From the NCBI RefSeq assembly GCF_004339085.1, contig NZ_SMFX01000001.1:434001-498000 (forward strand): a stretch of 64,000 nt of DNA, read 5' to 3'. The notes under the pieces are model-generated. The model was given only the letters and a program-made list of their open reading frames with translations, did no database searches and had not been told where the DNA came from. Every line of letters starts with the position of its first letter. The stretch's first letter is position 1. This stretch comes from Thiogranum longum (lineage in GTDB: Bacteria > Pseudomonadota > Gammaproteobacteria > DSM-19610). Below, piece after piece: positions 1-64,000 of this stretch. The position numbers and the translations under genes were made by a program.

Positions 1-889
1 GCAGAACCCGTGTGAGGTGTCGGAAGACGACTTTGTCTCCGGTTTTACACGCGAGGGCTTTGAGTCTGCCGTGGAGCGTGTGAAGGACTACATCGTCGAA
101 GGTGACGCCATGCAGGTGGTGTTATCGCAACGGCTGTCGATTCCGTATCACGCACCGCCGCTCGACCTGTACCGCGCGCTGCGCGGGTTGAATCCGTCGC
201 CGTACATGTTCTTCCTGGACCTGGAAGATTTCCATATTGTCGGTTCCTCCCCCGAGATTCTGGTGCGCCTCGAAGATGATGTGGTGACGGTGCGTCCCAT
301 TGCCGGCACCCGTCCGCGCGGTGCGACTGAAGCCGAAGACAAGGTACTGGAAGAAGAACTGCTGGCCGATCCCAAGGAGCTGGCCGAACACCTGATGCTC
401 ATAGACCTGGGCCGCAATGATGCCGGTCGTGTCAGCGAAACCGGCAGTGTCGAACTGACTGACAAGATGATTATCGAACGTTATTCGCACGTCATGCATA
501 TCGTTTCCAATGTGACCGGGCGGATACGTCCGGGCCTGTCGGCCATCGACGTGCTGCGCGCCACTTTCCCGGCCGGAACAGTGAGCGGTGCACCGAAGAT
601 CCGTGCCATGGAAATCATCGATGAACTGGAGCCGGTCAAGCGCGGTGTGTACGCCGGTGCGGTGGGCTACCTGTCATGGTCCGGGAATATGGATACGGCC
701 ATCGCCATTCGTACCGCCGTCATCAAGGACGAAGTCCTGCACATCCAGGCCGGCGCCGGTATTGTCGCCGACTCGGTGCCTGCCAACGAATGGGCCGAGA
801 CCATGAACAAGGGGCGTGCCATATTCCGCGCCGTAGCCCATGCGCAGGCCGGACTGGATGGAAATCATTGCAAGGGGGCGCAGGACTGA
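1..889 (+). CDS. trpE: Anthranilate synthase component I, 3' part (5' end outside window)
   Basis: Large subunit of anthranilate synthase, which turns chorismate and ammonia (supplied by TrpG) into anthranilate, the first step of tryptophan synthesis. The reading frame is open to the left edge, so only about the C-terminal 295 residues, the chorismate-binding domain, are present. Visible family motifs are [17 protein letters not shown], the LIDLGRND stretch, [11 protein letters not shown] and the closing [10 protein letters not shown]. The TGA stop at 887-889 shares its last base with the ATG of trpG, which points to coupled translation of the two subunits. Confidence 0.97.
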
Positions 890-1467
890 TGCTGTTGATG
901 ATCGATAACTACGACTCCTTCACCTATAACCTGGTGCAGTACTTCGGCGAGCTGGGTGCGGACGTGCGCGTGTTTCGTAACGACCAGATCACCGTGCAGG
1001 AAATCGAAAAGCTGGCACCGGAAAAGATTGTGATTTCTCCTGGTCCCTGCACGCCCAACGAGGCGGGTGTATCGGTGGAAACCATCAAAACCCTTGCCGG
1101 GCGTATTCCGATACTCGGCGTATGCCTGGGGCACCAGAGTATTGGCCAGGCGTTCGGCGGCCGTATTGTTCATGCAAAAGAAATCATGCACGGCAAGACG
1201 TCGATGATTTATCACCGTGACCAGGGTGTGTTCCGTGGTCTGTCCAATCCGCTGGAAGCGACCCGTTATCACTCGCTGGTGATCGAAAAAGACCGTCTGC
1301 CGGCGTGCCTGGAAGTGACCGCCTGGACCGGTAGCGCGGAGGGAGAGGTTGATGAAATCATGGGTGTGAGGCATCGTGAACTGCCCGTCGAGGGCGTGCA
1401 GTTCCACCCCGAGTCGATCCTGACCGAACACGGTCATGACATGCTGAAAAACTTTCTGGAGGGCTGA
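889..1467 (+). CDS. trpG: Anthranilate synthase component II (glutamine amidotransferase)
   Basis: A 192-residue class I glutamine amidotransferase that supplies ammonia to TrpE. It shows the N-terminal [16 protein letters not shown], the [11 protein letters not shown] oxyanion segment, the nucleophile elbow [15 protein letters not shown] with the catalytic Cys, and the C-terminal [12 protein letters not shown] with catalytic His and Glu. The ATG at 889 is fixed by the start of the conserved domain. A much longer in-frame extension starting near 676 lies over trpE and is not credible. It is a free subunit here, not fused to trpE or trpD. PabA-like use for folate synthesis is possible, since some bacteria share this subunit. 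Confidence 0.97.
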
Positions 1468-1470
1468 GCG

Positions 1471-2493
1471 ATGGATATGCCGACAGCGATACGCTGTGTC
1501 ACAGAACGCCAGGACCTGAACGAAAATGACATGCATGATGTCATGCAGCTGATCATGACCGGCCAGGCTACGCCGGCACAGATCGGTGGCTTCCTGATCG
1601 GGCTGCGTATGAAAGGTGAAACCGTCGACGAGATTGCCGCGGCTGCAAAAGTCATGCGTGAACTGGCGACACCGGTACCGGTCAGGGGCGACCACCTTGT
1701 CGATACCTGTGGAACCGGGGGTGACGGCGCTTCGACCTTCAATATCTCGACCGCCAGCGCCATGGTAACCGCAGCGGCCGGTGCGCAGGTTGCAAAGCAC
1801 GGTAACCGTTCGGTGTCATCGAGCTGCGGCAGTGCGGATGTACTGGAGGCTGCAGGCGTTAATCTCGATCTCACGCCGGAGCAGGTCGCGGAGTGTGTGG
1901 ACAAGGTCGGTGTAGGATTCCTGTTTGCACCCAAACACCACAGCGCCATGAAGCACGCCATCGGCCCGCGCAAGGAAATGGGCGTACGTACCCTGTTCAA
2001 CCTGCTCGGCCCGCTCACCAACCCGGCCAGTGCCCCCAACCAGGTGCTCGGGGTTTTCAGTGCTGACTGGATCGAACCGCTGGCCCGGGTGCTCGGCAAG
2101 CTGGGCAGCCGCCATGTACTGGTAGTGCACGCGGATGACGGGCTCGATGAGATCAGTATTGGCTCACCGACACAGGTTGCCGAGCTGAAAGACGGCAAGG
2201 TGAGCTGCTACCGTATCGAGCCGTCGCAGTTTGGCATGCAGGTCGCCGATATAACGACACTGGCCGTGAAGGATGCGCAGGAGAGCCTTGCGCTGATCGG
2301 GCAGGTCTTTGATAACACCCCTGGCCCCGCACGCGATATCGTGGCCCTGAACGCCGGCGCCGCCATTTATGTCGCCGGGCTTGTCGACAACCTGGCTGAC
2401 GGTGTGAACAAGGCGCTCGAAACTCTGGCCTCGGGTGCTGCAAAACAGACCTTTGCCCGGCTTGTCGAGATCAGTAAAGACCTTGCGTCGTAA
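1471..2493 (+). CDS. trpD: Anthranilate phosphoribosyltransferase
   Basis: A 340-residue enzyme that transfers phosphoribose from PRPP to anthranilate, the second tryptophan step. The PRPP-binding loop [17 protein letters not shown], the [19 protein letters not shown] motif and [21 protein letters not shown] are all present, and the length is normal for the stand-alone enzyme. It starts three bases after the trpG stop, so trpG and trpD are almost certainly one transcript. The trpG-trpD-trpC order is that of Pseudomonas and relatives rather than the E. coli fused trpGD. Confidence 0.98.
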
Positions 2494-2536
2494 CCCGTAC
2501 TTCTACTCCTGAGCATACCATCCCGGAATTCCATCC

Positions 2537-3334
2537 ATGTCCGACACGCCAGACATCCTGAAAAAAATCCTCCAGCGCAAAGCCGGGGAAATCGCCGAAC
2601 GCAGTGCCAGGGTTCCGTTGCAGGCGTTGCGTGAACAGGTTGAAAGCGCGAGCGCACCGAGAGGCTTCCTGGAAGCCTTGCGCCGTCGTGCCGTCGAAGG
2701 TGATGCTGCCGTCATCGCGGAGATCAAAAAGGCCTCCCCCAGCAAAGGCGTATTGAGAGAACACTTCGTGCCCGCGGAGATTGCCGCCAGTTACGAAAAA
2801 GGCGGTGCAGCCTGCCTGTCCGTACTCACTGATATCGATTTCTTCCAGGGCGCCGATGCCTACCTGCAACAGGCGCGCGCCGCCTGCCGGCTGCCGGTAT
2901 TGCGCAAGGATTTCGTGATTGATCCCTACCAGGTATGGGAAGCGAGAGTGCTGGGTGCGGACGGTATCCTGCTGATCGTTGCCGCGCTCGATGACAGGGC
3001 GCTGGGAGCATTGCTGGATCTGGCCACCGAGCTCGGTATGGATGCCCTGGTAGAAGTCCACGATGCCGAAGAGATGGCGCGCGCACTGGCCACGCCGGCA
3101 CCGTTGATTGGTGTGAATAACCGTAACCTGCGGACCTTTGAAACCCGGCTGGATACAACGTTGACACTGAAACAGGATTTCCCGGAAGACCGTTTACTCG
3201 TCACCGAGAGTGGTATTCATACTCCGGAAGATGTGCAGCGTATGCACGCGGCTGATGTACATGCTTTCCTGGTGGGTGAGGCGTTTATGAAGGCCGAAGA
3301 CCCGGGCAGAAAATTGCGCGAGATCTTCTTCTAA
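2537..3334 (+). CDS. trpC: Indole-3-glycerol phosphate synthase
   Basis: A 265-residue TIM-barrel enzyme closing the ring of CdRP to indole-3-glycerol phosphate. Seen motifs are the catalytic [39 protein letters not shown], the [11 protein letters not shown] stretch, [11 protein letters not shown] and the C-terminal [10 protein letters not shown]. It is monofunctional, without a TrpF domain; trpF, trpA and trpB are not in the window. Its TAA stop (3332-3334) overlaps the stop codon of the convergent crp gene (3331-3333), so the two genes share three bases and there is no room for a separate terminator. Confidence 0.98.
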
Positions 3335-3969
3335 CGGGCGCCAAACACCACCATGGTTTTACCCTTGGCCGTGATCAGTCCTTGCTCTTCAAGTGATTTC
3401 AGCACCCGCCCTACCATCTCACGCGAACAACCGACAATGCGCCCGATTTCCTGGCGGGTAATCTTGATCTGCATCCCGTCCGGGTGAGTCATGGCATCCG
3501 GCTGCTTGCACAAATCCAGCAGTGTGCGTGCCACCCGGCCGGTGACATCCAGGAATGCCAGGTCACTGACCTTGCGGCTGGTGTGGCGCAGGCGGCTGGC
3601 CATCTGGCCGGCCAGCAAGTACAGGATGCCGGGGTCATTCTCGGTCAGCTGGCGGTAGCGGCTGTAACTGATTTCTGCGAGCTCGCACTGCGTTTTGGTG
3701 CGCACCCATGCGCTGCGGTCGCTGTCTTCGCCGAACAGGCCCATTTCGCCGAAGAAGTCACCGGGATTCAGGTAGGCGAGAACGATTTCGTGGCCATCCT
3801 CATCTTCGATCAGCACACTGACGGAGCCTTCGACGATGTAATACAGCACATCTGGTTGGTCGCCCGCGTAGATGATGACGCTCTTGGCCGGGTAGCGGCG
3901 ACGATGGCAGTTTTCCAGAAACCGGTCAACGGTCGTGGTTTCAGCGGGTTTCAGCAGTGTCTGGGCCAT
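3331..3969 (-). CDS. crp: cAMP receptor protein (CRP/Vfr) family regulator
   Basis: A 212-residue global regulator close in layout to E. coli CRP and Pseudomonas Vfr: an N-terminal cyclic-nucleotide-binding barrel and a C-terminal winged helix. The cAMP pocket signature [17 protein letters not shown] carries the Glu, Arg and Ser that contact cAMP, and the recognition helix region reads [18 protein letters not shown]. The start is the ATG at 3967-3969, with an AAAGG Shine-Dalgarno sequence about eight bases upstream; the frame stays open much further upstream, but that extension runs over the divergent osmC gene and has no homology. A consensus CRP site lies in the intergenic region at 4098-4119, so autoregulation is likely. 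Confidence 0.96.
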
Positions 3970-4097
3970 GTGGTTACCTTTCTGTGGCGGGGTGAATTCC
4001 GCCGTCCTGTTCGGGAATGGGTCGAATACAACCTGTTTCGGCAGGAGAGGTGCCGGTCTTGAACGGGATGCCTCCACTGTGGGCGGTGCATCTGCTG

Positions 4098-4119
4098 AAC
4101 TGTGATAACCTTCACATTT
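4098..4119. promoter_or_regulatory. CRP/Vfr binding site between crp and the osmC gene
   Basis: The core TGTGATAACCTTCACA at 4101-4116 is a perfect TGTGA-N6-TCACA palindrome, with matching flanks (AAC before, TTT after). It lies 129 bases upstream of the crp start and 26 bases upstream of the osmC start. A site this close to consensus beside the gene for its own regulator supports autoregulation and control of the divergent unit. Confidence 0.85.
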
Positions 4120-4144
4120 TGAAAGTTTTGCGAGGGTATTCGCC

Positions 4145-4561
4145 ATGCAGGCACGCATTAAATGGGTCCAGGACGCGACGTTTATCGGTGAATCCGGTAG
4201 CGGACATGCCGTTGTCATGGACGGCCCGCCGGACCACGGTGGCCGCAATCTGGGTGTGCGTCCGATGGAAATGCTGTTGCTGGGGATGGGCGGCTGTACA
4301 GCCTTCGATGTGATGCATATTCTGAAGAAGTCCCGCCAGCCGGTAACCGACTGCGTAGCGGAGCTTGAAGCCGAACGCACCGACGAGGATCCAAAGGTGT
4401 TTCGGGCCATCCACGTGCATTTCATCGTAACCGGCAAGGCGCTGGACGACAAGCGCGTTGCACGCGCTGTCTCCCTGTCAGCCGAGAAGTACTGTTCGGC
4501 ATCTATTATGCTTGGCAAGACGGCCACTATCACACACGACTACGAAATCCGGGAGGCCTGA
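4145..4561 (+). CDS. OsmC family protein (YhfA-like)
   Basis: A 138-residue OsmC/Ohr-superfamily protein. It follows E. coli YhfA closely: QARIKWVQ at the start, then [20 protein letters not shown] with the conserved Cys, HFIVTG and the C-terminal [16 protein letters not shown] with the second Cys. Family members are small dimeric peroxidases or stress proteins with a redox cysteine pair; the YhfA branch has no firmly assigned substrate that I know. Like yhfA in E. coli it is divergent from crp. The start ATG lies just downstream of the CRP site, so CRP control is expected. The next gene begins at the base after its stop. Confidence 0.9.
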
Positions 4562-4957
4562 ATGGAGCGGCCAAACCCGACCGCTGGCATGCGGCACATT
4601 GCACTGTATGTACGCGATCTTGAAGTTGCAGAGCAGTTTTATGTTGGCCTGCTGGGCATGCGTGTGGAATGGCGGCCTGATCCTGATAATGTGTACCTCA
4701 CATCCGGCAATGACAATCTGGCGCTGCACCGTCGTGATGCTGCACCTGCAGAAAAGGGTCAGTTACTGGACCATATCGGTTTTATTATGAAGACACCGGG
4801 AGATGTAGATGACTGGCACCACTTCCTGCAGGCCAATGGTGTCGAGATGAAATCAGAGCCGCGTACACACCGTGACGGTGCGCGCAGTTTTTATTGCGTG
4901 GGGCCAGAAAAGGTGATTGTGCAGATGATTTACCACCCACCCATTGCTGACCGTTAG
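4562..4957 (+). CDS. VOC superfamily (glyoxalase/bleomycin resistance-like) protein
   Basis: A 131-residue single VOC domain of paired beta-alpha-beta-beta-beta units. The opening [19 protein letters not shown] with GLLGMRVEW, the later LDHIGFIM and the closing [22 protein letters not shown] fit this fold, with candidate metal ligands His12, His65 or nearby and a late Glu/Gln. The substrate cannot be told. Its ATG follows directly on the stop of the OsmC gene, so the two are probably cotranscribed; both families often deal with reactive electrophiles or peroxides. Confidence 0.85.
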
Positions 4958-4982
4958 GCGAATTTCCGTGCCTGGCGCTGCC

Positions 4983-5777
4983 ATGAAGAAAATCAGGCTG
5001 CAAGGTTTCAATAATCTGACCAAGACCCTCAGCTTTAATATTTACGATATTTGTTACACCAGCTCAGCGGGCGACCGGCGTGAATACATTGAATATATTG
5101 ATGAAGCGTACAATGCAGAGCGTCTCACCCATATCCTGACGGACGTGTGCAGCATTATTGATGCAAATATCCTCAATATTGCGCATCAGAATTATGATCC
5201 TGAGGGGGCCAGTGTAACCATGCTGATTGCCGAGGACGCTGCCAGAGAGCCGGAGGTTTCCAATACTGAAGCACCTGGGCCCTTGCCGGATGCGGTGGTG
5301 GGTCATCTCGATAAAAGCCATGTTACGGTCCACACCTACCCCGAGAGCCATCCGGACAACGGCATCAGCACCTTCAGGGTGGACATCGATGTTTCGACCT
5401 GCGGGCGCATCTCGCCACTCAAGGCATTGAATTACCTGATACACAGTTTCGAGTCGGACATCGTCACCCTGGATTACCGGGTGCGGGGTTTCACGCGCGA
5501 TGTGCGGGGCCGAAAACATTTTATCGATCACAAAATCAATTCAATCCAGAATTTCCTGCCGCGTGACACCAAAGAGCGTTACGAAATGGTCGACGTGAAT
5601 GTCTACCAGGAAAATATTTTCCATACCAAGATGCGGCTTAAAAACCTGTCGCTTGATGATTACCTGTTCGGTGTCGGGGTAGAGGCCATGACGGCAGCGG
5701 AAAAGCGCCGGATCAGTCGCCAGGTGGAGCATGAAATTATGGAAATTTTCTACGGGCGGAATCTGCCGCGGCGTTAA
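4983..5777 (+). CDS. speD: S-adenosylmethionine decarboxylase, E. coli type (proenzyme)
   Basis: A 264-residue proenzyme, the same length as E. coli SpeD, making decarboxylated AdoMet for spermidine synthesis. Near-identical blocks include [52 protein letters not shown] and [12 protein letters not shown]. The self-cleavage site is Lys111-Ser112, where Ser becomes the pyruvoyl cofactor. ATG 4983 gives the E. coli-like N-terminus; an upstream in-frame start at 4944 would overlap the VOC gene. No speE lies in the window. A SpeD gene next to crp, OsmC and coq7 also fits the Pseudomonas order. Confidence 0.97.
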
Positions 5778-5845
5778 ATGCCAGGGCACGCTTTAATGCA
5801 CATGTCCGTGTTGAATCTGCCCGGTAAATCACCGACACTGTTGGC

Positions 5846-6490
5846 ATGATGACACGACACTACACGCCGCTTGACCAGCTTGTGATGAACTTTGACCAGG
5901 CATTGCGCACGCTGGCAGGGCGCCCGCTGGTCACAGAGCGTCCCGATCCGGCTGAGGGAGTCGGGGAAGGCGAGCTCAGCGAGGCGGAGAAAACCGAATC
6001 CATGCGCCTGATGCGGGTAAACCATTCCGGTGAAGTTGCTGCCCAGGCGCTCTACCAGGGGCAGGCGTTAACGGCGAAACTGCCCGAGGTGCGCGAGCGC
6101 ATGGAGCGTGCTGCCGCTGAGGAAAACGACCACCTCGCCTGGTGTGAAAAGCGTGTGCATGCACTTGACGGGCACCTGAGCTACCTCAACCCGCTCTGGT
6201 ATGCGGGTTCGTTCGCCATTGGTGCAACGGCCGGACTTGCCGGTGACAAGTGGAGTCTGGGTTTTGTGGCGGAAACCGAGTGCCAGGTTATAGAGCACCT
6301 TGACGAACACCTGAAAAAGATCTCTCCCAAAGACCGCAAGAGTCGGGCCGTGCTGGAGCAGATGAAGGTTGATGAGGCGCACCATGGTGAACTGGCTAAA
6401 GCCGCCGGGGGTGTTGAGCTGCCCGCGCCCGTGAAGGCGCTGATGGGCGTGACCTCCAGAATCATGACCGGCATGGCTTACTGGTTGTAA
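5846..6490 (+). CDS. coq7: Ubiquinone biosynthesis monooxygenase Coq7 (5-demethoxyubiquinol hydroxylase)
   Basis: A 214-residue di-iron hydroxylase for the C6 hydroxylation in ubiquinone synthesis. The ferritin-like helices carry the metal ligands in LMRVNHSGEVAAQALYQGQ, AAAEENDHLAWC, FVAETECQVIEHLDEH and KVDEAHHGELA, giving the repeated E...ExxH pattern. The C-terminal GVTSRIMTGMAYWL is family-typical. Two ATGs in tandem (5846 and 5849) can serve as start. Coq7 is the alternative to UbiF and implies aerobic ubiquinone-based respiration. Confidence 0.96.
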   Translation: MMTRHYTPLDQLVMNFDQALRTLAGRPLVTERPDPAEGVGEGELSEAEKTESMRLMRVNHSGEVAAQALYQGQALTAKLPEVRERMERAAAEENDHLAWCEKRVHALDGHLSYLNPLWYAGSFAIGATAGLAGDKWSLGFVAETECQVIEHLDEHLKKISPKDRKSRAVLEQMKVDEAHHGELAKAAGGVELPAPVKALMGVTSRIMTGMAYWL

Positions 6491-6501
6491 CGGAATCATT
6501 C

Positions 6502-7029
6502 GTGTCGGTTCGAACTTTCGATGGTCATAGTCCGAAGCTTGAGCAGGGCGTCTACGTTGACGAGCAGGCAATGGTGGCCGGGCGCGTCGAGATTGGCGCC
6601 GACAGTTCGATCTGGCCCATGAGTGTGGTGCGTGGTGATGTTAACTTTATCCGCATAGGCACACGTACCAATATCCAGGATGGTTCTGTTCTGCACGTTA
6701 CCCACGATAGTGACTTTGCCCCGGGTGGGCAGCCATTGATTATTGGTGACGAAGTGACGGTCGGGCACAAGGTTGTCCTGCATGCCTGCACCGTGGAAGA
6801 CCGTTGCCTGATCGGTATGGGGGCCGTGGTGCTGGATGGCGCGCTAATCCGTACCGGCGCGATGGTAGGCGCCGGGGCACTGGTGACGCCGGACAAGGAT
6901 CTGGAAGGCGGTTACCTGTATGTGGGCTCGCCAGCACGGCGCCAGCGCGAGCTGACGGAAAAGGAAAAAGCGTTTCTGGGCTACTCAGCTGACCACTATG
7001 TGCAGCTGAAGAACCGCTGGCTGGAGTGA
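6502..7029 (+). CDS. Gamma carbonic anhydrase family protein (left-handed beta-helix)
   Basis: A 175-residue hexapeptide-repeat protein of the gamma carbonic anhydrase/YrdA group, starting at GTG 6502. It has the SIWPMSVVRGDVN turn, RTNIQDGSVLHVTHDS with one zinc-ligand His, TVGHKVVLHACTV with the other two, and a C-terminal helix after YVGSPARRQRELTE. Zinc ligands of the family (three His) look present, but many YrdA/CaiE-like members have no demonstrated anhydrase activity. It starts eleven bases after coq7 and is probably in the same operon. Confidence 0.9.
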   Translation: MSVRTFDGHSPKLEQGVYVDEQAMVAGRVEIGADSSIWPMSVVRGDVNFIRIGTRTNIQDGSVLHVTHDSDFAPGGQPLIIGDEVTVGHKVVLHACTVEDRCLIGMGAVVLDGALIRTGAMVGAGALVTPDKDLEGGYLYVGSPARRQRELTEKEKAFLGYSADHYVQLKNRWLE

Positions 7030-7054
7030 TTGTCCCGGATGTTCCGGACTGATT

Positions 7055-7123
7055 CGTCATGCCGGCGCAGGCCGGCATCCAGTACGCTGAACCTTATGGA
7101 TTCCGGCATTCGCCGGAATGACG
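7055..7123. repeat. Composite inverted repeat (REP-like) between two convergent genes
   Basis: Two 27-base arms, 7055-7081 and 7097-7123, are inverted copies with four differences. Each arm also folds on itself: the left as GCCGGC-GCAG-GCCGGC, the right as TTCCGGC-ATTC-GCCGGAA. Two of the four differences form a covarying pair that keeps each small stem paired (G-C in one arm, T-A in the other). It sits at the meeting point of the carbonic anhydrase gene and rho. Elements of this form, ending in CGTCAT/ATGACG, are common dispersed repeats in proteobacteria; here it may also end transcription from both sides. Confidence 0.75.
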
Positions 7124-7147
7124 GGAAGCGAACAAACTCCGGAAGCT

Positions 7148-8401
7148 CTAGCGTTTCATCGAGTCAAAGAATTCATCATTGGTCTTGACGGCCTTCAGCC
7201 GGTCGAGCAGGAATTCCATGGCTGCCAGTTCATCCATCGGGTGCAGCAGCTTGCGCAGGATCCATATCTTCTGCAGTTCATCCGGCTTGGTCAGCAACTC
7301 TTCGCGGCGCGTACCGGAACGGTTGATGTTGATGGCCGGGTAAACACGTTTCTCGGCTATCTTGCGGTCGAGATGGATTTCCATGTTGCCGGTACCCTTG
7401 AACTCTTCGTAAATGACGTCGTCCATACGGGAACCGGTTTCCACCAGCGCAGTGGCGATGATAGTTAACGAACCACCTTCCTCGATGTTGCGCGCTGCAC
7501 CGAAGAAGCGCTTCGGGCGGTGCAGGGCATTGGCATCGACACCACCGGTCAGTACCTTGCCGGAGGATGGTACAACGGTGTTGTAGGCACGTCCGAGGCG
7601 TGTGATCGAATCCAGCAGGATTACCACGTCACGCTTGTGCTCGACCAGGCGCTTGGCTTTCTCGATCACCATTTCGGCGACCTGTACGTGGCGGCTGGCT
7701 GGCTCATCAAAGGTGGATGAAACGACTTCACCGCGCACCGAGCGCGCCATTTCCGTCACTTCTTCAGGCCGTTCATCGATCAGAAGTACGATCAGGTAGC
7801 ATTCGGGATGATTGGTAGTGATGGACTGCGCCACGTTCTGCAGCAGCATGGTCTTGCCGGCTTTCGGTGGCGAGACAATCAACCCACGTTGCCCTTTGCC
7901 GATTGGCGAGGCCAGGTCGATAACCCGCGCGGTAATATCTTCCGTGCTGCCGTTGCCCACCTCCAGCTTGAGGCGCTCATTCGGGTGTAGTGGTGTCAGG
8001 TTTTCAAACAGCACCTTGCCCTTGGCGTTCTCGGGTTTTTCGTAGTTGATCTCGTTGACTTTCAGTAACGCAAAATAGCGTTCGCCTTCTTTTGGTGGCC
8101 GGATCTTGCCGGAGACAGTGTCACCGGTACGCAGCCCGAAGCGGCGAATCTGGCTGGGTGAAACATAAATATCATCCGGGCCAGCCAGGTAGGAGCTGTC
8201 TGCCGAGCGCAGGAAGCCGAAGCCGTCCTGGAGTATTTCCAGTACACCGTCACCAAAGATATCTTCGCCGCTCTTGGCGTGCGACTTGAGGATGGAGAAG
8301 ATGACGTCCTGTTTGCGTGATCGCGTACCCTCGATGCCCATGCCCTGGGCAATCTTGATGAGGTCGGAAGCGGGTTTCTGTTTGAGTTCTGTTAGATTCA
8401 T
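7148..8401 (-). CDS. rho: Transcription termination factor Rho
   Basis: A 417-residue hexameric RNA-dependent ATPase, nearly the same length as E. coli Rho (419). The N-terminal helix bundle ([16 protein letters not shown]) and cold-shock-like RNA-binding domain ([15 protein letters not shown]) precede the RecA-like core with Walker A SPPKAGKT, the Q-loop region and the [11 protein letters not shown] stretch; the R-loop [14 protein letters not shown] is intact. It lies downstream of trxA on the same strand, as in E. coli, with a 162-base leader between them. Confidence 0.98.
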
Positions 8402-8563
8402 AAGCGTTTTTAGTCGTATTGGGTTGCTGGAAAGGCGCCACTGAAAGAAAGGCAGTGGCGGTTAGCGGCACATTACTGTTGCGGTAATGTTGTCGGGATG
8501 GTTAATGCCCTGGCTGGTAATGATCTCCGGGGTTTGTTCAGTGTGCAGCTGTCAGGCAGCACG
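8402..8563 (-). promoter_or_regulatory. rho leader region with two stem-loops
   Basis: The trxA-rho spacer holds no convincing gene but two clear hairpins: CGCCACT/AGTGGCG (8436-8442 with 8454-8460) and CATTAC/GTAATG (8471-8476 with 8484-8489). In E. coli the equivalent leader mediates Rho autoregulation and encodes the RhoL peptide; I see no RhoL-like reading frame here. A role in attenuation of rho is inferred from position only. Confidence 0.45.
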
Positions 8564-8890
8564 TTACAGGTTTGTATCAATGAAGGCGGTCAGCTGTGAT
8601 TTGGACAGTGCGCCCACCTTGGTCGCCTCAACATTGCCATCCTTGAATAACATCAGGGTTGGAATGCCGCGGATACCGTACTTGGGTGGCGTCTGCGGAT
8701 TGTCATCGATGTTTAATTTGGCAATCTTGATTTTGCCTTCATACTCTTCGGCAATTTCGGTCAGGATGGGTGCAATCATCTTGCAGGGACCACACCATTC
8801 AGCCCAGTAATCCACTAACACAGGTTTGGGTGAATCAAGGACTTCGTTTTGGAAGGATTCGTCAGTTAAATAAACGATATTATCGCTCAC
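8564..8890 (-). CDS. trxA: Thioredoxin 1
   Basis: A 108-residue cytoplasmic disulfide reductase with the [10 protein letters not shown] active site, the cis-proline region [11 protein letters not shown] and [10 protein letters not shown] near the end, as in E. coli TrxA. The start is GTG at 8888-8890: it gives the E. coli-like [10 protein letters not shown]-terminus and has a perfect AGGAGG ribosome site eight bases upstream, whereas the longer ATG form adds a non-homologous dozen residues. It is divergent from rhlB and upstream of rho, matching the E. coli rhlB/trxA/rho arrangement. Confidence 0.97.
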
Positions 8891-9120
8891 GCTTTGGGCC
8901 TCCTGACCGCAATACAAAATGGAATACAAATTTGGGATGTCGAGTTTGAATGGGTCTGTTAAGACGACTTCATCTACTTCGCGGGAAGCTGTTGGTTTAC
9001 CGGTTTTCTGCCGTCAACCAACCATCCGCTGTACAGTAATTCTAATTTCAGCCCAAAAACCGTTCGATTGCAAGCCCAAATTCGGGATAAACGCGAATAA
9101 ATTCGTTATGCTGCATACCT

Positions 9121-10413
9121 ATGACTGATACTCACTTAAGCGAAATTCTCTACAGCAGCTTTGATTTGCCCGATAAACTTGCTCAAGGCATTGAGGATGC
9201 GGGCTTTTTAGCATGTACTCCTATACAGGAAAAGACCTTGCCGTTAACGCTGAAAGGCGAGGACGTCGCAGGTCAGGCGCAAACAGGCACCGGTAAGACT
9301 GCGGCATTCCTGATTGCAACCTTCAATCATTTACTGACTCACCCGCCCGCGGAAGGCCGCAAGCCAACCCAGGCGCGCGCACTCATTCTTGCACCGACCC
9401 GCGAACTGGCAATCCAGATTCATCGCGACGCGATGATACTTGGGCAGCATACCGGGCTGCGGCTCGGTATTGCCTACGGTGGTACGGATTACGAAAAACA
9501 GCGTAGCTATATATCCGAAGGCGTTGACGTACTGATCGGTACACCGGGCCGTATTATCGATTACTTCAAGCAGCATGTATTTGATCTGAAGCAGGCGCAG
9601 GTAGTAGTGTTGGACGAGGCGGACCGCATGTTCGATCTTGGCTTTATCAAGGATGTGCGCTACCTGCTGCGACAATGTCCGCCACCGGACCAACGGCTTG
9701 GACTGCTGTTCTCGGCAACGTTGTCGCACCGTGTCAACGAACTGGCCTACGAGCACATGAACAGCCCGCAACTGGTGAAGGTCGAGACCGAGCAGGTAAC
9801 GGCTGACAAGGTGAGGCAGGTGCTGTATCACACCGCCAATGATGAAAAGATTCCGTTGTTGCTGGGTTTGATGGGACGTATTGACGCGCAACGCTCCATT
9901 GTATTCGTCAATACCAAGCGCGATGCGGAAAAAGTGTGGAGCTTTCTCGAGGGTAATGACTTCAAGGCGGCCATACTTTCCGGTGATGTTCCCCAGAACA
10001 AGCGTCAGACATTGCTGAAGAAATTTCAGGACGGTGAACTGGCTGTGCTGGTGGCAACCGATGTGGCGGCGCGTGGATTACACATTCCGGATGTAAGTCA
10101 TGTATTCAATTATGACCTGCCGCAAGAGGCTGAGGATTACGTGCACCGTATCGGTCGAACCGCCCGGCTTGGCGCTGAGGGTGATGCCATTACGTTTGCC
10201 TGTGAGCGATTCGTCTACTCGTTACCTGATATTGAGCGTTATATAGGGCACAGCATCCCGGTAGAGCGCGTAACGGATGATATGCTGGCGAAGCCCAAAC
10301 CACCGGTAAGACGACCCCAGCGCAAGGCGCCACCAGGGCGCGGACGAAGTGGCGGTGATGGAAGGGGATCATCCAGCAGGAGTAGAGGTGGTGGCCGACG
10401 CTCGGCATCCTGA
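9121..10413 (+). CDS. rhlB: DEAD-box ATP-dependent RNA helicase RhlB
   Basis: A 430-residue helicase with the whole motif set: Q motif [14 protein letters not shown], motif [12 protein letters not shown], Ia [13 protein letters not shown] as [18 protein letters not shown] as [28 protein letters not shown] and [10 protein letters not shown]. The sequence follows E. coli RhlB throughout, and it stands opposite trxA as rhlB does there. A basic, Gly/Arg/Ser-rich tail of about 45 residues ends the protein and probably binds RNA. RhlB works in the RNA degradosome with RNase E. Confidence 0.93.
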
Positions 10414-10579
10414 ATGCTATACACAGGTTTATAGTATTGAACGACATGCGGTAATTTATGTCAAAATTGGGCTAAAATCAGAAAGTCCGGTAAAATCAAG
10501 ATATTTAGCCACGATCGTTTAAGTTCTTTACCATCCGGCCGCGTTTAATTGTTCAGGGATATTGTGAAGCTATAAACCC

Positions 10580-11491
10580 ATGGTAAGTCTCACGCTTCCA
10601 CAGAATGCGTTCAAGCCTCCGTTTAATGCGGGGCAGATTTCGTTATTCATCAAAATTATCAATGGGTTGCTTGTTGTCTGGCTGGCATGGCAACTTGCCG
10701 GCCTGAGTTGGCTGCTTGTTCCTTCCTCGCCCAGGAATGAGGTCACAACGGTGACATCTGATCTGCAGCCGGTACAGCGCAGGCAGACTGCATCCAATGA
10801 GAAGGAACTGGCCAGCTGGCATTTGTTTGGTGTGGCGGGACAACAGGCTGTCACGAAAAAATCCACCCCTCTCAGCGCCCCTGAGACTCGACTCAGGTTG
10901 ACCCTGAAGGGTGTATTTGCGAGTCCTGATGAAACATTGGGACGAGCCATTATTGCAGACCCGAAAGGCAAGGAAGACACCTACGGGGTGGGCGACCCCC
11001 TCCCGGGTGGAGCAAAACTATCCGAAATTTACCCGGACCGGATTATTCTCGAACGCAACGGGCGATTTGAGACGCTGAAGCTTCCAAGGAAGCGCGATAC
11101 ATCGAAAACGTCGTCACTCGGGAATCGTGCGGCGTATGGCGTTAGCGGGAGTAGCAGCAGTAACCGGGCTACGGCATTCAACAAATACCGTAACGAGATC
11201 AAGCAAAATCCGGCCTCGTTTCTGAATTATGTGCGCGCTACGCCGGCACGACAAAACGGTAAATTTGTCGGCTTCCGGCTACAACCGGGCAAACAGCGCG
11301 GTGCGCTCAAGGACCTGGGCCTGAAACCGGGCGACATTGTAACTTCGATAAACGGTGTGCAGATTGATGCGCCGGCGAAAGGCATGAAGGCTATGCAGGC
11401 GCTGGGTGAAGGCGATTCGGTTAACGTCACCCTGCAGCGCGCCGGACAGGAAATATCACTAAATTTAACCTTGCCGGCATCGGCGCGGTAA
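10580..11491 (+). CDS. gspC: Type II secretion system protein GspC
   Basis: A 303-residue inner-membrane component that links the cytoplasmic-membrane platform to the GspD secretin. One transmembrane helix (about residues 21-46) follows a short cytoplasmic N-terminus. Next come a linker, the homology region (LKGVFASPDETLGRAII to about residue 165), a Ser-rich spacer and a C-terminal PDZ domain (GALKDLGLKPGDIVTSINGV). It opens the gspCDEF operon; a 166-base gap separates it from rhlB. Confidence 0.93.
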   Translation: MVSLTLPQNAFKPPFNAGQISLFIKIINGLLVVWLAWQLAGLSWLLVPSSPRNEVTTVTSDLQPVQRRQTASNEKELASWHLFGVAGQQAVTKKSTPLSAPETRLRLTLKGVFASPDETLGRAIIADPKGKEDTYGVGDPLPGGAKLSEIYPDRIILERNGRFETLKLPRKRDTSKTSSLGNRAAYGVSGSSSSNRATAFNKYRNEIKQNPASFLNYVRATPARQNGKFVGFRLQPGKQRGALKDLGLKPGDIVTSINGVQIDAPAKGMKAMQALGEGDSVNVTLQRAGQEISLNLTLPASAR

Positions 11492-11505
11492 GCGGGAGCA
11501 TAGAT

Positions 11506-13527
11506 GTGGTAGATCGGCTGATATTCAGACAAAGAACATGGAGAAGTGTTTTGCTGGCGCTGTGCCTGATATGGGTAGCGCCACTGTTTGCACAGACTAT
11601 TACGCTTAATCTTAAAGACGCTGATATCAATGCGCTGATTGGGACAGTTGCAGAAGTGACCGGCAAGAACTTCATTGTTGATCCTCGAGTAAAGGGCAAG
11701 GTGACGGTGATCTCGTCACGCCCGATGAACAGCGACGAGGTTTACCAGGTCTTCCTGTCTATCCTCAAGGTGCATGGATTTGCCGCTGTCCCGAGTGGGC
11801 AGGTTATAAAAATCCTGCCCGATGTCAGCGCCAAGCAGGACAGCATACCCAATGCCACCGATGCTGAACCGGGCCGGGGCGATGAAATGGTGACACGGGT
11901 CATCCAGGTCGATAATGTGGCATCGGCGCAGCTGGTTCCGATTTTACGTCCGCTGGTGCCGCAGCAGGGCCACCTGGCAGCGTATCCAACCACAAATGTA
12001 TTGATTATCTCTGATCGCGCCGAAAATGTTGCGCGGCTGGTCAATATCATTCGTCGTATCGACAAGGTCAGCGACAGTGAAATCGAGGTTATTCGCCTGG
12101 AGCATGCTTCGGCTGCAGAAGTCGTACGTGTGCTGAATGCGATCAGCCGTAGCGGGCCAGGACAGGCCAAGGGCGCCCAGGCTTCAGCGCAGACGCTGGT
12201 TGCGGATGAGCGTACCAATAGTGTGCTGCTGGGTGGTGATCGTTCCAGTCGCCTGCGTTTGCGCGCGATAATTTCGCACCTTGACACCCCGCTGGAGCGA
12301 GGTGGAAACACCAAGGTTATCTACCTGAAGTACGCCAAGGCAGCTGACCTGGTTGAAACACTGCGTGGAGTCGGCAAGATCCAGGGTGTGAAGACCAAGG
12401 GCAAGCCCGCCACGCCGGCCAATATCGACAAGGAACTTGATATTCAGGCGGACGAAGCCACAAATGCTCTCGTTATCACGGCACCTCCGGCGTTGATGCG
12501 ATCACTGGAGGCTGTCATCAGGCAGCTGGATATCCGCCGCTCGCAAGTCCTGGTCGATGCAATCATTGCTGAAGTCAGTGAGAAGAAGGCACGCGAACTT
12601 GGCGTACAGTGGGCCTTTGACGGTACCGGTGGTACAGGCGCGCCGGTTGGTGGAAGCAATTTTGATAATACCGGCGGTATTCCTGCCGCGGCTATCATTA
12701 ACGGGATTGCAACAAGCACCTTCCCCGGAGTTTCTACCGGATTGCTTTTGGGTGGTGGCAACGTCACAGATGGTGGAAAACTCAAGTGGGGTGCGGTATT
12801 GCAGGCACTGGCGGCGGATACCGACGCGAATATCCTTTCAACCCCGTCTATCACGACGCTCGATAATGAAGAAGCTGAAATTGTTGTCGGTCAGAATGTG
12901 CCTTTCGTGACGGGTTCATTTTCAAACACGGCAGGAGCCAGCGCCGGAAATACGGTAAACCCTTTTCAGACCATACAGCGCCAGGACGTGGGTATCACAC
13001 TCAAGGTCAAGCCCCAGATTAATGAGGGTGACGCCATCATGATGGAAATCGAGCAGGAGATATCATCTATATCCCAGAGTGCTGCCGCGAGCGACATTAT
13101 TACTGACAAGCGTTCCATCAAAACCAATGTACTGATTCAGGACGGTCAGGTGATCGTGCTCGGCGGCCTGATTGAAGACCGGGTAACTGAAACGGAGCAG
13201 AAAATTCCGCTGCTTGGTGATCTGCCGATACTCGGTGCCCTGTTCCGTTCAACCGGTACCAATCATGACAAGGCCAACCTGATGGTGTTTATACGCCCGG
13301 TAATACTGCGTAATGCCTCGGATACAGATCGCCATTCTGCGGGCAAGTACAACTTGTTGCGTGCGCGCCAGTTCCAGTTGCATGATGAGAAGGTACCGCT
13401 GATACCGGGAGCGCTGATGCCAAGGTTGCCGGAATTCGACAAACTTCTGGAGTTGCCGCCACCGTTTGAACCTTCCGGTGACGACAAGCCGGCAGCCGGT
13501 ACCAGTGGTCCGGATCAAGATGGCTGA
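11506..13527 (+). CDS. gspD: Type II secretion system secretin GspD
   Basis: A 673-residue outer-membrane secretin. A signal peptide (hydrophobic stretch [15 protein letters not shown]) is followed by the N0 domain ([19 protein letters not shown]), three N1-N3 repeats with linker, and the C-terminal secretin core with [11 protein letters not shown] and [15 protein letters not shown], ending in the gate/S-domain region. The start is GTG 11506 behind GGGAG; an ATG two bases earlier runs into a stop at once. The Pro-rich end overlaps the gspE start by eight bases. Confidence 0.96.
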
Positions 13528-15049
13528 AGCAGAATCCGGTAACGTGGTTGCTGAAACCGTCGCTGGGGCAGGTGCTGGCCAGGGGCGACGTCCCGGTTTC
13601 AGTTTTGCCAAACGCCATGGTGTCCTGGTATCCGAACTGACAGGCGACCATGCAAGCGTAATGCTGCGACCGGGCGTTGAGCCCAGTGCCCTGATCGAGG
13701 TGCGCCGGCTGGTAGGTCGGCCGCTGAAGTTGCAGGAGATCAGCGAGGAGCAGTTCGATGCCTTGCTTGCGACCTCTTACGAGCAGGGCTCCAATGAAGC
13801 CATGCAGATGATGGAAGATCTGGGCGATGACCTGGACCTGTTCACCATTGCGCAGGCATTACCGGAAACCGAAGACTTGCTGGAAAGCGAGGACGACGCG
13901 CCGATCATTCGACTGATCAATGCCTTGTTGACAGAGGCGATCAAGGAAAATGCCTCTGATATCCACATTGAACCTTTCGAGAACCGCCTGGTGGTACGCT
14001 TTCGCGTTGATGGCGTATTGCGTGAAGTGCTTCAGCCTCAGCGTGTGCTTGCACCGTTACTGGTGTCACGCATCAAGGTAATGGCGAAGCTCGACATTGC
14101 CGAAAAACGCCTGCCCCAGGACGGCCGGATTTCGTTACGCGTTGCGGGCCGCGCCGTGGATGTTCGTGTTTCCACCTTGCCGTCAGGACACGGTGAACGC
14201 GTTGTATTGCGATTGCTCGACAAGCAGGCCGGGCGGCTCGATCTTGCGCATCTCGGTATGGCCGAGGATGCCCGCAAGCTGATAGACAACCTGATTCGCC
14301 GGCCACATGGCATTATGCTGGTTACCGGCCCAACCGGTTCCGGCAAGACCACCACACTGTATGCAGCGCTTGAACGTTTGAACGACAACCGCCGTAACAT
14401 TATGACGGTGGAAGACCCTATTGAATATTACCTTGACGGCATTGGTCAGACCCAGGTCAATACCAAGGTGGAAATGAGTTTTGCGCGCGGTTTGCGTGCC
14501 ATCCTGCGCCAGGATCCGGATGTGGTGATGGTCGGTGAAATCCGTGACCTGGAAACCGCAGAGATTGCAGTACAGGCGAGTCTTACCGGGCACCTGGTGT
14601 TCTCCACCCTGCATACCAACAGTGCGGTGGGTGCGGTAACGCGTCTGCGTGATATGGGTGTCGAGCCCTTCCTGCTGTCATCCAGTCTGATAGGTGTGTT
14701 GGCGCAGCGCCTTGTGCGGGTCCTGTGTGACAACTGCAAGGACCCTTATACCGCTTCAGCCGCCGATTGTGAGTTGCTGGGTATAGGCGTGGAAGAGCCA
14801 CCCACGCTGTACCATCCCAAAGGCTGTGCAGAGTGCAACCATCTGGGCTACCGGGGCAGAACGGGCATCTACGAGTTGATTGAAATTGATGATGATATTC
14901 GCTCGGCTATACATGACGGTGCCGGTGAGCAACAAATGGAAAAGCTGGCGCGCCGCCACTCTCCCAGTATCCGTGAGGACGGCTGGCGACGTGTGCTGGC
15001 AGGCACGACATCCGTCGAAGAAGTTCTGCGCGTGAGCCGCGAAGGCTGA
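13520..15049 (+). CDS. gspE: Type II secretion ATPase GspE
   Basis: A 509-residue cytoplasmic ATPase of the secretion/pilus assembly family. It has an N1E/N2E domain (about 1-150), Walker [16 protein letters not shown] near residue 270, the Asp box, Walker [15 protein letters not shown], the His box LVFSTLHTN and a tetracysteine zinc site (CDNC then CAEC) typical of GspE. The ATG at 13520 inside the gspD end is preferred; an upstream start at 13466 would add 18 residues overlapping gspD without homology. Confidence 0.97.
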
Positions 15050-15064
15050 GCAAACGGCAACGTC

Positions 15065-16288
15065 ATGGGTGCATTTGAATACATCGCGCTGGATAACGGC
15101 GGCAAGGAAAAGAAAGGCGTGCTGGAAGGCGATACCCCGCGCCAGATTCGCCAGCAGTTGCGCGACCAGGGGCTGACTCCGCTGGAGGTGCAGGAAGCCA
15201 GTCAACGTGAAAGTAAATCCTCTACCACCCGCACAAAGAGCGGCCTGCGCCGCGGTATCAGCGCAACTGACCTGTCATTGATAACCCGCCAGATGGCGAC
15301 CCTTGTGAAATCGGGGCTGCCACTGGAAGAAGCCTTGCAGGCTGCTGCCCAGCAGAACGAAAAGCCACGGCTGAAAAGCATGTTACTTGCCGTACGCGCA
15401 CGCGTGATGGAAGGGCATACCCTGGCAACAGGGCTGGGTGATTTTCCCCATATTTTTCCCGAGTTGTACCGCACCACCGTATCTGCCGGTGAACAGTCCG
15501 GTCACCTCGATGTCGTACTCGAACGGCTTGCCGACTACACCGAAAACCGTCAGCAGATGCAGCAGAAAATACAGCTGGCACTGTTCTACCCGGCCATGCT
15601 GACACTGGTTGCAGTCTTTGTTGTCATCGGCCTGATGACTTACGTCGTGCCACAGGTCGTGCAGGTGTTCGATAACATTGGCCAGGAGTTACCTGCACTG
15701 ACCCGTGGCCTGATTGCAGTCAGTGACTTTATGCGCAGCTATGGCATTGTCATACTGTTGCTGGTGGCGGCGGGTGTTGCTACCTTCAGCTGGATGTTGC
15801 GCAAGGAAGGCCCCAGGCGCCGTTTTCATAATACCTTGCTAAAGTTACCCATCATCGGCCGGCTGGAGCGTGGTGTAAACGCAGGACGATTCGCCCGTAC
15901 CTTCAGTATTGTTACCGCCAGTGGCGTACCGGTGCTGGAGGGCATGAGGATTGCCGCCGAGGTTATGTCCAATCTGCCCATGCGCGAAGCAGTCGAGGAC
16001 GCCACGCGCAAGGTCAGTGAAGGCGCCAGCATTTCGGCGGCGCTGGACAGTAGTGGCTACTTTCCCCCCATGACCGTCCATCTGATTGCCAGTGGGGAAA
16101 CCAGTGGCAAACTGGAGGAAATGCTGGAGCGTGCAGCCATCAACCAGGAGCGTGAGATCGAAACACTGATTTCTGCCGTGATGGGGCTGTTTGAGCCTGT
16201 CCTGATCCTGCTGATGGGCGGTGTTGTGCTGGTGATCGTGCTGGCTATTTTATTGCCTATCTTCAATCTTAATGAACTTGTCGCATAA
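15065..16288 (+). CDS. gspF: Type II secretion inner-membrane protein GspF
   Basis: A 407-residue polytopic platform protein with two T2SSF domains: the first begins LSLITRQMATLVKSGLPLEEAL, the second FARTFSIVTASGVPVLEGM. Three membrane helices are seen (about 172-195, 222-243 and 376-400). The N-terminal FEYIALDNGGKEKKGVLEGDTPRQ is the usual GspF/PilC opening. It is the last gsp gene in the window; gspG to gspM are not found downstream. Confidence 0.96.
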   Translation: MGAFEYIALDNGGKEKKGVLEGDTPRQIRQQLRDQGLTPLEVQEASQRESKSSTTRTKSGLRRGISATDLSLITRQMATLVKSGLPLEEALQAAAQQNEKPRLKSMLLAVRARVMEGHTLATGLGDFPHIFPELYRTTVSAGEQSGHLDVVLERLADYTENRQQMQQKIQLALFYPAMLTLVAVFVVIGLMTYVVPQVVQVFDNIGQELPALTRGLIAVSDFMRSYGIVILLLVAAGVATFSWMLRKEGPRRRFHNTLLKLPIIGRLERGVNAGRFARTFSIVTASGVPVLEGMRIAAEVMSNLPMREAVEDATRKVSEGASISAALDSSGYFPPMTVHLIASGETSGKLEEMLERAAINQEREIETLISAVMGLFEPVLILLMGGVVLVIVLAILLPIFNLNELVA

Positions 16289-16384
16289 ATTTGTCTTTGT
16301 GGCGAGGTCCTTATCGGAAAGCTTGTGATTCCATCAGGCTCTGTGTGATAGTGCTGTCTGTCAGCTAATCTTCATAAGGATAGT

Positions 16385-16789
16385 ATGCAATCTACACCAC
16401 GCATCTGGTTGGGCGACGACGGTATAATGCGGATCGAATTTCCGCAGGACTATCTGTTTACTCTGAAAGATGTCCAGGAACTGAATAGACAGCACCGGGA
16501 GATAAGAAGCGAGTGTGGTCCGCTGCTTGTTTATGCCATGTCGGTTGCGGAGGCTGAACACGAAGCAAAAGAGTTTGCTTCAAGCGATGGTGCAGTTGAA
16601 GTTGTCAGCGCCATGGCCATTCTTGTCAAGTCAGTTTTTACCCGCGCGATGGCTGATATCTTCATGAAGTTCAACAAGCCTCCTTACCCGACCCGGATAT
16701 TTACCAGTGAAGCCGATGCACTGGCATGGCTGGAGCCGTTTTGTGCCTCCTTGAGGGAAGACGGTAGTGAGCGTGGAGAAAGTGCCTGA
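16385..16789 (+). CDS. Conserved protein, STAS/SpoIIAA-like fold suspected
   Basis: A 134-residue soluble protein with AAGGAT as ribosome site. The pattern of an opening strand pair (IWLGDDGIMRIEFP), a helix beginning TLKDVQELN, a central strand GPLLVYAM, then AMAILVKSVFTRAMADIFMKF and the closing PTRIFTSEADALAWLEPF resembles small STAS/SEC14-like proteins of the DUF7793 kind. No cofactor motif is visible. It overlaps the next gene by 23 bases, so the two are translationally linked. Function unknown; family call is tentative. Confidence 0.6.
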   Translation: MQSTPRIWLGDDGIMRIEFPQDYLFTLKDVQELNRQHREIRSECGPLLVYAMSVAEAEHEAKEFASSDGAVEVVSAMAILVKSVFTRAMADIFMKFNKPPYPTRIFTSEADALAWLEPFCASLREDGSERGESA

Positions 16790-17393
16790 TAGATCGGCTG
16801 TACGGCAATGCAAGCTCGACAAGTTGCTTGCTGAAGTGCGCGCCTGCAGGGCGTGTGAAGCTGTACTGCCATTTGAACCACGCCCGGTGTTGCGCGCGAG
16901 CAGTTCAGCGCGTCTGTTGATTGTCGGACAAGCACCCGGTACCCGCGTACACGAAACCGGTATTCCCTGGAACGATCCCAGTGGTGACAGGTTGCGTCAC
17001 TGGTTGGGAGTGGAGCGTGAATTCTTCTACGATGAGCGCCATATCGCCATTGTCCCCATGGGTTTTTGTTACCCGGGCCGGGGCAAGTCGGGCGACTTGC
17101 CGCCCCGGCCGGAGTGCGCTGCACTATGGCGGGAACAATTACTGGCCTGTTTACCGGATATAGAGCTGACCCTGTTGATCGGCCACTACGCACAGCAATA
17201 TCACCTCCCTGACGCGGGTCGCAGCACGGTGACTGAAACGGTGCAACGCTGGCGTGAGTTTTTGCCCGATGTGATACCGACGCCGCACCCCTCGCCCCGT
17301 AATCAGTTGTGGTTGCGTCGCAACCCCTGGTTTGAAGCCGATCTGGTGCCGGCCCTGCAGCGGCGTATCCGGGAAATGTTCGCCGGAAACTAG
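16767..17393 (+). CDS. Uracil-DNA glycosylase superfamily protein
   Basis: A 208-residue member of the COG1573 uracil-DNA glycosylase family. The opening CRACEAVLPFEPRPV, the active-site-like LLIVGQAPGTRVHETGIPWNDPSGDRL and the late PTPHPSPRN are family marks. Only one clear N-terminal CxxC is present, so an iron-sulfur cluster as in family 4 is uncertain. The GTG at 16767 is the first start; GTGs at 16773 and 16782 are alternatives. It may remove uracil from DNA, but many members of this branch are untested. Confidence 0.78.
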   Translation: MSVEKVPDRSAVRQCKLDKLLAEVRACRACEAVLPFEPRPVLRASSSARLLIVGQAPGTRVHETGIPWNDPSGDRLRHWLGVEREFFYDERHIAIVPMGFCYPGRGKSGDLPPRPECAALWREQLLACLPDIELTLLIGHYAQQYHLPDAGRSTVTETVQRWREFLPDVIPTPHPSPRNQLWLRRNPWFEADLVPALQRRIREMFAGN

Positions 17394-17494
17394 CCGCAGT
17401 GCGCGGGAAATAGCGGTGTGCGAGAGGTGCATGACGTTATTCCTCAACCAGCCAACGGGGTAAATTGTCGGCACATGCCTTATTATAGGTAATC

Positions 17495-17761
17495 ATGGAA
17501 CAGCAACAGACACTCCTGGAGTTTCCCTGCGACTTTCCCATCAAGGCGATGGGTAAGGCGGCATCCGGCTTCGAGACCCGGGCGCTGGAGATTGTCCGCC
17601 GCCATGCAACGGATTTTAAAGAAGGAAATATGCGCATCGTGGCCAGTGGAAAGGGTAACTATTTATCAGCGACCTTTGTAGTGCGTGCTACCAGTCAGGC
17701 GCAGCTGGATGCCCTGTACCGTGAGCTAACAGCTTGCGAAGACATGTTGATGGTGCTCTAG
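17495..17761 (+). CDS. ybeD: YbeD family (DUF493) protein
   Basis: An 88-residue ferredoxin-like, ACT-related protein. The sequence LLEFPCDFPIKAMG, the central RIVASGKGNYLSATFVV and the closing LDALYRELTACEDMLMVL match the family. In E. coli ybeD also stands just before lipB; the role is unknown but conservation beside lipoate genes suggests a link. The gene ends 12 bases before lipB. Confidence 0.92.
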   Translation: MEQQQTLLEFPCDFPIKAMGKAASGFETRALEIVRRHATDFKEGNMRIVASGKGNYLSATFVVRATSQAQLDALYRELTACEDMLMVL

Positions 17762-17773
17762 GTTAGCGTTGCG

Positions 17774-18448
17774 ATGACATCTGTTTACGCCACAGGCACG
17801 GCAGATAGCCATTCCGCAAGCGAGGTGGGTTCACCCGCTGTCCGCCGGCTCGGTCTGAGTGACTACGAACCGGTATGGCGGCAGATGCAGGCGCATACGG
17901 AGCATCGCAGCGGTCCGGGTGATGATGCTATCTGGCTGCTGGAGCACCGGCCGGTGTTCACGCAGGGAATGAACGGCAAGCCAGAGCACCTGCTGGCGCC
18001 GGGTGACATCCCTGTTGTCGAGGTGGACCGTGGGGGCCAAGTGACCTACCACGGTCCGGGGCAACTGGTGGCTTATCTGATGCTTGATCTGCGGGCACGT
18101 AACCTGGGGATCCGTGGCCTGGTGGAACTACTGGAGCAGTCAGTGATCGACTGGCTGGGTTCACAAGGTATCAGCGCACATGCACGTCGTGATGCGCCGG
18201 GTGTATACGTGGATGGTGCAAAGATCGCGGCACTTGGCCTGCGTGTCCGGCGAGGTTGCAGCTACCATGGATTGAGCTTCAATGTGGATATGGACCTTGA
18301 GCCTTTTTCACGTATTAATCCCTGCGGCTATGCAGGAATGGACGTAACACAGTTGCGTGACCTTGGTGTTGCCGGCAGTGTTGAAACAGTTGCGCAGGAC
18401 TGGCTGCCCGCTTTGCTGGCGCGGCTTGAGCAACAAAAACCTGGATAA
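17774..18448 (+). CDS. lipB: Octanoyltransferase LipB
   Basis: A 224-residue enzyme moving octanoyl from acyl carrier protein to lipoyl domains of 2-oxoacid dehydrogenases and GcvH. It shows [18 protein letters not shown], the catalytic Lys in [21 protein letters not shown] and the catalytic Cys in INPCGYAGM. The ATG at 17774 fits; the first 20 or so residues are extra compared with shorter homologues. LipA, which inserts sulfur into the octanoyl group, is encoded next. Confidence 0.97.
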
Positions 18449-18462
18449 AGAGTTAATAACCC

Positions 18463-19401
18463 ATGTCAGAGCAACAGCCCAAGCACCAGCGCGGCGAGGC
18501 CAAGACCTCGCGCATACCGATCAAGGTCGAGGTGACCGACCGGCCGATGCGCAAGCCAGCCTGGATACGTGCAAAATCACCGGCCGGGCCGGAGGTGCAG
18601 CGACTGAAGCGTGTCTTGCGTGACCAGCGTTTATTTACCGTTTGCGAGGAAGCTTCCTGTCCGAACCTTGGTGAGTGTTTTACGCATGGTACGGCGACCT
18701 TCATGATCATGGGTGATATTTGCACACGACGTTGTCCGTTCTGCGATGTGGCACACGGGCGGCCCGACCCGCTTGATCCCGAGGAACCGCGGCACCTGGC
18801 GGAAACCATCAAGGCGATGGGGTTGCGTTACGTGGTGGTTACTTCGGTGGATCGTGACGACTTGCGTGATGGTGGTGCAGCACATTTTGTCGACTGTATA
18901 CAGTCGATTCGGGAAGGCAATCCCGACACCCGCATTGAAATACTGGTACCGGATTTCCGTGGTCGAATGGATCGCGCGCTGGATATACTGCGCGCGGCAC
19001 CACCGGATGTATTCAACCACAACCTGGAAACCGTCCCGCGTCTTTACAAGAAAGCCCGCCCCGGTTCTGATTACCAGTGGTCACTGACACTGCTGAAAAA
19101 ATTTACGCAGGAGCATCCTGGCGTGCCGACCAAGTCAGGGCTTATGCTGGGTCTGGGTGAGAGCATCGAGGAAGTTGAACGGGTCATGCGAGATATGCGT
19201 GACCACGATGTTGATATGCTCACACTTGGGCAGTACTTGCAGCCCAGCAAGCATCATCTCCCTGTTGACCGTTATGTTCACCCGGATGAATTTGAACAGC
19301 TGCGTGTAACCGGTGAAGCCATGGGATTCAGTCAGGTGGCCAGTGGACCGATGGTGCGTTCATCCTATCACGCGGACCAGCAGGCGGCCGGGGTGCTCTG
19401 A
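18463..19401 (+). CDS. lipA: Lipoyl synthase LipA (radical SAM)
   Basis: A 312-residue radical SAM enzyme that inserts two sulfurs into protein-bound octanoyl groups. Both iron-sulfur sites are seen: the auxiliary cluster in [13 protein letters not shown], with its ligands spaced C-x4-C-x5-C, and the SAM cluster in CTRRCPFC. The C-terminal [14 protein letters not shown] is family-typical and holds the Arg-Ser motif. It lies 14 bases after lipB, so the ybeD-lipB-lipA order is one operon. Confidence 0.98.
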
Positions 19402-19433
19402 AGTGGGCATCAGTTAGCTTTTAAAGCCGTTAT

Positions 19434-20528
19434 ATGACCCACCTGCTTGCCGCCATAACGCCGCATGGTTACGGACATGCGGCACAACTCGCGCCGGTGT
19501 TGAATGCCTTGCGAGAACGTGTTCCGGATCTTTCCCTGACGCTGGCAACGACCCTGCCAGAATACTTTCTTCGTGAGCGGATAGAAGGTGAATTTCACTA
19601 TGTCAGGCACGCTTCCGATTTCGGTCTTGTGATGCACTCCGCGCTGAAGATTGACCTGGATGCCAGTGCGGCGCGTTACGAGCAGTTGCACGAAAGCTGG
19701 AGTATCCAGGTTACAGCCGAGGCGCAATTTATCGAGCGGCAACAGGTCGATCTGGTATTGTCGGATGTGTCCTGCCTGTCCCTGGCAGGTGCTGAAGAGG
19801 CCGGGTTGCCGGCCTTTGCGCTTTGTTCCCTGAACTGGGCAGATGTCTACCGCCATTACTTCCAGGCGAGGCCGGAAGCCACGCACATACTGGCGCAGAT
19901 GGAAGCCGCCTATGCCTCGGCCCGGATCTTCTTTTGCCCGCAGCCATCCATGCCGATGGCATTTCTCGATAACACAACCGATGTCGGTCCAATCGCAAGG
20001 CGTGGCAATAATTGCCGCGAGCAAATCAATGAGCGACTCGGCCTGACCAGTCAGACTGCACTGATCCTGGTGGCGCCCGGTGGCGTGGATACCCGGTTCA
20101 ATATCGGGCATTGGCCATCCGGGCAGGGCATACACTGGCTGGTTAGTGACAACTGGCAGGTTGAGCACCCGGATGTCAGTTCATTGTCGAAAGCCGGTAT
20201 GACGTTTACCGACCTGCTGGCTTCCTGTGACGGGGTGCTGGGCAAGTGCGGCTATGGCACGGTCGTTGAATGCGTCGTAAATGCAACACCATTGCTCTAT
20301 ATTCCACGCCCGGACTGGCCGGAAGAGCAGAGTTTGCTCGACTGGCTGGAACAGCACAATGCGGCGATTCGTGTAGAGTCATGCAGGCTGGAAACGGGAG
20401 AGCTGAGCGGAGTTGTCGAACAGGCGCGCAGTCTGACTATAGACGCCTGTGAGAATAATGGTGCCGGGCAGGCAGCTGATATCCTGCTGGCGAATCTCCA
20501 TAACAGGAAAACAGCGCATGGTGGATAA
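19434..20528 (+). CDS. Glycosyltransferase-like protein (MurG / arabinokinase N-domain type)
   Basis: A 364-residue protein of the GT-B fold. The opening HLLAAITPHGYGHAAQLAPV holds the G-x-G-H motif of MurG-like enzymes. The following AARYEQLHESW, DLVLSDVSCLSLAGAEEAG and FALCSLNWADVYRHYF resemble the GT-like N-terminal domain of bacterial and plant L-arabinokinases, here without any kinase domain. The C-terminal half has a LGKCGYGTVVECVVNATPLLYIPR donor-binding segment. The sugar and acceptor are unknown. It overlaps the next gene by 11 bases, which implies joint expression with a GDP-hexose phosphorylase-like protein. Confidence 0.7.
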   Translation: MTHLLAAITPHGYGHAAQLAPVLNALRERVPDLSLTLATTLPEYFLRERIEGEFHYVRHASDFGLVMHSALKIDLDASAARYEQLHESWSIQVTAEAQFIERQQVDLVLSDVSCLSLAGAEEAGLPAFALCSLNWADVYRHYFQARPEATHILAQMEAAYASARIFFCPQPSMPMAFLDNTTDVGPIARRGNNCREQINERLGLTSQTALILVAPGGVDTRFNIGHWPSGQGIHWLVSDNWQVEHPDVSSLSKAGMTFTDLLASCDGVLGKCGYGTVVECVVNATPLLYIPRPDWPEEQSLLDWLEQHNAAIRVESCRLETGELSGVVEQARSLTIDACENNGAGQAADILLANLHNRKTAHGG

Positions 20529-21570
20529 GTCCGGTCTTGAAACCCTGTTTACATCCGAGGAAGCCCTGCGCAGTCACTTTGAAAGCGGGCTGGAGCGATT
20601 GCTGGATTGTGGTGGCATGAACCTTTTTATCCTGGTTGTGGCGAATGCAAGTTTTGATGCGCGCCTGTGGAGTACGCTCGAACCCGGGTTATGCGCGCAA
20701 TACAATACGCTGCTGACCAACCTGCAAGGTGCGCTGACGCGGGGCCAGCGCATTGAAGAGGCCGATGACGACCTGCTGGTATTTCTGAAGATAAGCACTA
20801 TCGGGATGAAGGCACTTAAGCTGACCGAGCAACGTGATGAAGGTCCGTGGGAGGTGCAGTTCAACCAGCTGCGGGCCTTCCGTCCACTCCGCAACAGCCA
20901 GCGTCCGATGACATCTATTCAGTCCCCATTCGATGCTGCGGCATTCAACTTTAACAAGCCGTTCATACAGCAGGAGGCACTCGCATCCGGTGATCTGCTT
21001 GGACATCACATTGACTTGTATTACAACAAGTACCCGTTTGTCGAAATGCATAGTCTGCTGGTTCCGGATCGTCAACAGTGCCTGTCCCAATATCTGTTTG
21101 AAGACATGCACTACTTCGTCTGGCAACTGGTCGAGTACCTGTCGGGCACTCTGCCTGGTGTGCGTGTCGGCTACAATGCACTCGGTGCTTTTGCCTCGGT
21201 GAATCACCTGCACCTGCAGTTGTTTGTGCGCAATAAATTATTGCCGGTTGAGCAATCGTTATGGGCGCATAACGGTGGTGCGCAGAATTACCCGGCGGAA
21301 TGCAGGGTGTTCAATGACCCGCAATCGGCATGGAATGAGATAGCTGAATTACACAGGCAGAATGAGGCATACAACCTGCTCTATGCGCCCGGCCGCCTGT
21401 ATTGCATGCCGCGACGGAAGCAGGGTGAATTTGAACTGCCGGACTGGTCCAGTGGATTCTCATGGTATGAATTGTGTGGCGGGATGATTACCTTCAACCA
21501 CCAGGACTGGGCTGCACTTGATGAGGCGGGTATTGTGGCGGATCTGGCGCGGGCAAGGCGACCACGATAA
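20518..21570 (+). CDS. HIT-superfamily protein, VTC2/GDPGP1 (GDP-hexose phosphorylase)-like
   Basis: A 350-residue protein with the HIT-type active site GYNALGAFASVNHLHLQ, in which His230-Leu-His232-Leu-Gln234 is the catalytic set. The GYNxLGAFAxxNHLHxQ wording is that of eukaryotic GDP-L-galactose and GDP-D-glucose phosphorylases rather than of galT or Ap4A phosphorylase. Supporting blocks are FNFNKPF near 143 and NKYPFVEMHSLLVPDR near 170. Start ATG 20518 is inside the previous gene's end; a longer frame from 20449 lacks homology. A reaction splitting an NDP-sugar by phosphate is inferred, not shown. Confidence 0.7.
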   Translation: MVDKSGLETLFTSEEALRSHFESGLERLLDCGGMNLFILVVANASFDARLWSTLEPGLCAQYNTLLTNLQGALTRGQRIEEADDDLLVFLKISTIGMKALKLTEQRDEGPWEVQFNQLRAFRPLRNSQRPMTSIQSPFDAAAFNFNKPFIQQEALASGDLLGHHIDLYYNKYPFVEMHSLLVPDRQQCLSQYLFEDMHYFVWQLVEYLSGTLPGVRVGYNALGAFASVNHLHLQLFVRNKLLPVEQSLWAHNGGAQNYPAECRVFNDPQSAWNEIAELHRQNEAYNLLYAPGRLYCMPRRKQGEFELPDWSSGFSWYELCGGMITFNHQDWAALDEAGIVADLARARRPR

Positions 21571-21636
21571 CGGTGTACCCGGTTGGGTCGAGGAATTTCT
21601 GGAGCCGCCCGGCGAAAATGAGGATAATGCAAGGCT

Positions 21637-22035
21637 ATGACTAAAGCAGCCAGCCCCACACCCGTGCTTACCGTCGTGATAGATGGAGAGCCGCACCTTG
21701 AATACGATCGGGGAAAACTTTTGCCGGAGTCCCGGTTGGCATCTCTTGATCGAATGGACCAGAAAATGGACCAGGGTATCCGGCTCGGTGGGGAAAGTAT
21801 TAAACATCCCGACCGTGTGCAACGCGCCCAGTTTGTGGCGTTGCACCTGCTGGAGGCTATGCAGGAAGGTGATGATGCCCTCATAGCGGCATCCTGCGCG
21901 TATCTTGCCAGCCGCTTGCCAGACCTTCACCAGGTCAAGGCACGTTTGGCAGGCGATGCAGTGTCGGCAGAGCTGGTATTCGATGAGCCTTATACAAAAG
22001 AGGTTGCGGTTGATTTTATACCGCGTTCCTCGTAA
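21637..22035 (+). CDS. Hypothetical protein, 132 aa
   Basis: No family recognised. It is a soluble, acidic protein with a strand-like start (PVLTVVIDGEPHLEY), a middle helix-rich part (QFVALHLLEAMQEGDDALIAASCAYLA) and a closing strand-like segment (DEPYTKEVAVDFIP). It follows the GDP-hexose phosphorylase-like gene by 66 bases and precedes ycgL by 8 bases, so it probably belongs to the same transcript. Codon use does not stand out from its neighbours. Confidence 0.7.
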   Translation: MTKAASPTPVLTVVIDGEPHLEYDRGKLLPESRLASLDRMDQKMDQGIRLGGESIKHPDRVQRAQFVALHLLEAMQEGDDALIAASCAYLASRLPDLHQVKARLAGDAVSAELVFDEPYTKEVAVDFIPRSS

Positions 22036-22043
22036 GCAAGATC

Positions 22044-22304
22044 ATGCGCATGCAGTGTCTGGTGTACAAGAGTCTCCGGCAGTTTGACTACTACCTGTTC
22101 GTTAAAAAAGGCGAGGATATGGAACGTGTGCCGGACGCACTGAAGACCTTGCTTGGAAACCTTGAGTTTGTTACGGACGTAGAACTGCACGACCAGCGCA
22201 AGCTGGCACAGGCTGATGTTGTTGAAGTGATGGCGCAAATCGAGGCAGAAGGTTATTACCTGCAAATGCCGCCACGCCAGGGACTGGACCATGATATCTC
22301 CTGA
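22044..22304 (+). CDS. ycgL: YcgL domain-containing protein
   Basis: An 86-residue member of the YcgL family. It has CLVYKSLRQFDYYLFVKKGEDMERVPDALKTL at the start (two pieces), then DVELHDQRKLAQADV and the family-closing GYYLQMPP. Two ATGs lie six bases apart at the start (22044, 22050). The family is confined largely to gammaproteobacteria; its function is not settled. It ends 22 bases before the convergent mlaC-like gene. Confidence 0.9.
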   Translation: MRMQCLVYKSLRQFDYYLFVKKGEDMERVPDALKTLLGNLEFVTDVELHDQRKLAQADVVEVMAQIEAEGYYLQMPPRQGLDHDIS

Positions 22305-22325
22305 TGCCCCGGGCGGGCGTGGAGC

Positions 22326-23048
22326 CTAGGGATTTGCCGAGCCTGTCTGGTCCTTGAAAGGCGCAGAAACTGAAGCGGGAAGTTCTACTTCGCCCTTGCG
22401 ATTGCGTTCTTCCAGCTGTGCAATAAGGCTGTCTATACCCTCACGACGGATGGTTTCACCAAAGCTGGTGCGGTAAGTAATGGCCAGGCTGATACCTTCG
22501 ATGCGAATGTCATAAATCTTCCATTTTCCGTCATTGAGGTAAACCTGGTACTGCACGTCCACGGTCTTGCCCTTGTCAATTTCGATGGTTGCGCGTACCG
22601 AGGCTTTTCTGTCCCCCGGCTTATAGCGCGAAGGTTGATATTTGATGCTGTCCTTGTGGTCAATGATTTCATCGACGTAGCTGGTCATTGCAGTAACGTA
22701 GGAACGGGTCAGCAGGGTTTTGATTTCTTCGATGAGGCGTTTACGTTGCGCATCAGTCGCATTGCGCCAGTATTTCCCTACGACCAGGCGGGCAATTCGC
22801 GGAAAATCAATATGTGGTGCGATCAGCTCATTGCTGATGCTGTAGGCAATGGAATCATCCTGTTTGATTTTTTCCCGGTTTTCTTCCAGGCGATCTATCA
22901 ATTGATTGATGGTGTCTGCGATAACCGGCTGCGGGTCGTTACCTGCCTCGGGTTCCGGGATGGCCTGGGCGAGAGAAGCCGTGCCGGCAAACAGCAGTGT
23001 CGTCAGAAATATCCATGTGGTGTACTGCGTGGTTTTCATGGTACGCAT
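22326..23048 (-). CDS. MlaC-like periplasmic phospholipid-binding protein (orphan)
   Basis: About 240 residues with an N-terminal signal peptide (WIFLTTLLFAGTASLAQA) and the Tol-Tol/MlaC domain: HIDFPRIARLVVGKYWRNAT, then KTLLTRSYVTAMTSY and the closing GKWKIYDIRIEGISLAITYRTSF. MlaC carries phospholipids between the outer-membrane MlaA complex and the MlaFEDB transporter. No mlaA, B, D, E or F is near, so this is a separate copy. The start could be ATG 23048 (used here, GGGAAA upstream), ATG 23039, or a TTG at 23096. It lies 40 bases downstream of xthA on the same strand. Confidence 0.85.
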   Translation of the reverse strand: MRTMKTTQYTTWIFLTTLLFAGTASLAQAIPEPEAGNDPQPVIADTINQLIDRLEENREKIKQDDSIAYSISNELIAPHIDFPRIARLVVGKYWRNATDAQRKRLIEEIKTLLTRSYVTAMTSYVDEIIDHKDSIKYQPSRYKPGDRKASVRATIEIDKGKTVDVQYQVYLNDGKWKIYDIRIEGISLAITYRTSFGETIRREGIDSLIAQLEERNRKGEVELPASVSAPFKDQTGSANP

Positions 23049-23088
23049 TGTATGTTTCCCGTCAGGTGTAACAAGGCCTTTCTGATTG

Positions 23089-23907
23089 TTATTCAAGGTC
23101 GAATCGTGCCCAGACGGGGCAGTGATCCGAGGGTTTGGTCATGGCGCGGATATCATATGAGATACCTGCATCGGTAGAACGTTCCATCAACGGGCGGGTT
23201 GCCATGACCAGGTCGATGCGCAGTCCGCGTTTTGGCTCACGCTCGAAACCACGGCTGCGGTAGTCAAACCAGCTGAATTTGTCGTCAATATCCGGGTAAT
23301 GGTGGCGAAAGGTATCGGTTAGCCCCCAATCGGCCAGTTTTTGCAGCCATTCACGTTCTTCCGGTAAAAAACTGCATTTGCCGGTTTTCAGCCAGCGTTT
23401 GGCGTTGTCGGCACCAATGCCGATATCCTGGTCGAGAGGCGCCACATTCATGTCCCCCATCAGCGCCACCGGCTGCTGTGGATCATAATCAGATTCAAGG
23501 AGCGCCCCAAGGTCCCGGTAGAATTTTTCCTTGGCCGGGAATTTGGTCTCGTGATCACGGCTTTCGCCCTGTGGGAAATAGCCGTTGATGACGCTGAGGG
23601 TGCGCCCGTCTGAAAGTTCGAAATCGGCGCTGATCAGGCGTCGCTGGGCATCATCTCCATCATGGGGAAACCCTTTACGTACTGCAACAGGTGCCTGCCT
23701 GGAAAGTATGGCGACGCCATAGTGGGTCTTTTGCCCATGGAAAGCTGCGTGATAGCCCAGATCCTCGACCATTGACAGGGGAAAATCCTCGTCCTGAACC
23801 TTGGTCTCCTGTATGCCGATAATGTCAGGCGAGTGGTTCTCGACCAGCTTTTCCAGCTGATGCTGACGCATGCGGATACTGTTGGTATTGAATGAGGCAA
23901 GTTTCAT
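23089..23907 (-). CDS. xthA: Exodeoxyribonuclease III
   Basis: A 272-residue Mg-dependent AP endonuclease/3' exonuclease for base excision repair. Motifs [30 protein letters not shown] with the catalytic Asp-Asn pair, [10 protein letters not shown] and PSDHCPVW match E. coli ExoIII (268 aa). The ATG at 23905-23907 gives the E. coli-like [14 protein letters not shown] start; the longer frame upstream lies over the promoter region of the divergent protease gene. Confidence 0.96.
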
Positions 23908-24043
23908 TGGCGTGATATTTTTGGGGAATTTGGCGCATTCTACTGGGCTGTCCGCGTCCGGGCAATGCATCATGGCGCTGGGCTTGTCCAGCGCGTTACA
24001 ATCACTCCATTCCCGGCTATCAACGAACAGGATACAGGTTTAT

Positions 24044-27013
24044 ATGAGCAGTGTAGTGGCTGATAATTCCACGGTTTCACCCGGGCAAGCCCCTTCCCGT
24101 GTACATGATGCATTCGAGTGGGTCCGTAGTGAACGTATTGAATCCCTGAACCTGGTTATCGAGGAGTACCGGCACCGTGTGACCGGTGCGGCTCATTATC
24201 ACCTGGCTGCGGATATCCCTGAGAATGTTTTTCTGGTGGCGCTTCGTACGGTACCCATGGACTCCACCGGCGTAGCACATATTCTTGAACATACCGCGCT
24301 GTGCGGCAGCAAGCACTACCCGGTACGCGACCCTTTCTTCATGATGATACGCCGTTCGCTGAATACGTTTATGAATGCGTTTACCAGCAGTGACTGGACG
24401 GCCTACCCGTTTGCCAGTCAGAATCGCAAGGATTTTAACAACCTCATGGACGTGTATCTCGATGCGGTGTTTTTCTCTCGCCTGCACGAGCTGGATTTTG
24501 CCCAGGAAGGCCATCGTGTGGAATTTGCCGAGATGGACAACCCTGATACCGAACTCGTATTCAAGGGCGTCGTATTTAATGAAATGAAAGGCGCCATGAG
24601 TTCACCAGCCAGCACTTTATGGCAGACCCTGACCAAATACCTGTTTCCAACCACCACTTACCATTACAACAGTGGTGGTGATCCGGAGTGTATACCCGAC
24701 CTGGCTTATGAAGATCTGAAAGCCTTTTATCGCACCCACTACCACCCTTCCAATGCTGTGTTCATGACCTTTGGAGATATACCTGTCTTTGAACACCACG
24801 CGCGCATTCATGACAAGGCCTTGTCGCAGTTTGAAAAGCTTGATGTGCATATCGCAGTGGGTGATGAAAAACGCTATCACGCGCCTGTCTATGTACAGGA
24901 GAGTTATGCCTTTGACGAACCGGGTGAAGTGGGAGACAAGACGCATCTGGTAATGGGCTGGTTGCTTGGCCCCAGTATCAACCTGAAAGAACAGCTGGAG
25001 GCGCAGCTGCTGGAAGGTGTGCTGCTGGATGACAGCGCGTCACCGCTGCGTCGTGCCCTGGAGACAACTGACCTCGGGAGTGCGCCATCACCGTTATGCG
25101 GGCTGGAGGCTTCCAACCGGGAAATGAGTTTTGTCTGTGGTCTGGAGGGAAGCCGACCGGAAAATACGCACGCAATGGAGGAGCTGGTACTGGATGTGCT
25201 CCGCGAAGTTGCCGAAAAGGGTATAGAAAAATCACGCATCGAAGCGGTGTTGCACCAGTTGGAACTGGGACAGCGCGAAATTTCCGGTGACGGTTATCCT
25301 TACGGTTTGCAGCTGATCCTGGAGGGTTTGTCCTGTGCCACGCACCGCGGCGACCCGGTAGGGCTGATGAACCTGGATCCGGTACTGGATGAGCTGCGTG
25401 AGCTGATCCAGGATCCTGATTATATTCCTGGGCTTGTGCGTGGTTTGTTGCTGGAGAACTGTCATCGGGTTCATGTGACGCTGGTGCCGGATACCGCGTT
25501 GTCGGCGCGCCGCGAGGCAGCCGAAGCAGAGCGCCTGGCCGGCATGAAGGCACAGATGGATGATGTGCAGAAACAGGCTGTTATTGCACAGGCGAAGGCA
25601 TTGGCCGAACGCCAGTCGCAGGAGGATGATCCTTCCGCGCTGCCCAAGGTCGGGCTGGAAGATGTCCCGACAGAAATGCATATTGCCTCCGGCGAGCAGG
25701 AGCAGGTTGCCAGCCTGCCACTCAGCTTCTACCCGCAGGGTACCAACGGCCTTGTTTACCAGCAGGTCGTCGCTGACTTGCCGCAGCTGGATGACGAGCT
25801 GCTCGACGCCTTTCCGGGCTACAGCTACAGCCTCGCTCAACTGGGTTGTGGTGGACGTGATTACCTGGAAACACAGGAATTGCAAACCAGTGTGTCGGGT
25901 GGCGTGAACGCCAGTAGCAGCATGCGTGGCAATGTGGATGACGAGCAGTCGCTGAAAGGCTTTTTCGTACTGTCCGGCAAGGCGCTGGCGCGCAATCATG
26001 CTGCGCTTGGCAATCTGATGCGCGACACGCTGGAGTCTCCGCGTTTTGATGAGTACGACCGTATTCGTGACCTGGTGGCGCAGCATCGTGCACAGTGTGA
26101 GCAAAGCGTTACCGGCAACGGCCACGGGCTTGCCATGCTGGCCGCTTCTTCCGGGATGAGCCCCGGCACGGCTCTTTCACACAGGTTGCGCGGGCTTGCG
26201 GGTATTCGTTCACTGAAGCAACTCGACGATTCCTTTTCTGATGCAGGTCAGGTAAAAGTCTATGCAGATCGGCTGGCAGCCCTGCATGAAAGCATTCGCA
26301 GCGCACCTCGCCAGTTCCTGCTGATCAGTGAAGCCGAACGGCATGCGCAGGTGCGCGAAGAACTGAAGCAGGCCTGGTCGAGTGTGCAGATCGATAGCAG
26401 TAACCATACGCCATTTGTACCGGGTAAAGTCAGTGCGCGTGTGCGTGAAGCATGGATTGCCAATACCCAGGTGAATTTTTGCGCCAAGGCCTACAAGACT
26501 GTCCCGGCAGAGCACCCCGATGCGGCTGCACTTGCAGTGCTGCCCGGTTTCCTGCGAAATGGCTACCTGCACCGGGCAATCCGTGAGCAGGGTGGTGCCT
26601 ATGGCGGTGGTGCCAGCCATGATTCCGATAATGCAGCATTCCGTTTCTTCTCATACCGTGATCCCCGGCTTGCCGAGACACTGGATGACTTTGATCACGC
26701 AGTTGAATGGTTGTTGACCGAAGAGCACGAGTGGCGGTTGCTCGAAGAAGCGATTCTTGGTGTTATCAGCAGTATCGACAAGCCCGCATCGCCGGCTGGA
26801 GAGGCGCGTGATGCCTTTCTTTGCGCTTTGCACGGGCGCACGCCTGAACGGCGTCAGGCGCAACGTAAGCGAATACTGGATGTCACGCTGGATGATCTCA
26901 GGCGGGTAGGTGAAACTTACCTCCGGCCCGAGCAGGCAAGCATAGCTGTTGTCACCAGCCCGGCAAGTGAAGGCGATTGCAGGACGCTGGGTCTCGATAT
27001 TCAGATTCTGTGA
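24044..27013 (+). CDS. Insulinase-family (M16C, presequence protease-like) zinc metallopeptidase
   Basis: A 989-residue two-halved peptidasome of the PreP/falcilysin type. The inverted zinc motif HILEH appears in GVAHILEHTALCGSKHYPVRDPFF near residue 90, with the downstream third ligand Glu in VVFNEMKGAM. The M16C-associated middle segment and the second half with GGAYGGGASHD follow. It would degrade unstructured peptides; no signal peptide is evident from the ATG at 24044, so a cytoplasmic role is likely. The extra 58 codons available upstream cross the xthA start and are not used. It is 4 bases from zapE. Confidence 0.93.
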   Translation: MSSVVADNSTVSPGQAPSRVHDAFEWVRSERIESLNLVIEEYRHRVTGAAHYHLAADIPENVFLVALRTVPMDSTGVAHILEHTALCGSKHYPVRDPFFMMIRRSLNTFMNAFTSSDWTAYPFASQNRKDFNNLMDVYLDAVFFSRLHELDFAQEGHRVEFAEMDNPDTELVFKGVVFNEMKGAMSSPASTLWQTLTKYLFPTTTYHYNSGGDPECIPDLAYEDLKAFYRTHYHPSNAVFMTFGDIPVFEHHARIHDKALSQFEKLDVHIAVGDEKRYHAPVYVQESYAFDEPGEVGDKTHLVMGWLLGPSINLKEQLEAQLLEGVLLDDSASPLRRALETTDLGSAPSPLCGLEASNREMSFVCGLEGSRPENTHAMEELVLDVLREVAEKGIEKSRIEAVLHQLELGQREISGDGYPYGLQLILEGLSCATHRGDPVGLMNLDPVLDELRELIQDPDYIPGLVRGLLLENCHRVHVTLVPDTALSARREAAEAERLAGMKAQMDDVQKQAVIAQAKALAERQSQEDDPSALPKVGLEDVPTEMHIASGEQEQVASLPLSFYPQGTNGLVYQQVVADLPQLDDELLDAFPGYSYSLAQLGCGGRDYLETQELQTSVSGGVNASSSMRGNVDDEQSLKGFFVLSGKALARNHAALGNLMRDTLESPRFDEYDRIRDLVAQHRAQCEQSVTGNGHGLAMLAASSGMSPGTALSHRLRGLAGIRSLKQLDDSFSDAGQVKVYADRLAALHESIRSAPRQFLLISEAERHAQVREELKQAWSSVQIDSSNHTPFVPGKVSARVREAWIANTQVNFCAKAYKTVPAEHPDAAALAVLPGFLRNGYLHRAIREQGGAYGGGASHDSDNAAFRFFSYRDPRLAETLDDFDHAVEWLLTEEHEWRLLEEAILGVISSIDKPASPAGEARDAFLCALHGRTPERRQAQRKRILDVTLDDLRRVGETYLRPEQASIAVVTSPASEGDCRTLGLDIQIL

Positions 27014-27017
27014 GCCA

Positions 27018-28133
27018 GTGAAAGCTGCCTTGCCGGACAGTAAAATGGCACCCCGCGAGCACTACAGGGCTGCGCTGGTGACACCGGGATTCCATTCAGA
27101 TGCTTGCCAGGCAAAAGCTGTGGAGTATTTGCAGGCCTTGTATGAAGCTTTGCTTGAGCCGCCTGCACGCCGCAATTTCTGGCAGCGTCTGTCTGGCAAA
27201 CAGTTGCCACCCGTGCGCGGTTTATACCTGTGGGGTGGTCCAGGGCGAGGCAAGACCTGGCTGGTGGATGCTTTTTTTGGCAGTTTGCCCTTCAACAAAA
27301 AACGTCGCGTGCATTTTCATCGCTTTATGCTGGAGATTCACGAGGCGCTCGATGCATTGCCAAAAACTCCCGACCCGTTGCTGATTGTGGCAGACCAGCT
27401 GGCAGAACACGTTCGCCTGTTATGTATTGATGAATTTCATGTTACCGATGTGGCCGATGCAATGCTGCTTGCAGGGTTGCTCGAAGCTTTGTTCGAGCGA
27501 CAGGTCACGCTGGTGGCAACGTCCAATATCGAGCCCCGAAGGCTTTACCATGAAGGGTTGCAGCGAGCGCGCTTCGTTCCCGCAATTGAGCTGATCGAAC
27601 AGCACACAGAAGTCCTGGTTCTGGACGGAAGTGAAGATTACCGGCTTGCCCTGCTGCAGCAAGGGGGTACCAGCCTTGTTGGCAGGGATCTGGAGCAGGC
27701 CCGTAGGTGGCTCAGGGAGCATCTTGATGCGCTTGCCGGCGTTTCGCCAACTGAAAACGGAGTGCTGAGCCTGGCAGGACGTGAATTGCATACAGTCGCG
27801 CTGGCAGACGGCATCGCCTGGTTTACCTTCGATGAGCTGTGTCTGCGCCCCCGCTCGGCGCGTGATTACCTTGAGCTGGGGTGTGAGTTTCATACTCTGT
27901 TGCTTGAGACTGTGCCGGTGATGTCAGCGGAGATGGACGAGGGTGCCAGGCGATTCATGCATTTGATTGATGCGCTCTATGATCACGGGGTCAAGCTGGT
28001 GATGACTGTAGACGCGACGCCTGGTCAGTTATACACGGGGCAACAGCTTGTGCAGCCTTTCCAGCGTACTGCCAGCCGGCTGACAGAAATGGCCAGTGAA
28101 AGTTATCTGTCACGCCCGCACCAACCGGGATAG
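27018..28133 (+). CDS. zapE: Cell division protein ZapE (AFG1-like ATPase)
   Basis: About 371 residues. Walker A is GLYLWGGPGRGKTWLVDAFF, the sensor region HFHRFMLEIHEAL, and Walker B LLCIDEFHVTD; the late segment FDELCLRPRSARDYLEL is the family's hallmark. ZapE modulates the FtsZ ring in E. coli and relates to mitochondrial AFG1. GTG 27018, four bases after the protease stop, is used here; ATG 27045 is the next choice. The gene is usually upstream of rplM, which is not the case here. Confidence 0.93.
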   Translation: MKAALPDSKMAPREHYRAALVTPGFHSDACQAKAVEYLQALYEALLEPPARRNFWQRLSGKQLPPVRGLYLWGGPGRGKTWLVDAFFGSLPFNKKRRVHFHRFMLEIHEALDALPKTPDPLLIVADQLAEHVRLLCIDEFHVTDVADAMLLAGLLEALFERQVTLVATSNIEPRRLYHEGLQRARFVPAIELIEQHTEVLVLDGSEDYRLALLQQGGTSLVGRDLEQARRWLREHLDALAGVSPTENGVLSLAGRELHTVALADGIAWFTFDELCLRPRSARDYLELGCEFHTLLLETVPVMSAEMDEGARRFMHLIDALYDHGVKLVMTVDATPGQLYTGQQLVQPFQRTASRLTEMASESYLSRPHQPG

Positions 28134-28158
28134 AATATCGGAACAGGAGGAGTTTTGT

Positions 28159-28662
28159 ATGTGGTACCGGGCTCGAATTTACTGTCTACTTGCGTCGCTT
28201 ATGGTTATCTCTGCGCAGGTGGGCGCCGAGGAGGCACTTGTTGCAGGAGGTGAGGTGGCGCGTGCTTCATTTACGACCCGCATTGCAAATCGTGAGCCAA
28301 CTGACCGTGTCCTGGTGCTGAATCCGCCTGCAACAGAAGTTTACTTCTTTACCGATTTACGTAACCTGGAAGGGCATACCGTGACCCATCGCTGGGAGTA
28401 CCAGGGTCGTGCTGTATCAAATGTTCCTTTTGTCGTTGGTGGCAATCGCTGGCGGGTTTTTTCGAAAAAAGTCTTTCCACCTGACAGCTTCGGAGAATGG
28501 TCTGTGACGGTACTCGATGACAATGGCTTGCCACTGTATGTCGAGCTGTTCCGCTATGAGCCAGTAGATGCAGGGCGCGCGAATTTGCAGAAAGATTTGT
28601 CGGAGGGTGAAGATATACCGGCGCAAGACATGCCATCCACGGCCGGGGATTCTTCAGAATAA
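28159..28662 (+). CDS. DUF2914 secreted protein
   Basis: A 167-residue protein starting at ATG 28159 behind an excellent GGAGGAG ribosome site. A signal peptide (IYCLLASLMVISAQVGA) is followed by ARASFTTRIANREPTDRV and the DUF2914 core THRWEYQGRAVSNVPFVVGG, RWRVFSKKVFPP and GEWSVTVLDDNGLPL. It is likely periplasmic, possibly a beta-sandwich. The family role is not known. Its 3' end overlaps the convergent gene at 28654-28662. Confidence 0.85.
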   Translation: MWYRARIYCLLASLMVISAQVGAEEALVAGGEVARASFTTRIANREPTDRVLVLNPPATEVYFFTDLRNLEGHTVTHRWEYQGRAVSNVPFVVGGNRWRVFSKKVFPPDSFGEWSVTVLDDNGLPLYVELFRYEPVDAGRANLQKDLSEGEDIPAQDMPSTAGDSSE

Positions 28663-30090
28663 GGCGTCACCGGTATTCCCGGTCTCGATCGTTGTTACTT
28701 CACCTTCGTCAATATTCCCGTTTTCGACAGTTGTCCTTTCACTTTCATTGATATTCCCGGTCTCGGTCGTTGTCACTTCATCCTCCAGTGGGGTTGCCAG
28801 TGGTGCCTGGTATACAGGTTCCTGGGTGGCGGCACTGTCAGTCGCATGTTCAACGCTGGAGTCAACGGGCGTCATGGCCGGTTCTTGCTCAAGAGATAAT
28901 GGCAGGTCTTCTGTAACCGGTTCCGGTTCCGAAGCGGGGTTTGTGATGGCCTCGGCTGGTGCTACCGCAGGCTGCACCGGGGCACTTGCCGGTTCAGAGA
29001 TAACGACTACCGGCTCAGGATCTGTTTTTGCATTTTCAGCCGCTATGGTCGCGTCACTGTCAGGAGCCGGGATTAGCGCTTCTGCAGGAGCAGGTTGTGT
29101 TGTCAGTGCTTCCCGGTCAAGGCGAATATCCTGTTGCAGCATACGTTCCGCAAAGCGTTTTTCAGCATTCTCTCTCAGGCGGGCCTGCTCCATTTCTATG
29201 TCAGCTGGTGAAATGATGTTTGCGCGGTTTACTGTGCCCTGTCTGGCGGATTCCACAGTTGCCGGGACAGGCGCAGTGGCTGGTGAGGCAATAGATGACG
29301 GCGCCTTACGGGTAGCGGGTGCCTGGCGCAGGGATTTTTCGGTTCCCTGAAGTGGTGCTTTTTGCGAGGCTGTTGCTGTCGCCTCATCCGGGCTGCCCCA
29401 GAACAGGTAGATGGAAAGTCCTATTCCTGCGAGAGTGCCAACCACGAGCGAAGCGGCCACCAGGTTCCTGCGCGGTCCTTCAAACGGTGTGGAAGCGATA
29501 TCCTTTTCGCGTTCAGCACTGGCGGGTGGTATCGCCGGCAGCGTCAGTTTGGCCAGTTTATCTACTGCTCTGGCAGCGGGCTTCATCTTTCCGGATGAAG
29601 CAGCGGAAGAAGCCGGGCGCTTCTTCCGGCGTTTGGTCTTGTTTTCCAGGCCGAGCAGACGAATGAGTTGCTCAGGGGGCAATTCCATCGATGGATGCAG
29701 GGGATTGAAGCTGAGCTGACTGCCCGTCGAAGGCGTGCTATCGGTTTCTCTTCGCGTCATGCGCTGTGCCTGGCCGGGGTCGGAGAAGGTTGTGCTCATG
29801 ATGCGGCCCTTTCGCCGGGGGCGGGGAGGTTGATGCAGTTCCTCGATTTGTGCGGCAAGGCGTCGCGCCTGTAGTGCTTCCGCACGCAACACGGCCATTT
29901 CCTTTTCAGCCTGTTCGCGTTGTTGACTCGCCCTGTGTCGATCATTGCACTGTTTCCCGGTTTGTTCGGTGATATTCGTGTAGTGCTGTGCCTTGCGCCG
30001 GATAGTGTCTGCGCGCTGGATACATGCCGGCTTGGCTGGCGGCGCAGTATCAGGCGTCCTGACCGTGTGCTGTTTTTTCCGGATGCCCAT
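28654..30090 (-). CDS. Single-pass membrane protein with long Pro/Ala/Glu-rich periplasmic tail
   Basis: About 478 residues, no family recognised. In order: a basic N-terminal part; a short coiled coil (residues about 60-90, rich in Glu, Arg, Ala, Gln); a Ser/Thr/Lys-rich linker; one transmembrane helix (SLVVGTLAGIGLSIYLFWG, around 225); and a long tail rich in Ala, Pro, Glu and Thr ending in three 13-residue repeats. The tail is likely disordered and outside the membrane. ATG 30090 is preferred for its AAAAAGG site; a GTG at 30111 is possible. It is divergent from the PilZ gene. Confidence 0.7.
   Translation of the reverse strand: MGIRKKQHTVRTPDTAPPAKPACIQRADTIRRKAQHYTNITEQTGKQCNDRHRASQQREQAEKEMAVLRAEALQARRLAAQIEELHQPPRPRRKGRIMSTTFSDPGQAQRMTRRETDSTPSTGSQLSFNPLHPSMELPPEQLIRLLGLENKTKRRKKRPASSAASSGKMKPAARAVDKLAKLTLPAIPPASAEREKDIASTPFEGPRRNLVAASLVVGTLAGIGLSIYLFWGSPDEATATASQKAPLQGTEKSLRQAPATRKAPSSIASPATAPVPATVESARQGTVNRANIISPADIEMEQARLRENAEKRFAERMLQQDIRLDREALTTQPAPAEALIPAPDSDATIAAENAKTDPEPVVVISEPASAPVQPAVAPAEAITNPASEPEPVTEDLPLSLEQEPAMTPVDSSVEHATDSAATQEPVYQAPLATPLEDEVTTTETGNINESERTTVENGNIDEGEVTTIETGNTGDALF
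28674..28788. repeat. 39-bp tandem repeat, about three copies, inside a coding region
   Basis: Units begin with TATTCCC at 28674, 28713 and 28752 and are 39 bases long, the third partly cut. They encode 13-residue repeats of the form E-x-T-T-x-E-(T/N)-G-N-(I/T) at the C-terminus of the minus-strand protein. Third-base changes are mixed with replacements. Confidence 0.85.
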
Positions 30091-30296
30091 CTCTAATAAC
30101 CTTTTTCCCACCCGTGGATAGCGTCAGATCGGCTGATTTATTAAGGTTTTCTGCAGGTTTATCCCGGGGATCCGGCTGTAAACAGGAACCCGGTCACAAT
30201 CTCTCATGCATCGCGGGGGTGCGGGCTGCGCTATATTGGCCAGACAAAACGGCTACAATTGGGTCGTCAGGGATAATAATCCTGCCAGGGAGGGTG

Positions 30297-30746
30297 ATGT
30301 TTCGGAGGCGGGTTATGCGTAGTTTTATACGCCATCCATCTGATATACCTATTGAATATAAGATGGATGATAACGATTCAGGTGCTGGCAAGGAGCACTT
30401 GCATGATATCGGACATGGGGGTTTAGCATTTTCTTCCCCGCGAAAACTGGCGGTAGGGGCACCCATAACCATCCGGATTTCCCATTTGCGGCCGGCTTTC
30501 GAGGTAGAGGGTCGCGTTGCATGGTGCAGGAAGGAAGATGGCGGATTTACGGTTGGCGTCTCTTTTCTGCAGGCGGGCGACCGCTTCCGGGTACGCATGG
30601 TGGAACAGGTATGCCATATCGAGCACTACAAATCGGAGGTGCTGGAAACCGAGGGGCGTTTAATTAGCGGTGAACAGGCGGCGTGTGAATGGATTGACCG
30701 ATATGCAGGTAGTTTCCCGGTGCTGGATGACGACGAGGTCAGCTGA
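30297..30746 (+). CDS. PilZ domain protein (c-di-GMP binding candidate)
   Basis: A 149-residue protein, start ATG 30297 behind GGGAGG or ATG 30315 behind GGAGG. The PilZ pattern is present as R-S-F-I-R-H-P-S-D-I-P-I-E-Y (the RxxxR motif) followed by DIGHGGLAFSS (the D-x-x-x-x-G part, with Gly where Ser is usual) and GRVAWCRKEDGGFTVGVSF. It should bind c-di-GMP if the Ser-to-Gly change is tolerated. A C-terminal helical extension ends the protein. A link to type IV pili or surface polysaccharide is only inferred from the family. Confidence 0.85.
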   Translation: MFRRRVMRSFIRHPSDIPIEYKMDDNDSGAGKEHLHDIGHGGLAFSSPRKLAVGAPITIRISHLRPAFEVEGRVAWCRKEDGGFTVGVSFLQAGDRFRVRMVEQVCHIEHYKSEVLETEGRLISGEQAACEWIDRYAGSFPVLDDDEVS

Positions 30747-30833
30747 CGGGCGGTTCTTGTCGGAATACGGGCTGCGGGGATACACTGGCCCTGTCTGGTG
30801 ATTTTAACAATAATGACAAGTAGGTGTAACGCC

Positions 30834-31523
30834 ATGAATATTATAGAAAAATCTGGAATTTTAGCGGGTCTTGCAGGGTTGCTGGTGATGCCGGCCTGGT
30901 CAGTCGTTTATGCAAGTAACTGGCTCGAAGTCAGGGTGGTCGACAAGCAGACAGGGGCGCCTGTCGCTGAAACTTCCGTATGTCTTGGTACCTCGGCCAG
31001 GACGGATCAGTTTGGTGCGCATCGCGCCACCAGTGACGGCATTGTACGTTTTGACGATCTTCCGGAGAGCAGCATGATGCTCACCGCTTCGCGGCGTGGT
31101 TACCAGGGCAGGCAGCAGGGGCTGGAACCCATGGCCGGCAACCGGGTAGTCGTTCTCAATCTGGCACCGGGTGGTGGCGGGCCCGTATGTGCGGCGGCCA
31201 CGTCAGCTGATGTTCAGCCTCAGGCTGCTGGAGAGCTTGAGATTACGGCAGTCAGGGTCAGCCCGGATAGTGCGCTGTCGTCCGGCGCGCAGGTTGCTGT
31301 GACGGTCAGCGTGTCGGGTAAAGCTGACCAGGTGCGCATCGCTGAAACCGCGGATTTCGCCGGTGCAAAGTGGATGGACCTGAAACCGAAAAATCGTTTT
31401 ACGCTGAGCAAGGGCAAGGGTGTCAAACGTTTGTACGTACAGGTGCGACGTCTTGTTGAGGTAAAAGGCGCCACGATCGAGTCACTCTCGCCCGTGAAGG
31501 TTGTACCCTACCGACGTTATTAG
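30834..31523 (+). CDS. Secreted protein with carboxypeptidase-regulatory-like domain
   Basis: A 229-residue protein with a signal peptide (GILAGLAGLLVMPAWSVVYA). The first domain, NWLEVRVVDKQTGAPVAETSVCLG to about residue 115, has the hallmarks of carboxypeptidase D-type beta-sandwich repeats (VxxxxTGxPxxxxxVxLG, TDxxG, GYxG). The second half (about 145-229) looks like another beta-sandwich domain. ATG 30834 gives the signal peptide. No enzyme motif is seen; a role in cell-surface structure is possible. Confidence 0.7.
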   Translation: MNIIEKSGILAGLAGLLVMPAWSVVYASNWLEVRVVDKQTGAPVAETSVCLGTSARTDQFGAHRATSDGIVRFDDLPESSMMLTASRRGYQGRQQGLEPMAGNRVVVLNLAPGGGGPVCAAATSADVQPQAAGELEITAVRVSPDSALSSGAQVAVTVSVSGKADQVRIAETADFAGAKWMDLKPKNRFTLSKGKGVKRLYVQVRRLVEVKGATIESLSPVKVVPYRRY

Positions 31524-31535
31524 ACCCGGCTTCGG

Positions 31536-31754
31536 TCAGGCATCAAGGTCGGGAATAAGCCGACTTTGAATTATTTCTATGGAATCCCTGAGGCGCAACT
31601 TGCGCATTTTCAGGCGTTTTAGCTGGAGTTGATCGGGGTAGTCTGACTGAACCAGGTGATGAATTACATCATCGAGGTCCCGGTGTTCAAGACGCAACTC
31701 CTCCAGTTTATGCTGAAGGGCCTGGATTTCTTCTTCCGAAAGCGGGTTGTTGAT
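31536..31754 (-). CDS. DUF465/YdcH-family small protein, apparent AUC start
   Basis: This 72-residue frame has no ATG, GTG or TTG near its natural start. The translation INNPLSEEEIQALQHKLEEL then RLEHRDLDDVIHHLVQ and DQLQLKRLKMRKLRLRDSI, ending RLIPDLDA, is unmistakably the YdcH-like helical hairpin family. The frame stops at TAG 31803-31805 upstream. A Shine-Dalgarno-like AAAGGGAG lies eight bases before the ATC codon at 31752-31754, which lines up with where such proteins begin. The function of the family is unknown. The choice of ATC as start is inference; a TTG farther in would remove half the protein. Confidence 0.75.
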   Translation of the reverse strand: MNNPLSEEEIQALQHKLEELRLEHRDLDDVIHHLVQSDYPDQLQLKRLKMRKLRLRDSIEIIQSRLIPDLDA

Positions 31755-31864
31755 GTCCGGGACTCCCTTTCTGGCGGCCTCTGAAAACCAGGGCCGCCGG
31801 TTCTACCTGTGAATAATATACCGCTCATCGGCATTGAGTTCATCCGCGCGCCGGGGCGGTTCGT

Positions 31865-32320
31865 CTATCTGGCGTGCGGGCGACGACGTCCTTCAAAGTG
31901 GACGATTGACTTGACGATTTCCTGGAATGGGAATTGCTGTATCGAGCCGAAAGTCCGGACACCCTGAACCGTAAGGGTGGCGATATCCACAACAGCGTCG
32001 GCGGGGGCATCGGGTAAAAGCAGATTCTGCAGGCCCAGCAGGCCACCATTCTGCACCTTGATTTCCTTGGCGTGTGGCAGTTCGTCACCGGTCCCGGTCA
32101 GTTTGAGTGCAAAGCGGGCATTTTCTCTCATAAGTAGTAACAACTGCTGGCAGCGAGAGTGTGCCTGCGCTGCGTTACAGGAAATGCCCTCACGGTCAGC
32201 GAGGTAGAAGCGAGTAGAGCAGCTGCAGTGGCAGCGTCGGGTGAGGACCGCTTTTTCAAAGGCACAGCGCCGCTGGTTCACGGCATTGTAGGTTGAACGG
32301 TACGCGTCTTCTTCAACCAT
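31865..32320 (-). CDS. Conserved cysteine-containing protein, function unknown
   Basis: A 151-residue protein. The N-terminal third has a cysteine cluster (RRCAFEKAVLTRRCHCSCSTR, later ISCNAAQ and SRCQQ), which suggests metal binding. The middle contains ENARFALKLTGTGDELPHAKEIKVQNGGLLGLQ (split here across two blocks in the fold). I recall similar proteins in many gammaproteobacteria but none with a known role. It lies 10 bases downstream of the 79-residue gene on the same strand, so the two are one unit. Confidence 0.7.
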   Translation of the reverse strand: MVEEDAYRSTYNAVNQRRCAFEKAVLTRRCHCSCSTRFYLADREGISCNAAQAHSRCQQLLLLMRENARFALKLTGTGDELPHAKEIKVQNGGLLGLQNLLLPDAPADAVVDIATLTVQGVRTFGSIQQFPFQEIVKSIVHFEGRRRPHAR

Positions 32321-32329
32321 CAGCAGTGA

Positions 32330-32569
32330 TTATTTTTCCCACTCGCGCAGTATGGGGGCCTCACGCTTTTCCATCAGTTGTTCTTCCGCTTCAAGTTCAG
32401 TCTCGGCAAACATGACCTTGATCTGGCACTTGTCGTCTTCAGACAGTTCGGCACGCAGGCCCCGGGCATGTTGTTTGGCTTCCTTGAAGCTGTCGTATTG
32501 CCCCAGCTTTTCCAGCGCACTGACCAGTTTTGTCGGACCGGGTGAAATTTTGTATACGTAATAGGGCAT
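32330..32569 (-). CDS. Conserved small protein, function unknown
   Basis: A 79-residue charged protein. It opens with PYYVYKISPGP, followed by VSALEKLGQYDSFKEAKQHAR and ends with LEAEEQLMEKREAPILREWEK. The shape is a short beta segment followed by long helices, and the same endings are seen in other gammaproteobacterial proteins I recognise only as hypothetical. No motif suggests an activity. It leads the two-gene unit with the cysteine-rich protein. Confidence 0.75.
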   Translation of the reverse strand: MPYYVYKISPGPTKLVSALEKLGQYDSFKEAKQHARGLRAELSEDDKCQIKVMFAETELEAEEQLMEKREAPILREWEK

Positions 32570-32664
32570 GGCTCAGGTTCGCATTTTTACCGCTGTGAAT
32601 GGAGAGTTTTTTGCAGATAAATACCTGCGATGAAGCGACAGTATAGCAAGCCGGGGAGCTAACC

Positions 32665-32964
32665 TCACAAGCCCACTTGTTCGATATGGTTTCCCGACAT
32701 AATGACAAAGCCGGTTTTGCGCTGCAGTCCATCTTCACTGTAGCTGAACAGGAAGGTGCGGCGCAGTGACAGCCGACCATTCTCCTGGCGCCCTGGCATG
32801 AGACGCTGCAGGACAATGCTGCCGTCGAGCAATTGAAAATGCTGCTGTTGGCAGGCCTCGCGGGCGGCGCGTATGGCGGATTCCCGTGCCCGCAGGCTGT
32901 TCTGCCACAGCCAGATCAGCAGGCCGAGCAGGATAAGCAGCAGCAGACCGGATGAGCCGCTCAA
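32665..32964 (-). CDS. DUF3301 membrane-anchored protein
   Basis: A 99-residue protein with an N-terminal membrane helix (GLLLLILLGLLIWLWQNSL), followed by an ACQQQHFQLLDGSIVLQRL segment and the RRTFLFSYSEDGLQRKTGFVIMSGNHI end that mark the DUF3301 family. It starts two bases after the stop of the DUF481 gene on the same strand, so the two are cotranscribed. Function unknown. Confidence 0.82.
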   Translation of the reverse strand: MSGSSGLLLLILLGLLIWLWQNSLRARESAIRAAREACQQQHFQLLDGSIVLQRLMPGRQENGRLSLRRTFLFSYSEDGLQRKTGFVIMSGNHIEQVGL

Positions 32965-32966
32965 TG

Positions 32967-33992
32967 TTACCAGTCGTATGCGACACCGAGCAGATAGGTA
33001 TGGTCTGTGCTCTTGGTGTTGTCAGGAGGTGAGCGGTCCCAGTCAAGGTCGTACTCAGCCGAGGCGCTCAGGCCGGCGGCAATCGGAAGCTTGATACCGG
33101 TCTGCGCATTGATAATCAGGTTGTCTGAGCTGTCCAGGCCCTGGTTGCCACGGTGTCGGTGGAAAAACATCAGCTTGTCTCCCGGCAGCGATTGCTCCCA
33201 GTTCAGACCCCAGTTGAAACCGGCATAGCTGTCGTCCTGGTCGACGACGAAGCTGGTGTCGGTATAACTGAGACCCGCTTCCAGAGATAGTCTCAGCTTG
33301 TCAGAATCGTGGAACTGGTAACCGGAACCAGCCGAGAATACGCTGCGAAGATCGATATCCCTGAAGGGATCCTGTTCAAAAGATGCACCAATAAAGCCGT
33401 ACCACCTGTCGTGGAAAAAATGGTCATACTTTCCATCCAGCCGGTACTGCTCCTTGGTCAGGCGATCGTCTACGTGCTCGCGTGCCAGCATGGCGCCAAC
33501 CGTAAAGCGGTTGTCATTTTTCTTTTCCGCGACAACGCGAGTGCTCAGGTTCAGCTTGTCAGTATCGGTGTTGCCTGATTGTGCTTCGCCGGCCACGGCG
33601 ATATTGCCACGCCATTCGTATTCTGCCGGCTTGTCGGAGGGTATCGCGCCAATTGAGGCGATCGCATCGAGTCCGCTCAAGGGGAGTTGTTGTCCATCGA
33701 CTGTCTCTACATTCAGGCCAGCCGCTTCATCAGCTTTGAGCACACCATCCAGCTGACGTCCATCATGTAGTTGCAGGCGCAGCGGGTGGTCAGTAGAAAG
33801 ATTCAGGGTTTCACTGCGATTTATTGTTATTTTCCCGGCATAGCTCGTATCAATGACAAGCTCGTCCATCGTTTGTTCAATCAAAGTGCCGGTAATCCGG
33901 TCGCCATTGGATAAGGTTGCCTGGTCTGCAAATGAAAGTGCGCTGAATAGTCCGGTGGTCAGACACAGCAGCTGTCGAAATGGAAAACGCAT
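32967..33992 (-). CDS. DUF481 (YdiY-like) outer-membrane beta-barrel protein
   Basis: A 341-residue protein. A signal peptide (QLLCLTTGLFSALSFA) leads to a domain of short repeats (LSNGDRITGTLIEQ, ITINRSETLNL, LQLHDGRQLDGVL) resembling an SH3-like or Lsm fold. After about residue 125 come alternating amphipathic strands beginning WRGNIAVAGEAQSGNTDTDKL and ending LLGVAYDW with a terminal aromatic residue, as for an outer-membrane barrel. Its E. coli relative YdiY is acid-inducible. Function unknown. Confidence 0.88.
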   Translation of the reverse strand: MRFPFRQLLCLTTGLFSALSFADQATLSNGDRITGTLIEQTMDELVIDTSYAGKITINRSETLNLSTDHPLRLQLHDGRQLDGVLKADEAAGLNVETVDGQQLPLSGLDAIASIGAIPSDKPAEYEWRGNIAVAGEAQSGNTDTDKLNLSTRVVAEKKNDNRFTVGAMLAREHVDDRLTKEQYRLDGKYDHFFHDRWYGFIGASFEQDPFRDIDLRSVFSAGSGYQFHDSDKLRLSLEAGLSYTDTSFVVDQDDSYAGFNWGLNWEQSLPGDKLMFFHRHRGNQGLDSSDNLIINAQTGIKLPIAAGLSASAEYDLDWDRSPPDNTKSTDHTYLLGVAYDW

Positions 33993-34269
33993 GGTGCGGT
34001 TGTCCTCGCTTGTTTTGTTGGCTTGTTGTTGCCGGTATTTTCGAGCGCGGAGGTTACCACAGGCGGGATTGCAGGTACGGTCATAAAAACAGGCTGTGCT
34101 GTCGCTGTGAACGAATGGCCAGTCTGTTTCGCCTCCGCCGCCCGCGGTATTTCGGGATGGTTATTAAACGGTTCCAGACTTTTCCATGCTTTTCGAAAGG
34201 GTAAGCGCAGGTGTCGATACCCGGCCTCATGTTACACTTGAGGCCAGATAACAGAACCGGGGCACTACA

Positions 34270-34671
34270 ATGTCGGAGATGACAGAAGAGGAGCGCGTAC
34301 AGCTCACCAAGGGTATTTTGGCGATGCTGGACGAGTGGGGTATCAGTGGGAAAGACCAGTTGCTCCTGCTGGGTCTGGCTGATGCACCTGCCCGGGAAAT
34401 CAGGCAGTTGCGCGAGAACCGCCCCCTTCCGGACAGTCCTGAAGTGATGCAGCGGGTGGAGCACCTGATATGTATAGCCGATGCACTGCGCACCACTTAC
34501 CCGTTCAGCAAGCGCATGGGCAAGCTCTGGATGAACAGGCCGAATCGAAAATTCCGTCAGCGTACACCACTGGCTACCATGGTCGAGGACGGGATTGTCG
34601 GCCTGGTTTCAGTGCGCTCCTATCTCGATTGCTCCTACAGCTGGGAAATCACAACCACCAACGGCTCCTGA
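34270..34671 (+). CDS. MbcA/ParS/Xre-like antitoxin-family protein (DUF2384)
   Basis: A 133-residue protein. The N-terminal helix-rich part (ILAMLDEWGISGKDQLLLLGL) looks like a helix-turn-helix of the Xre type. The C-terminal part, WMNRPNRKFRQRTPLATMVEDG with IVGLVSVRSYLDCS, is the toxin-binding domain found in MbcA and ParS antitoxins. These normally lie beside a RES-domain toxin that breaks down NAD. The gene that follows here is not RES-like. Solitary members of this family are known, so a regulator role unlinked to a toxin is equally possible. Confidence 0.75.
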   Translation: MSEMTEEERVQLTKGILAMLDEWGISGKDQLLLLGLADAPAREIRQLRENRPLPDSPEVMQRVEHLICIADALRTTYPFSKRMGKLWMNRPNRKFRQRTPLATMVEDGIVGLVSVRSYLDCSYSWEITTTNGS

Positions 34672-34706
34672 GTAACCCCACCAGCGCCTGTTGACGGCTT
34701 TTTCCT

Positions 34707-35249
34707 GTGCATTCACTTGTCCTGTACTGTTGTGATGAGCCGCTGTGGCGGCCGGCATCCCCTGCACATGTAACAAGCGTGCTTGAAGATACAGGGCTGA
34801 CCGGGGTGCTAAAGGACGGAGAGGAGGCAGTGTATGCGGTTGGCGAGCATTTCCTGTCACTGGTGACGTTTCTTGGCTGCGCCCCACAGATTTCCCTGAC
34901 CGATGAAGCTGCCGTGCAGGGCCAGCCTGTGTGCCGTATCTGCCTGCACGACTTCGATGCTGTGCAGCTGCTGGAATCGCAACCTGCATCGACCTTGCGC
35001 TGTGCGGCGTGCAGAACACCGCAGCGGCGTCCTTCAGAACCGGAACACAATCAACAACTGACCTGCCCGGAATGCGGTGAATCATCTCCACTGTTTCGCT
35101 TCGACTGGCGGCGTAGCGCGGCGTTCGGATGTTTTTTTGTGGAAATAGAAAATGTATTCCCGCACGAGGCAGTACCCGCCGACAGGCTGATGGAGGCACT
35201 GGAGGCATTATCGGGGCATGGCTGGGACTACTTCTACCTCAGTCGCTAG
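34707..35249 (+). CDS. Six-cysteine (zinc-ribbon-like) protein, function unknown
   Basis: A 180-residue protein that I cannot place in a family. It has three CxxC pairs: C76-C79 (VCRICL), C99-C102 (RCAAC) and C120-C123 (TCPECGE), enough for one or two zinc ribbons. The region before (1-70) is a mixed alpha/beta part, and the region after (126-180) ends with WDYFYLSR. No RES or other toxin motif is visible. It starts 36 bases after the MbcA/ParS-like gene, on the same strand, and is probably expressed with it. Confidence 0.65.
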   Translation: MHSLVLYCCDEPLWRPASPAHVTSVLEDTGLTGVLKDGEEAVYAVGEHFLSLVTFLGCAPQISLTDEAAVQGQPVCRICLHDFDAVQLLESQPASTLRCAACRTPQRRPSEPEHNQQLTCPECGESSPLFRFDWRRSAAFGCFFVEIENVFPHEAVPADRLMEALEALSGHGWDYFYLSR

Positions 35250-35253
35250 CTGA

Positions 35254-36420
35254 CTAGTCCCGGCGTAATCGGTCCGATACGGCCATGGGCGTGGGGTATC
35301 GCAGTACAATGAAGTAGGACGACACGATAAAGGTGATCAGTGTTGCAAGCTGAATCAGGTAGGACGCCTGCATACTGATAACAGCATGTTGCGTGGCCAG
35401 CACCGCGATCAGCAATGAAAACTCGCTGATCTGACCGAGCCGGGCACCGACTTCGGCCGAAGTCGCTGCTGTCTCGCCCTGGCGAACCCACAAGAGTTTG
35501 AATACAGGTGGTTTCAATACCAGGCTGATGAGTGCCAGCACGATAGCAGCTGGCAGGACGGTTTGCATGGCGCTGAACTCCAGTCCGGCACCGAGGCTGA
35601 AGAAAAATACTACCAGGAAGAAATCACGCAGAGGCTTCAGTCGCTCGGCAATAAAACGTGAAATGGGTTCGGTCGCTACGGCAATACCGGCGATGAAAGC
35701 CCCGATCTCGGCTGACAGGCCGAGTGCCTGGGCCAGCTCTGCCATGCCCAGGCACCAGCCAATGGCCAGCAGGAAAATGTATTCCTGGATAGTGTCGAAG
35801 CGCGCCAGTAACCGGGTGAGTACATAGCGGGAGAAGGCAAAGGCAAAGATCAGCACTGCGGGCAATGCAAGCGTAACCAGCGTGGCGTGCTCCCAGCCAG
35901 CCGAGGCGCCGGCCATACCGTGCAGGACCAGCATGATCAGGATGGCAATCAGATCCTGCAGTAACAAAACACTGATTATAATCTCACCGGTATGTTGATG
36001 ATGCAGCACGGTGCTGGGTAAAAGTTTCAGGCCGATAATAGTACTGGAAAACATCAGTGCAGCACCGATGACAAGAGAGTCGACCAGGTTGTAACCGAAC
36101 AGTGTTGCCGTGATACCACCCAGTAATGCAAACAGCAATGAGCTGCCGAGTGTTACAAAAGTTGCCTTGCCAAGCAGGCGCCAGAGATCCTGAGGGTGCA
36201 GGTTCAGGCCAAGCAGAAACAGCAGGAACACGATGCCAACGTGTGACAGGTCGCGCAGCAATTCGACATCATTGACCAGTCCCAGCGCCGAGGGTCCAAT
36301 CAACATGCCGAGCAGGATGTAAGCTACCAGCATTGACTGGCGTGCATAGAGTGCGGCTGTTGCCAGCACTGCGGCACCGGTAAAGATCAGAAAAACCGAG
36401 AAAACGATGGATTGATCCAA
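35254..36420 (-). CDS. CPA2-family cation:proton antiporter (KefB-like transport domain)
   Basis: About 388 residues, 12 or so membrane helices, including the AYILLGMLIGPSALGL, GIVFLLFLLGL and the ion-site helix GLSAEIGAFIAGIAVAT typical of KefB/CPA2 transporters. There is no TrkA-N/RCK domain, so it is a transport unit alone. No ATG fits: the TTG at 36418-36420 begins right at the first membrane helix (DQSIVFSVFLIFTG) and has GGGGTG upstream; a longer TTG start at 36552 would run into the divergent efflux gene. Confidence 0.85.
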   Translation of the reverse strand: MDQSIVFSVFLIFTGAAVLATAALYARQSMLVAYILLGMLIGPSALGLVNDVELLRDLSHVGIVFLLFLLGLNLHPQDLWRLLGKATFVTLGSSLLFALLGGITATLFGYNLVDSLVIGAALMFSSTIIGLKLLPSTVLHHQHTGEIIISVLLLQDLIAILIMLVLHGMAGASAGWEHATLVTLALPAVLIFAFAFSRYVLTRLLARFDTIQEYIFLLAIGWCLGMAELAQALGLSAEIGAFIAGIAVATEPISRFIAERLKPLRDFFLVVFFFSLGAGLEFSAMQTVLPAAIVLALISLVLKPPVFKLLWVRQGETAATSAEVGARLGQISEFSLLIAVLATQHAVISMQASYLIQLATLITFIVSSYFIVLRYPTPMAVSDRLRRD

Positions 36421-36542
36421 AACAGCTACACCCCATCTGATAAAGGTCTTAAGCCTACCATACTTGTCTGCAGGCGTTTTTTGAGTCGTCGGGTGCGAAG
36501 CGGTATGCTGACCGTAACTTTGATGCGAGATGGCGGAAATCC

Positions 36543-37625
36543 ATGAGAACAATGACAGGTAGCGCGCGTGCAGTGTATGCCGCTGTACTGGCTTTCACTA
36601 TGCTGTGGAGCCAGGGAGCTGGCTCCGTACAACAGGCGCGTAGTATGGAAAAGCCGGTAATTGTTGCGGAAGCGGCAATGCGGATGCTGGCACCTGTCGA
36701 CTATTACACGGGGACAGTCATTAGCCGTGAGCAGGCGAGGCTTGCTGCAGAAGTCAGCGGCAGGTTGTTATGGGTTGCGGAAGTCGGGGCTTCTATAGAT
36801 GAAGGCGGCGTCGTTGCGCGCATTGATGATGTGTTGCTGCGTGAGGAGCATGCAGAGCGCGAGGCTGATGTTGCGCGCATCAAGGCCAGGTTGGGGTTTC
36901 TCAAGCTGGAAGCAGCCCGCTTGCAGAAACTTGCGCGCAGTAACAACGCTGCACAGAGTCAGCTGGAGCAGGTAGAGTCAGACCGGCTGGGGGCAAGAAG
37001 CGAGCTCAAGGCGGCGCAGGCGCGGGAGCGGCGCAGTGCCGCGCTGCTGGAGCGTACCCGGTTGCGGGCACCCTTTACCGGTATTGTAACCGAGCGTCTG
37101 TTGAACGCCGGTGAGTGGGCTGACGAGGGAGCAGCTGTTGTAGCTATGACCGATCCCCTGAATCTTGAAATCCAGGGCTGGGTGTCGGTATCCGCATTGC
37201 CCTTCCTTGAGCCGGGTGCATCGGTGAGTTTTGAGCGTGAGGGCAAGGTTTACAGGGGGCAGGTGCGTGCGCGGGTACCGGTTGGTGACACGCGCTCGCG
37301 ACTCTATGAGTTGCGTGTCAGTTTACCGGACGGGGAATGGAAGGTTGGTGAAAGTGTACGTATCGCGGTCCCGGCGGCTATCCCTCGCAAGGTGCTGTCT
37401 ATCCCACGTGACGCATTGGTGTTACGCCGCAGTGCAATCAGTGTATTTGTCGTCGATGATGAGTCGATAGCTCATCGTGTCCCGGTCATTCCCGGTATTG
37501 CCAGTGGCCCGTGGATAGAAGTTAAAGGTGAGCTCCATCCAGGCGACAGGGTTGTGACGCGTGGTGGCGAACGATTGCGCGATGGACAGAAGGTTAAGGT
37601 GCAGGGGAAGGGTAGTACGCAGTGA
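36543..37625 (+). CDS. RND efflux periplasmic adaptor (membrane fusion) protein
   Basis: A 360-residue adaptor. A signal peptide-like start (AVYAAVLAFTMLWSQGAGS) is followed by the lipoyl half QARLAAEVSGRLLWVAEVGASIDEGGVVARI, a coiled-coil hairpin (about 95-165), the second lipoyl half LRAPFTGIVTERLLNAGEW, a beta-barrel and the membrane-proximal domain ending near VVTRGGERLRDGQKV. It pairs with the permease encoded next, which overlaps it by four bases. No TolC-like gene lies beside it. Confidence 0.92.
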   Translation: MRTMTGSARAVYAAVLAFTMLWSQGAGSVQQARSMEKPVIVAEAAMRMLAPVDYYTGTVISREQARLAAEVSGRLLWVAEVGASIDEGGVVARIDDVLLREEHAEREADVARIKARLGFLKLEAARLQKLARSNNAAQSQLEQVESDRLGARSELKAAQARERRSAALLERTRLRAPFTGIVTERLLNAGEWADEGAAVVAMTDPLNLEIQGWVSVSALPFLEPGASVSFEREGKVYRGQVRARVPVGDTRSRLYELRVSLPDGEWKVGESVRIAVPAAIPRKVLSIPRDALVLRRSAISVFVVDDESIAHRVPVIPGIASGPWIEVKGELHPGDRVVTRGGERLRDGQKVKVQGKGSTQ

Positions 37626-40600
37626 TCCTGACCCGCTACGCACTGGGTAACCCGGTTGCTGCGCTGGTCGCGGCATTGATGGTTGTGATGTTTGGCCTGA
37701 TCAGTCTGGGGCGGCTGCCTGTGCAGCTTACGCCGGAAGTTGAGCGTCCGGAAATTACCATTACGACCGGCTGGCGCTCGGCAGCACCGGAGGAAATCGA
37801 GTCAGAAATTCTCGAGCCCCAGGAAAAAGCCCTGCGTGGTACACCAGGTATGACTTCCATGCTGTCACGGGCGCAACGGGGTCGTGGCCGGGTGACACTG
37901 AGCTTTAAAACCGGTACCGATTTGCAGCGTGCGCTGGTTGATGTGCTCAACCGCCTGAACCGGGTAAGCGGCTACCCGGAAGATGTCGATGAGCCGAGAC
38001 TGTCTACCATTGGTGCACGCAACCAGCCTATTGCCTGGTTTATCTTCAAACCACTCCCTGGTAATGACAGGGAAATATCAAGCTATTTTAATTTTGTCGA
38101 AGACCTGGTGCAGACCCGTTTTGAGCGTGTTGCAGGTGTGGCCAGTTCGGAAATTCGTGGCGGGCGAAGCAAGGAGCTGCGTATCACCTTTGACCCTTAC
38201 CGGCTTGCAGCACTCAATGTTGAGTTGCCGGAGGTCGCAGCGAGGGTCAGAGGTAATGAGGATGTTTCTGCAGGTGAAGTGGATGTTGGCAAAAGACGTT
38301 ACACCATTCGCTTTGCCGGCACCTATCCCGTGAGCAAGTTTGGTGAGCTTGTTGTCGACTGGCGTGAGGGCCGGCCAGTGCTGTTGCGAGATGTGGCACG
38401 TGTTGAACTGCTGCCGGTTGACAGCACCAGCCTGGTGATCAATCAGGGCGATCATGCCATTGCCGTGAATGCCTACCGCGAGTCTGGCGTCAATGTGCTG
38501 AAAGTGATGCAGGGCCTGCAGCAGGCTGTCAGTGAGCTGGAAGGCCCGCTGAACCAGGCAGGGTTGAGCATTCAGCAGGTCTATGATGAAACGGTATATA
38601 TACAGGATTCGATCGAAATGCTCAGCGCTAACCTGGTGGCAGGTGTTTTACTCGCTATCGGGGTGTTGTGGTGGTTCTTCCGGCGAATACGCGCCACGCT
38701 GGTAGTAGCGGTTGCGATTCCGTTGTGTCTTGCAGCCGCATTTGTATTGCTTGACGTCAGTGGCCACACCCTGAATATCATTTCCCTGGCGGGTCTGGCC
38801 TTTGCTGTCGGGATGGTGCTCGATGCCGGTATCGTGGTGCTGGAAAATGTGGTGCGCCTGCGCGAGCAGGGCAAGTCAGCCAGCGAAGCAGCCATGCAGG
38901 GTGTGGGACAGGTGTGGGGTGCGCTGCTGGCTTCGACAGCTACAACGGTAGCGGTATTTTTACCTGTAGTGTTCCTTGCGGATGAAGCGGGGCAATTGTT
39001 TGCCGACCTTGCGATTGCAATTACAGCAGCTGTCATAGCGTCATTGCTGATTGCCGTATCACTGGTGCCGGTGGCAGCCAGTCAGTGGCTGGGGGTGCTC
39101 AGCCTTGAAGATCGACATGCGCACTGGTGGCGCGACATAACGCGCTGGTTGATGAAGCTGACAGCAACACGCCAGCGTCGCTATGGTCTGATTCTGTTGC
39201 TGGTTACGGTGCCGCCGGTGCTGAGCTGGTGGTTATTGCCGGAAGCCGATTACCTGCCAAGCGGTAACCGTAACCGGGTATCCGCAAGTATCAACGTGGC
39301 GCCCGGGGTCAATCTGGAAACAATCGAAAAAGAAATGGGGCAAGTGATCGCCGAGCGGATGCAGCCTTACCTGACGGGTGAAAAGCAACCGCAGGTCAAG
39401 CACTATTTTTTTGTGGTGTACCGCGGCGGGGCATTCATGGGAGTACGTGCTGTGGATCCCGGCAAGGCGGGCGAGCTGGTGCCGGTGCTTAACAAACTCG
39501 TGAAGGGCTTCCCCGATACGCTGGCCTTCGCTCGACGTGATTCCCTGTTCCGGGGTTTTGGAGGAAGCGGGAATGTCGAGATCAACTTCCAGTCCAGGAA
39601 CCTGGAAGCATTGCTGGACGTAGCGCGTGACGGTTACACATTGATTGAAGAAACCCTGCCCGGTGCTTCCGTGTCACCACAGCCGGGACTTGAAATGGCC
39701 GAACCGGAGATCCTGCTGGTGCCGGATGAACGGCGTATAGCCGAAGCCGGCTGGAACCGCGAAACTGTCGCCCGGGTGGCACGTGCCTTTGGTTCGGGCC
39801 TGTTTGTCGGTGAGTATTTTGATGGTGAGCGGCGGCGCGATATTGTGGTGCGTTCCGAACCCTGGTCGACGCCGGAAGCGCTGGCCGGTATGCCTGTGGT
39901 TACGCCAGAGGCGGGTGTACTGCCACTGGACGAACTGGTGCATGTCGAGCGTACCGCGGGCCCGAACCAGATTCGCCGCCTGGACCGGCGACGAACAGTG
40001 ACGTTGGCTGTGCGCGCACCCGAGGGAATGTCGCTGGAGCACCTGATGGAGGTCGTGCGTAGTAAAATTGTCCCGTCGCTGCAGCAGCTGTTACCCGAGG
40101 ACGGTGCTATACGCTATTCCGGCACAGCGGAAAAACTGGATCAGGCGCTGACAGCCATGGGTGGCAGCTTCCTGTTGGCAATCGCGCTGTTGTACCTGCT
40201 GATGAGTGCATTGTTCCGCTCCTTTACAGACAGCCTGTTGGTGCTGGTAGTGTTGCCGCTGGCGACAGTAGGGGGTGCCATTGCACTACAGCTGGTAAAT
40301 ATTTTCACTTTCCAGCCCCTCGATCTCCTGACCATGATCGGCTTTGTGATTCTGCTGGGACTGGTAGTCAATAATGCGATCCTTCTGGTCTACCAGACAC
40401 GCCGTGCCGAGCGTGCTGGCCTGGGGAGGCGTGATGCGGTTGCGCAAGCGGTCCAGTTGCGCCTGAGACCTATTCTGATGAGTACCCTGACCAGTCTGTT
40501 CGGTATGTTGCCGTTATTACTGGTTCCTGGTGCTGGCACCGAATTGTACCGGGGGCTTGCCGCGGTAATTGTCGGCGGTCTGGCCGTCAGTACACTGTTT

Positions 40601-40684
40601 ACGCTGCTGCTGCTGCCGGCCCTGCTGCGACTGGGTGAAGCCGATTCCGGTAATGCTCCTGCAAGTGCTACCATGTCACCATGA
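37622..40684 (+). CDS. RND efflux inner-membrane permease
   Basis: A 1020-residue AcrB-superfamily pump, start GTG 37622 in a GTGA overlap with the adaptor gene. It has 12 membrane helices with two large periplasmic loops. Helix 1 and the IEYxx-like GRLPVQLTPEVERPEITI start are normal. In helix 4 the proton-relay stretch reads GMVLDAGIVVLENV, with only one acidic residue where AcrB has a pair. The PN1-like GFGGSGNVEINFQ segment and the C-terminal GFVILLGLVVNNAILLVYQ are intact. The substrate is unknown; no metal-binding signature was noted. Confidence 0.93.
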   Translation: MILTRYALGNPVAALVAALMVVMFGLISLGRLPVQLTPEVERPEITITTGWRSAAPEEIESEILEPQEKALRGTPGMTSMLSRAQRGRGRVTLSFKTGTDLQRALVDVLNRLNRVSGYPEDVDEPRLSTIGARNQPIAWFIFKPLPGNDREISSYFNFVEDLVQTRFERVAGVASSEIRGGRSKELRITFDPYRLAALNVELPEVAARVRGNEDVSAGEVDVGKRRYTIRFAGTYPVSKFGELVVDWREGRPVLLRDVARVELLPVDSTSLVINQGDHAIAVNAYRESGVNVLKVMQGLQQAVSELEGPLNQAGLSIQQVYDETVYIQDSIEMLSANLVAGVLLAIGVLWWFFRRIRATLVVAVAIPLCLAAAFVLLDVSGHTLNIISLAGLAFAVGMVLDAGIVVLENVVRLREQGKSASEAAMQGVGQVWGALLASTATTVAVFLPVVFLADEAGQLFADLAIAITAAVIASLLIAVSLVPVAASQWLGVLSLEDRHAHWWRDITRWLMKLTATRQRRYGLILLLVTVPPVLSWWLLPEADYLPSGNRNRVSASINVAPGVNLETIEKEMGQVIAERMQPYLTGEKQPQVKHYFFVVYRGGAFMGVRAVDPGKAGELVPVLNKLVKGFPDTLAFARRDSLFRGFGGSGNVEINFQSRNLEALLDVARDGYTLIEETLPGASVSPQPGLEMAEPEILLVPDERRIAEAGWNRETVARVARAFGSGLFVGEYFDGERRRDIVVRSEPWSTPEALAGMPVVTPEAGVLPLDELVHVERTAGPNQIRRLDRRRTVTLAVRAPEGMSLEHLMEVVRSKIVPSLQQLLPEDGAIRYSGTAEKLDQALTAMGGSFLLAIALLYLLMSALFRSFTDSLLVLVVLPLATVGGAIALQLVNIFTFQPLDLLTMIGFVILLGLVVNNAILLVYQTRRAERAGLGRRDAVAQAVQLRLRPILMSTLTSLFGMLPLLLVPGAGTELYRGLAAVIVGGLAVSTLFTLLLLPALLRLGEADSGNAPASATMSP

Positions 40685-41772
40685 AAACTACTGAACGCAT
40701 ACAGACGGCATTATGGAAAACAGCTGAGTGGTTTAAAGGCGTGGCCTGGAAACTGGCCAGCCTTTACCATCCAGCCAACCTGAAACAGAAAGGCCTGCTG
40801 GCGTCAGCCGGATTACTGATCGCGGCAGCCCTGGTGTTTTCTCTTGCGCTGGGCTGGTACTGGAGTCAGGAACCGGACAGCTTTGATGTGCAACAGGTTG
40901 CACTGCAGCGGTTTGCGGGTGACGAGGCGCAATTGCGTGTCGGAGTGATCTTTACCAGCACACTGATCCATGTTGGCGAGGTGCTGCTGGACAAGCCGGG
41001 GGGTTATCTCTCCAATGACGTAATGCCCCCGGGGCTGTGGCTCGATAACATGCCTAACTGGGAGTACGGGGCGCTGGTTATGTTGCGCGACGGGGCAGCG
41101 GCGTTACGCAATCACATGTCACGTTCGCAGTCGCAATCAGTCGAGGATGCCGCGCTGGCGGAGGCCGAGCCACGGTTTAATTTTCGCAATGATTCCTGGT
41201 TGTTTCCGCCCAGTGAGGGTGAATACCGCAAGGGCATGAAAGCGCTCGACGACTATATGCGTCGTCTTGCTGACCCCGCGAACCAGCAGGCCCAGTTCTA
41301 TGCGCGTGCGGATAATCTGCGGCAATACCTGGAGATTGTGGAGAAGCGGCTCGGCAGTCTCTCGCAGCGCCTGAGTGCAAGCGTCGGACAGATACGGGTG
41401 AACACGGATCTGGCTGGCGATGTCGGTGCCAAACAGTCGACAACTGCATCAACGAGTGTGGTGGTAAAGACGCCCTGGTTGAAACTCGATGATGTATTTT
41501 ACGAGTCACGTGGCGCCACCTGGGCCTTGGGCGAGATCCTGAAGGCGGTCGAATACGATTTCGAACAGGTGCTGAAAAAGAAGAATGCACTGGTTTCCCT
41601 GCGCCAGATTATCCGTGAACTGGAAGAGGCGCAGCAGCCAACACTTAGCCCGGTCATTATCAATGGTAGTGGTTTTGGTCTGTTTGCCAACTACTCGTTG
41701 ACCATGGCCAACTACATTGCGCGTGCCAATGCGGCGATTATCGATCTCAGGGACTTGTTACAGCAGGGTTGA
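40681..41772 (+). CDS. DUF2333 family membrane protein
   Basis: A 363-residue protein with one N-terminal membrane helix (GLLIAAALVFSLALGWYWS) and a large soluble part. The blocks GEVLLDKPGGYLSNDVMPPG, WEYGALVMLRD, SEGEYRKGMKALDDYMRRLAD and DVFYESRGATWALGEILKAVEYDF are those of DUF2333. Its ATGA overlap with the permease gene puts it in the same operon as the efflux system, so it may assist it, though the family is usually found without one. Confidence 0.88.
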   Translation: MKTTERIQTALWKTAEWFKGVAWKLASLYHPANLKQKGLLASAGLLIAAALVFSLALGWYWSQEPDSFDVQQVALQRFAGDEAQLRVGVIFTSTLIHVGEVLLDKPGGYLSNDVMPPGLWLDNMPNWEYGALVMLRDGAAALRNHMSRSQSQSVEDAALAEAEPRFNFRNDSWLFPPSEGEYRKGMKALDDYMRRLADPANQQAQFYARADNLRQYLEIVEKRLGSLSQRLSASVGQIRVNTDLAGDVGAKQSTTASTSVVVKTPWLKLDDVFYESRGATWALGEILKAVEYDFEQVLKKKNALVSLRQIIRELEEAQQPTLSPVIINGSGFGLFANYSLTMANYIARANAAIIDLRDLLQQG

Positions 41773-41781
41773 GCGGGACGC

Positions 41782-42081
41782 CTATTCACCGTCCTTTTTC
41801 AGGCCTTCTTTCAGGGTATTGATATTCAGTGGTACAACCACCTCGTCACGGGGTTCATCGATGTAGCGTGGTCGCGAACCGGTATTTCGGCCATATTCGG
41901 TGGCCAGTTCCTGTTCGCGGCTGGTAATGACTTGCAGACATTCCCGTATACCCTGAATGGTGCCCTGGGAAAGGGGGTGGCGGAGACCGGGTTCCGGTGC
42001 GGTGTCGCGTGCAATATCGGTCAGTGTACGTTTCATCATACGCAGCACGCGTTCTTCGGTCGTCAGTTCTGGTTCGCTCAT
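41782..42081 (-). CDS. Conserved hypothetical protein, 99 aa
   Basis: A soluble, charged protein. The N-terminal ELTTEERVLRMMKRTLTDIARDT and GLRHPLSQGTIQGIRECLQVI, then ITSREQELATEYGRN and RPRYIDEP, are features I recognise from gammaproteobacterial proteins sometimes labelled as segregation/condensation proteins, a label not supported by the sequence. It is two genes away from Uup on the same strand, with 98 bases between. The role is unknown. Confidence 0.75.
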   Translation of the reverse strand: MSEPELTTEERVLRMMKRTLTDIARDTAPEPGLRHPLSQGTIQGIRECLQVITSREQELATEYGRNTGSRPRYIDEPRDEVVVPLNINTLKEGLKKDGE

Positions 42082-42179
42082 GGTTGTAATCTCTGTTTCG
42101 GGAATTGCGATAGCGCTATTGTGCCACAGTGTGAAATTGCGCCCCAGAAAGCCTGTGCACGATACGGTTTTAAGACCTG

Positions 42180-44060
42180 TCAGGGTTCCAGGGCTTCCCA
42201 GCGGGCATAGGATTGTTCCAGTTCCGCTTCCAGTTTGGCAAGCCGTTCTTTTTGTTCAGAAATTTGAATGGCATCCTGGCGGTAGAAGCTGCCATCTGCC
42301 ATCCGCTGGTGCATTGACTCGATCTCGGTTTCCAGTTGTTCGATGCGTTGTGGTAACTGGTCGAGTTCGTGCTGGTCCTTGTAACTGCGTTTGGCTGGCC
42401 GGGCGGGTTTCTTGCGGGATGCCTGTGCAGGCGCATCAGTGCCGGCTCGTGCAGAGGATTTCTGCGCCTGCTTCTGACGCAGCCAGTCGCTGTAGCCGCC
42501 CACGTACTCGTTGACGTATCCCTCCCCCTCGAAAACCAGTGAACTGGTGACAACCCGGTCGAGAAATGTTCTGTCGTGACTGACCAGTAGCACCGTGCCA
42601 GCAAAGTCGATCAGGCGTTCTTCGAGCAGGTCGAGGGTATCCATATCCAGGTCATTGGTCGGCTCATCCAGTACCAGCAGGTTGGCGGGTTTGCTGAACA
42701 GCTTGGCCAGTAACAGGCGGTTACGTTCACCGCCTGAAAGGGCGGATACAGGCGTGTGACAACGGTCCGGAGCAAACAGAAAGTCCTGCAGGTAGCTTAT
42801 GACGTGACGTTGCTGGCCTTTGATATCGATGAACTGGCGCCCGTCCGACAGGTTGTCGATAACAGATTGCTGTGTATCCAGCTGGGCGCGACGCTGGTCG
42901 AAATAGGCAATCTCCAGGTTGGTACCGAGCCGGATGCTGCCGCTATCGGGTTTCAGCTCCCCCAGCAGCAGGCGCAGTAGCGTGGTCTTGCCAACTCCGT
43001 TGGGCCCGATCAGTCCGATCTTGTCACCACGCAGGATGGTAGTGCTGAAATTCCTGATCAAGGTATTGCCAGCGATGCTGTAGTTGACATCAACAGCCTC
43101 CGCGACCAGCTTCCCCGATGTTTCGAGCTGTTGGCCATGCAGCCTGGCCTTGCCGGTCAGTTGCCGGCGCTGGCGGCGCTGTTCACGCATTTTTTCCAGC
43201 GCACGTACCCGGCCTTCGTTACGGGTGCGGCGCGCCTTGATGCCCTGGCGGATCCAGCGTTCTTCTTCGGCAAGTTTTTTGTCGAACAGTGCCTGCTCGC
43301 TGGCTTCGTTATCGAGCCAGTCCTGCTTGCGACGGAGATAGGTGGCATAGTCACCCGGCCAGTCGGTCAATATGCCACGGTCAAGGTCGATAATGCGTGT
43401 GGCCAGCGCCGACAGGAAGCTGCGGTCATGAGTGATGAACAGCAGTGTGCCCTTGAAGCTGAGCAGAAACTCTTCCAGCCATTCAATGGACGTTATATCC
43501 AGGTGATTGGTTGGCTCGTCGAGTAGCAGCAGATCGGGTTCGGCGACCAGCGCCCTTGCAAGCAGCACGCGACGCTGGACGCCGCCGGAAAGCGACTGGA
43601 CGTCAGCATCGGCATCGAGGGACAGGCGAGAAATAGCGGTTTCAACACGCTGTTCCAGCGACCAGCCGTCACCTGCCTCGAGTTCGTGCTGGGTTTTTTC
43701 CATTTGCGCGAGCAACTTCTCGTCAGAGTGGCTGGCCAGAAGACTGCTTAGCTGGTGAAAACGTTTTATCAGGGCGCCGAGTTCGCCCAGACCTTCCGAT
43801 ACACAGTCGAAAACGCTGCCATTGAATCCGTCGGGCAGGTGCTGGTCCAGCGAGGCGATTTTCAAACCCTGCTGTATTTCAATTTCACCTTCGTCGGGGG
43901 CTATGCGGCCTTCCAGTACCTTGAGCAGAGTGGATTTGCCGGAACCATTGCGGCCAACCAGGCACACACGTTCACCGGCATCGATGGTGAGATCGATACC
44001 ATCAAGCAGCATTGGGCCACCAAAACCAAGGCGTAGTTTGCGTGTTCTGAGGATGGGCAT
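42180..44060 (-). CDS. uup: ABC-F family ATPase Uup
   Basis: A 626-residue soluble ABC-F protein with two ABC domains. First Walker A GRNGSGKSTLLKVL, signature QSLSGGVQRRVLLARALV, Walker B LLLLDEPTNHLDITSIEWLE; second Walker A GPNGVGKTTLLRLLLG, signature SALSGGERNRLLLAKLF, Walker B LLVLDEPTNDLDMDTLDLLE. A charged linker with the PtIM (about 240-310) joins them. The C-terminal basic and coiled-coil domain (from about 540) is typical of Uup rather than EttA. It binds ribosomes or branched DNA. ATG 44058-44060 is used; a longer frame lies over the intergenic region. Confidence 0.94.
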   Translation of the reverse strand: MPILRTRKLRLGFGGPMLLDGIDLTIDAGERVCLVGRNGSGKSTLLKVLEGRIAPDEGEIEIQQGLKIASLDQHLPDGFNGSVFDCVSEGLGELGALIKRFHQLSSLLASHSDEKLLAQMEKTQHELEAGDGWSLEQRVETAISRLSLDADADVQSLSGGVQRRVLLARALVAEPDLLLLDEPTNHLDITSIEWLEEFLLSFKGTLLFITHDRSFLSALATRIIDLDRGILTDWPGDYATYLRRKQDWLDNEASEQALFDKKLAEEERWIRQGIKARRTRNEGRVRALEKMREQRRQRRQLTGKARLHGQQLETSGKLVAEAVDVNYSIAGNTLIRNFSTTILRGDKIGLIGPNGVGKTTLLRLLLGELKPDSGSIRLGTNLEIAYFDQRRAQLDTQQSVIDNLSDGRQFIDIKGQQRHVISYLQDFLFAPDRCHTPVSALSGGERNRLLLAKLFSKPANLLVLDEPTNDLDMDTLDLLEERLIDFAGTVLLVSHDRTFLDRVVTSSLVFEGEGYVNEYVGGYSDWLRQKQAQKSSARAGTDAPAQASRKKPARPAKRSYKDQHELDQLPQRIEQLETEIESMHQRMADGSFYRQDAIQISEQKERLAKLEAELEQSYARWEALEP

Positions 44061-44325
44061 GGGGCGCAGAGCATAAGCGCTGCCAGCGGTTCGCTCAACT
44101 GATTTAGTCGGCTGCCGATAGACTGGTATGGGATACCGCCCTGCTGTTATGCTTCGCACCGGGGAAGATTTACAGGTTGTTGATGTTTATATTGAAACCC
44201 CGGGTGTGTGGGGCGCAGAAGGCAGCCAGGAAATTCAACGGACTGAATCGTATTTGTGTGCGGTATCACGCTAATTTGCTATTGGTACGCGGATAATCTC
44301 CGCTCCGGGTTACAGGATACAGGCC

Positions 44326-44973
44326 ATGCAAGATCACGAATTCTACGCTGATCCAACCGTGTTCGATTACTGGCAGGGCCGCTGCAGCAGTCTGCTGTGC
44401 AGGTATAGCCGAAATCTCTCTCCCTATGGCTGGACACTGGCATTTTCTGTCATGGCAATCGTATTTGCAGCGACGGCAGTAGGTGTATTTGGCTGGACGC
44501 TGACCAGTCGCATGAGTGGTGAAGGTATTGTGGCGTGGAACCAGTCAATGGCCCAGGTGATCACCATTATGATGGCGTTGCTGGCTTGTCAGGCTTCGCT
44601 GCAGCAAGCGTTGCGGAGCTGGCCACAAGACATTGTCATGCCTTATCGCTTGCGTCGGTTTATCCATTTTTGCGGCTGGAAGGTGCCTGGTGCTGCACAG
44701 CCGACGAAAACACCGCAGGGAGTCCGGCGCTCGAGTGCCAGGGCGGCTGCAAAACCGGTTTTGAAGTTAGTGCCTGGTGGCGATGATGTGCAGGTATTCT
44801 TTGCGGGCGTTCGTGCAGCAGGGGTAAATGTGGCGATAGCACGAGCCCTGTTCAGCGCAGGGGTGCGAACACCGAAACAGCTGTGTGCGGCCAGTGATGA
44901 GTACTTATTGACCATTCGTGGCGTCGGATCCGCCACAGTGCGCAAGTTGCGCCGCCATTTCGATTGTGACTAG
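44326..44973 (+). CDS. Membrane protein with C-terminal helix-hairpin-helix domain
   Basis: A 215-residue protein. Two membrane helices (about 37-61 and 75-92: WTLAFSVMAIVFAATAVGVFG and ITIMMALLACQASLQQAL) are followed by a basic linker (100-140). The C-terminal part ARALFSAGVRTPKQLC then SDEYLLTIRGVGSATVRKLRRHF is a helix-hairpin-helix motif like those of DNA-binding enzymes. No known family was recognised. The combination of two membrane helices with an HhH domain is unusual. It converges with the cupin gene at its 3' end. Confidence 0.65.
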   Translation: MQDHEFYADPTVFDYWQGRCSSLLCRYSRNLSPYGWTLAFSVMAIVFAATAVGVFGWTLTSRMSGEGIVAWNQSMAQVITIMMALLACQASLQQALRSWPQDIVMPYRLRRFIHFCGWKVPGAAQPTKTPQGVRRSSARAAAKPVLKLVPGGDDVQVFFAGVRAAGVNVAIARALFSAGVRTPKQLCAASDEYLLTIRGVGSATVRKLRRHFDCD

Positions 44974-45377
44974 CCGCTGTCTGGTTCACTGATGTCCTGG
45001 TAGCAGGCCGATGTGAAGCGCGGCGTGCAGATCGCGTAAAAAATCAGGTCATCGTTCCCGCAGTTTCGTATCCGTTGTCGTGTACCGGATGGTATAAGGA
45101 TGATGTCACCGGCTTCCATAATCTGGATACCGGACTCACCCACCTCGACTTCTCCCCTTCCTTTTAAAATGAGATAACGTTCCGTCACGCCGCGCAGACT
45201 GTGCCAGTGCGTGGTGACTCCGGGCGCTACCCGTGCGCGTGCAATAGAGGCTTCCGGGTCATCGTCACGGTTGGATATTTCAAGAATATGGCAACCTTCA
45301 TGGAACCAGTATTCCTTTGTTTCGTCGGGTCTTGCGACAATACCTGGCACTGTCCGTCTCGCTGAATTGAATTGCAT
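44970..45377 (-). CDS. Cupin-domain protein
   Basis: A 135-residue single cupin barrel. Motif 1 appears as GVTTHWHSLRGVTERYLILKG (metal-ligand His, His, Glu) and motif 2 as AGDIILIPSGTRQRIRN, in which the usual second His is replaced by Arg, so the metal site is not complete. It may bind a small molecule or act as an isomerase/oxygenase. It shares four bases with the convergent HhH gene (44970-44973). Confidence 0.82.
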   Translation of the reverse strand: MQFNSARRTVPGIVARPDETKEYWFHEGCHILEISNRDDDPEASIARARVAPGVTTHWHSLRGVTERYLILKGRGEVEVGESGIQIMEAGDIILIPSGTRQRIRNCGNDDLIFYAICTPRFTSACYQDISEPDSG

Positions 45378-45496
45378 CAGATTATGCCCTTTCGGGCGGC
45401 CAGCGTCATGGGCAGATACACCTGCTGGCAGAGGTTTTGCGTTCCCGGGGCGTTTGCGTTTTCATAAGGGGATACTTATCCCGGAAGGACAGCGCA

Positions 45497-46213
45497 ATGA
45501 CAGAAACCGCAACTGGCTCGATCCATGCCCTGGAGCTCGGGCCAATGGAGAATTTCGTTTATCTTATCGAGGACCGCGCAAGTGGTCGTGCCGCAGTCGT
45601 CGATCCGGCCTGGGATATTCCCGAGGTGCTGGCGCTGGCAAAACAGCACGGTGTGACGATCACCGATATCCTGCTCACACACAGTCACTATGACCATATC
45701 AACGGTATTGAAGAATTACTGGCCAGTCACGATGCCCAGTTACACCTGCTGAAGCCCGAAGCAAAATTCTGGGGCGCGGACACCGGCAGGCCTGCCCTGC
45801 ATCATGGTGGTGATTGCATTCAGCTGGGCGATACCGAAATCGAAGTTCTGCATACACCCGGGCATACGCCGGGGTCGGCATGCTACAAGGTCGGACAGCA
45901 ATTGATAACCGGCGACACGCTTTTTGTGTTCGGTTGCGGGAGGTGCGATCTGGCTGGCGGGGATCCGGAACAGATGTTTCATACGCTGAAAAACATGAAG
46001 CAGAATCTCCCTGAAAATACGCTGATCCTCCCCGGGCACAATTATGCTGAAAAGCCGGTATCCACAATGCAGGAACAAATTGAAGGAAACCCGTTCCTGC
46101 ACTTCGATGCGCCAGAGCGCTTCGTGCATTATCGGATGGACTACCATGACAAGCACCGTCACGGGCCTTACGGTCCGGTATGTAAGGGACATGAGATGCC
46201 AGACGATTCGTGA
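45497..46213 (+). CDS. Metallo-beta-lactamase-fold hydrolase (glyoxalase II-like)
   Basis: A 238-residue hydrolase with the zinc motif LLTHSHYDHINGIEEL (H-x-H-x-D-H), later HTPGHTPGSACY, the bridging Asp in LITGDTLFVFGCGRCDL, and LILPGHNY. The GDTLFVxGCGR element and C-terminal part resemble glyoxalase II and sulfur dioxygenase (ETHE1) proteins. Start ATG 45497 has GGAAGGA upstream; a longer in-frame start is without homology. Its GTGA end overlaps the next gene, mug-like. Confidence 0.88.
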   Translation: MTETATGSIHALELGPMENFVYLIEDRASGRAAVVDPAWDIPEVLALAKQHGVTITDILLTHSHYDHINGIEELLASHDAQLHLLKPEAKFWGADTGRPALHHGGDCIQLGDTEIEVLHTPGHTPGSACYKVGQQLITGDTLFVFGCGRCDLAGGDPEQMFHTLKNMKQNLPENTLILPGHNYAEKPVSTMQEQIEGNPFLHFDAPERFVHYRMDYHDKHRHGPYGPVCKGHEMPDDS

Positions 46214-46743
46214 AAACGCTGCCTGATTTTGTAGCGCCAGGACTTCGGATTCTGTCTGTCGGTCTGAATCCGTCCCTGCCTTCGGTAGAGGCGGGGTTTC
46301 CTTTCGCCAATCCACGTAACCGGTTCTGGAAAGCGCTGAATGCCAGCAAGCTGGTGTCGGCCCCGCTCAAGCCGGGTGTTGATGCCATGCAGCAGTTGCT
46401 TGAGGGTGAGGGTATCGGTTTCACTGATGTGGTGAAGCGACCAACCCGCGGTGCGGCGGATTTGCGCGCTGCTGATTACCGGCAAGGTGCGCCACGACTG
46501 CTGGCGCTGATTGAGTCACTGGAGCCTCGCTGGGCCTGGTTCCATGGCAAGCTGGCCTGGCAACATTTCCTGCGCCATGCAGACATCGAAGGTGACGATG
46601 AAGGCTGGGGGCAACAGTCCTTTGCTATCGGTAGTAGCCAGGTATTTGTCACGCCAAACCCAAGTCCGGCCAATGCAGCGTTTTCCCTTGATGACCTCAT
46701 CGCGCACTACAATACGTTTGCATGGGTGTTGAATAAAAGCTAG
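46210..46743 (+). CDS. mug: G/U mismatch-specific DNA glycosylase (Mug/TDG family)
   Basis: A 177-residue DNA glycosylase starting at GTG 46210, four bases inside the MBL gene. The active-site segment SVGLNPSLPSVEAGFPFANP holds the catalytic-type Asn and the RNRFWKAL helix, and VTPNPSPANAAF is the late loop that enters the DNA groove. Mug and TDG proteins remove uracil or ethenocytosine opposite guanine. Length and motifs match. Confidence 0.9.
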   Translation: MKTLPDFVAPGLRILSVGLNPSLPSVEAGFPFANPRNRFWKALNASKLVSAPLKPGVDAMQQLLEGEGIGFTDVVKRPTRGAADLRAADYRQGAPRLLALIESLEPRWAWFHGKLAWQHFLRHADIEGDDEGWGQQSFAIGSSQVFVTPNPSPANAAFSLDDLIAHYNTFAWVLNKS

Positions 46744-46785
46744 TCTCAAAATTCGAAGTAGTGCTACTTCCCGAGGTTGGATAAG

Positions 46786-48082
46786 ATGGCAGAATTCGAG
46801 CAACAGGGATTGCCTGAAAGTGCGTACGGCGATCGTTTTCGACTGTTGTTCGAAACAGCAAATGATGCCATTTTCCTGATGACCGGTGACAGGTTTGTCG
46901 AATGCAATCACAAAACGCTGAAGATGTTCGGCTGCACCTACGAGCAGATTCTGAATAACACGCCGATGGCATTTTCGCCGCCATGCCAATACGACGGACG
47001 CGATTCTTACCCTCCGGGATGGTCGCTTCACGGATTGTAATCCAAAGGCACTGGAAATATTCGGTTGTGAACGCGATGCATTGCTGGGCAAGACGCCAAT
47101 GGATTTTTCACCGCCACAACAGCTGGACGGCGCCGATTCTTCCGTTCTTGCGCGGAAAACCATTGATGCCACGCTGGCCGGTAGTCCGCAATCTTTCGAA
47201 TGGCTGCATCGTCGCGCGGATGGCAGCAACTTCGAGGCGGATGTGCATCTGACGGCGGTAACCCTGGATGGGGAATCCTATCTCCAGGGCCACGTGCGCG
47301 ATATCAGCGAAAGAAAAGCCATTGAAAAAGAGCTGGAAGGCTATCGGAAAGGTCTGGAGGAACTGGTCGCACTACGCACCCGTGAACTCGAGACGGCTAA
47401 CCATGAGCTTGAATCTTTCAGTTATTCCGTATCGCATGATCTGCGTTCACCACTACGTGCGATTAACGGGTACTCCAGTATCCTGAGGGAAGACTATGCC
47501 GATGTCCTGGATATAACCGGGGCAGCGTATCTGCAAAGAATTATTGGTGCAACCAATCGCATGTCATCCCTGATCGATGGTTTGCTGGCGCTTTCCCGGC
47601 TGGGCAGCAGCGCCTTGCAGACAAAACCGGTTGATCTGAGTGCGGCAGCGGAGTCTTCGCTGTCGCGTCTGCAGGAGCACGACCCGGAACGCAAGATAAA
47701 AATTGTGATACACCCGGGTATGACATCTGCCTCAGACAGTCATTTTACTGATGTCCTGCTGGATAATCTGATTGGCAATGCCTGGAAATTTACCGCGCAA
47801 ACCACCCGGGCGTGTATTGAAGTGGGGTCATCGGAAGAGAGTGGAGAGACGGTGTTCTTTGTCCGGGACAATGGCGTGGGCTTTGATATGGCTTATGCAG
47901 ACAAACTGTTTGGCGTTTTTCAAAGGTTGCATGGTGAAGAGCATGAAGGAACCGGTATAGGCCTTGCGACCGTGAAACGTGTTGTCGAACGCCATGGTGG
48001 ACGGGTCTGGGCGGAGGGCGTTGTCGGTGAGGGTGCCTGTTTTTATTTCACGCTCGGGGCTGTTGACAGTGATGCGTCTTGA
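46786..48082 (+). pseudogene. Sensor histidine kinase with tandem PAS domains, frameshifted between them
   Basis: A first PAS domain (FRLLFETANDAIFLM to QYDGRDS) in frame 1 runs to a stop at 47038-47040. A second PAS domain (DAILTLRDGRFTDCNPKALEIFGC onward) continues in the next frame through to 48082, with the HisKA segment SYSVSHDLRSPLRAINGY, N-box DNLIGNAWKFT, G1 DNGVGFD, F and G2 GTGIGLATV. The joint near 46990-47007 looks like the result of a deletion: the last half of PAS1 is missing and the frame is lost. ATG 46786 has GAGG upstream. A TTG at 47081 could still start a partial kinase. No membrane helix is seen. Confidence 0.8.
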
Positions 48083-48218
48083 AGTGCAGACTTGAAACCA
48101 TGTTTAATGTGATCCATTCCCGACAGGCCGTAATTTGTGCCACACCCAAACTGATGTGGTGTGTGCGTTGCTGCTGCCCGGGGAAAACGATCTGAATATC
48201 TAGTAAAACCGTTTTTAC

Positions 48219-48252
48219 AAAGGCCGCAGCCCGAAAGGACTGCGGCCTTTTT
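48219..48252 (+). terminator. Intrinsic terminator upstream of the EamA gene
   Basis: Stem AAAGGCCGCAG (48219-48229) with CTGCGGCCTTT (48240-48250), 11 base pairs with a 10-base loop, followed by T residues. It ends 32 bases before the EamA start, so it either terminates the kinase transcript or acts in the EamA leader. Confidence 0.8.
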
Positions 48253-48282
48253 CGTTCTGGAAGGAAAAAAGAGGACAGGCTG

Positions 48283-49164
48283 ATGTCAGTGCCGGCAGCA
48301 TTTGCAGGTGTCATATTGATCTGGTCGACCACCCCGCTGGCGATCCAGTGGAGCAGCGAGGGTGGCGGTTACCTGTTTGGTGTAACGGCGAGGATGGCGT
48401 TGGGACTGTTGTTCTGCCTGCTGGCCATTCGTTTTACCGGGGTATCAATGCCCTGGCACGGGCGTGCGCGGCTTGCTTATGCGGCGGCCGGACTGGGTAT
48501 CTACGGGAGTATGTCGCTGGTGTACTGGGGTGCGCAGTATGTACCGTCCGGCTGGATTGCCGTGTTGTTCGGCTTGTCGCCGCTGGTGACAAGCCTATTT
48601 GCGGCCCTGTGGTTGTCTGAACAATCACTGGGGCTGGTGCGTATAGGTGGCATGCTGCTGGGGCTGGCTGGCCTGGCGATGATGTTCCTCAAGAGCGGTG
48701 AGCAGGGTGGCTACACAGAGCTCGGTATTGCCGCCGTGCTGTTGTCGGCCGTGGTGCATGCAGCCAGTGCGGTCTGGGTGCGTCGTCTGTCTGTAGAGTT
48801 GCCGGCGCTGGCTGTCACCGGGGGCGGGCTTACGCTGGCGGTGCCGCTTTTTATCCTGACCTGGTTATTGTTCGACGGCAGCTGGCCGGCAGTCTTGCCC
48901 GAGCGCGCAAGATTTTCCATTGTTTACCTGGCTCTTTTTGGTTCATTGCTGGGGTTCTTCTGGTATTTCTACCTGCTGCGGGAGGTTGAAGCAGCACGTG
49001 TGAACCTGGTAACGCTGGTGACACCGGTCACGGCGCTTCTGCTGGGACACTGGTTCAATGGCGAGGTGATTGATGCCGGTGTATGGTTCGGGACAGCGTT
49101 GATTGTGGGTGGGTTGTTGATACATCAGTGGGATCAGCTTTTGCGTCGTCCAGCGACGGGTTAA
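48283..49164 (+). CDS. EamA/DMT-family transporter
   Basis: A 293-residue polytopic protein with ten membrane helices in two EamA repeats: the first near AFAGVILIWSTTPLAIQWSS and LVYWGAQYVPSGWIAVLFGLSP, the second near LGIAAVLLSAVVHAASAVWV and VNLVTLVTPVTALLLGHW. It probably exports a metabolite such as an amino acid. The start ATG has AAGAGGA upstream. A terminator-like hairpin lies in its leader. Confidence 0.88.
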   Translation: MSVPAAFAGVILIWSTTPLAIQWSSEGGGYLFGVTARMALGLLFCLLAIRFTGVSMPWHGRARLAYAAAGLGIYGSMSLVYWGAQYVPSGWIAVLFGLSPLVTSLFAALWLSEQSLGLVRIGGMLLGLAGLAMMFLKSGEQGGYTELGIAAVLLSAVVHAASAVWVRRLSVELPALAVTGGGLTLAVPLFILTWLLFDGSWPAVLPERARFSIVYLALFGSLLGFFWYFYLLREVEAARVNLVTLVTPVTALLLGHWFNGEVIDAGVWFGTALIVGGLLIHQWDQLLRRPATG

Positions 49165-49220
49165 TGTTCTGTCGTGTAATGTGGCGGGTTAGTTTGCAGT
49201 TGAGTCGGGAGGCGTATGTT

Positions 49221-49778
49221 ATGAGGATTCATGCACTGGCGGTTGTAGCGATATCACTGGGTCTGGCGGCGTGTCAGTCTGCAGGTACAGGTAAGCCGGG
49301 TTATTTCAGTAACCCGGTTGAGGTCGGTACAGCACTGGAAGTGGTTGAAGTATTGCGTGTGCCGGCAGGCAGTGCGCGAGTGTACCTGCAAGGTGGAGAG
49401 GTGAGCCGTTATGAGCACATCGATCAATACCAGCCGTTCTGTTATTTTCTGATGCATAAACCGTCACCTGTGGCCCGCGATATCCGGCCCGCCACTTTTA
49501 ATGTCCGTTCGGTTGAGCTCCGTGAGCAGGATGTGCGTCTCGCTACACCGCTGAGAGTCGCGCACCGGGGTGTCTTCGGCAGCGGGGACGGCCCCGGCGT
49601 GATAGCCTTTGAAACACATATGTTGCTGGATATTACGGGCCAGGCAGATCCCGAGCGTCTGGTCTGTTCCGGTGCATTTGCGCCGCCCATGGAGGCAGCA
49701 CCTGTCCGGCTTGACGAGATGCGTCAGGCGCTTGGTAAAAAGGTGGTGGTCAGGGCTCCGGGGTCGGCTGGCTCTTGA
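49221..49778 (+). CDS. Predicted outer-membrane or periplasmic lipoprotein, function unknown
   Basis: A 185-residue protein starting at ATG 49221 behind GGGAGG. A lipoprotein signal peptide ends in the lipobox SLGLAACQS, with the acylated Cys at about residue 18. The mature part is a mixed beta domain (GTALEVVEVLRVPAGSARVYLQ, then YQPFCYFLMHKPSP and VRSVELREQDVRLA). No family was recognised. Gln after the Cys would favour the outer membrane by the +2 rule. Its last 29 bases overlap the convergent gene. Confidence 0.7.
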   Translation: MRIHALAVVAISLGLAACQSAGTGKPGYFSNPVEVGTALEVVEVLRVPAGSARVYLQGGEVSRYEHIDQYQPFCYFLMHKPSPVARDIRPATFNVRSVELREQDVRLATPLRVAHRGVFGSGDGPGVIAFETHMLLDITGQADPERLVCSGAFAPPMEAAPVRLDEMRQALGKKVVVRAPGSAGS

Positions 49779-50172
49779 GCTTGTTCCAGCCACCCTGTTT
49801 GCCGGGAGCAATATTTTTTCGTTCTTCGTAAAGGATCGTAACGAGGTCAGCAACGGCGCTGGTGAAGTTTTCATTGGGATTGGCGGCGCAATAGCCTTCC
49901 AGCCAGTCCAGCGCATCGGCCATACGCTTGTCGCCAAGAATGTTATAGGTGCCGGCAGCTGCGTTGTTGACAGCCGTCATAAAACCGGCAAGCCAGTGAT
50001 GGTACCAGCGCTCTGCTGTACCACCATGGTCACGGGCCACCAGGTAGGCCGCACAATTTTCTGCACCTACGCCGAATACGGCGTACTGGTCATCCATATC
50101 ACGTGATCGGGCCGATGTGGTAAACAGGCTGGTGGTGAGCAGCAGGGCAAGAATGCCGGCCATACTTTTCAT
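49750..50172 (-). CDS. Secreted protein, function unknown
   Basis: A 140-residue protein starting at ATG 50170-50172 behind AAGGA, with a signal peptide (AGILALLLTTSLFTTSARS). The mature part has GAENCAAYLVARD, WYHHWLAGFMTAVNNAAAGTYNILGD and LDWLEGYCAANP, with two cysteines that could pair. The shape, a short helical periplasmic protein with W-x-x-G-F and W-x-x-x-Y-C signatures, is reminiscent of Rap1a/HdeA-like small proteins, but I would not assign it. Convergent with the lipoprotein gene. Confidence 0.65.
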   Translation of the reverse strand: MKSMAGILALLLTTSLFTTSARSRDMDDQYAVFGVGAENCAAYLVARDHGGTAERWYHHWLAGFMTAVNNAAAGTYNILGDKRMADALDWLEGYCAANPNENFTSAVADLVTILYEERKNIAPGKQGGWNKLKSQPTPEP

Positions 50173-50244
50173 AGCGGGTGTCCTTTTACGTGTTTCGCCC
50201 ACAGCATCGGCATGCCGGGGATGAATCTGTAGGAATGTTGCGGC

Positions 50245-50928
50245 TTATCGTCGTATCCAGCGCATCCACCGCCACAAGTTCAGCAAGCTGGCCAGCGAGG
50301 CGGCCACATAGGTGAAGGCCGCGGCAGTCAGTATTTGTCGGGCCGCGGCCTGGTCGTTGTCGGATAAATAGTGTCCGGCTTCAAGCAATGGCAGGGCGCG
50401 ACGAAAGCTGGCGTCCCATTCTACCGGCAATGTGATCAGGTGCAGCAGGGCGGCTGAGCCAAAGCTGGCGATGACGGCCAGTAACATGACGACGGCAACG
50501 GACGGTGCGCGCGTCAGGCCGGCGACCACGGGTGCGAGTACAAACATGGCGTTGCCCAGTTGCTGTGCAACCTGGGCCAGTGAGGCGAGGCGACTTCGCC
50601 AGCGCAATGGGCGGTACCCCAGTTTGTCCTGCAGCGCATGACCGACTTCATGTGCAGCGACAACGACAGCGGTAAGTGACTTTCCTTCCAGCCTTTCCTT
50701 GTCAAGGCGAACCATTTTACTGACCGGATCATAATGGTCGCCATCGGTTGCCACTTCTACGCCGATATCTGTCATATGCAGACGGTCGAGCAGGTGGCGC
50801 GCAAACTCTCCTCCATTGCCTGCCATTTCGGGGCGAGGCCTGGCGTGACGCCTGAAAACGGCCTGCACCCAGAGTTGCGGGCCAAACAGGATGATCAGGA
50901 TGAGTAGTGTGGCGAGCAGAATATGCAT
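50245..50928 (-). CDS. YugP-like zinc metallopeptidase (membrane)
   Basis: A 227-residue integral membrane protease with the HExxH motif as VVVAAHEVGHALQDKLGYRPL near residue 92, and membrane helices at the start (LLATLLILIILFGPQLWV), after the motif and at the end. It matches the YugP/PF04298 family found in most bacteria, of unknown target. The 72 bases before it, towards the secreted-protein gene, hold no gene. Confidence 0.88.
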   Translation of the reverse strand: MHILLATLLILIILFGPQLWVQAVFRRHARPRPEMAGNGGEFARHLLDRLHMTDIGVEVATDGDHYDPVSKMVRLDKERLEGKSLTAVVVAAHEVGHALQDKLGYRPLRWRSRLASLAQVAQQLGNAMFVLAPVVAGLTRAPSVAVVMLLAVIASFGSAALLHLITLPVEWDASFRRALPLLEAGHYLSDNDQAAARQILTAAAFTYVAASLASLLNLWRWMRWIRR

Positions 50929-51010
50929 GCAGGATATCTGGAATGATCAGGTGGGAAGTATCTCACGTCAGCGGGGGTGTGACTAAATGTCTAATCCTGC
51001 GCCAATCGAC

Positions 51011-51037
51011 TTGCAAGCCCGATCGCTGGACTATACT
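51011..51037 (+). promoter_or_regulatory. Candidate promoter of the YbaK gene
   Basis: TTGCAA (51011-51016) and TATACT (51032-51037) are spaced 15 bases apart, a little short of optimal. They lie 33 bases before the start codon with a GGAGG ribosome site between. Position and the -10 match carry most of the weight. Confidence 0.5.
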
Positions 51038-51069
51038 CAATTTACAGGTTGACGAAGGGAGGAAGTGAT

Positions 51070-51540
51070 ATGGCTATGGCAAACCGGGTAGTGAACTACC
51101 TGCTTGAACAGGATGTCGATTTCGACCTGCTGGATCACCCGCATTCTGCTACCAGCATGGAATCCGCGCAGCTGGCGCACATTTCTGGCGACAGGATCGC
51201 AAAGTCAGTCGTGCTGGAAGACGAGCGTGGCTACCTTCTGGTGGTAGTGCCGGCCAGTTGCCGGGTAGATCTGGGTGAATTACACCGCTTGACGCGACGC
51301 AACCTCGGTCTGGCCACTGAATACGAGCTGGGTGCGTTATTTGAAGACTGTGAGCCAGGCGCCGTTCCGCCGCTGGGCCCCGCCTACGATCTGGAAACGA
51401 TCGTAGATGAAACGCTGGCCGAACAACCGGATATCTATTTCGAGGCCGGTGATCATGAGCAGCTGGTACATGTGAGCGGCGAGACCTTTGAGACCTTGCT
51501 GGGCGAGGCGCAGCACACGGATTGCAGTCGTCATCTCTAG
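51070..51540 (+). CDS. YbaK/prolyl-tRNA-deacylase-domain protein
   Basis: A 156-residue protein of the YbaK/ProX editing family, start ATG 51070 behind GGAGG. The domain opens with MANRVVNYLLEQDVDFDLLDHPHSAT, then IAKSVVLEDERGYLLVVVPA with the substrate-positioning Lys, LGLATEYELGALFEDCEPGAVPPLGPAY and DIYFEAGDHEQLVHVSGETF. Such stand-alone proteins deacylate mischarged tRNA, usually Ala- or Cys-tRNA(Pro). Which one is not evident. Confidence 0.88.
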   Translation: MAMANRVVNYLLEQDVDFDLLDHPHSATSMESAQLAHISGDRIAKSVVLEDERGYLLVVVPASCRVDLGELHRLTRRNLGLATEYELGALFEDCEPGAVPPLGPAYDLETIVDETLAEQPDIYFEAGDHEQLVHVSGETFETLLGEAQHTDCSRHL

Positions 51541-51553
51541 GTGGCGAAATTGT

Positions 51554-51577
51554 GCCCCTGGCCAGCGGACCAGGGGC
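51554..51577. terminator. GC-rich hairpin between convergent genes
   Basis: GCCCCTGG (51554-51561) pairs with CCAGGGGC (51570-51577) over an 8-base loop, between the ends of the YbaK gene and ugd. There is no T tract, so a bidirectional or Rho-assisted terminator is only suggested. Confidence 0.5.
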
Positions 51578-51584
51578 GCAGGGC

Positions 51585-52928
51585 TTACAGCGTTGAAGGC
51601 GTGAGCGTTTGCCGGCCAATGGAGTGATAACTGAAGCCCCTGGCCGCCAATGTCTCGGGTTCATAGAGGTTGCGGCCGTCGAAAATCACTGGTGCCCTGA
51701 GCTTGTCCCGGATCAAATCGAAATCGGGGCTGCGGAACTGGCTCCATTCCGTAATAACAACCAGCGCGTCGGCATCTTCCAGTGTCTGTTCAGGGGTGTC
51801 GCATAGCCGGAGATCATCACGCTCGCCATAGATGCGTTGCGTTTCGTGATGAGCTTCGGGATCGAAGGCCTGAACGCTGGCGCCATTCTCCCATAACGAT
51901 TCCATGAGGACGCGACTCGACGCATCACGCATATCGTCAGTGTTAGGTTTGAATGAGAGCCCCCATAAGGCAAAGGTTTTACCTTTGACATCACCGTTGT
52001 AATGATCGGAAATCTTCTCGAACAGTTTTTGCTTCTGGCGGAAATTGACGGCCTCGACCGCGTGGAGCAGTTCGGCATCGTAGCCATTTTCCTTTGCCGT
52101 GTGTTCCAGTGCCCGGACATCCTTGGGGAAGCAGGAGCCGCCATACCCGGCACCCGGGTAAATAAACTGGTAGCCGATACGGGGGTCTGAACCAATACCA
52201 TTACGTACGGCTTCGATATCGGCGCCAAGTCGTTCGGCAATATTTGATAACTCATTCATAAAACTGATTTTTGTTGCAAGCAGTGAGTTTGCTGCGTACT
52301 TGGTCAACTCAGCAGAACGGATATTCATGGCAATTATGCGTTCACGGTTACGATTGAAGGGTGTGTACAGCGCGCGTAACAGTTCAGTGGTTCTTGGGTT
52401 GTCTGTGCCGATGATGATGCGATCGGGGCGCATGAAGTCATCGATGGCGGCGCCCTCTTTAAGGAATTCCGGATTTGAAACCACGTCGAATTCCAGGTCA
52501 AGACCGCGTTTGTCGAGAATCTCGCGGGTACGCGCCCTTACGCGGTCGGCAGTTCCGACTGGCACCGTCGATTTATTGACGATAATCCGGTATTCATCCA
52601 GGTGTTCGCCAATGGTGCCTGCCACAGCCAGAACATGCTGCAGGTCGGCCGAGCCATCCTCGTCCGGCGGAGTACCGACAGCAATAAACTGAAACAGGCC
52701 GTGCTGCACGCCTTCTTCAGGCTCAAGAGTGAAATTCAGGCGACCTGCAGCCTGGTTACTTTGAAGCATTTCACTCAGCCCGGGTTCATAAATCGGACTT
52801 TCCCCCCGCCGGAGCTTTTCGATCTTGTCAGGATCGATATCGACGCAAAGTACGTCATTTCCGACTTGCGCAAGACATGCACCGGTGACCAGGCCAACAT
52901 AGCCAGAGCCGTAAATTGTGACTTTCAT
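51585..52928 (-). CDS. ugd: UDP-glucose 6-dehydrogenase
   Basis: A 447-residue NAD-dependent enzyme making UDP-glucuronate for surface polysaccharides. The N-terminal Rossmann motif [16 protein letters not shown], the [12 protein letters not shown] stretch, [15 protein letters not shown], the catalytic Cys in [17 protein letters not shown] and the C-terminal [17 protein letters not shown] segment are clear. The ATG at 52926-52928 is the family start; the frame continues upstream without homology. It stands alone, with no capsule genes near. Confidence 0.96.
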
Positions 52929-53139
52929 GTGAGTGAAACTCCCGAATATTGTTGATGGCACCCTGATTTCTACGGGGTTACCTGCTTTGTGATTTTGCCG
53001 GGACTGCTGATAAAGTACTGCCCCACCCGGTCTCGAGCGGCGCCATGCTACCAGAAACCCGCTTATCCTGACATGCTATCCGGTTTTCCGATGACCTGCA
53101 CAAGCTTGCTGTTTTATTGAGAAATCCCGTTCACTACGG

Positions 53140-53168
53140 TTGACTCCGGGCCGGGCCTGGATCAAAAT
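53140..53168 (+). promoter_or_regulatory. Candidate stringent-type promoter of the tRNA-tuf operon
   Basis: TTGACT (53140-53145) and CAAAAT (53163-53168) are 17 bases apart. They are followed by a GC-rich ACGCGGC discriminator 10 to 17 bases before the first tRNA, as in growth-rate-controlled stable RNA promoters. Confidence 0.65.
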
Positions 53169-53184
53169 ACGCGGCTTGCGTTTC

Positions 53185-53269
53185 GGAGGGGTTCCCGAGT
53201 GGCCAAAGGGATCAGACTGTAAATCTGACGGCTCAGCCTTCGGAGGTTCGAATCCTCCCCCCTCCACCA
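53185..53269 (+). tRNA. tRNA-Tyr (GTA)
   Basis: An 85-base type II tRNA with encoded CCA. The acceptor GGAGGGG pairs with CCCCTCC, the anticodon loop CTGTAAA gives GTA, a long variable arm follows and the T arm is GGAGG-TTCGAAT-CCTCC. It heads the tRNA-Tyr-Gly-Thr-tuf-Trp cluster. Confidence 0.96.
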
Positions 53270-53430
53270 GTAAGCCTGTTTTCGGTGCAAGGCAAGGCCT
53301 TGTGTCAGTTGGACTGCACGTTATTTTGCGGCAGCGGGGTCGGGTAAAACCGGCATGCTGAAAGACGAGTAAGAGCGCCGCGATGCATGCGGCAGCACCG
53401 CCCCCGGAGGGTGTCGTCGAACAGGGTATT

Positions 53431-53504
53431 GCGGGTGTAGTTCAATGGTAGAACTTCAGCCTTCCAAGCTGAATACGTGGGTTCGATTCCCATCACCCGC
53501 TCCA
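53431..53504 (+). tRNA. tRNA-Gly (TCC)
   Basis: A 74-base tRNA including CCA. Acceptor GCGGGTG pairs with CACCCGC, anticodon loop CTTCCAA gives TCC, and the T loop is TTCGATT. It lies 161 bases after tRNA-Tyr; the spacer holds nothing I recognise. Confidence 0.96.
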
Positions 53505-53555
53505 GGTGAGGCGTGCGCGCCGGGACAGTGTCCAGGGGCACGCAGGGAAGAATTT

Positions 53556-53631
<76 letters not shown>

Positions 53632-53722
53632 GTTGTGGGCTGGATGTAAATCCGGCCCTTGAGATTATAGATAGCATCGTTAAACCGCAGCTTGGCGAAC
53701 AGTAAAACGGGAGAGCCGTCAG

Positions 53723-54912
<1,190 letters not shown>

Positions 54913-54928
54913 GAAGCAGTAAACGTTT

Positions 54929-55004
<76 letters not shown>

Positions 55005-55056
55005 TTAATCGGGAGACGAAACGGGCTAAATGCTGTTTCGTTACCAAAGCAGGTAT

Positions 55057-55428
55057 ATGAGTACAGAAATACAGGCAGGTGGTGCGGATACCGCCAAGCT
55101 GACAGCAGCAGCCGCCCTTCTTGTCGGAGGGGTTGCAGCGTTTTACTGGTTTGCTGACCAGTCGCTGCTGATGCGGGTGCTGGGGTTGCTGGCAGTAGTT
55201 GGTGTGTCGATTTTTATCGCCGCACAGACCGCGCTCGGGCATTCGATTATCGCTTTTCTGGGTGATACGCGTACCGAGGTGCGCAAAGTGGTATGGCCAA
55301 CACGTGCCGAAACCACACAGACCGTCATGGCGGTCATATTCGTGGTCATCCTGATGGGTGTGCTGCTGTGGATGCTTGATATGTTTTTGTTGTGGGCCAT
55401 TCGCATACTGACAGGTCAGGGAGGCTGA
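55057..55428 (+). CDS. secE: Preprotein translocase subunit SecE
   Basis: A 123-residue clamp subunit of the SecYEG channel. Three membrane helices (about 15-34, 38-60 and 92-115) surround the conserved amphipathic helix FLGDTRTEVRKVVWPTRAETTQT. The ATG at 55057 is used; a start at 55030 would add nine residues without support. It ends three bases before nusG. Confidence 0.95.
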   Translation: MSTEIQAGGADTAKLTAAAALLVGGVAAFYWFADQSLLMRVLGLLAVVGVSIFIAAQTALGHSIIAFLGDTRTEVRKVVWPTRAETTQTVMAVIFVVILMGVLLWMLDMFLLWAIRILTGQGG

Positions 55429-55431
55429 ACC

Positions 55432-55965
55432 ATGGCGAAACGTTGGTATGTAGTACACGCGTACTCCGGTTTTGAGAACCGTGTAAGGCAATCCCTGGTA
55501 GAGCGCATCGAACGCAGCGGTCTGCAGGACAAGTTCGGCGAGATCCTTATTCCCACCGAAGAAGTGGTGGAAATGAAGGAAGGGCAGAAGCGCAAGAGCG
55601 AGCGCAAGTTCTTCCCCGGCTACGTGCTGGTGCAGATGGAGATGGATGACGAAACCTGGCATACCGTCAAGGATGTGCCCAAGGTCCTCGGATTCATCGG
55701 TGGCACCACTGACAAGCCTGCGCCAATCAGTGACAAGGAAGCCGAAGCCATCCTGCAGCGTGTCCAGGAAGGCGTCGAGAAACCGCGGCCGAAAGTACTG
55801 TTCGAGCCGGGTGAAGTGGTTCGTGTTACCGACGGACCGTTTAACGATTTCAATGGTGTGGTTGAGGAAGTCAATTACGAGAAGAGCAAGCTGCGTGTTG
55901 CAGTCATGATCTTCGGACGTTCCACACCGGTTGACCTGGACTTCGGTCAGGTCGAAAAAGGCTGA
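55432..55965 (+). CDS. nusG: Transcription termination/antitermination protein NusG
   Basis: A 177-residue NusG with the NGN domain ([21 protein letters not shown], then [12 protein letters not shown] and VLGFIGG) and the C-terminal KOW motif [20 protein letters not shown]. It binds RNA polymerase and links it to Rho or to the leading ribosome. A perfect 13-base inverted repeat follows eight bases after its stop, separating it from rplK. Confidence 0.97.
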
Positions 55966-55972
55966 TTTTTTA

Positions 55973-55999
55973 CAGGGACAGAATTGAATTCTGTCCCTG
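55973..55999. terminator. Perfect palindrome, possible terminator or dispersed repeat, between nusG and rplK
   Basis: CAGGGACAGAATT (55973-55985) is repeated exactly inverted at 55987-55999 around one central G, and ATTTTAA follows. The stem is AT-rich at its centre, unlike most intrinsic terminators. It splits secE-nusG from rplKA. Confidence 0.6.
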
Positions 56000-56047
56000 A
56001 TTTTAACCGGGGAGCCGAGAGGCGTTTGCACCCACAGGAGTCATCAT

Positions 56048-56482
56048 ATGGCCAAGAAGATCGAGGCGTACATCAAGCTGCAAGTACCAGCCCAGGACGC
56101 CAACCCCAGCCCCCCTGTTGGTCCCGCACTGGGTCAGCACGGTGTCAATATTATGGAATTCTGCAAGGCATTTAATGCCAAGACGCAGGGCCTGGAAAAA
56201 GGTATGCCGGTTCCGGTTGTTATTACCGTTTATAACGACCGCAGCTTTACCTTCATTACCAAGACCCCGCCAGCTTCCGTGCTGCTCAAAAAAGCAGCAG
56301 GTGTTCCAAAAGGCTCCGGTACTCCCAATACCGAGAAGGTAGGCAAGGTTAGCCGTGCGCAGCTGGAAGAGATTGCCCGGGTGAAAGAGCCGGATCTGAC
56401 GGCAGCCGACATGGACGCCGCGGTGCGCACCATTGCCGGTACCGCGCGCAGCATGGGTCTTGATACCGAGGGAGTTGAATAG
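56048..56482 (+). CDS. rplK: 50S ribosomal protein L11
   Basis: A 144-residue protein, normal length, with [20 protein letters not shown] and [19 protein letters not shown] at the N-terminus and the RNA-binding C-terminal domain ending near [13 protein letters not shown]. It binds the GTPase centre of 23S rRNA and starts three bases before rplA ends nothing: the next gene begins two bases after its stop. Confidence 0.98.
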
Positions 56483-56484
56483 TC

Positions 56485-57180
56485 ATGGCCAAACTGAGCA
56501 AGCGAGAAAAGTTGATCAATGAAAAGATCGAGCCGGGCAAGGTGTACCCGGCCGAGGAGGCGCTGACCCTGCTGGGTGAGCTGCCGAAAGCCAAATTTAA
56601 CGAGTCTGTCGATATCAGCGTTAATCTCGGTGTCGACCCGCGCAAGTCTGACCAGGTGGTGCGTAGCTCCACGGTATTGCCAAACGGTACCGGCAAGACA
56701 GTGCGTGTTGCGGTATTTGCCCAGGGCGCCAATGCTGATGCTGCCAAAGAAGCTGGCGCGGATATTGTCGGCATGGATGATCTCGCAGAAGAAGTGAAGA
56801 AAGGCAATATGGACTTCGATGTGGTGATTGCCAGTCCCGACGCCATGCGCGTGGTGGGACAGCTGGGCCAGATCCTGGGTCCGCGCGGCCTGATGCCGAA
56901 TCCCAAGGTGGGGACGGTTTCGCCTGATGTGGCGGCAGCTGTAAAGAATGCCAAGGCCGGGCAGGTGCGTTACCGCACCGACAAGGCCGGCATCATTCAT
57001 TGTTCTATCGGCAAGGCAGATTTTGCCGTGGGTGACCTGAAGGAAAACCTGCAGGCCCTGCTGACCGACCTGAACAAGCTGAAACCCGCCTCTGCCAAGG
57101 GCGTATACATGAAGAAGCTTACCGTTTCGACGACCATGGGTCCCGGTCTGCAGATTGACCCTGCGTCACTGGAACTGTAA
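56485..57180 (+). CDS. rplA: 50S ribosomal protein L1
   Basis: A 231-residue protein with [27 protein letters not shown]-like blocks such as [22 protein letters not shown] (split in two), the [18 protein letters not shown] signature and [17 protein letters not shown]1 binds 23S rRNA and represses the L11-L1 operon in E. coli by binding its leader; a comparable site upstream of rplK was not located. Confidence 0.98.
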
Positions 57181-57185
57181 CGCTT

Positions 57186-57400
57186 TAAACGAATTTGACG
57201 CTGCCCGGTGTAACCGGGAAGCCGTCAAAGACCGCAGGTGCCGAAAGGCTTAATCATCAGGTGAAAATCTGATAGCCGGCGCAGATGGCGTAACCCGAAC
57301 AAGTTTTTTCTTGTCGAGGTCGCCGCAACCGGTGTTCGTGCCTTACCGGGCCGAATACCGTTAACAGTAGGTCGGGTGATTTTGATCCGGCTTATGGAGG
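57186..57400 (+). promoter_or_regulatory. L10 leader (ribosomal protein operon autoregulatory RNA)
   Basis: The 227-base gap between rplA and rplJ carries the conserved L10-leader features: a stem region with CCGTCAAAGACCGCAGGTG, a kink-turn-like GAAAGGCTTAATCATCAGG part and GATAGCCGGCGCAGATGGCG. In E. coli the L10-(L7/L12)4 complex binds this RNA to repress rplJL. A hairpin around AAGTTTTTTCTT lies further downstream. Confidence 0.75.
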
Positions 57401-57407
57401 TAAACAG

Positions 57408-57935
57408 GTGGCACTAAGTCTTGAACAGAAAAAGGCTGTAGTTTCAGAAGTTGCTGTTATCGCCAAACAGGCGCATTCAGCCGTTGCTGCCGAGTACAGT
57501 GGTCTTACCGTCGAAGAAATGACCGACCTGCGTGTGATGGCGCGTGATGGTGGGGTATATCTTCGTGTGGTCAAGAACACGCTGGCCAAACGTGCCGTTG
57601 AAGGTACGGATTTCGAGTGCATGAAGGATGGTCTGGTCGGACCGCTGTTGCTGGCTTTCTCCCAGGAGGAACCCGGTGCGGCAGCGCGACTGGTCAAGAA
57701 CTTCGCGAAAGAGCACGACAAACTCGTACCCAGACTGGTGTCGTTTGGCGGTGAAATGCTCGCCGCATCGGATCTGGACCGTCTGGCCAGCATGCCGACC
57801 CGTGATCAGGCAATTGCCCTGTTGATGGCGGTCATGAAGGCGCCGACCGAAAAGCTGGTCCGTACCCTCAACGAGGTGCCGGGCAAGCTGGTTCGTACGG
57901 TGGCGGCAGTTCGCGATCAGAAACAGTCAGCCTAA
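57408..57935 (+). CDS. rplJ: 50S ribosomal protein L10
   Basis: A 175-residue stalk-base protein. It starts at GTG 57408 behind ATGGAGG. LSLEQKKAVVSEVAVIAKQ, EMTDLRVMARDGGVYLRVVKNTL and GLVGPLLLAF are family blocks; the C-terminal helix PTEKLVRTLNEVPGKLVRTV anchors the L7/L12 dimers. Expression is controlled through the upstream leader. Confidence 0.97.
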   Translation: MALSLEQKKAVVSEVAVIAKQAHSAVAAEYSGLTVEEMTDLRVMARDGGVYLRVVKNTLAKRAVEGTDFECMKDGLVGPLLLAFSQEEPGAAARLVKNFAKEHDKLVPRLVSFGGEMLAASDLDRLASMPTRDQAIALLMAVMKAPTEKLVRTLNEVPGKLVRTVAAVRDQKQSA

Positions 57936-57992
57936 ATCTTTATTTAAAATTTATTTTGCCTGACACAGGCAAGTATTCAGGAGTTTGCAATT

Positions 57993-58370
57993 ATGGCAGC
58001 GTCTCAAGAAGAAATTCTGGAAACCATTTCCAACATGAGTGTCATGGAGGTCGTTGATCTGATCTCTGCGATGGAAGAAAAATTCGGTGTATCGGCCGCC
58101 GCTGCAGTCGCAGCAGCTCCGGCAGCAGCTGGCGATGCCGGCGCCGCCGCAGAAGAGCAGACCGAGTTTGACGTGATAATGACCAGCTTTGGTGCCAACA
58201 AGGTTTCCGTTATCAAGGCTGTTCGTGCTATCACAGGCCTCGGTCTGAAGGAAGCCAAAGAACTGGTTGAGGGTGCACCTTCCCCGATCAAGGAAGGCGC
58301 TTCCAAGGACGAAGCCGAAGATATCAAGAAGCAGCTCGAAGAAGCCGGCGCCAGCGTCGAGGTCAAGTAA
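57993..58370 (+). CDS. rplL: 50S ribosomal protein L7/L12
   Basis: A 125-residue stalk protein. The N-terminal dimerisation helices ([24 protein letters not shown]) lead to an Ala-rich hinge (about 35-56) and the C-terminal factor-binding domain [20 protein letters not shown] and [21 protein letters not shown] strong inverted repeat lies between it and rpoB. Confidence 0.98.
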
Positions 58371-58488
58371 GTACCTCGATGCCCGCAGGGCTGAAGCGAC
58401 AGTCTGTAGTTGGCCTTGTGCTGACTGCATGATCGGGATGGCTGGTAGCGAGTTTTCGCTGCCGGCCTTTTCCCGCTTTTACAAAGCA

Positions 58489-58528
58489 GGTTGTTGAAAG
58501 CCGCCGGAAACGGTGATTTTCAACAACC
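58489..58528. promoter_or_regulatory. Perfect 11-bp inverted repeat in the rplL-rpoB spacer
   Basis: GGTTGTTGAAA (58489-58499) and TTTCAACAACC (58518-58528) flank an 18-base loop. A smaller hairpin AGCGA/TCGCT lies at 58447-58460. The 216-base spacer carries the attenuator and an RNase III cut in E. coli; a similar role is likely here. Confidence 0.6.
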
Positions 58529-58586
58529 GCTGGAAATACCGGGGCCTGATGGCAGGCTCTGCTCATTACGACCAAGAGGAACACCA

Positions 58587-64000
<5,414 letters not shown>

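Follow-up and report, generated by a model that had tools for sequence, protein, structure and literature searches.

A predicted GGP/VTC2-like phosphorylase family found in dsrA-bearing genomes of Gammaproteobacteria

The window, by which we mean the whole stretch of 64,000 nucleotides from Thiogranum longum that was analysed, comes from a bacterium that carries sulfur-oxidation genes. On its forward strand lipB and lipA are followed by a gene for a glycosyltransferase-fold protein (GT), the gene for a predicted phosphorylase, an open reading frame for a protein of 132 residues, and ycgL, with an overlap of 11 bases between the GT and phosphorylase genes. The features of this locus are:

17774..18448, + strand: lipB, octanoyltransferase, context (NF010922, E 4.1e-91)
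18463..19401, + strand: lipA, lipoyl synthase, context (TIGR00510, E 1.4e-132)
19434..20528, + strand: GT-B glycosyltransferase-fold protein, 364 aa, clade-specific neighbour of the phosphorylase gene
20518..21570, + strand: predicted GGP/VTC2-like HIT-superfamily phosphorylase, 350 aa, 40.0 kDa
20926..20958, + strand: second block of the phosphorylase, PFDAAAFNFNK, residues 137-147, resembling PFDENKFNFTK of pepper GGP
21169..21219, + strand: catalytic block of the phosphorylase, GYNALGAFASVNHLHLQ, residues 218-234, with H230, H232 and Q234 as H-x-H-x-Q
21637..22035, + strand: open reading frame for a 132-aa protein, matching neither a Pfam nor an NCBIfam family (E up to 1)
22044..22304, + strand: ycgL, context (PF05166, E 1.6e-26)

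The phosphorylase start is placed at the ATG at 20518, which gives the 350 residues; the mechanical reading frame opens earlier, at a GTG (20449). An earlier description of this DNA, made from its letters alone (the sequence-only reading), had the coordinates, the overlap and the catalytic peptide all correct, and its account of the surroundings, with lipA upstream and the 132-residue frame and ycgL downstream, is borne out as well. Neither of the two overlapping proteins of the window scores above the cut-off of any curated Pfam or NCBIfam model. That both are the products of genuine genes is confirmed by full-length open relatives elsewhere in the genus, the phosphorylase at 59-82% identity in seven other genomes and the GT at 54-80% in most, and by the 236 stretches of the genome collection that encode phosphorylase relatives. 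Elsewhere in the window, a gene for a DUF7793 protein (16385-16789) overlaps one for a protein of the uracil-DNA-glycosylase superfamily (16767-17393; PF03167), which does not reach the cut-off of any named NCBIfam UDG family.

The phosphorylase belongs to a family of proteins of about 350 aa for which neither Pfam nor NCBIfam has a dedicated model. Relatives are present in 10 of the 39 genomes near the source genome (source counted), and named carriers include Thiohalobacter, Thiogranum, Sulfuricella, Thiobacillus, Parasulfuritortus, Sedimenticola and Candidatus Thiodiazotropha, as well as the symbionts of Escarpia and Lamellibrachia. The best 80 of the 236 relatives were taken further. Across the 83 rows of the family alignment, H232 is present in all, H230 in 82 and Q234 in 80, the H-x-H-x-Q with invariant middle His that characterises the transferase branch of the HIT superfamily; in the other three rows His replaces the Gln. 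His is found in this place in the copies L007 (genome G003), L010 (G028) and L139 (G212), the last from a carrier which also has no aprA over cut-off. Two further copies are broken, one by a frame change near its 3' end in a genome of one contig (L127, G128) and one that contains stops (L144, G243). Searches against plasmids (E up to 1) and against PHROGs and PADLOC (E up to 0.01) gave no match, and our literature search returned no title on this family in sulfur oxidisers, which does not prove its absence from print.

The active site had been described in the sequence-only reading as worded almost exactly like that of eukaryotic VTC2/GDPGP1, and this wording lies well above chance. The window phosphorylase carries the catalytic block of the GGP/VTC2 and GDPGP1 proteins (IPR026506), as is apparent when the potato GGP block GYNSLGAFATINHLHFQ is set beside GYNALGAFASVNHLHLQ, and shares with them a second block of the form PFD..FNF.K and the Gln in third place of H-x-H-x-Q. 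A plant GGP profile made from the motif strings printed in the accessible part of PMC11222470, which cover pepper and potato only and are not full proteins, scored the window phosphorylase at 33.6 bits (E 2.6e-9), against 4.0 for the best of 2,000 shuffled decoys, and scored all 68 family members examined (median 28.5 bits); PFDAAAFNFNK formed a domain of 7.8 bits in this comparison. The same profile gave at most 4.8 bits with three bacterial DUF4922 proteins and less than zero with the GalT-like and canonical Apa proteins (two of the latter), the phosphorylase family being the only one of the bacterial proteins compared here to match the plant VTC2 motifs. The reverse test, with a profile of the phosphorylase family, found pepper GGP at 54.1 bits and potato GGP at 41.3 (decoys at or below 6.5). 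Judged by its sequence, the catalytic block is therefore GGP-like, well above the decoys.

Most of this signal comes from one block of about 20 residues, and outside it the match to GGP is weak. With the catalytic block masked, the family profile gave pepper GGP 13.6 bits (E 0.0027; best decoy 5.6) and potato GGP 1.3 bits, and the window phosphorylase alone gave -2.0. Since the signal nearly vanishes on masking, the likeness may rest on a single block, conserved or convergent. The phosphorylase family is also bacterial and tied to dsrA, whereas the kin of VTC2 have been described from eukaryotes: VTC2 is called exclusive to Viridiplantae in the part of PMC4396506 available to us, and similar proteins are placed in metazoa and scattered protists in that of PMC11066809. 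The available text of PMC7640755 contained no GGP motif letters.

The strongest kin tested in profile-profile comparison were the DUF4922 proteins (three sequences; 96.8%, E 2.1e-10, 224 columns), which BLASTP also found (E 7e-7, 96 residues); a passage of PMC11047344 assigns the cucurbit GGPs to the DUF4922 superfamily. DUF4922 differs from the phosphorylase family in that the plant GGP profile fails on its three bacterial members, and PF16269 (DUF4922) matches neither the window phosphorylase nor anything else in its genome. The claim of a VTC2/GDPGP1-like protein therefore holds in part: among the HIT-superfamily transferases compared, the plant motifs fit only this family, but they do so mostly through the catalytic block, and the strongest kin tested by profile-profile comparison lie in DUF4922. 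The comparison with Ap4A phosphorylase and GalT that had been proposed as a check was run as well. Canonical Apa (two sequences) followed DUF4922 at 60.5% (E 8.4e-5), and the GalT-like family of these genomes (11 sequences) was far off in hhalign (1.3%, E 0.039), with no profile kinship that would place the phosphorylase there, although both have the H-x-H-x-Q of the HIT superfamily and the GalT-like family too is present in many dsrA genomes. At E up to 1, Pfam models were touched by some of the 68 members (Ap4A_phos_N, PF19327, by 34; HIT by 33; ATP_transf by 12; DUF4922 by 8), with best values for the Ap4A-phosphorylase models of E 7.9e-6 (PF19327) and 0.0012 (PF09830), and relatives in G101 (27.0 bits) and G239 (24.4) barely passed the PF19327 cut-off of 23.1. 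The window phosphorylase touches none of these four models and no GalT model at E up to 1, and reaches the cut-off of neither PF19327 nor PF09830.

The predicted structure resembles yeast Apa2 in particular. The AlphaFold2 model, computed from an alignment of 68 sequences (that of the window together with those of 67 among the best 80 loci, with L038 omitted for one X and 12 not chosen), reached a pLDDT of 94.6 and appears to have an Apa2/GalT-type fold. Yeast Apa2 (4i5t/4i5v/4i5w) aligned along the chain of the model, over residues 6-350, with Z 18.1 (rmsd 3.2, 246 residues, 19% identity), and all further matches were at Z 7.1 and below, those between 5 and 7 comprising spliceosome chains, a DUF4931 protein, uridylyltransferases and ADP-glucose phosphorylase. 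Foldseek also paired the model with Apa2 (E 6.1e-10), but with a loose superposition (TM 0.47-0.52, rmsd 9-10). A fold search of BFVD gave E 2e-4 at best; single-sequence searches of the PDB gave no relative, and profile searches found Apa2 and one HIT protein, both with E near 0.001. Set against this likeness of predicted fold, the window phosphorylase matches neither of the two Ap4A-phosphorylase Pfam models, and the two canonical Apa proteins compared lack the match to plant GGP motifs.

We consider the product of 20518-21570 to be probably a phosphate-dependent nucleotidyl transferase, i.e., a phosphorylase of the GGP/VTC2-Apa2 kind. This reading draws on the Gln in third place of H-x-H-x-Q: VTC2 lacks one HIT histidine, and according to a passage of PMC11066809 this makes phosphate the preferred acceptor rather than water. 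We infer a catalytic cycle in which His232 would attack a nucleotide substrate, NMP-X, at its alpha phosphate, releasing X and forming a nucleotidyl-histidine, from which phosphate would then take the NMP and leave as NDP; with Gln where the hydrolases have His, phosphate would be favoured over water.

The distribution of the family may give a further indication of its role, and one which was unexpected and not foreseen in the sequence-only reading. In a sample of 276 Gammaproteobacteria (completeness of 90% or more requested) we counted as carriers the 22 strong matches (E 2.2e-38 or better), including the broken copy of G243 and the frame-changed one of G128 and excluding three weak matches to DUF4922 proteins (G100, G209, G114). 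A dsrA gene over cut-off was present in 89 genomes, comprising all 22 carriers, which spread over 14 families, and 67 of the 254 others (p 2e-12, Fisher test with kinship ignored), and no carrier occurred among the 187 genomes in which dsrA did not reach the cut-off. Within this class sample the family is confined to dsrA genomes, while the 67 that have dsrA and no phosphorylase show that dsrA does not imply the gene. An aprA over cut-off was found in 20 of the 22 carriers and 62 of the 254 others (p 6e-10, kinship likewise ignored); of the two exceptions, G231 has an aprA split into two pieces that lie on separate contigs, and G212 (completeness 100) has none over cut-off. Fifty further carrier genomes, from the best 80 loci, were searched for aprA, and 45 had it at E up to 1e-60. 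Because aprA is not richer in carriers than in other dsrA genomes (20/22 vs 56/67, p 0.5), and the phosphorylase is absent from all six genomes that have aprA but no dsrA over cut-off, the link of the family to Dsr is at least as strong as that to Apr. A role in place of Sat was rejected, sat over cut-off being present in 21 of the 22 carriers (147 of the 254 others; p 4e-4 by the Fisher test, ignoring kinship), with only a short match in G105. The source genome itself has two sat genes, at C1:2869978-2871108 and C1:2829044-2830192, one of them within a longer open frame of 585 aa.

With respect to the substrate, the GGP likeness leads us to GDP-hexose as a tentative first guess, one that leaves the link to dsrA unexplained. 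The distribution with dsrA, for its part, suggests a compound of sulfur oxidation, and the Apa2 fold would fit an adenylyl substrate, our second and nearly as likely guess: the enzyme might phosphorolyse APS (the activity of APAT, or ADP sulfurylase) or dinucleotides made from APS, such as Ap4A, which would recover ADP and protect the cell. We regard this as possible, if rather doubtful. It accords with the restriction of the family to dsrA genomes, with the presence of aprA in most carriers of both samples (and, split, in G231), with Apa2 as the best match of the predicted fold, and with the title of a 1988 paper, listed among the references of PMC7705103, according to which the yeast enzyme makes Ap4A out of APS and ATP; it is weakened by the lack of aprA enrichment among dsrA genomes, by the carrier G212 and by the absence of the gene from the six aprA genomes that lack dsrA over cut-off. 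A further argument concerns APAT itself. The distribution first suggested that the phosphorylase family might be APAT, and this was downgraded on account of the GalT-like family, of about 41 kDa and present in many dsrA genomes, which is the better candidate. That family surfaced in the PF19327 control, as weak matches in 29 genomes (26 with dsrA), and the proteins of the 11 genomes examined were all GalT-like (Pfam was run on 3 of the 11). Seven of the 11 have masses of 40.4-41.4 kDa, the rest, with mechanical starts, ranging up to 45.7 kDa; the APAT subunit is of 41.4 kDa. The GalT-like gene adjoins sat-aprBA in G129 and lies, by coordinates, near aprA in G107 and G213, and the source genome too encodes a GalT/DUF4921-like protein of about 360 aa (C1:636496-637575, i.e., L146:4497-5576), as does L147 (3441-4520). 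The reaction of APAT is given in passages of PMC8551704 and PMC8232776 as the conversion of APS and phosphate to ADP and sulfate, and no APAT sequence or locus was found in the accessible parts of these two papers or of PMC6382920, PMC8092127, PMC6783814, PMC5944118, PMC11963766, PMC3753534 and PMC3779200.

Two other explanations dispense with a substrate from sulfur oxidation, and we consider each of them improbable. One would see in the protein a housekeeping Ap4A phosphorylase which stands in for canonical Apa and has no particular connection with sulfur. The Apa2-like fold predicted along the chain and the PF19327 touches in half of the 68 members argue for it, as does the finding that canonical Apa, present in 19 of the 276 genomes, occurs in none of the 22 carriers. 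Among dsrA genomes, however, this absence does not reach significance (p 0.19), and T. thiocyanaticus and Candidatus Thiodiazotropha endolucinida, reached through the loci, hold both genes; canonical Apa, moreover, has no link to dsrA (8 of 19, p 0.45), unlike the phosphorylase family, and fails to match the plant GGP motifs. The other would have the GT and the phosphorylase act together in making or salvaging a sugar nucleotide destined for a glycan, in line with the two-enzyme unit proposed in the sequence-only reading. The MurG-like character given there to the first protein fits our results, since its model (pLDDT 91.4) shows a GT-B fold of the MurG/UGT kind, with best matches to Bacillus subtilis YojK with UDP (Z 23.7) and MurG (Z 22.3); against the MJ1255/VC2487 glycosyltransferases (TIGR00661) it scored 16.3 bits, below the cut-off of 195.9. 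The overlap of 11 bases, found again in L025, and the adjacency of the two genes in all eight carriers among 17 genomes of the genus favour a joint function. As a general unit the proposal fails: among the best 80 relatives the GT adjoins the phosphorylase in seven (L025-L031), which form with that of the window one clade of eight (support 100/100), and in the other 73 no GT was found within the DNA examined, up to 8 kb per side and less on short contigs. The GT, for its part, is present in 15 of the 17 genus genomes (two partial, one at 44% identity) and follows lipA in three genomes without the phosphorylase (L013, L016, L017), and T. thiocyanaticus has a distant phosphorylase copy that falls elsewhere in the tree and has no GT beside it. 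The commonest adjacent gene clusters of the best 80 relatives occurred at 13 loci each, with offsets countable in the 68 loci whose phosphorylase frame is in the main cluster, and no general operon partner emerged. The GT adjoins in one clade and none of the other neighbours is general; the pairing is therefore local and not a general partnership. By eye, a homologue of the 132-aa protein lies directly 3' of the GT in L016, a locus without the phosphorylase gene, and a second GT copy, 37% identical, is found away from the lipA locus at G004:C1:762471-763457.

Returning to the predicted phosphorylase, a bacterial family with a near-VTC2 active site bears on the origin of VTC2, and its co-occurrence with dsrA in all 22 carriers, together with its lack of a Pfam or NCBIfam model, may mean that a nucleotide reaction of sulfur oxidisers has gone unrecognised. 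We would go further only as a speculation, on balance an unlikely one: Dsr bacteria could own a private phosphorylase, of shared ancestry with VTC2/GDPGP1, for a nucleotide peculiar to sulfur oxidation, which would clean up, or recover energy from, an adenylyl-sulfur compound (APS) or a dinucleotide derived from it. A metabolite-repair role is likewise possible.

The DUF4922 proteins behind the three weak matches of the class sample are encoded at L114:967-1977, L115:785-1798 and L116:618-1685, in aprA genomes (G100, G209 and G114, respectively) that are without the phosphorylase family; of these, G209 and G114 have dsrA over cut-off, and near the DUF4922 gene of L115 lies an open reading frame which, by eye, resembles a P-loop kinase.
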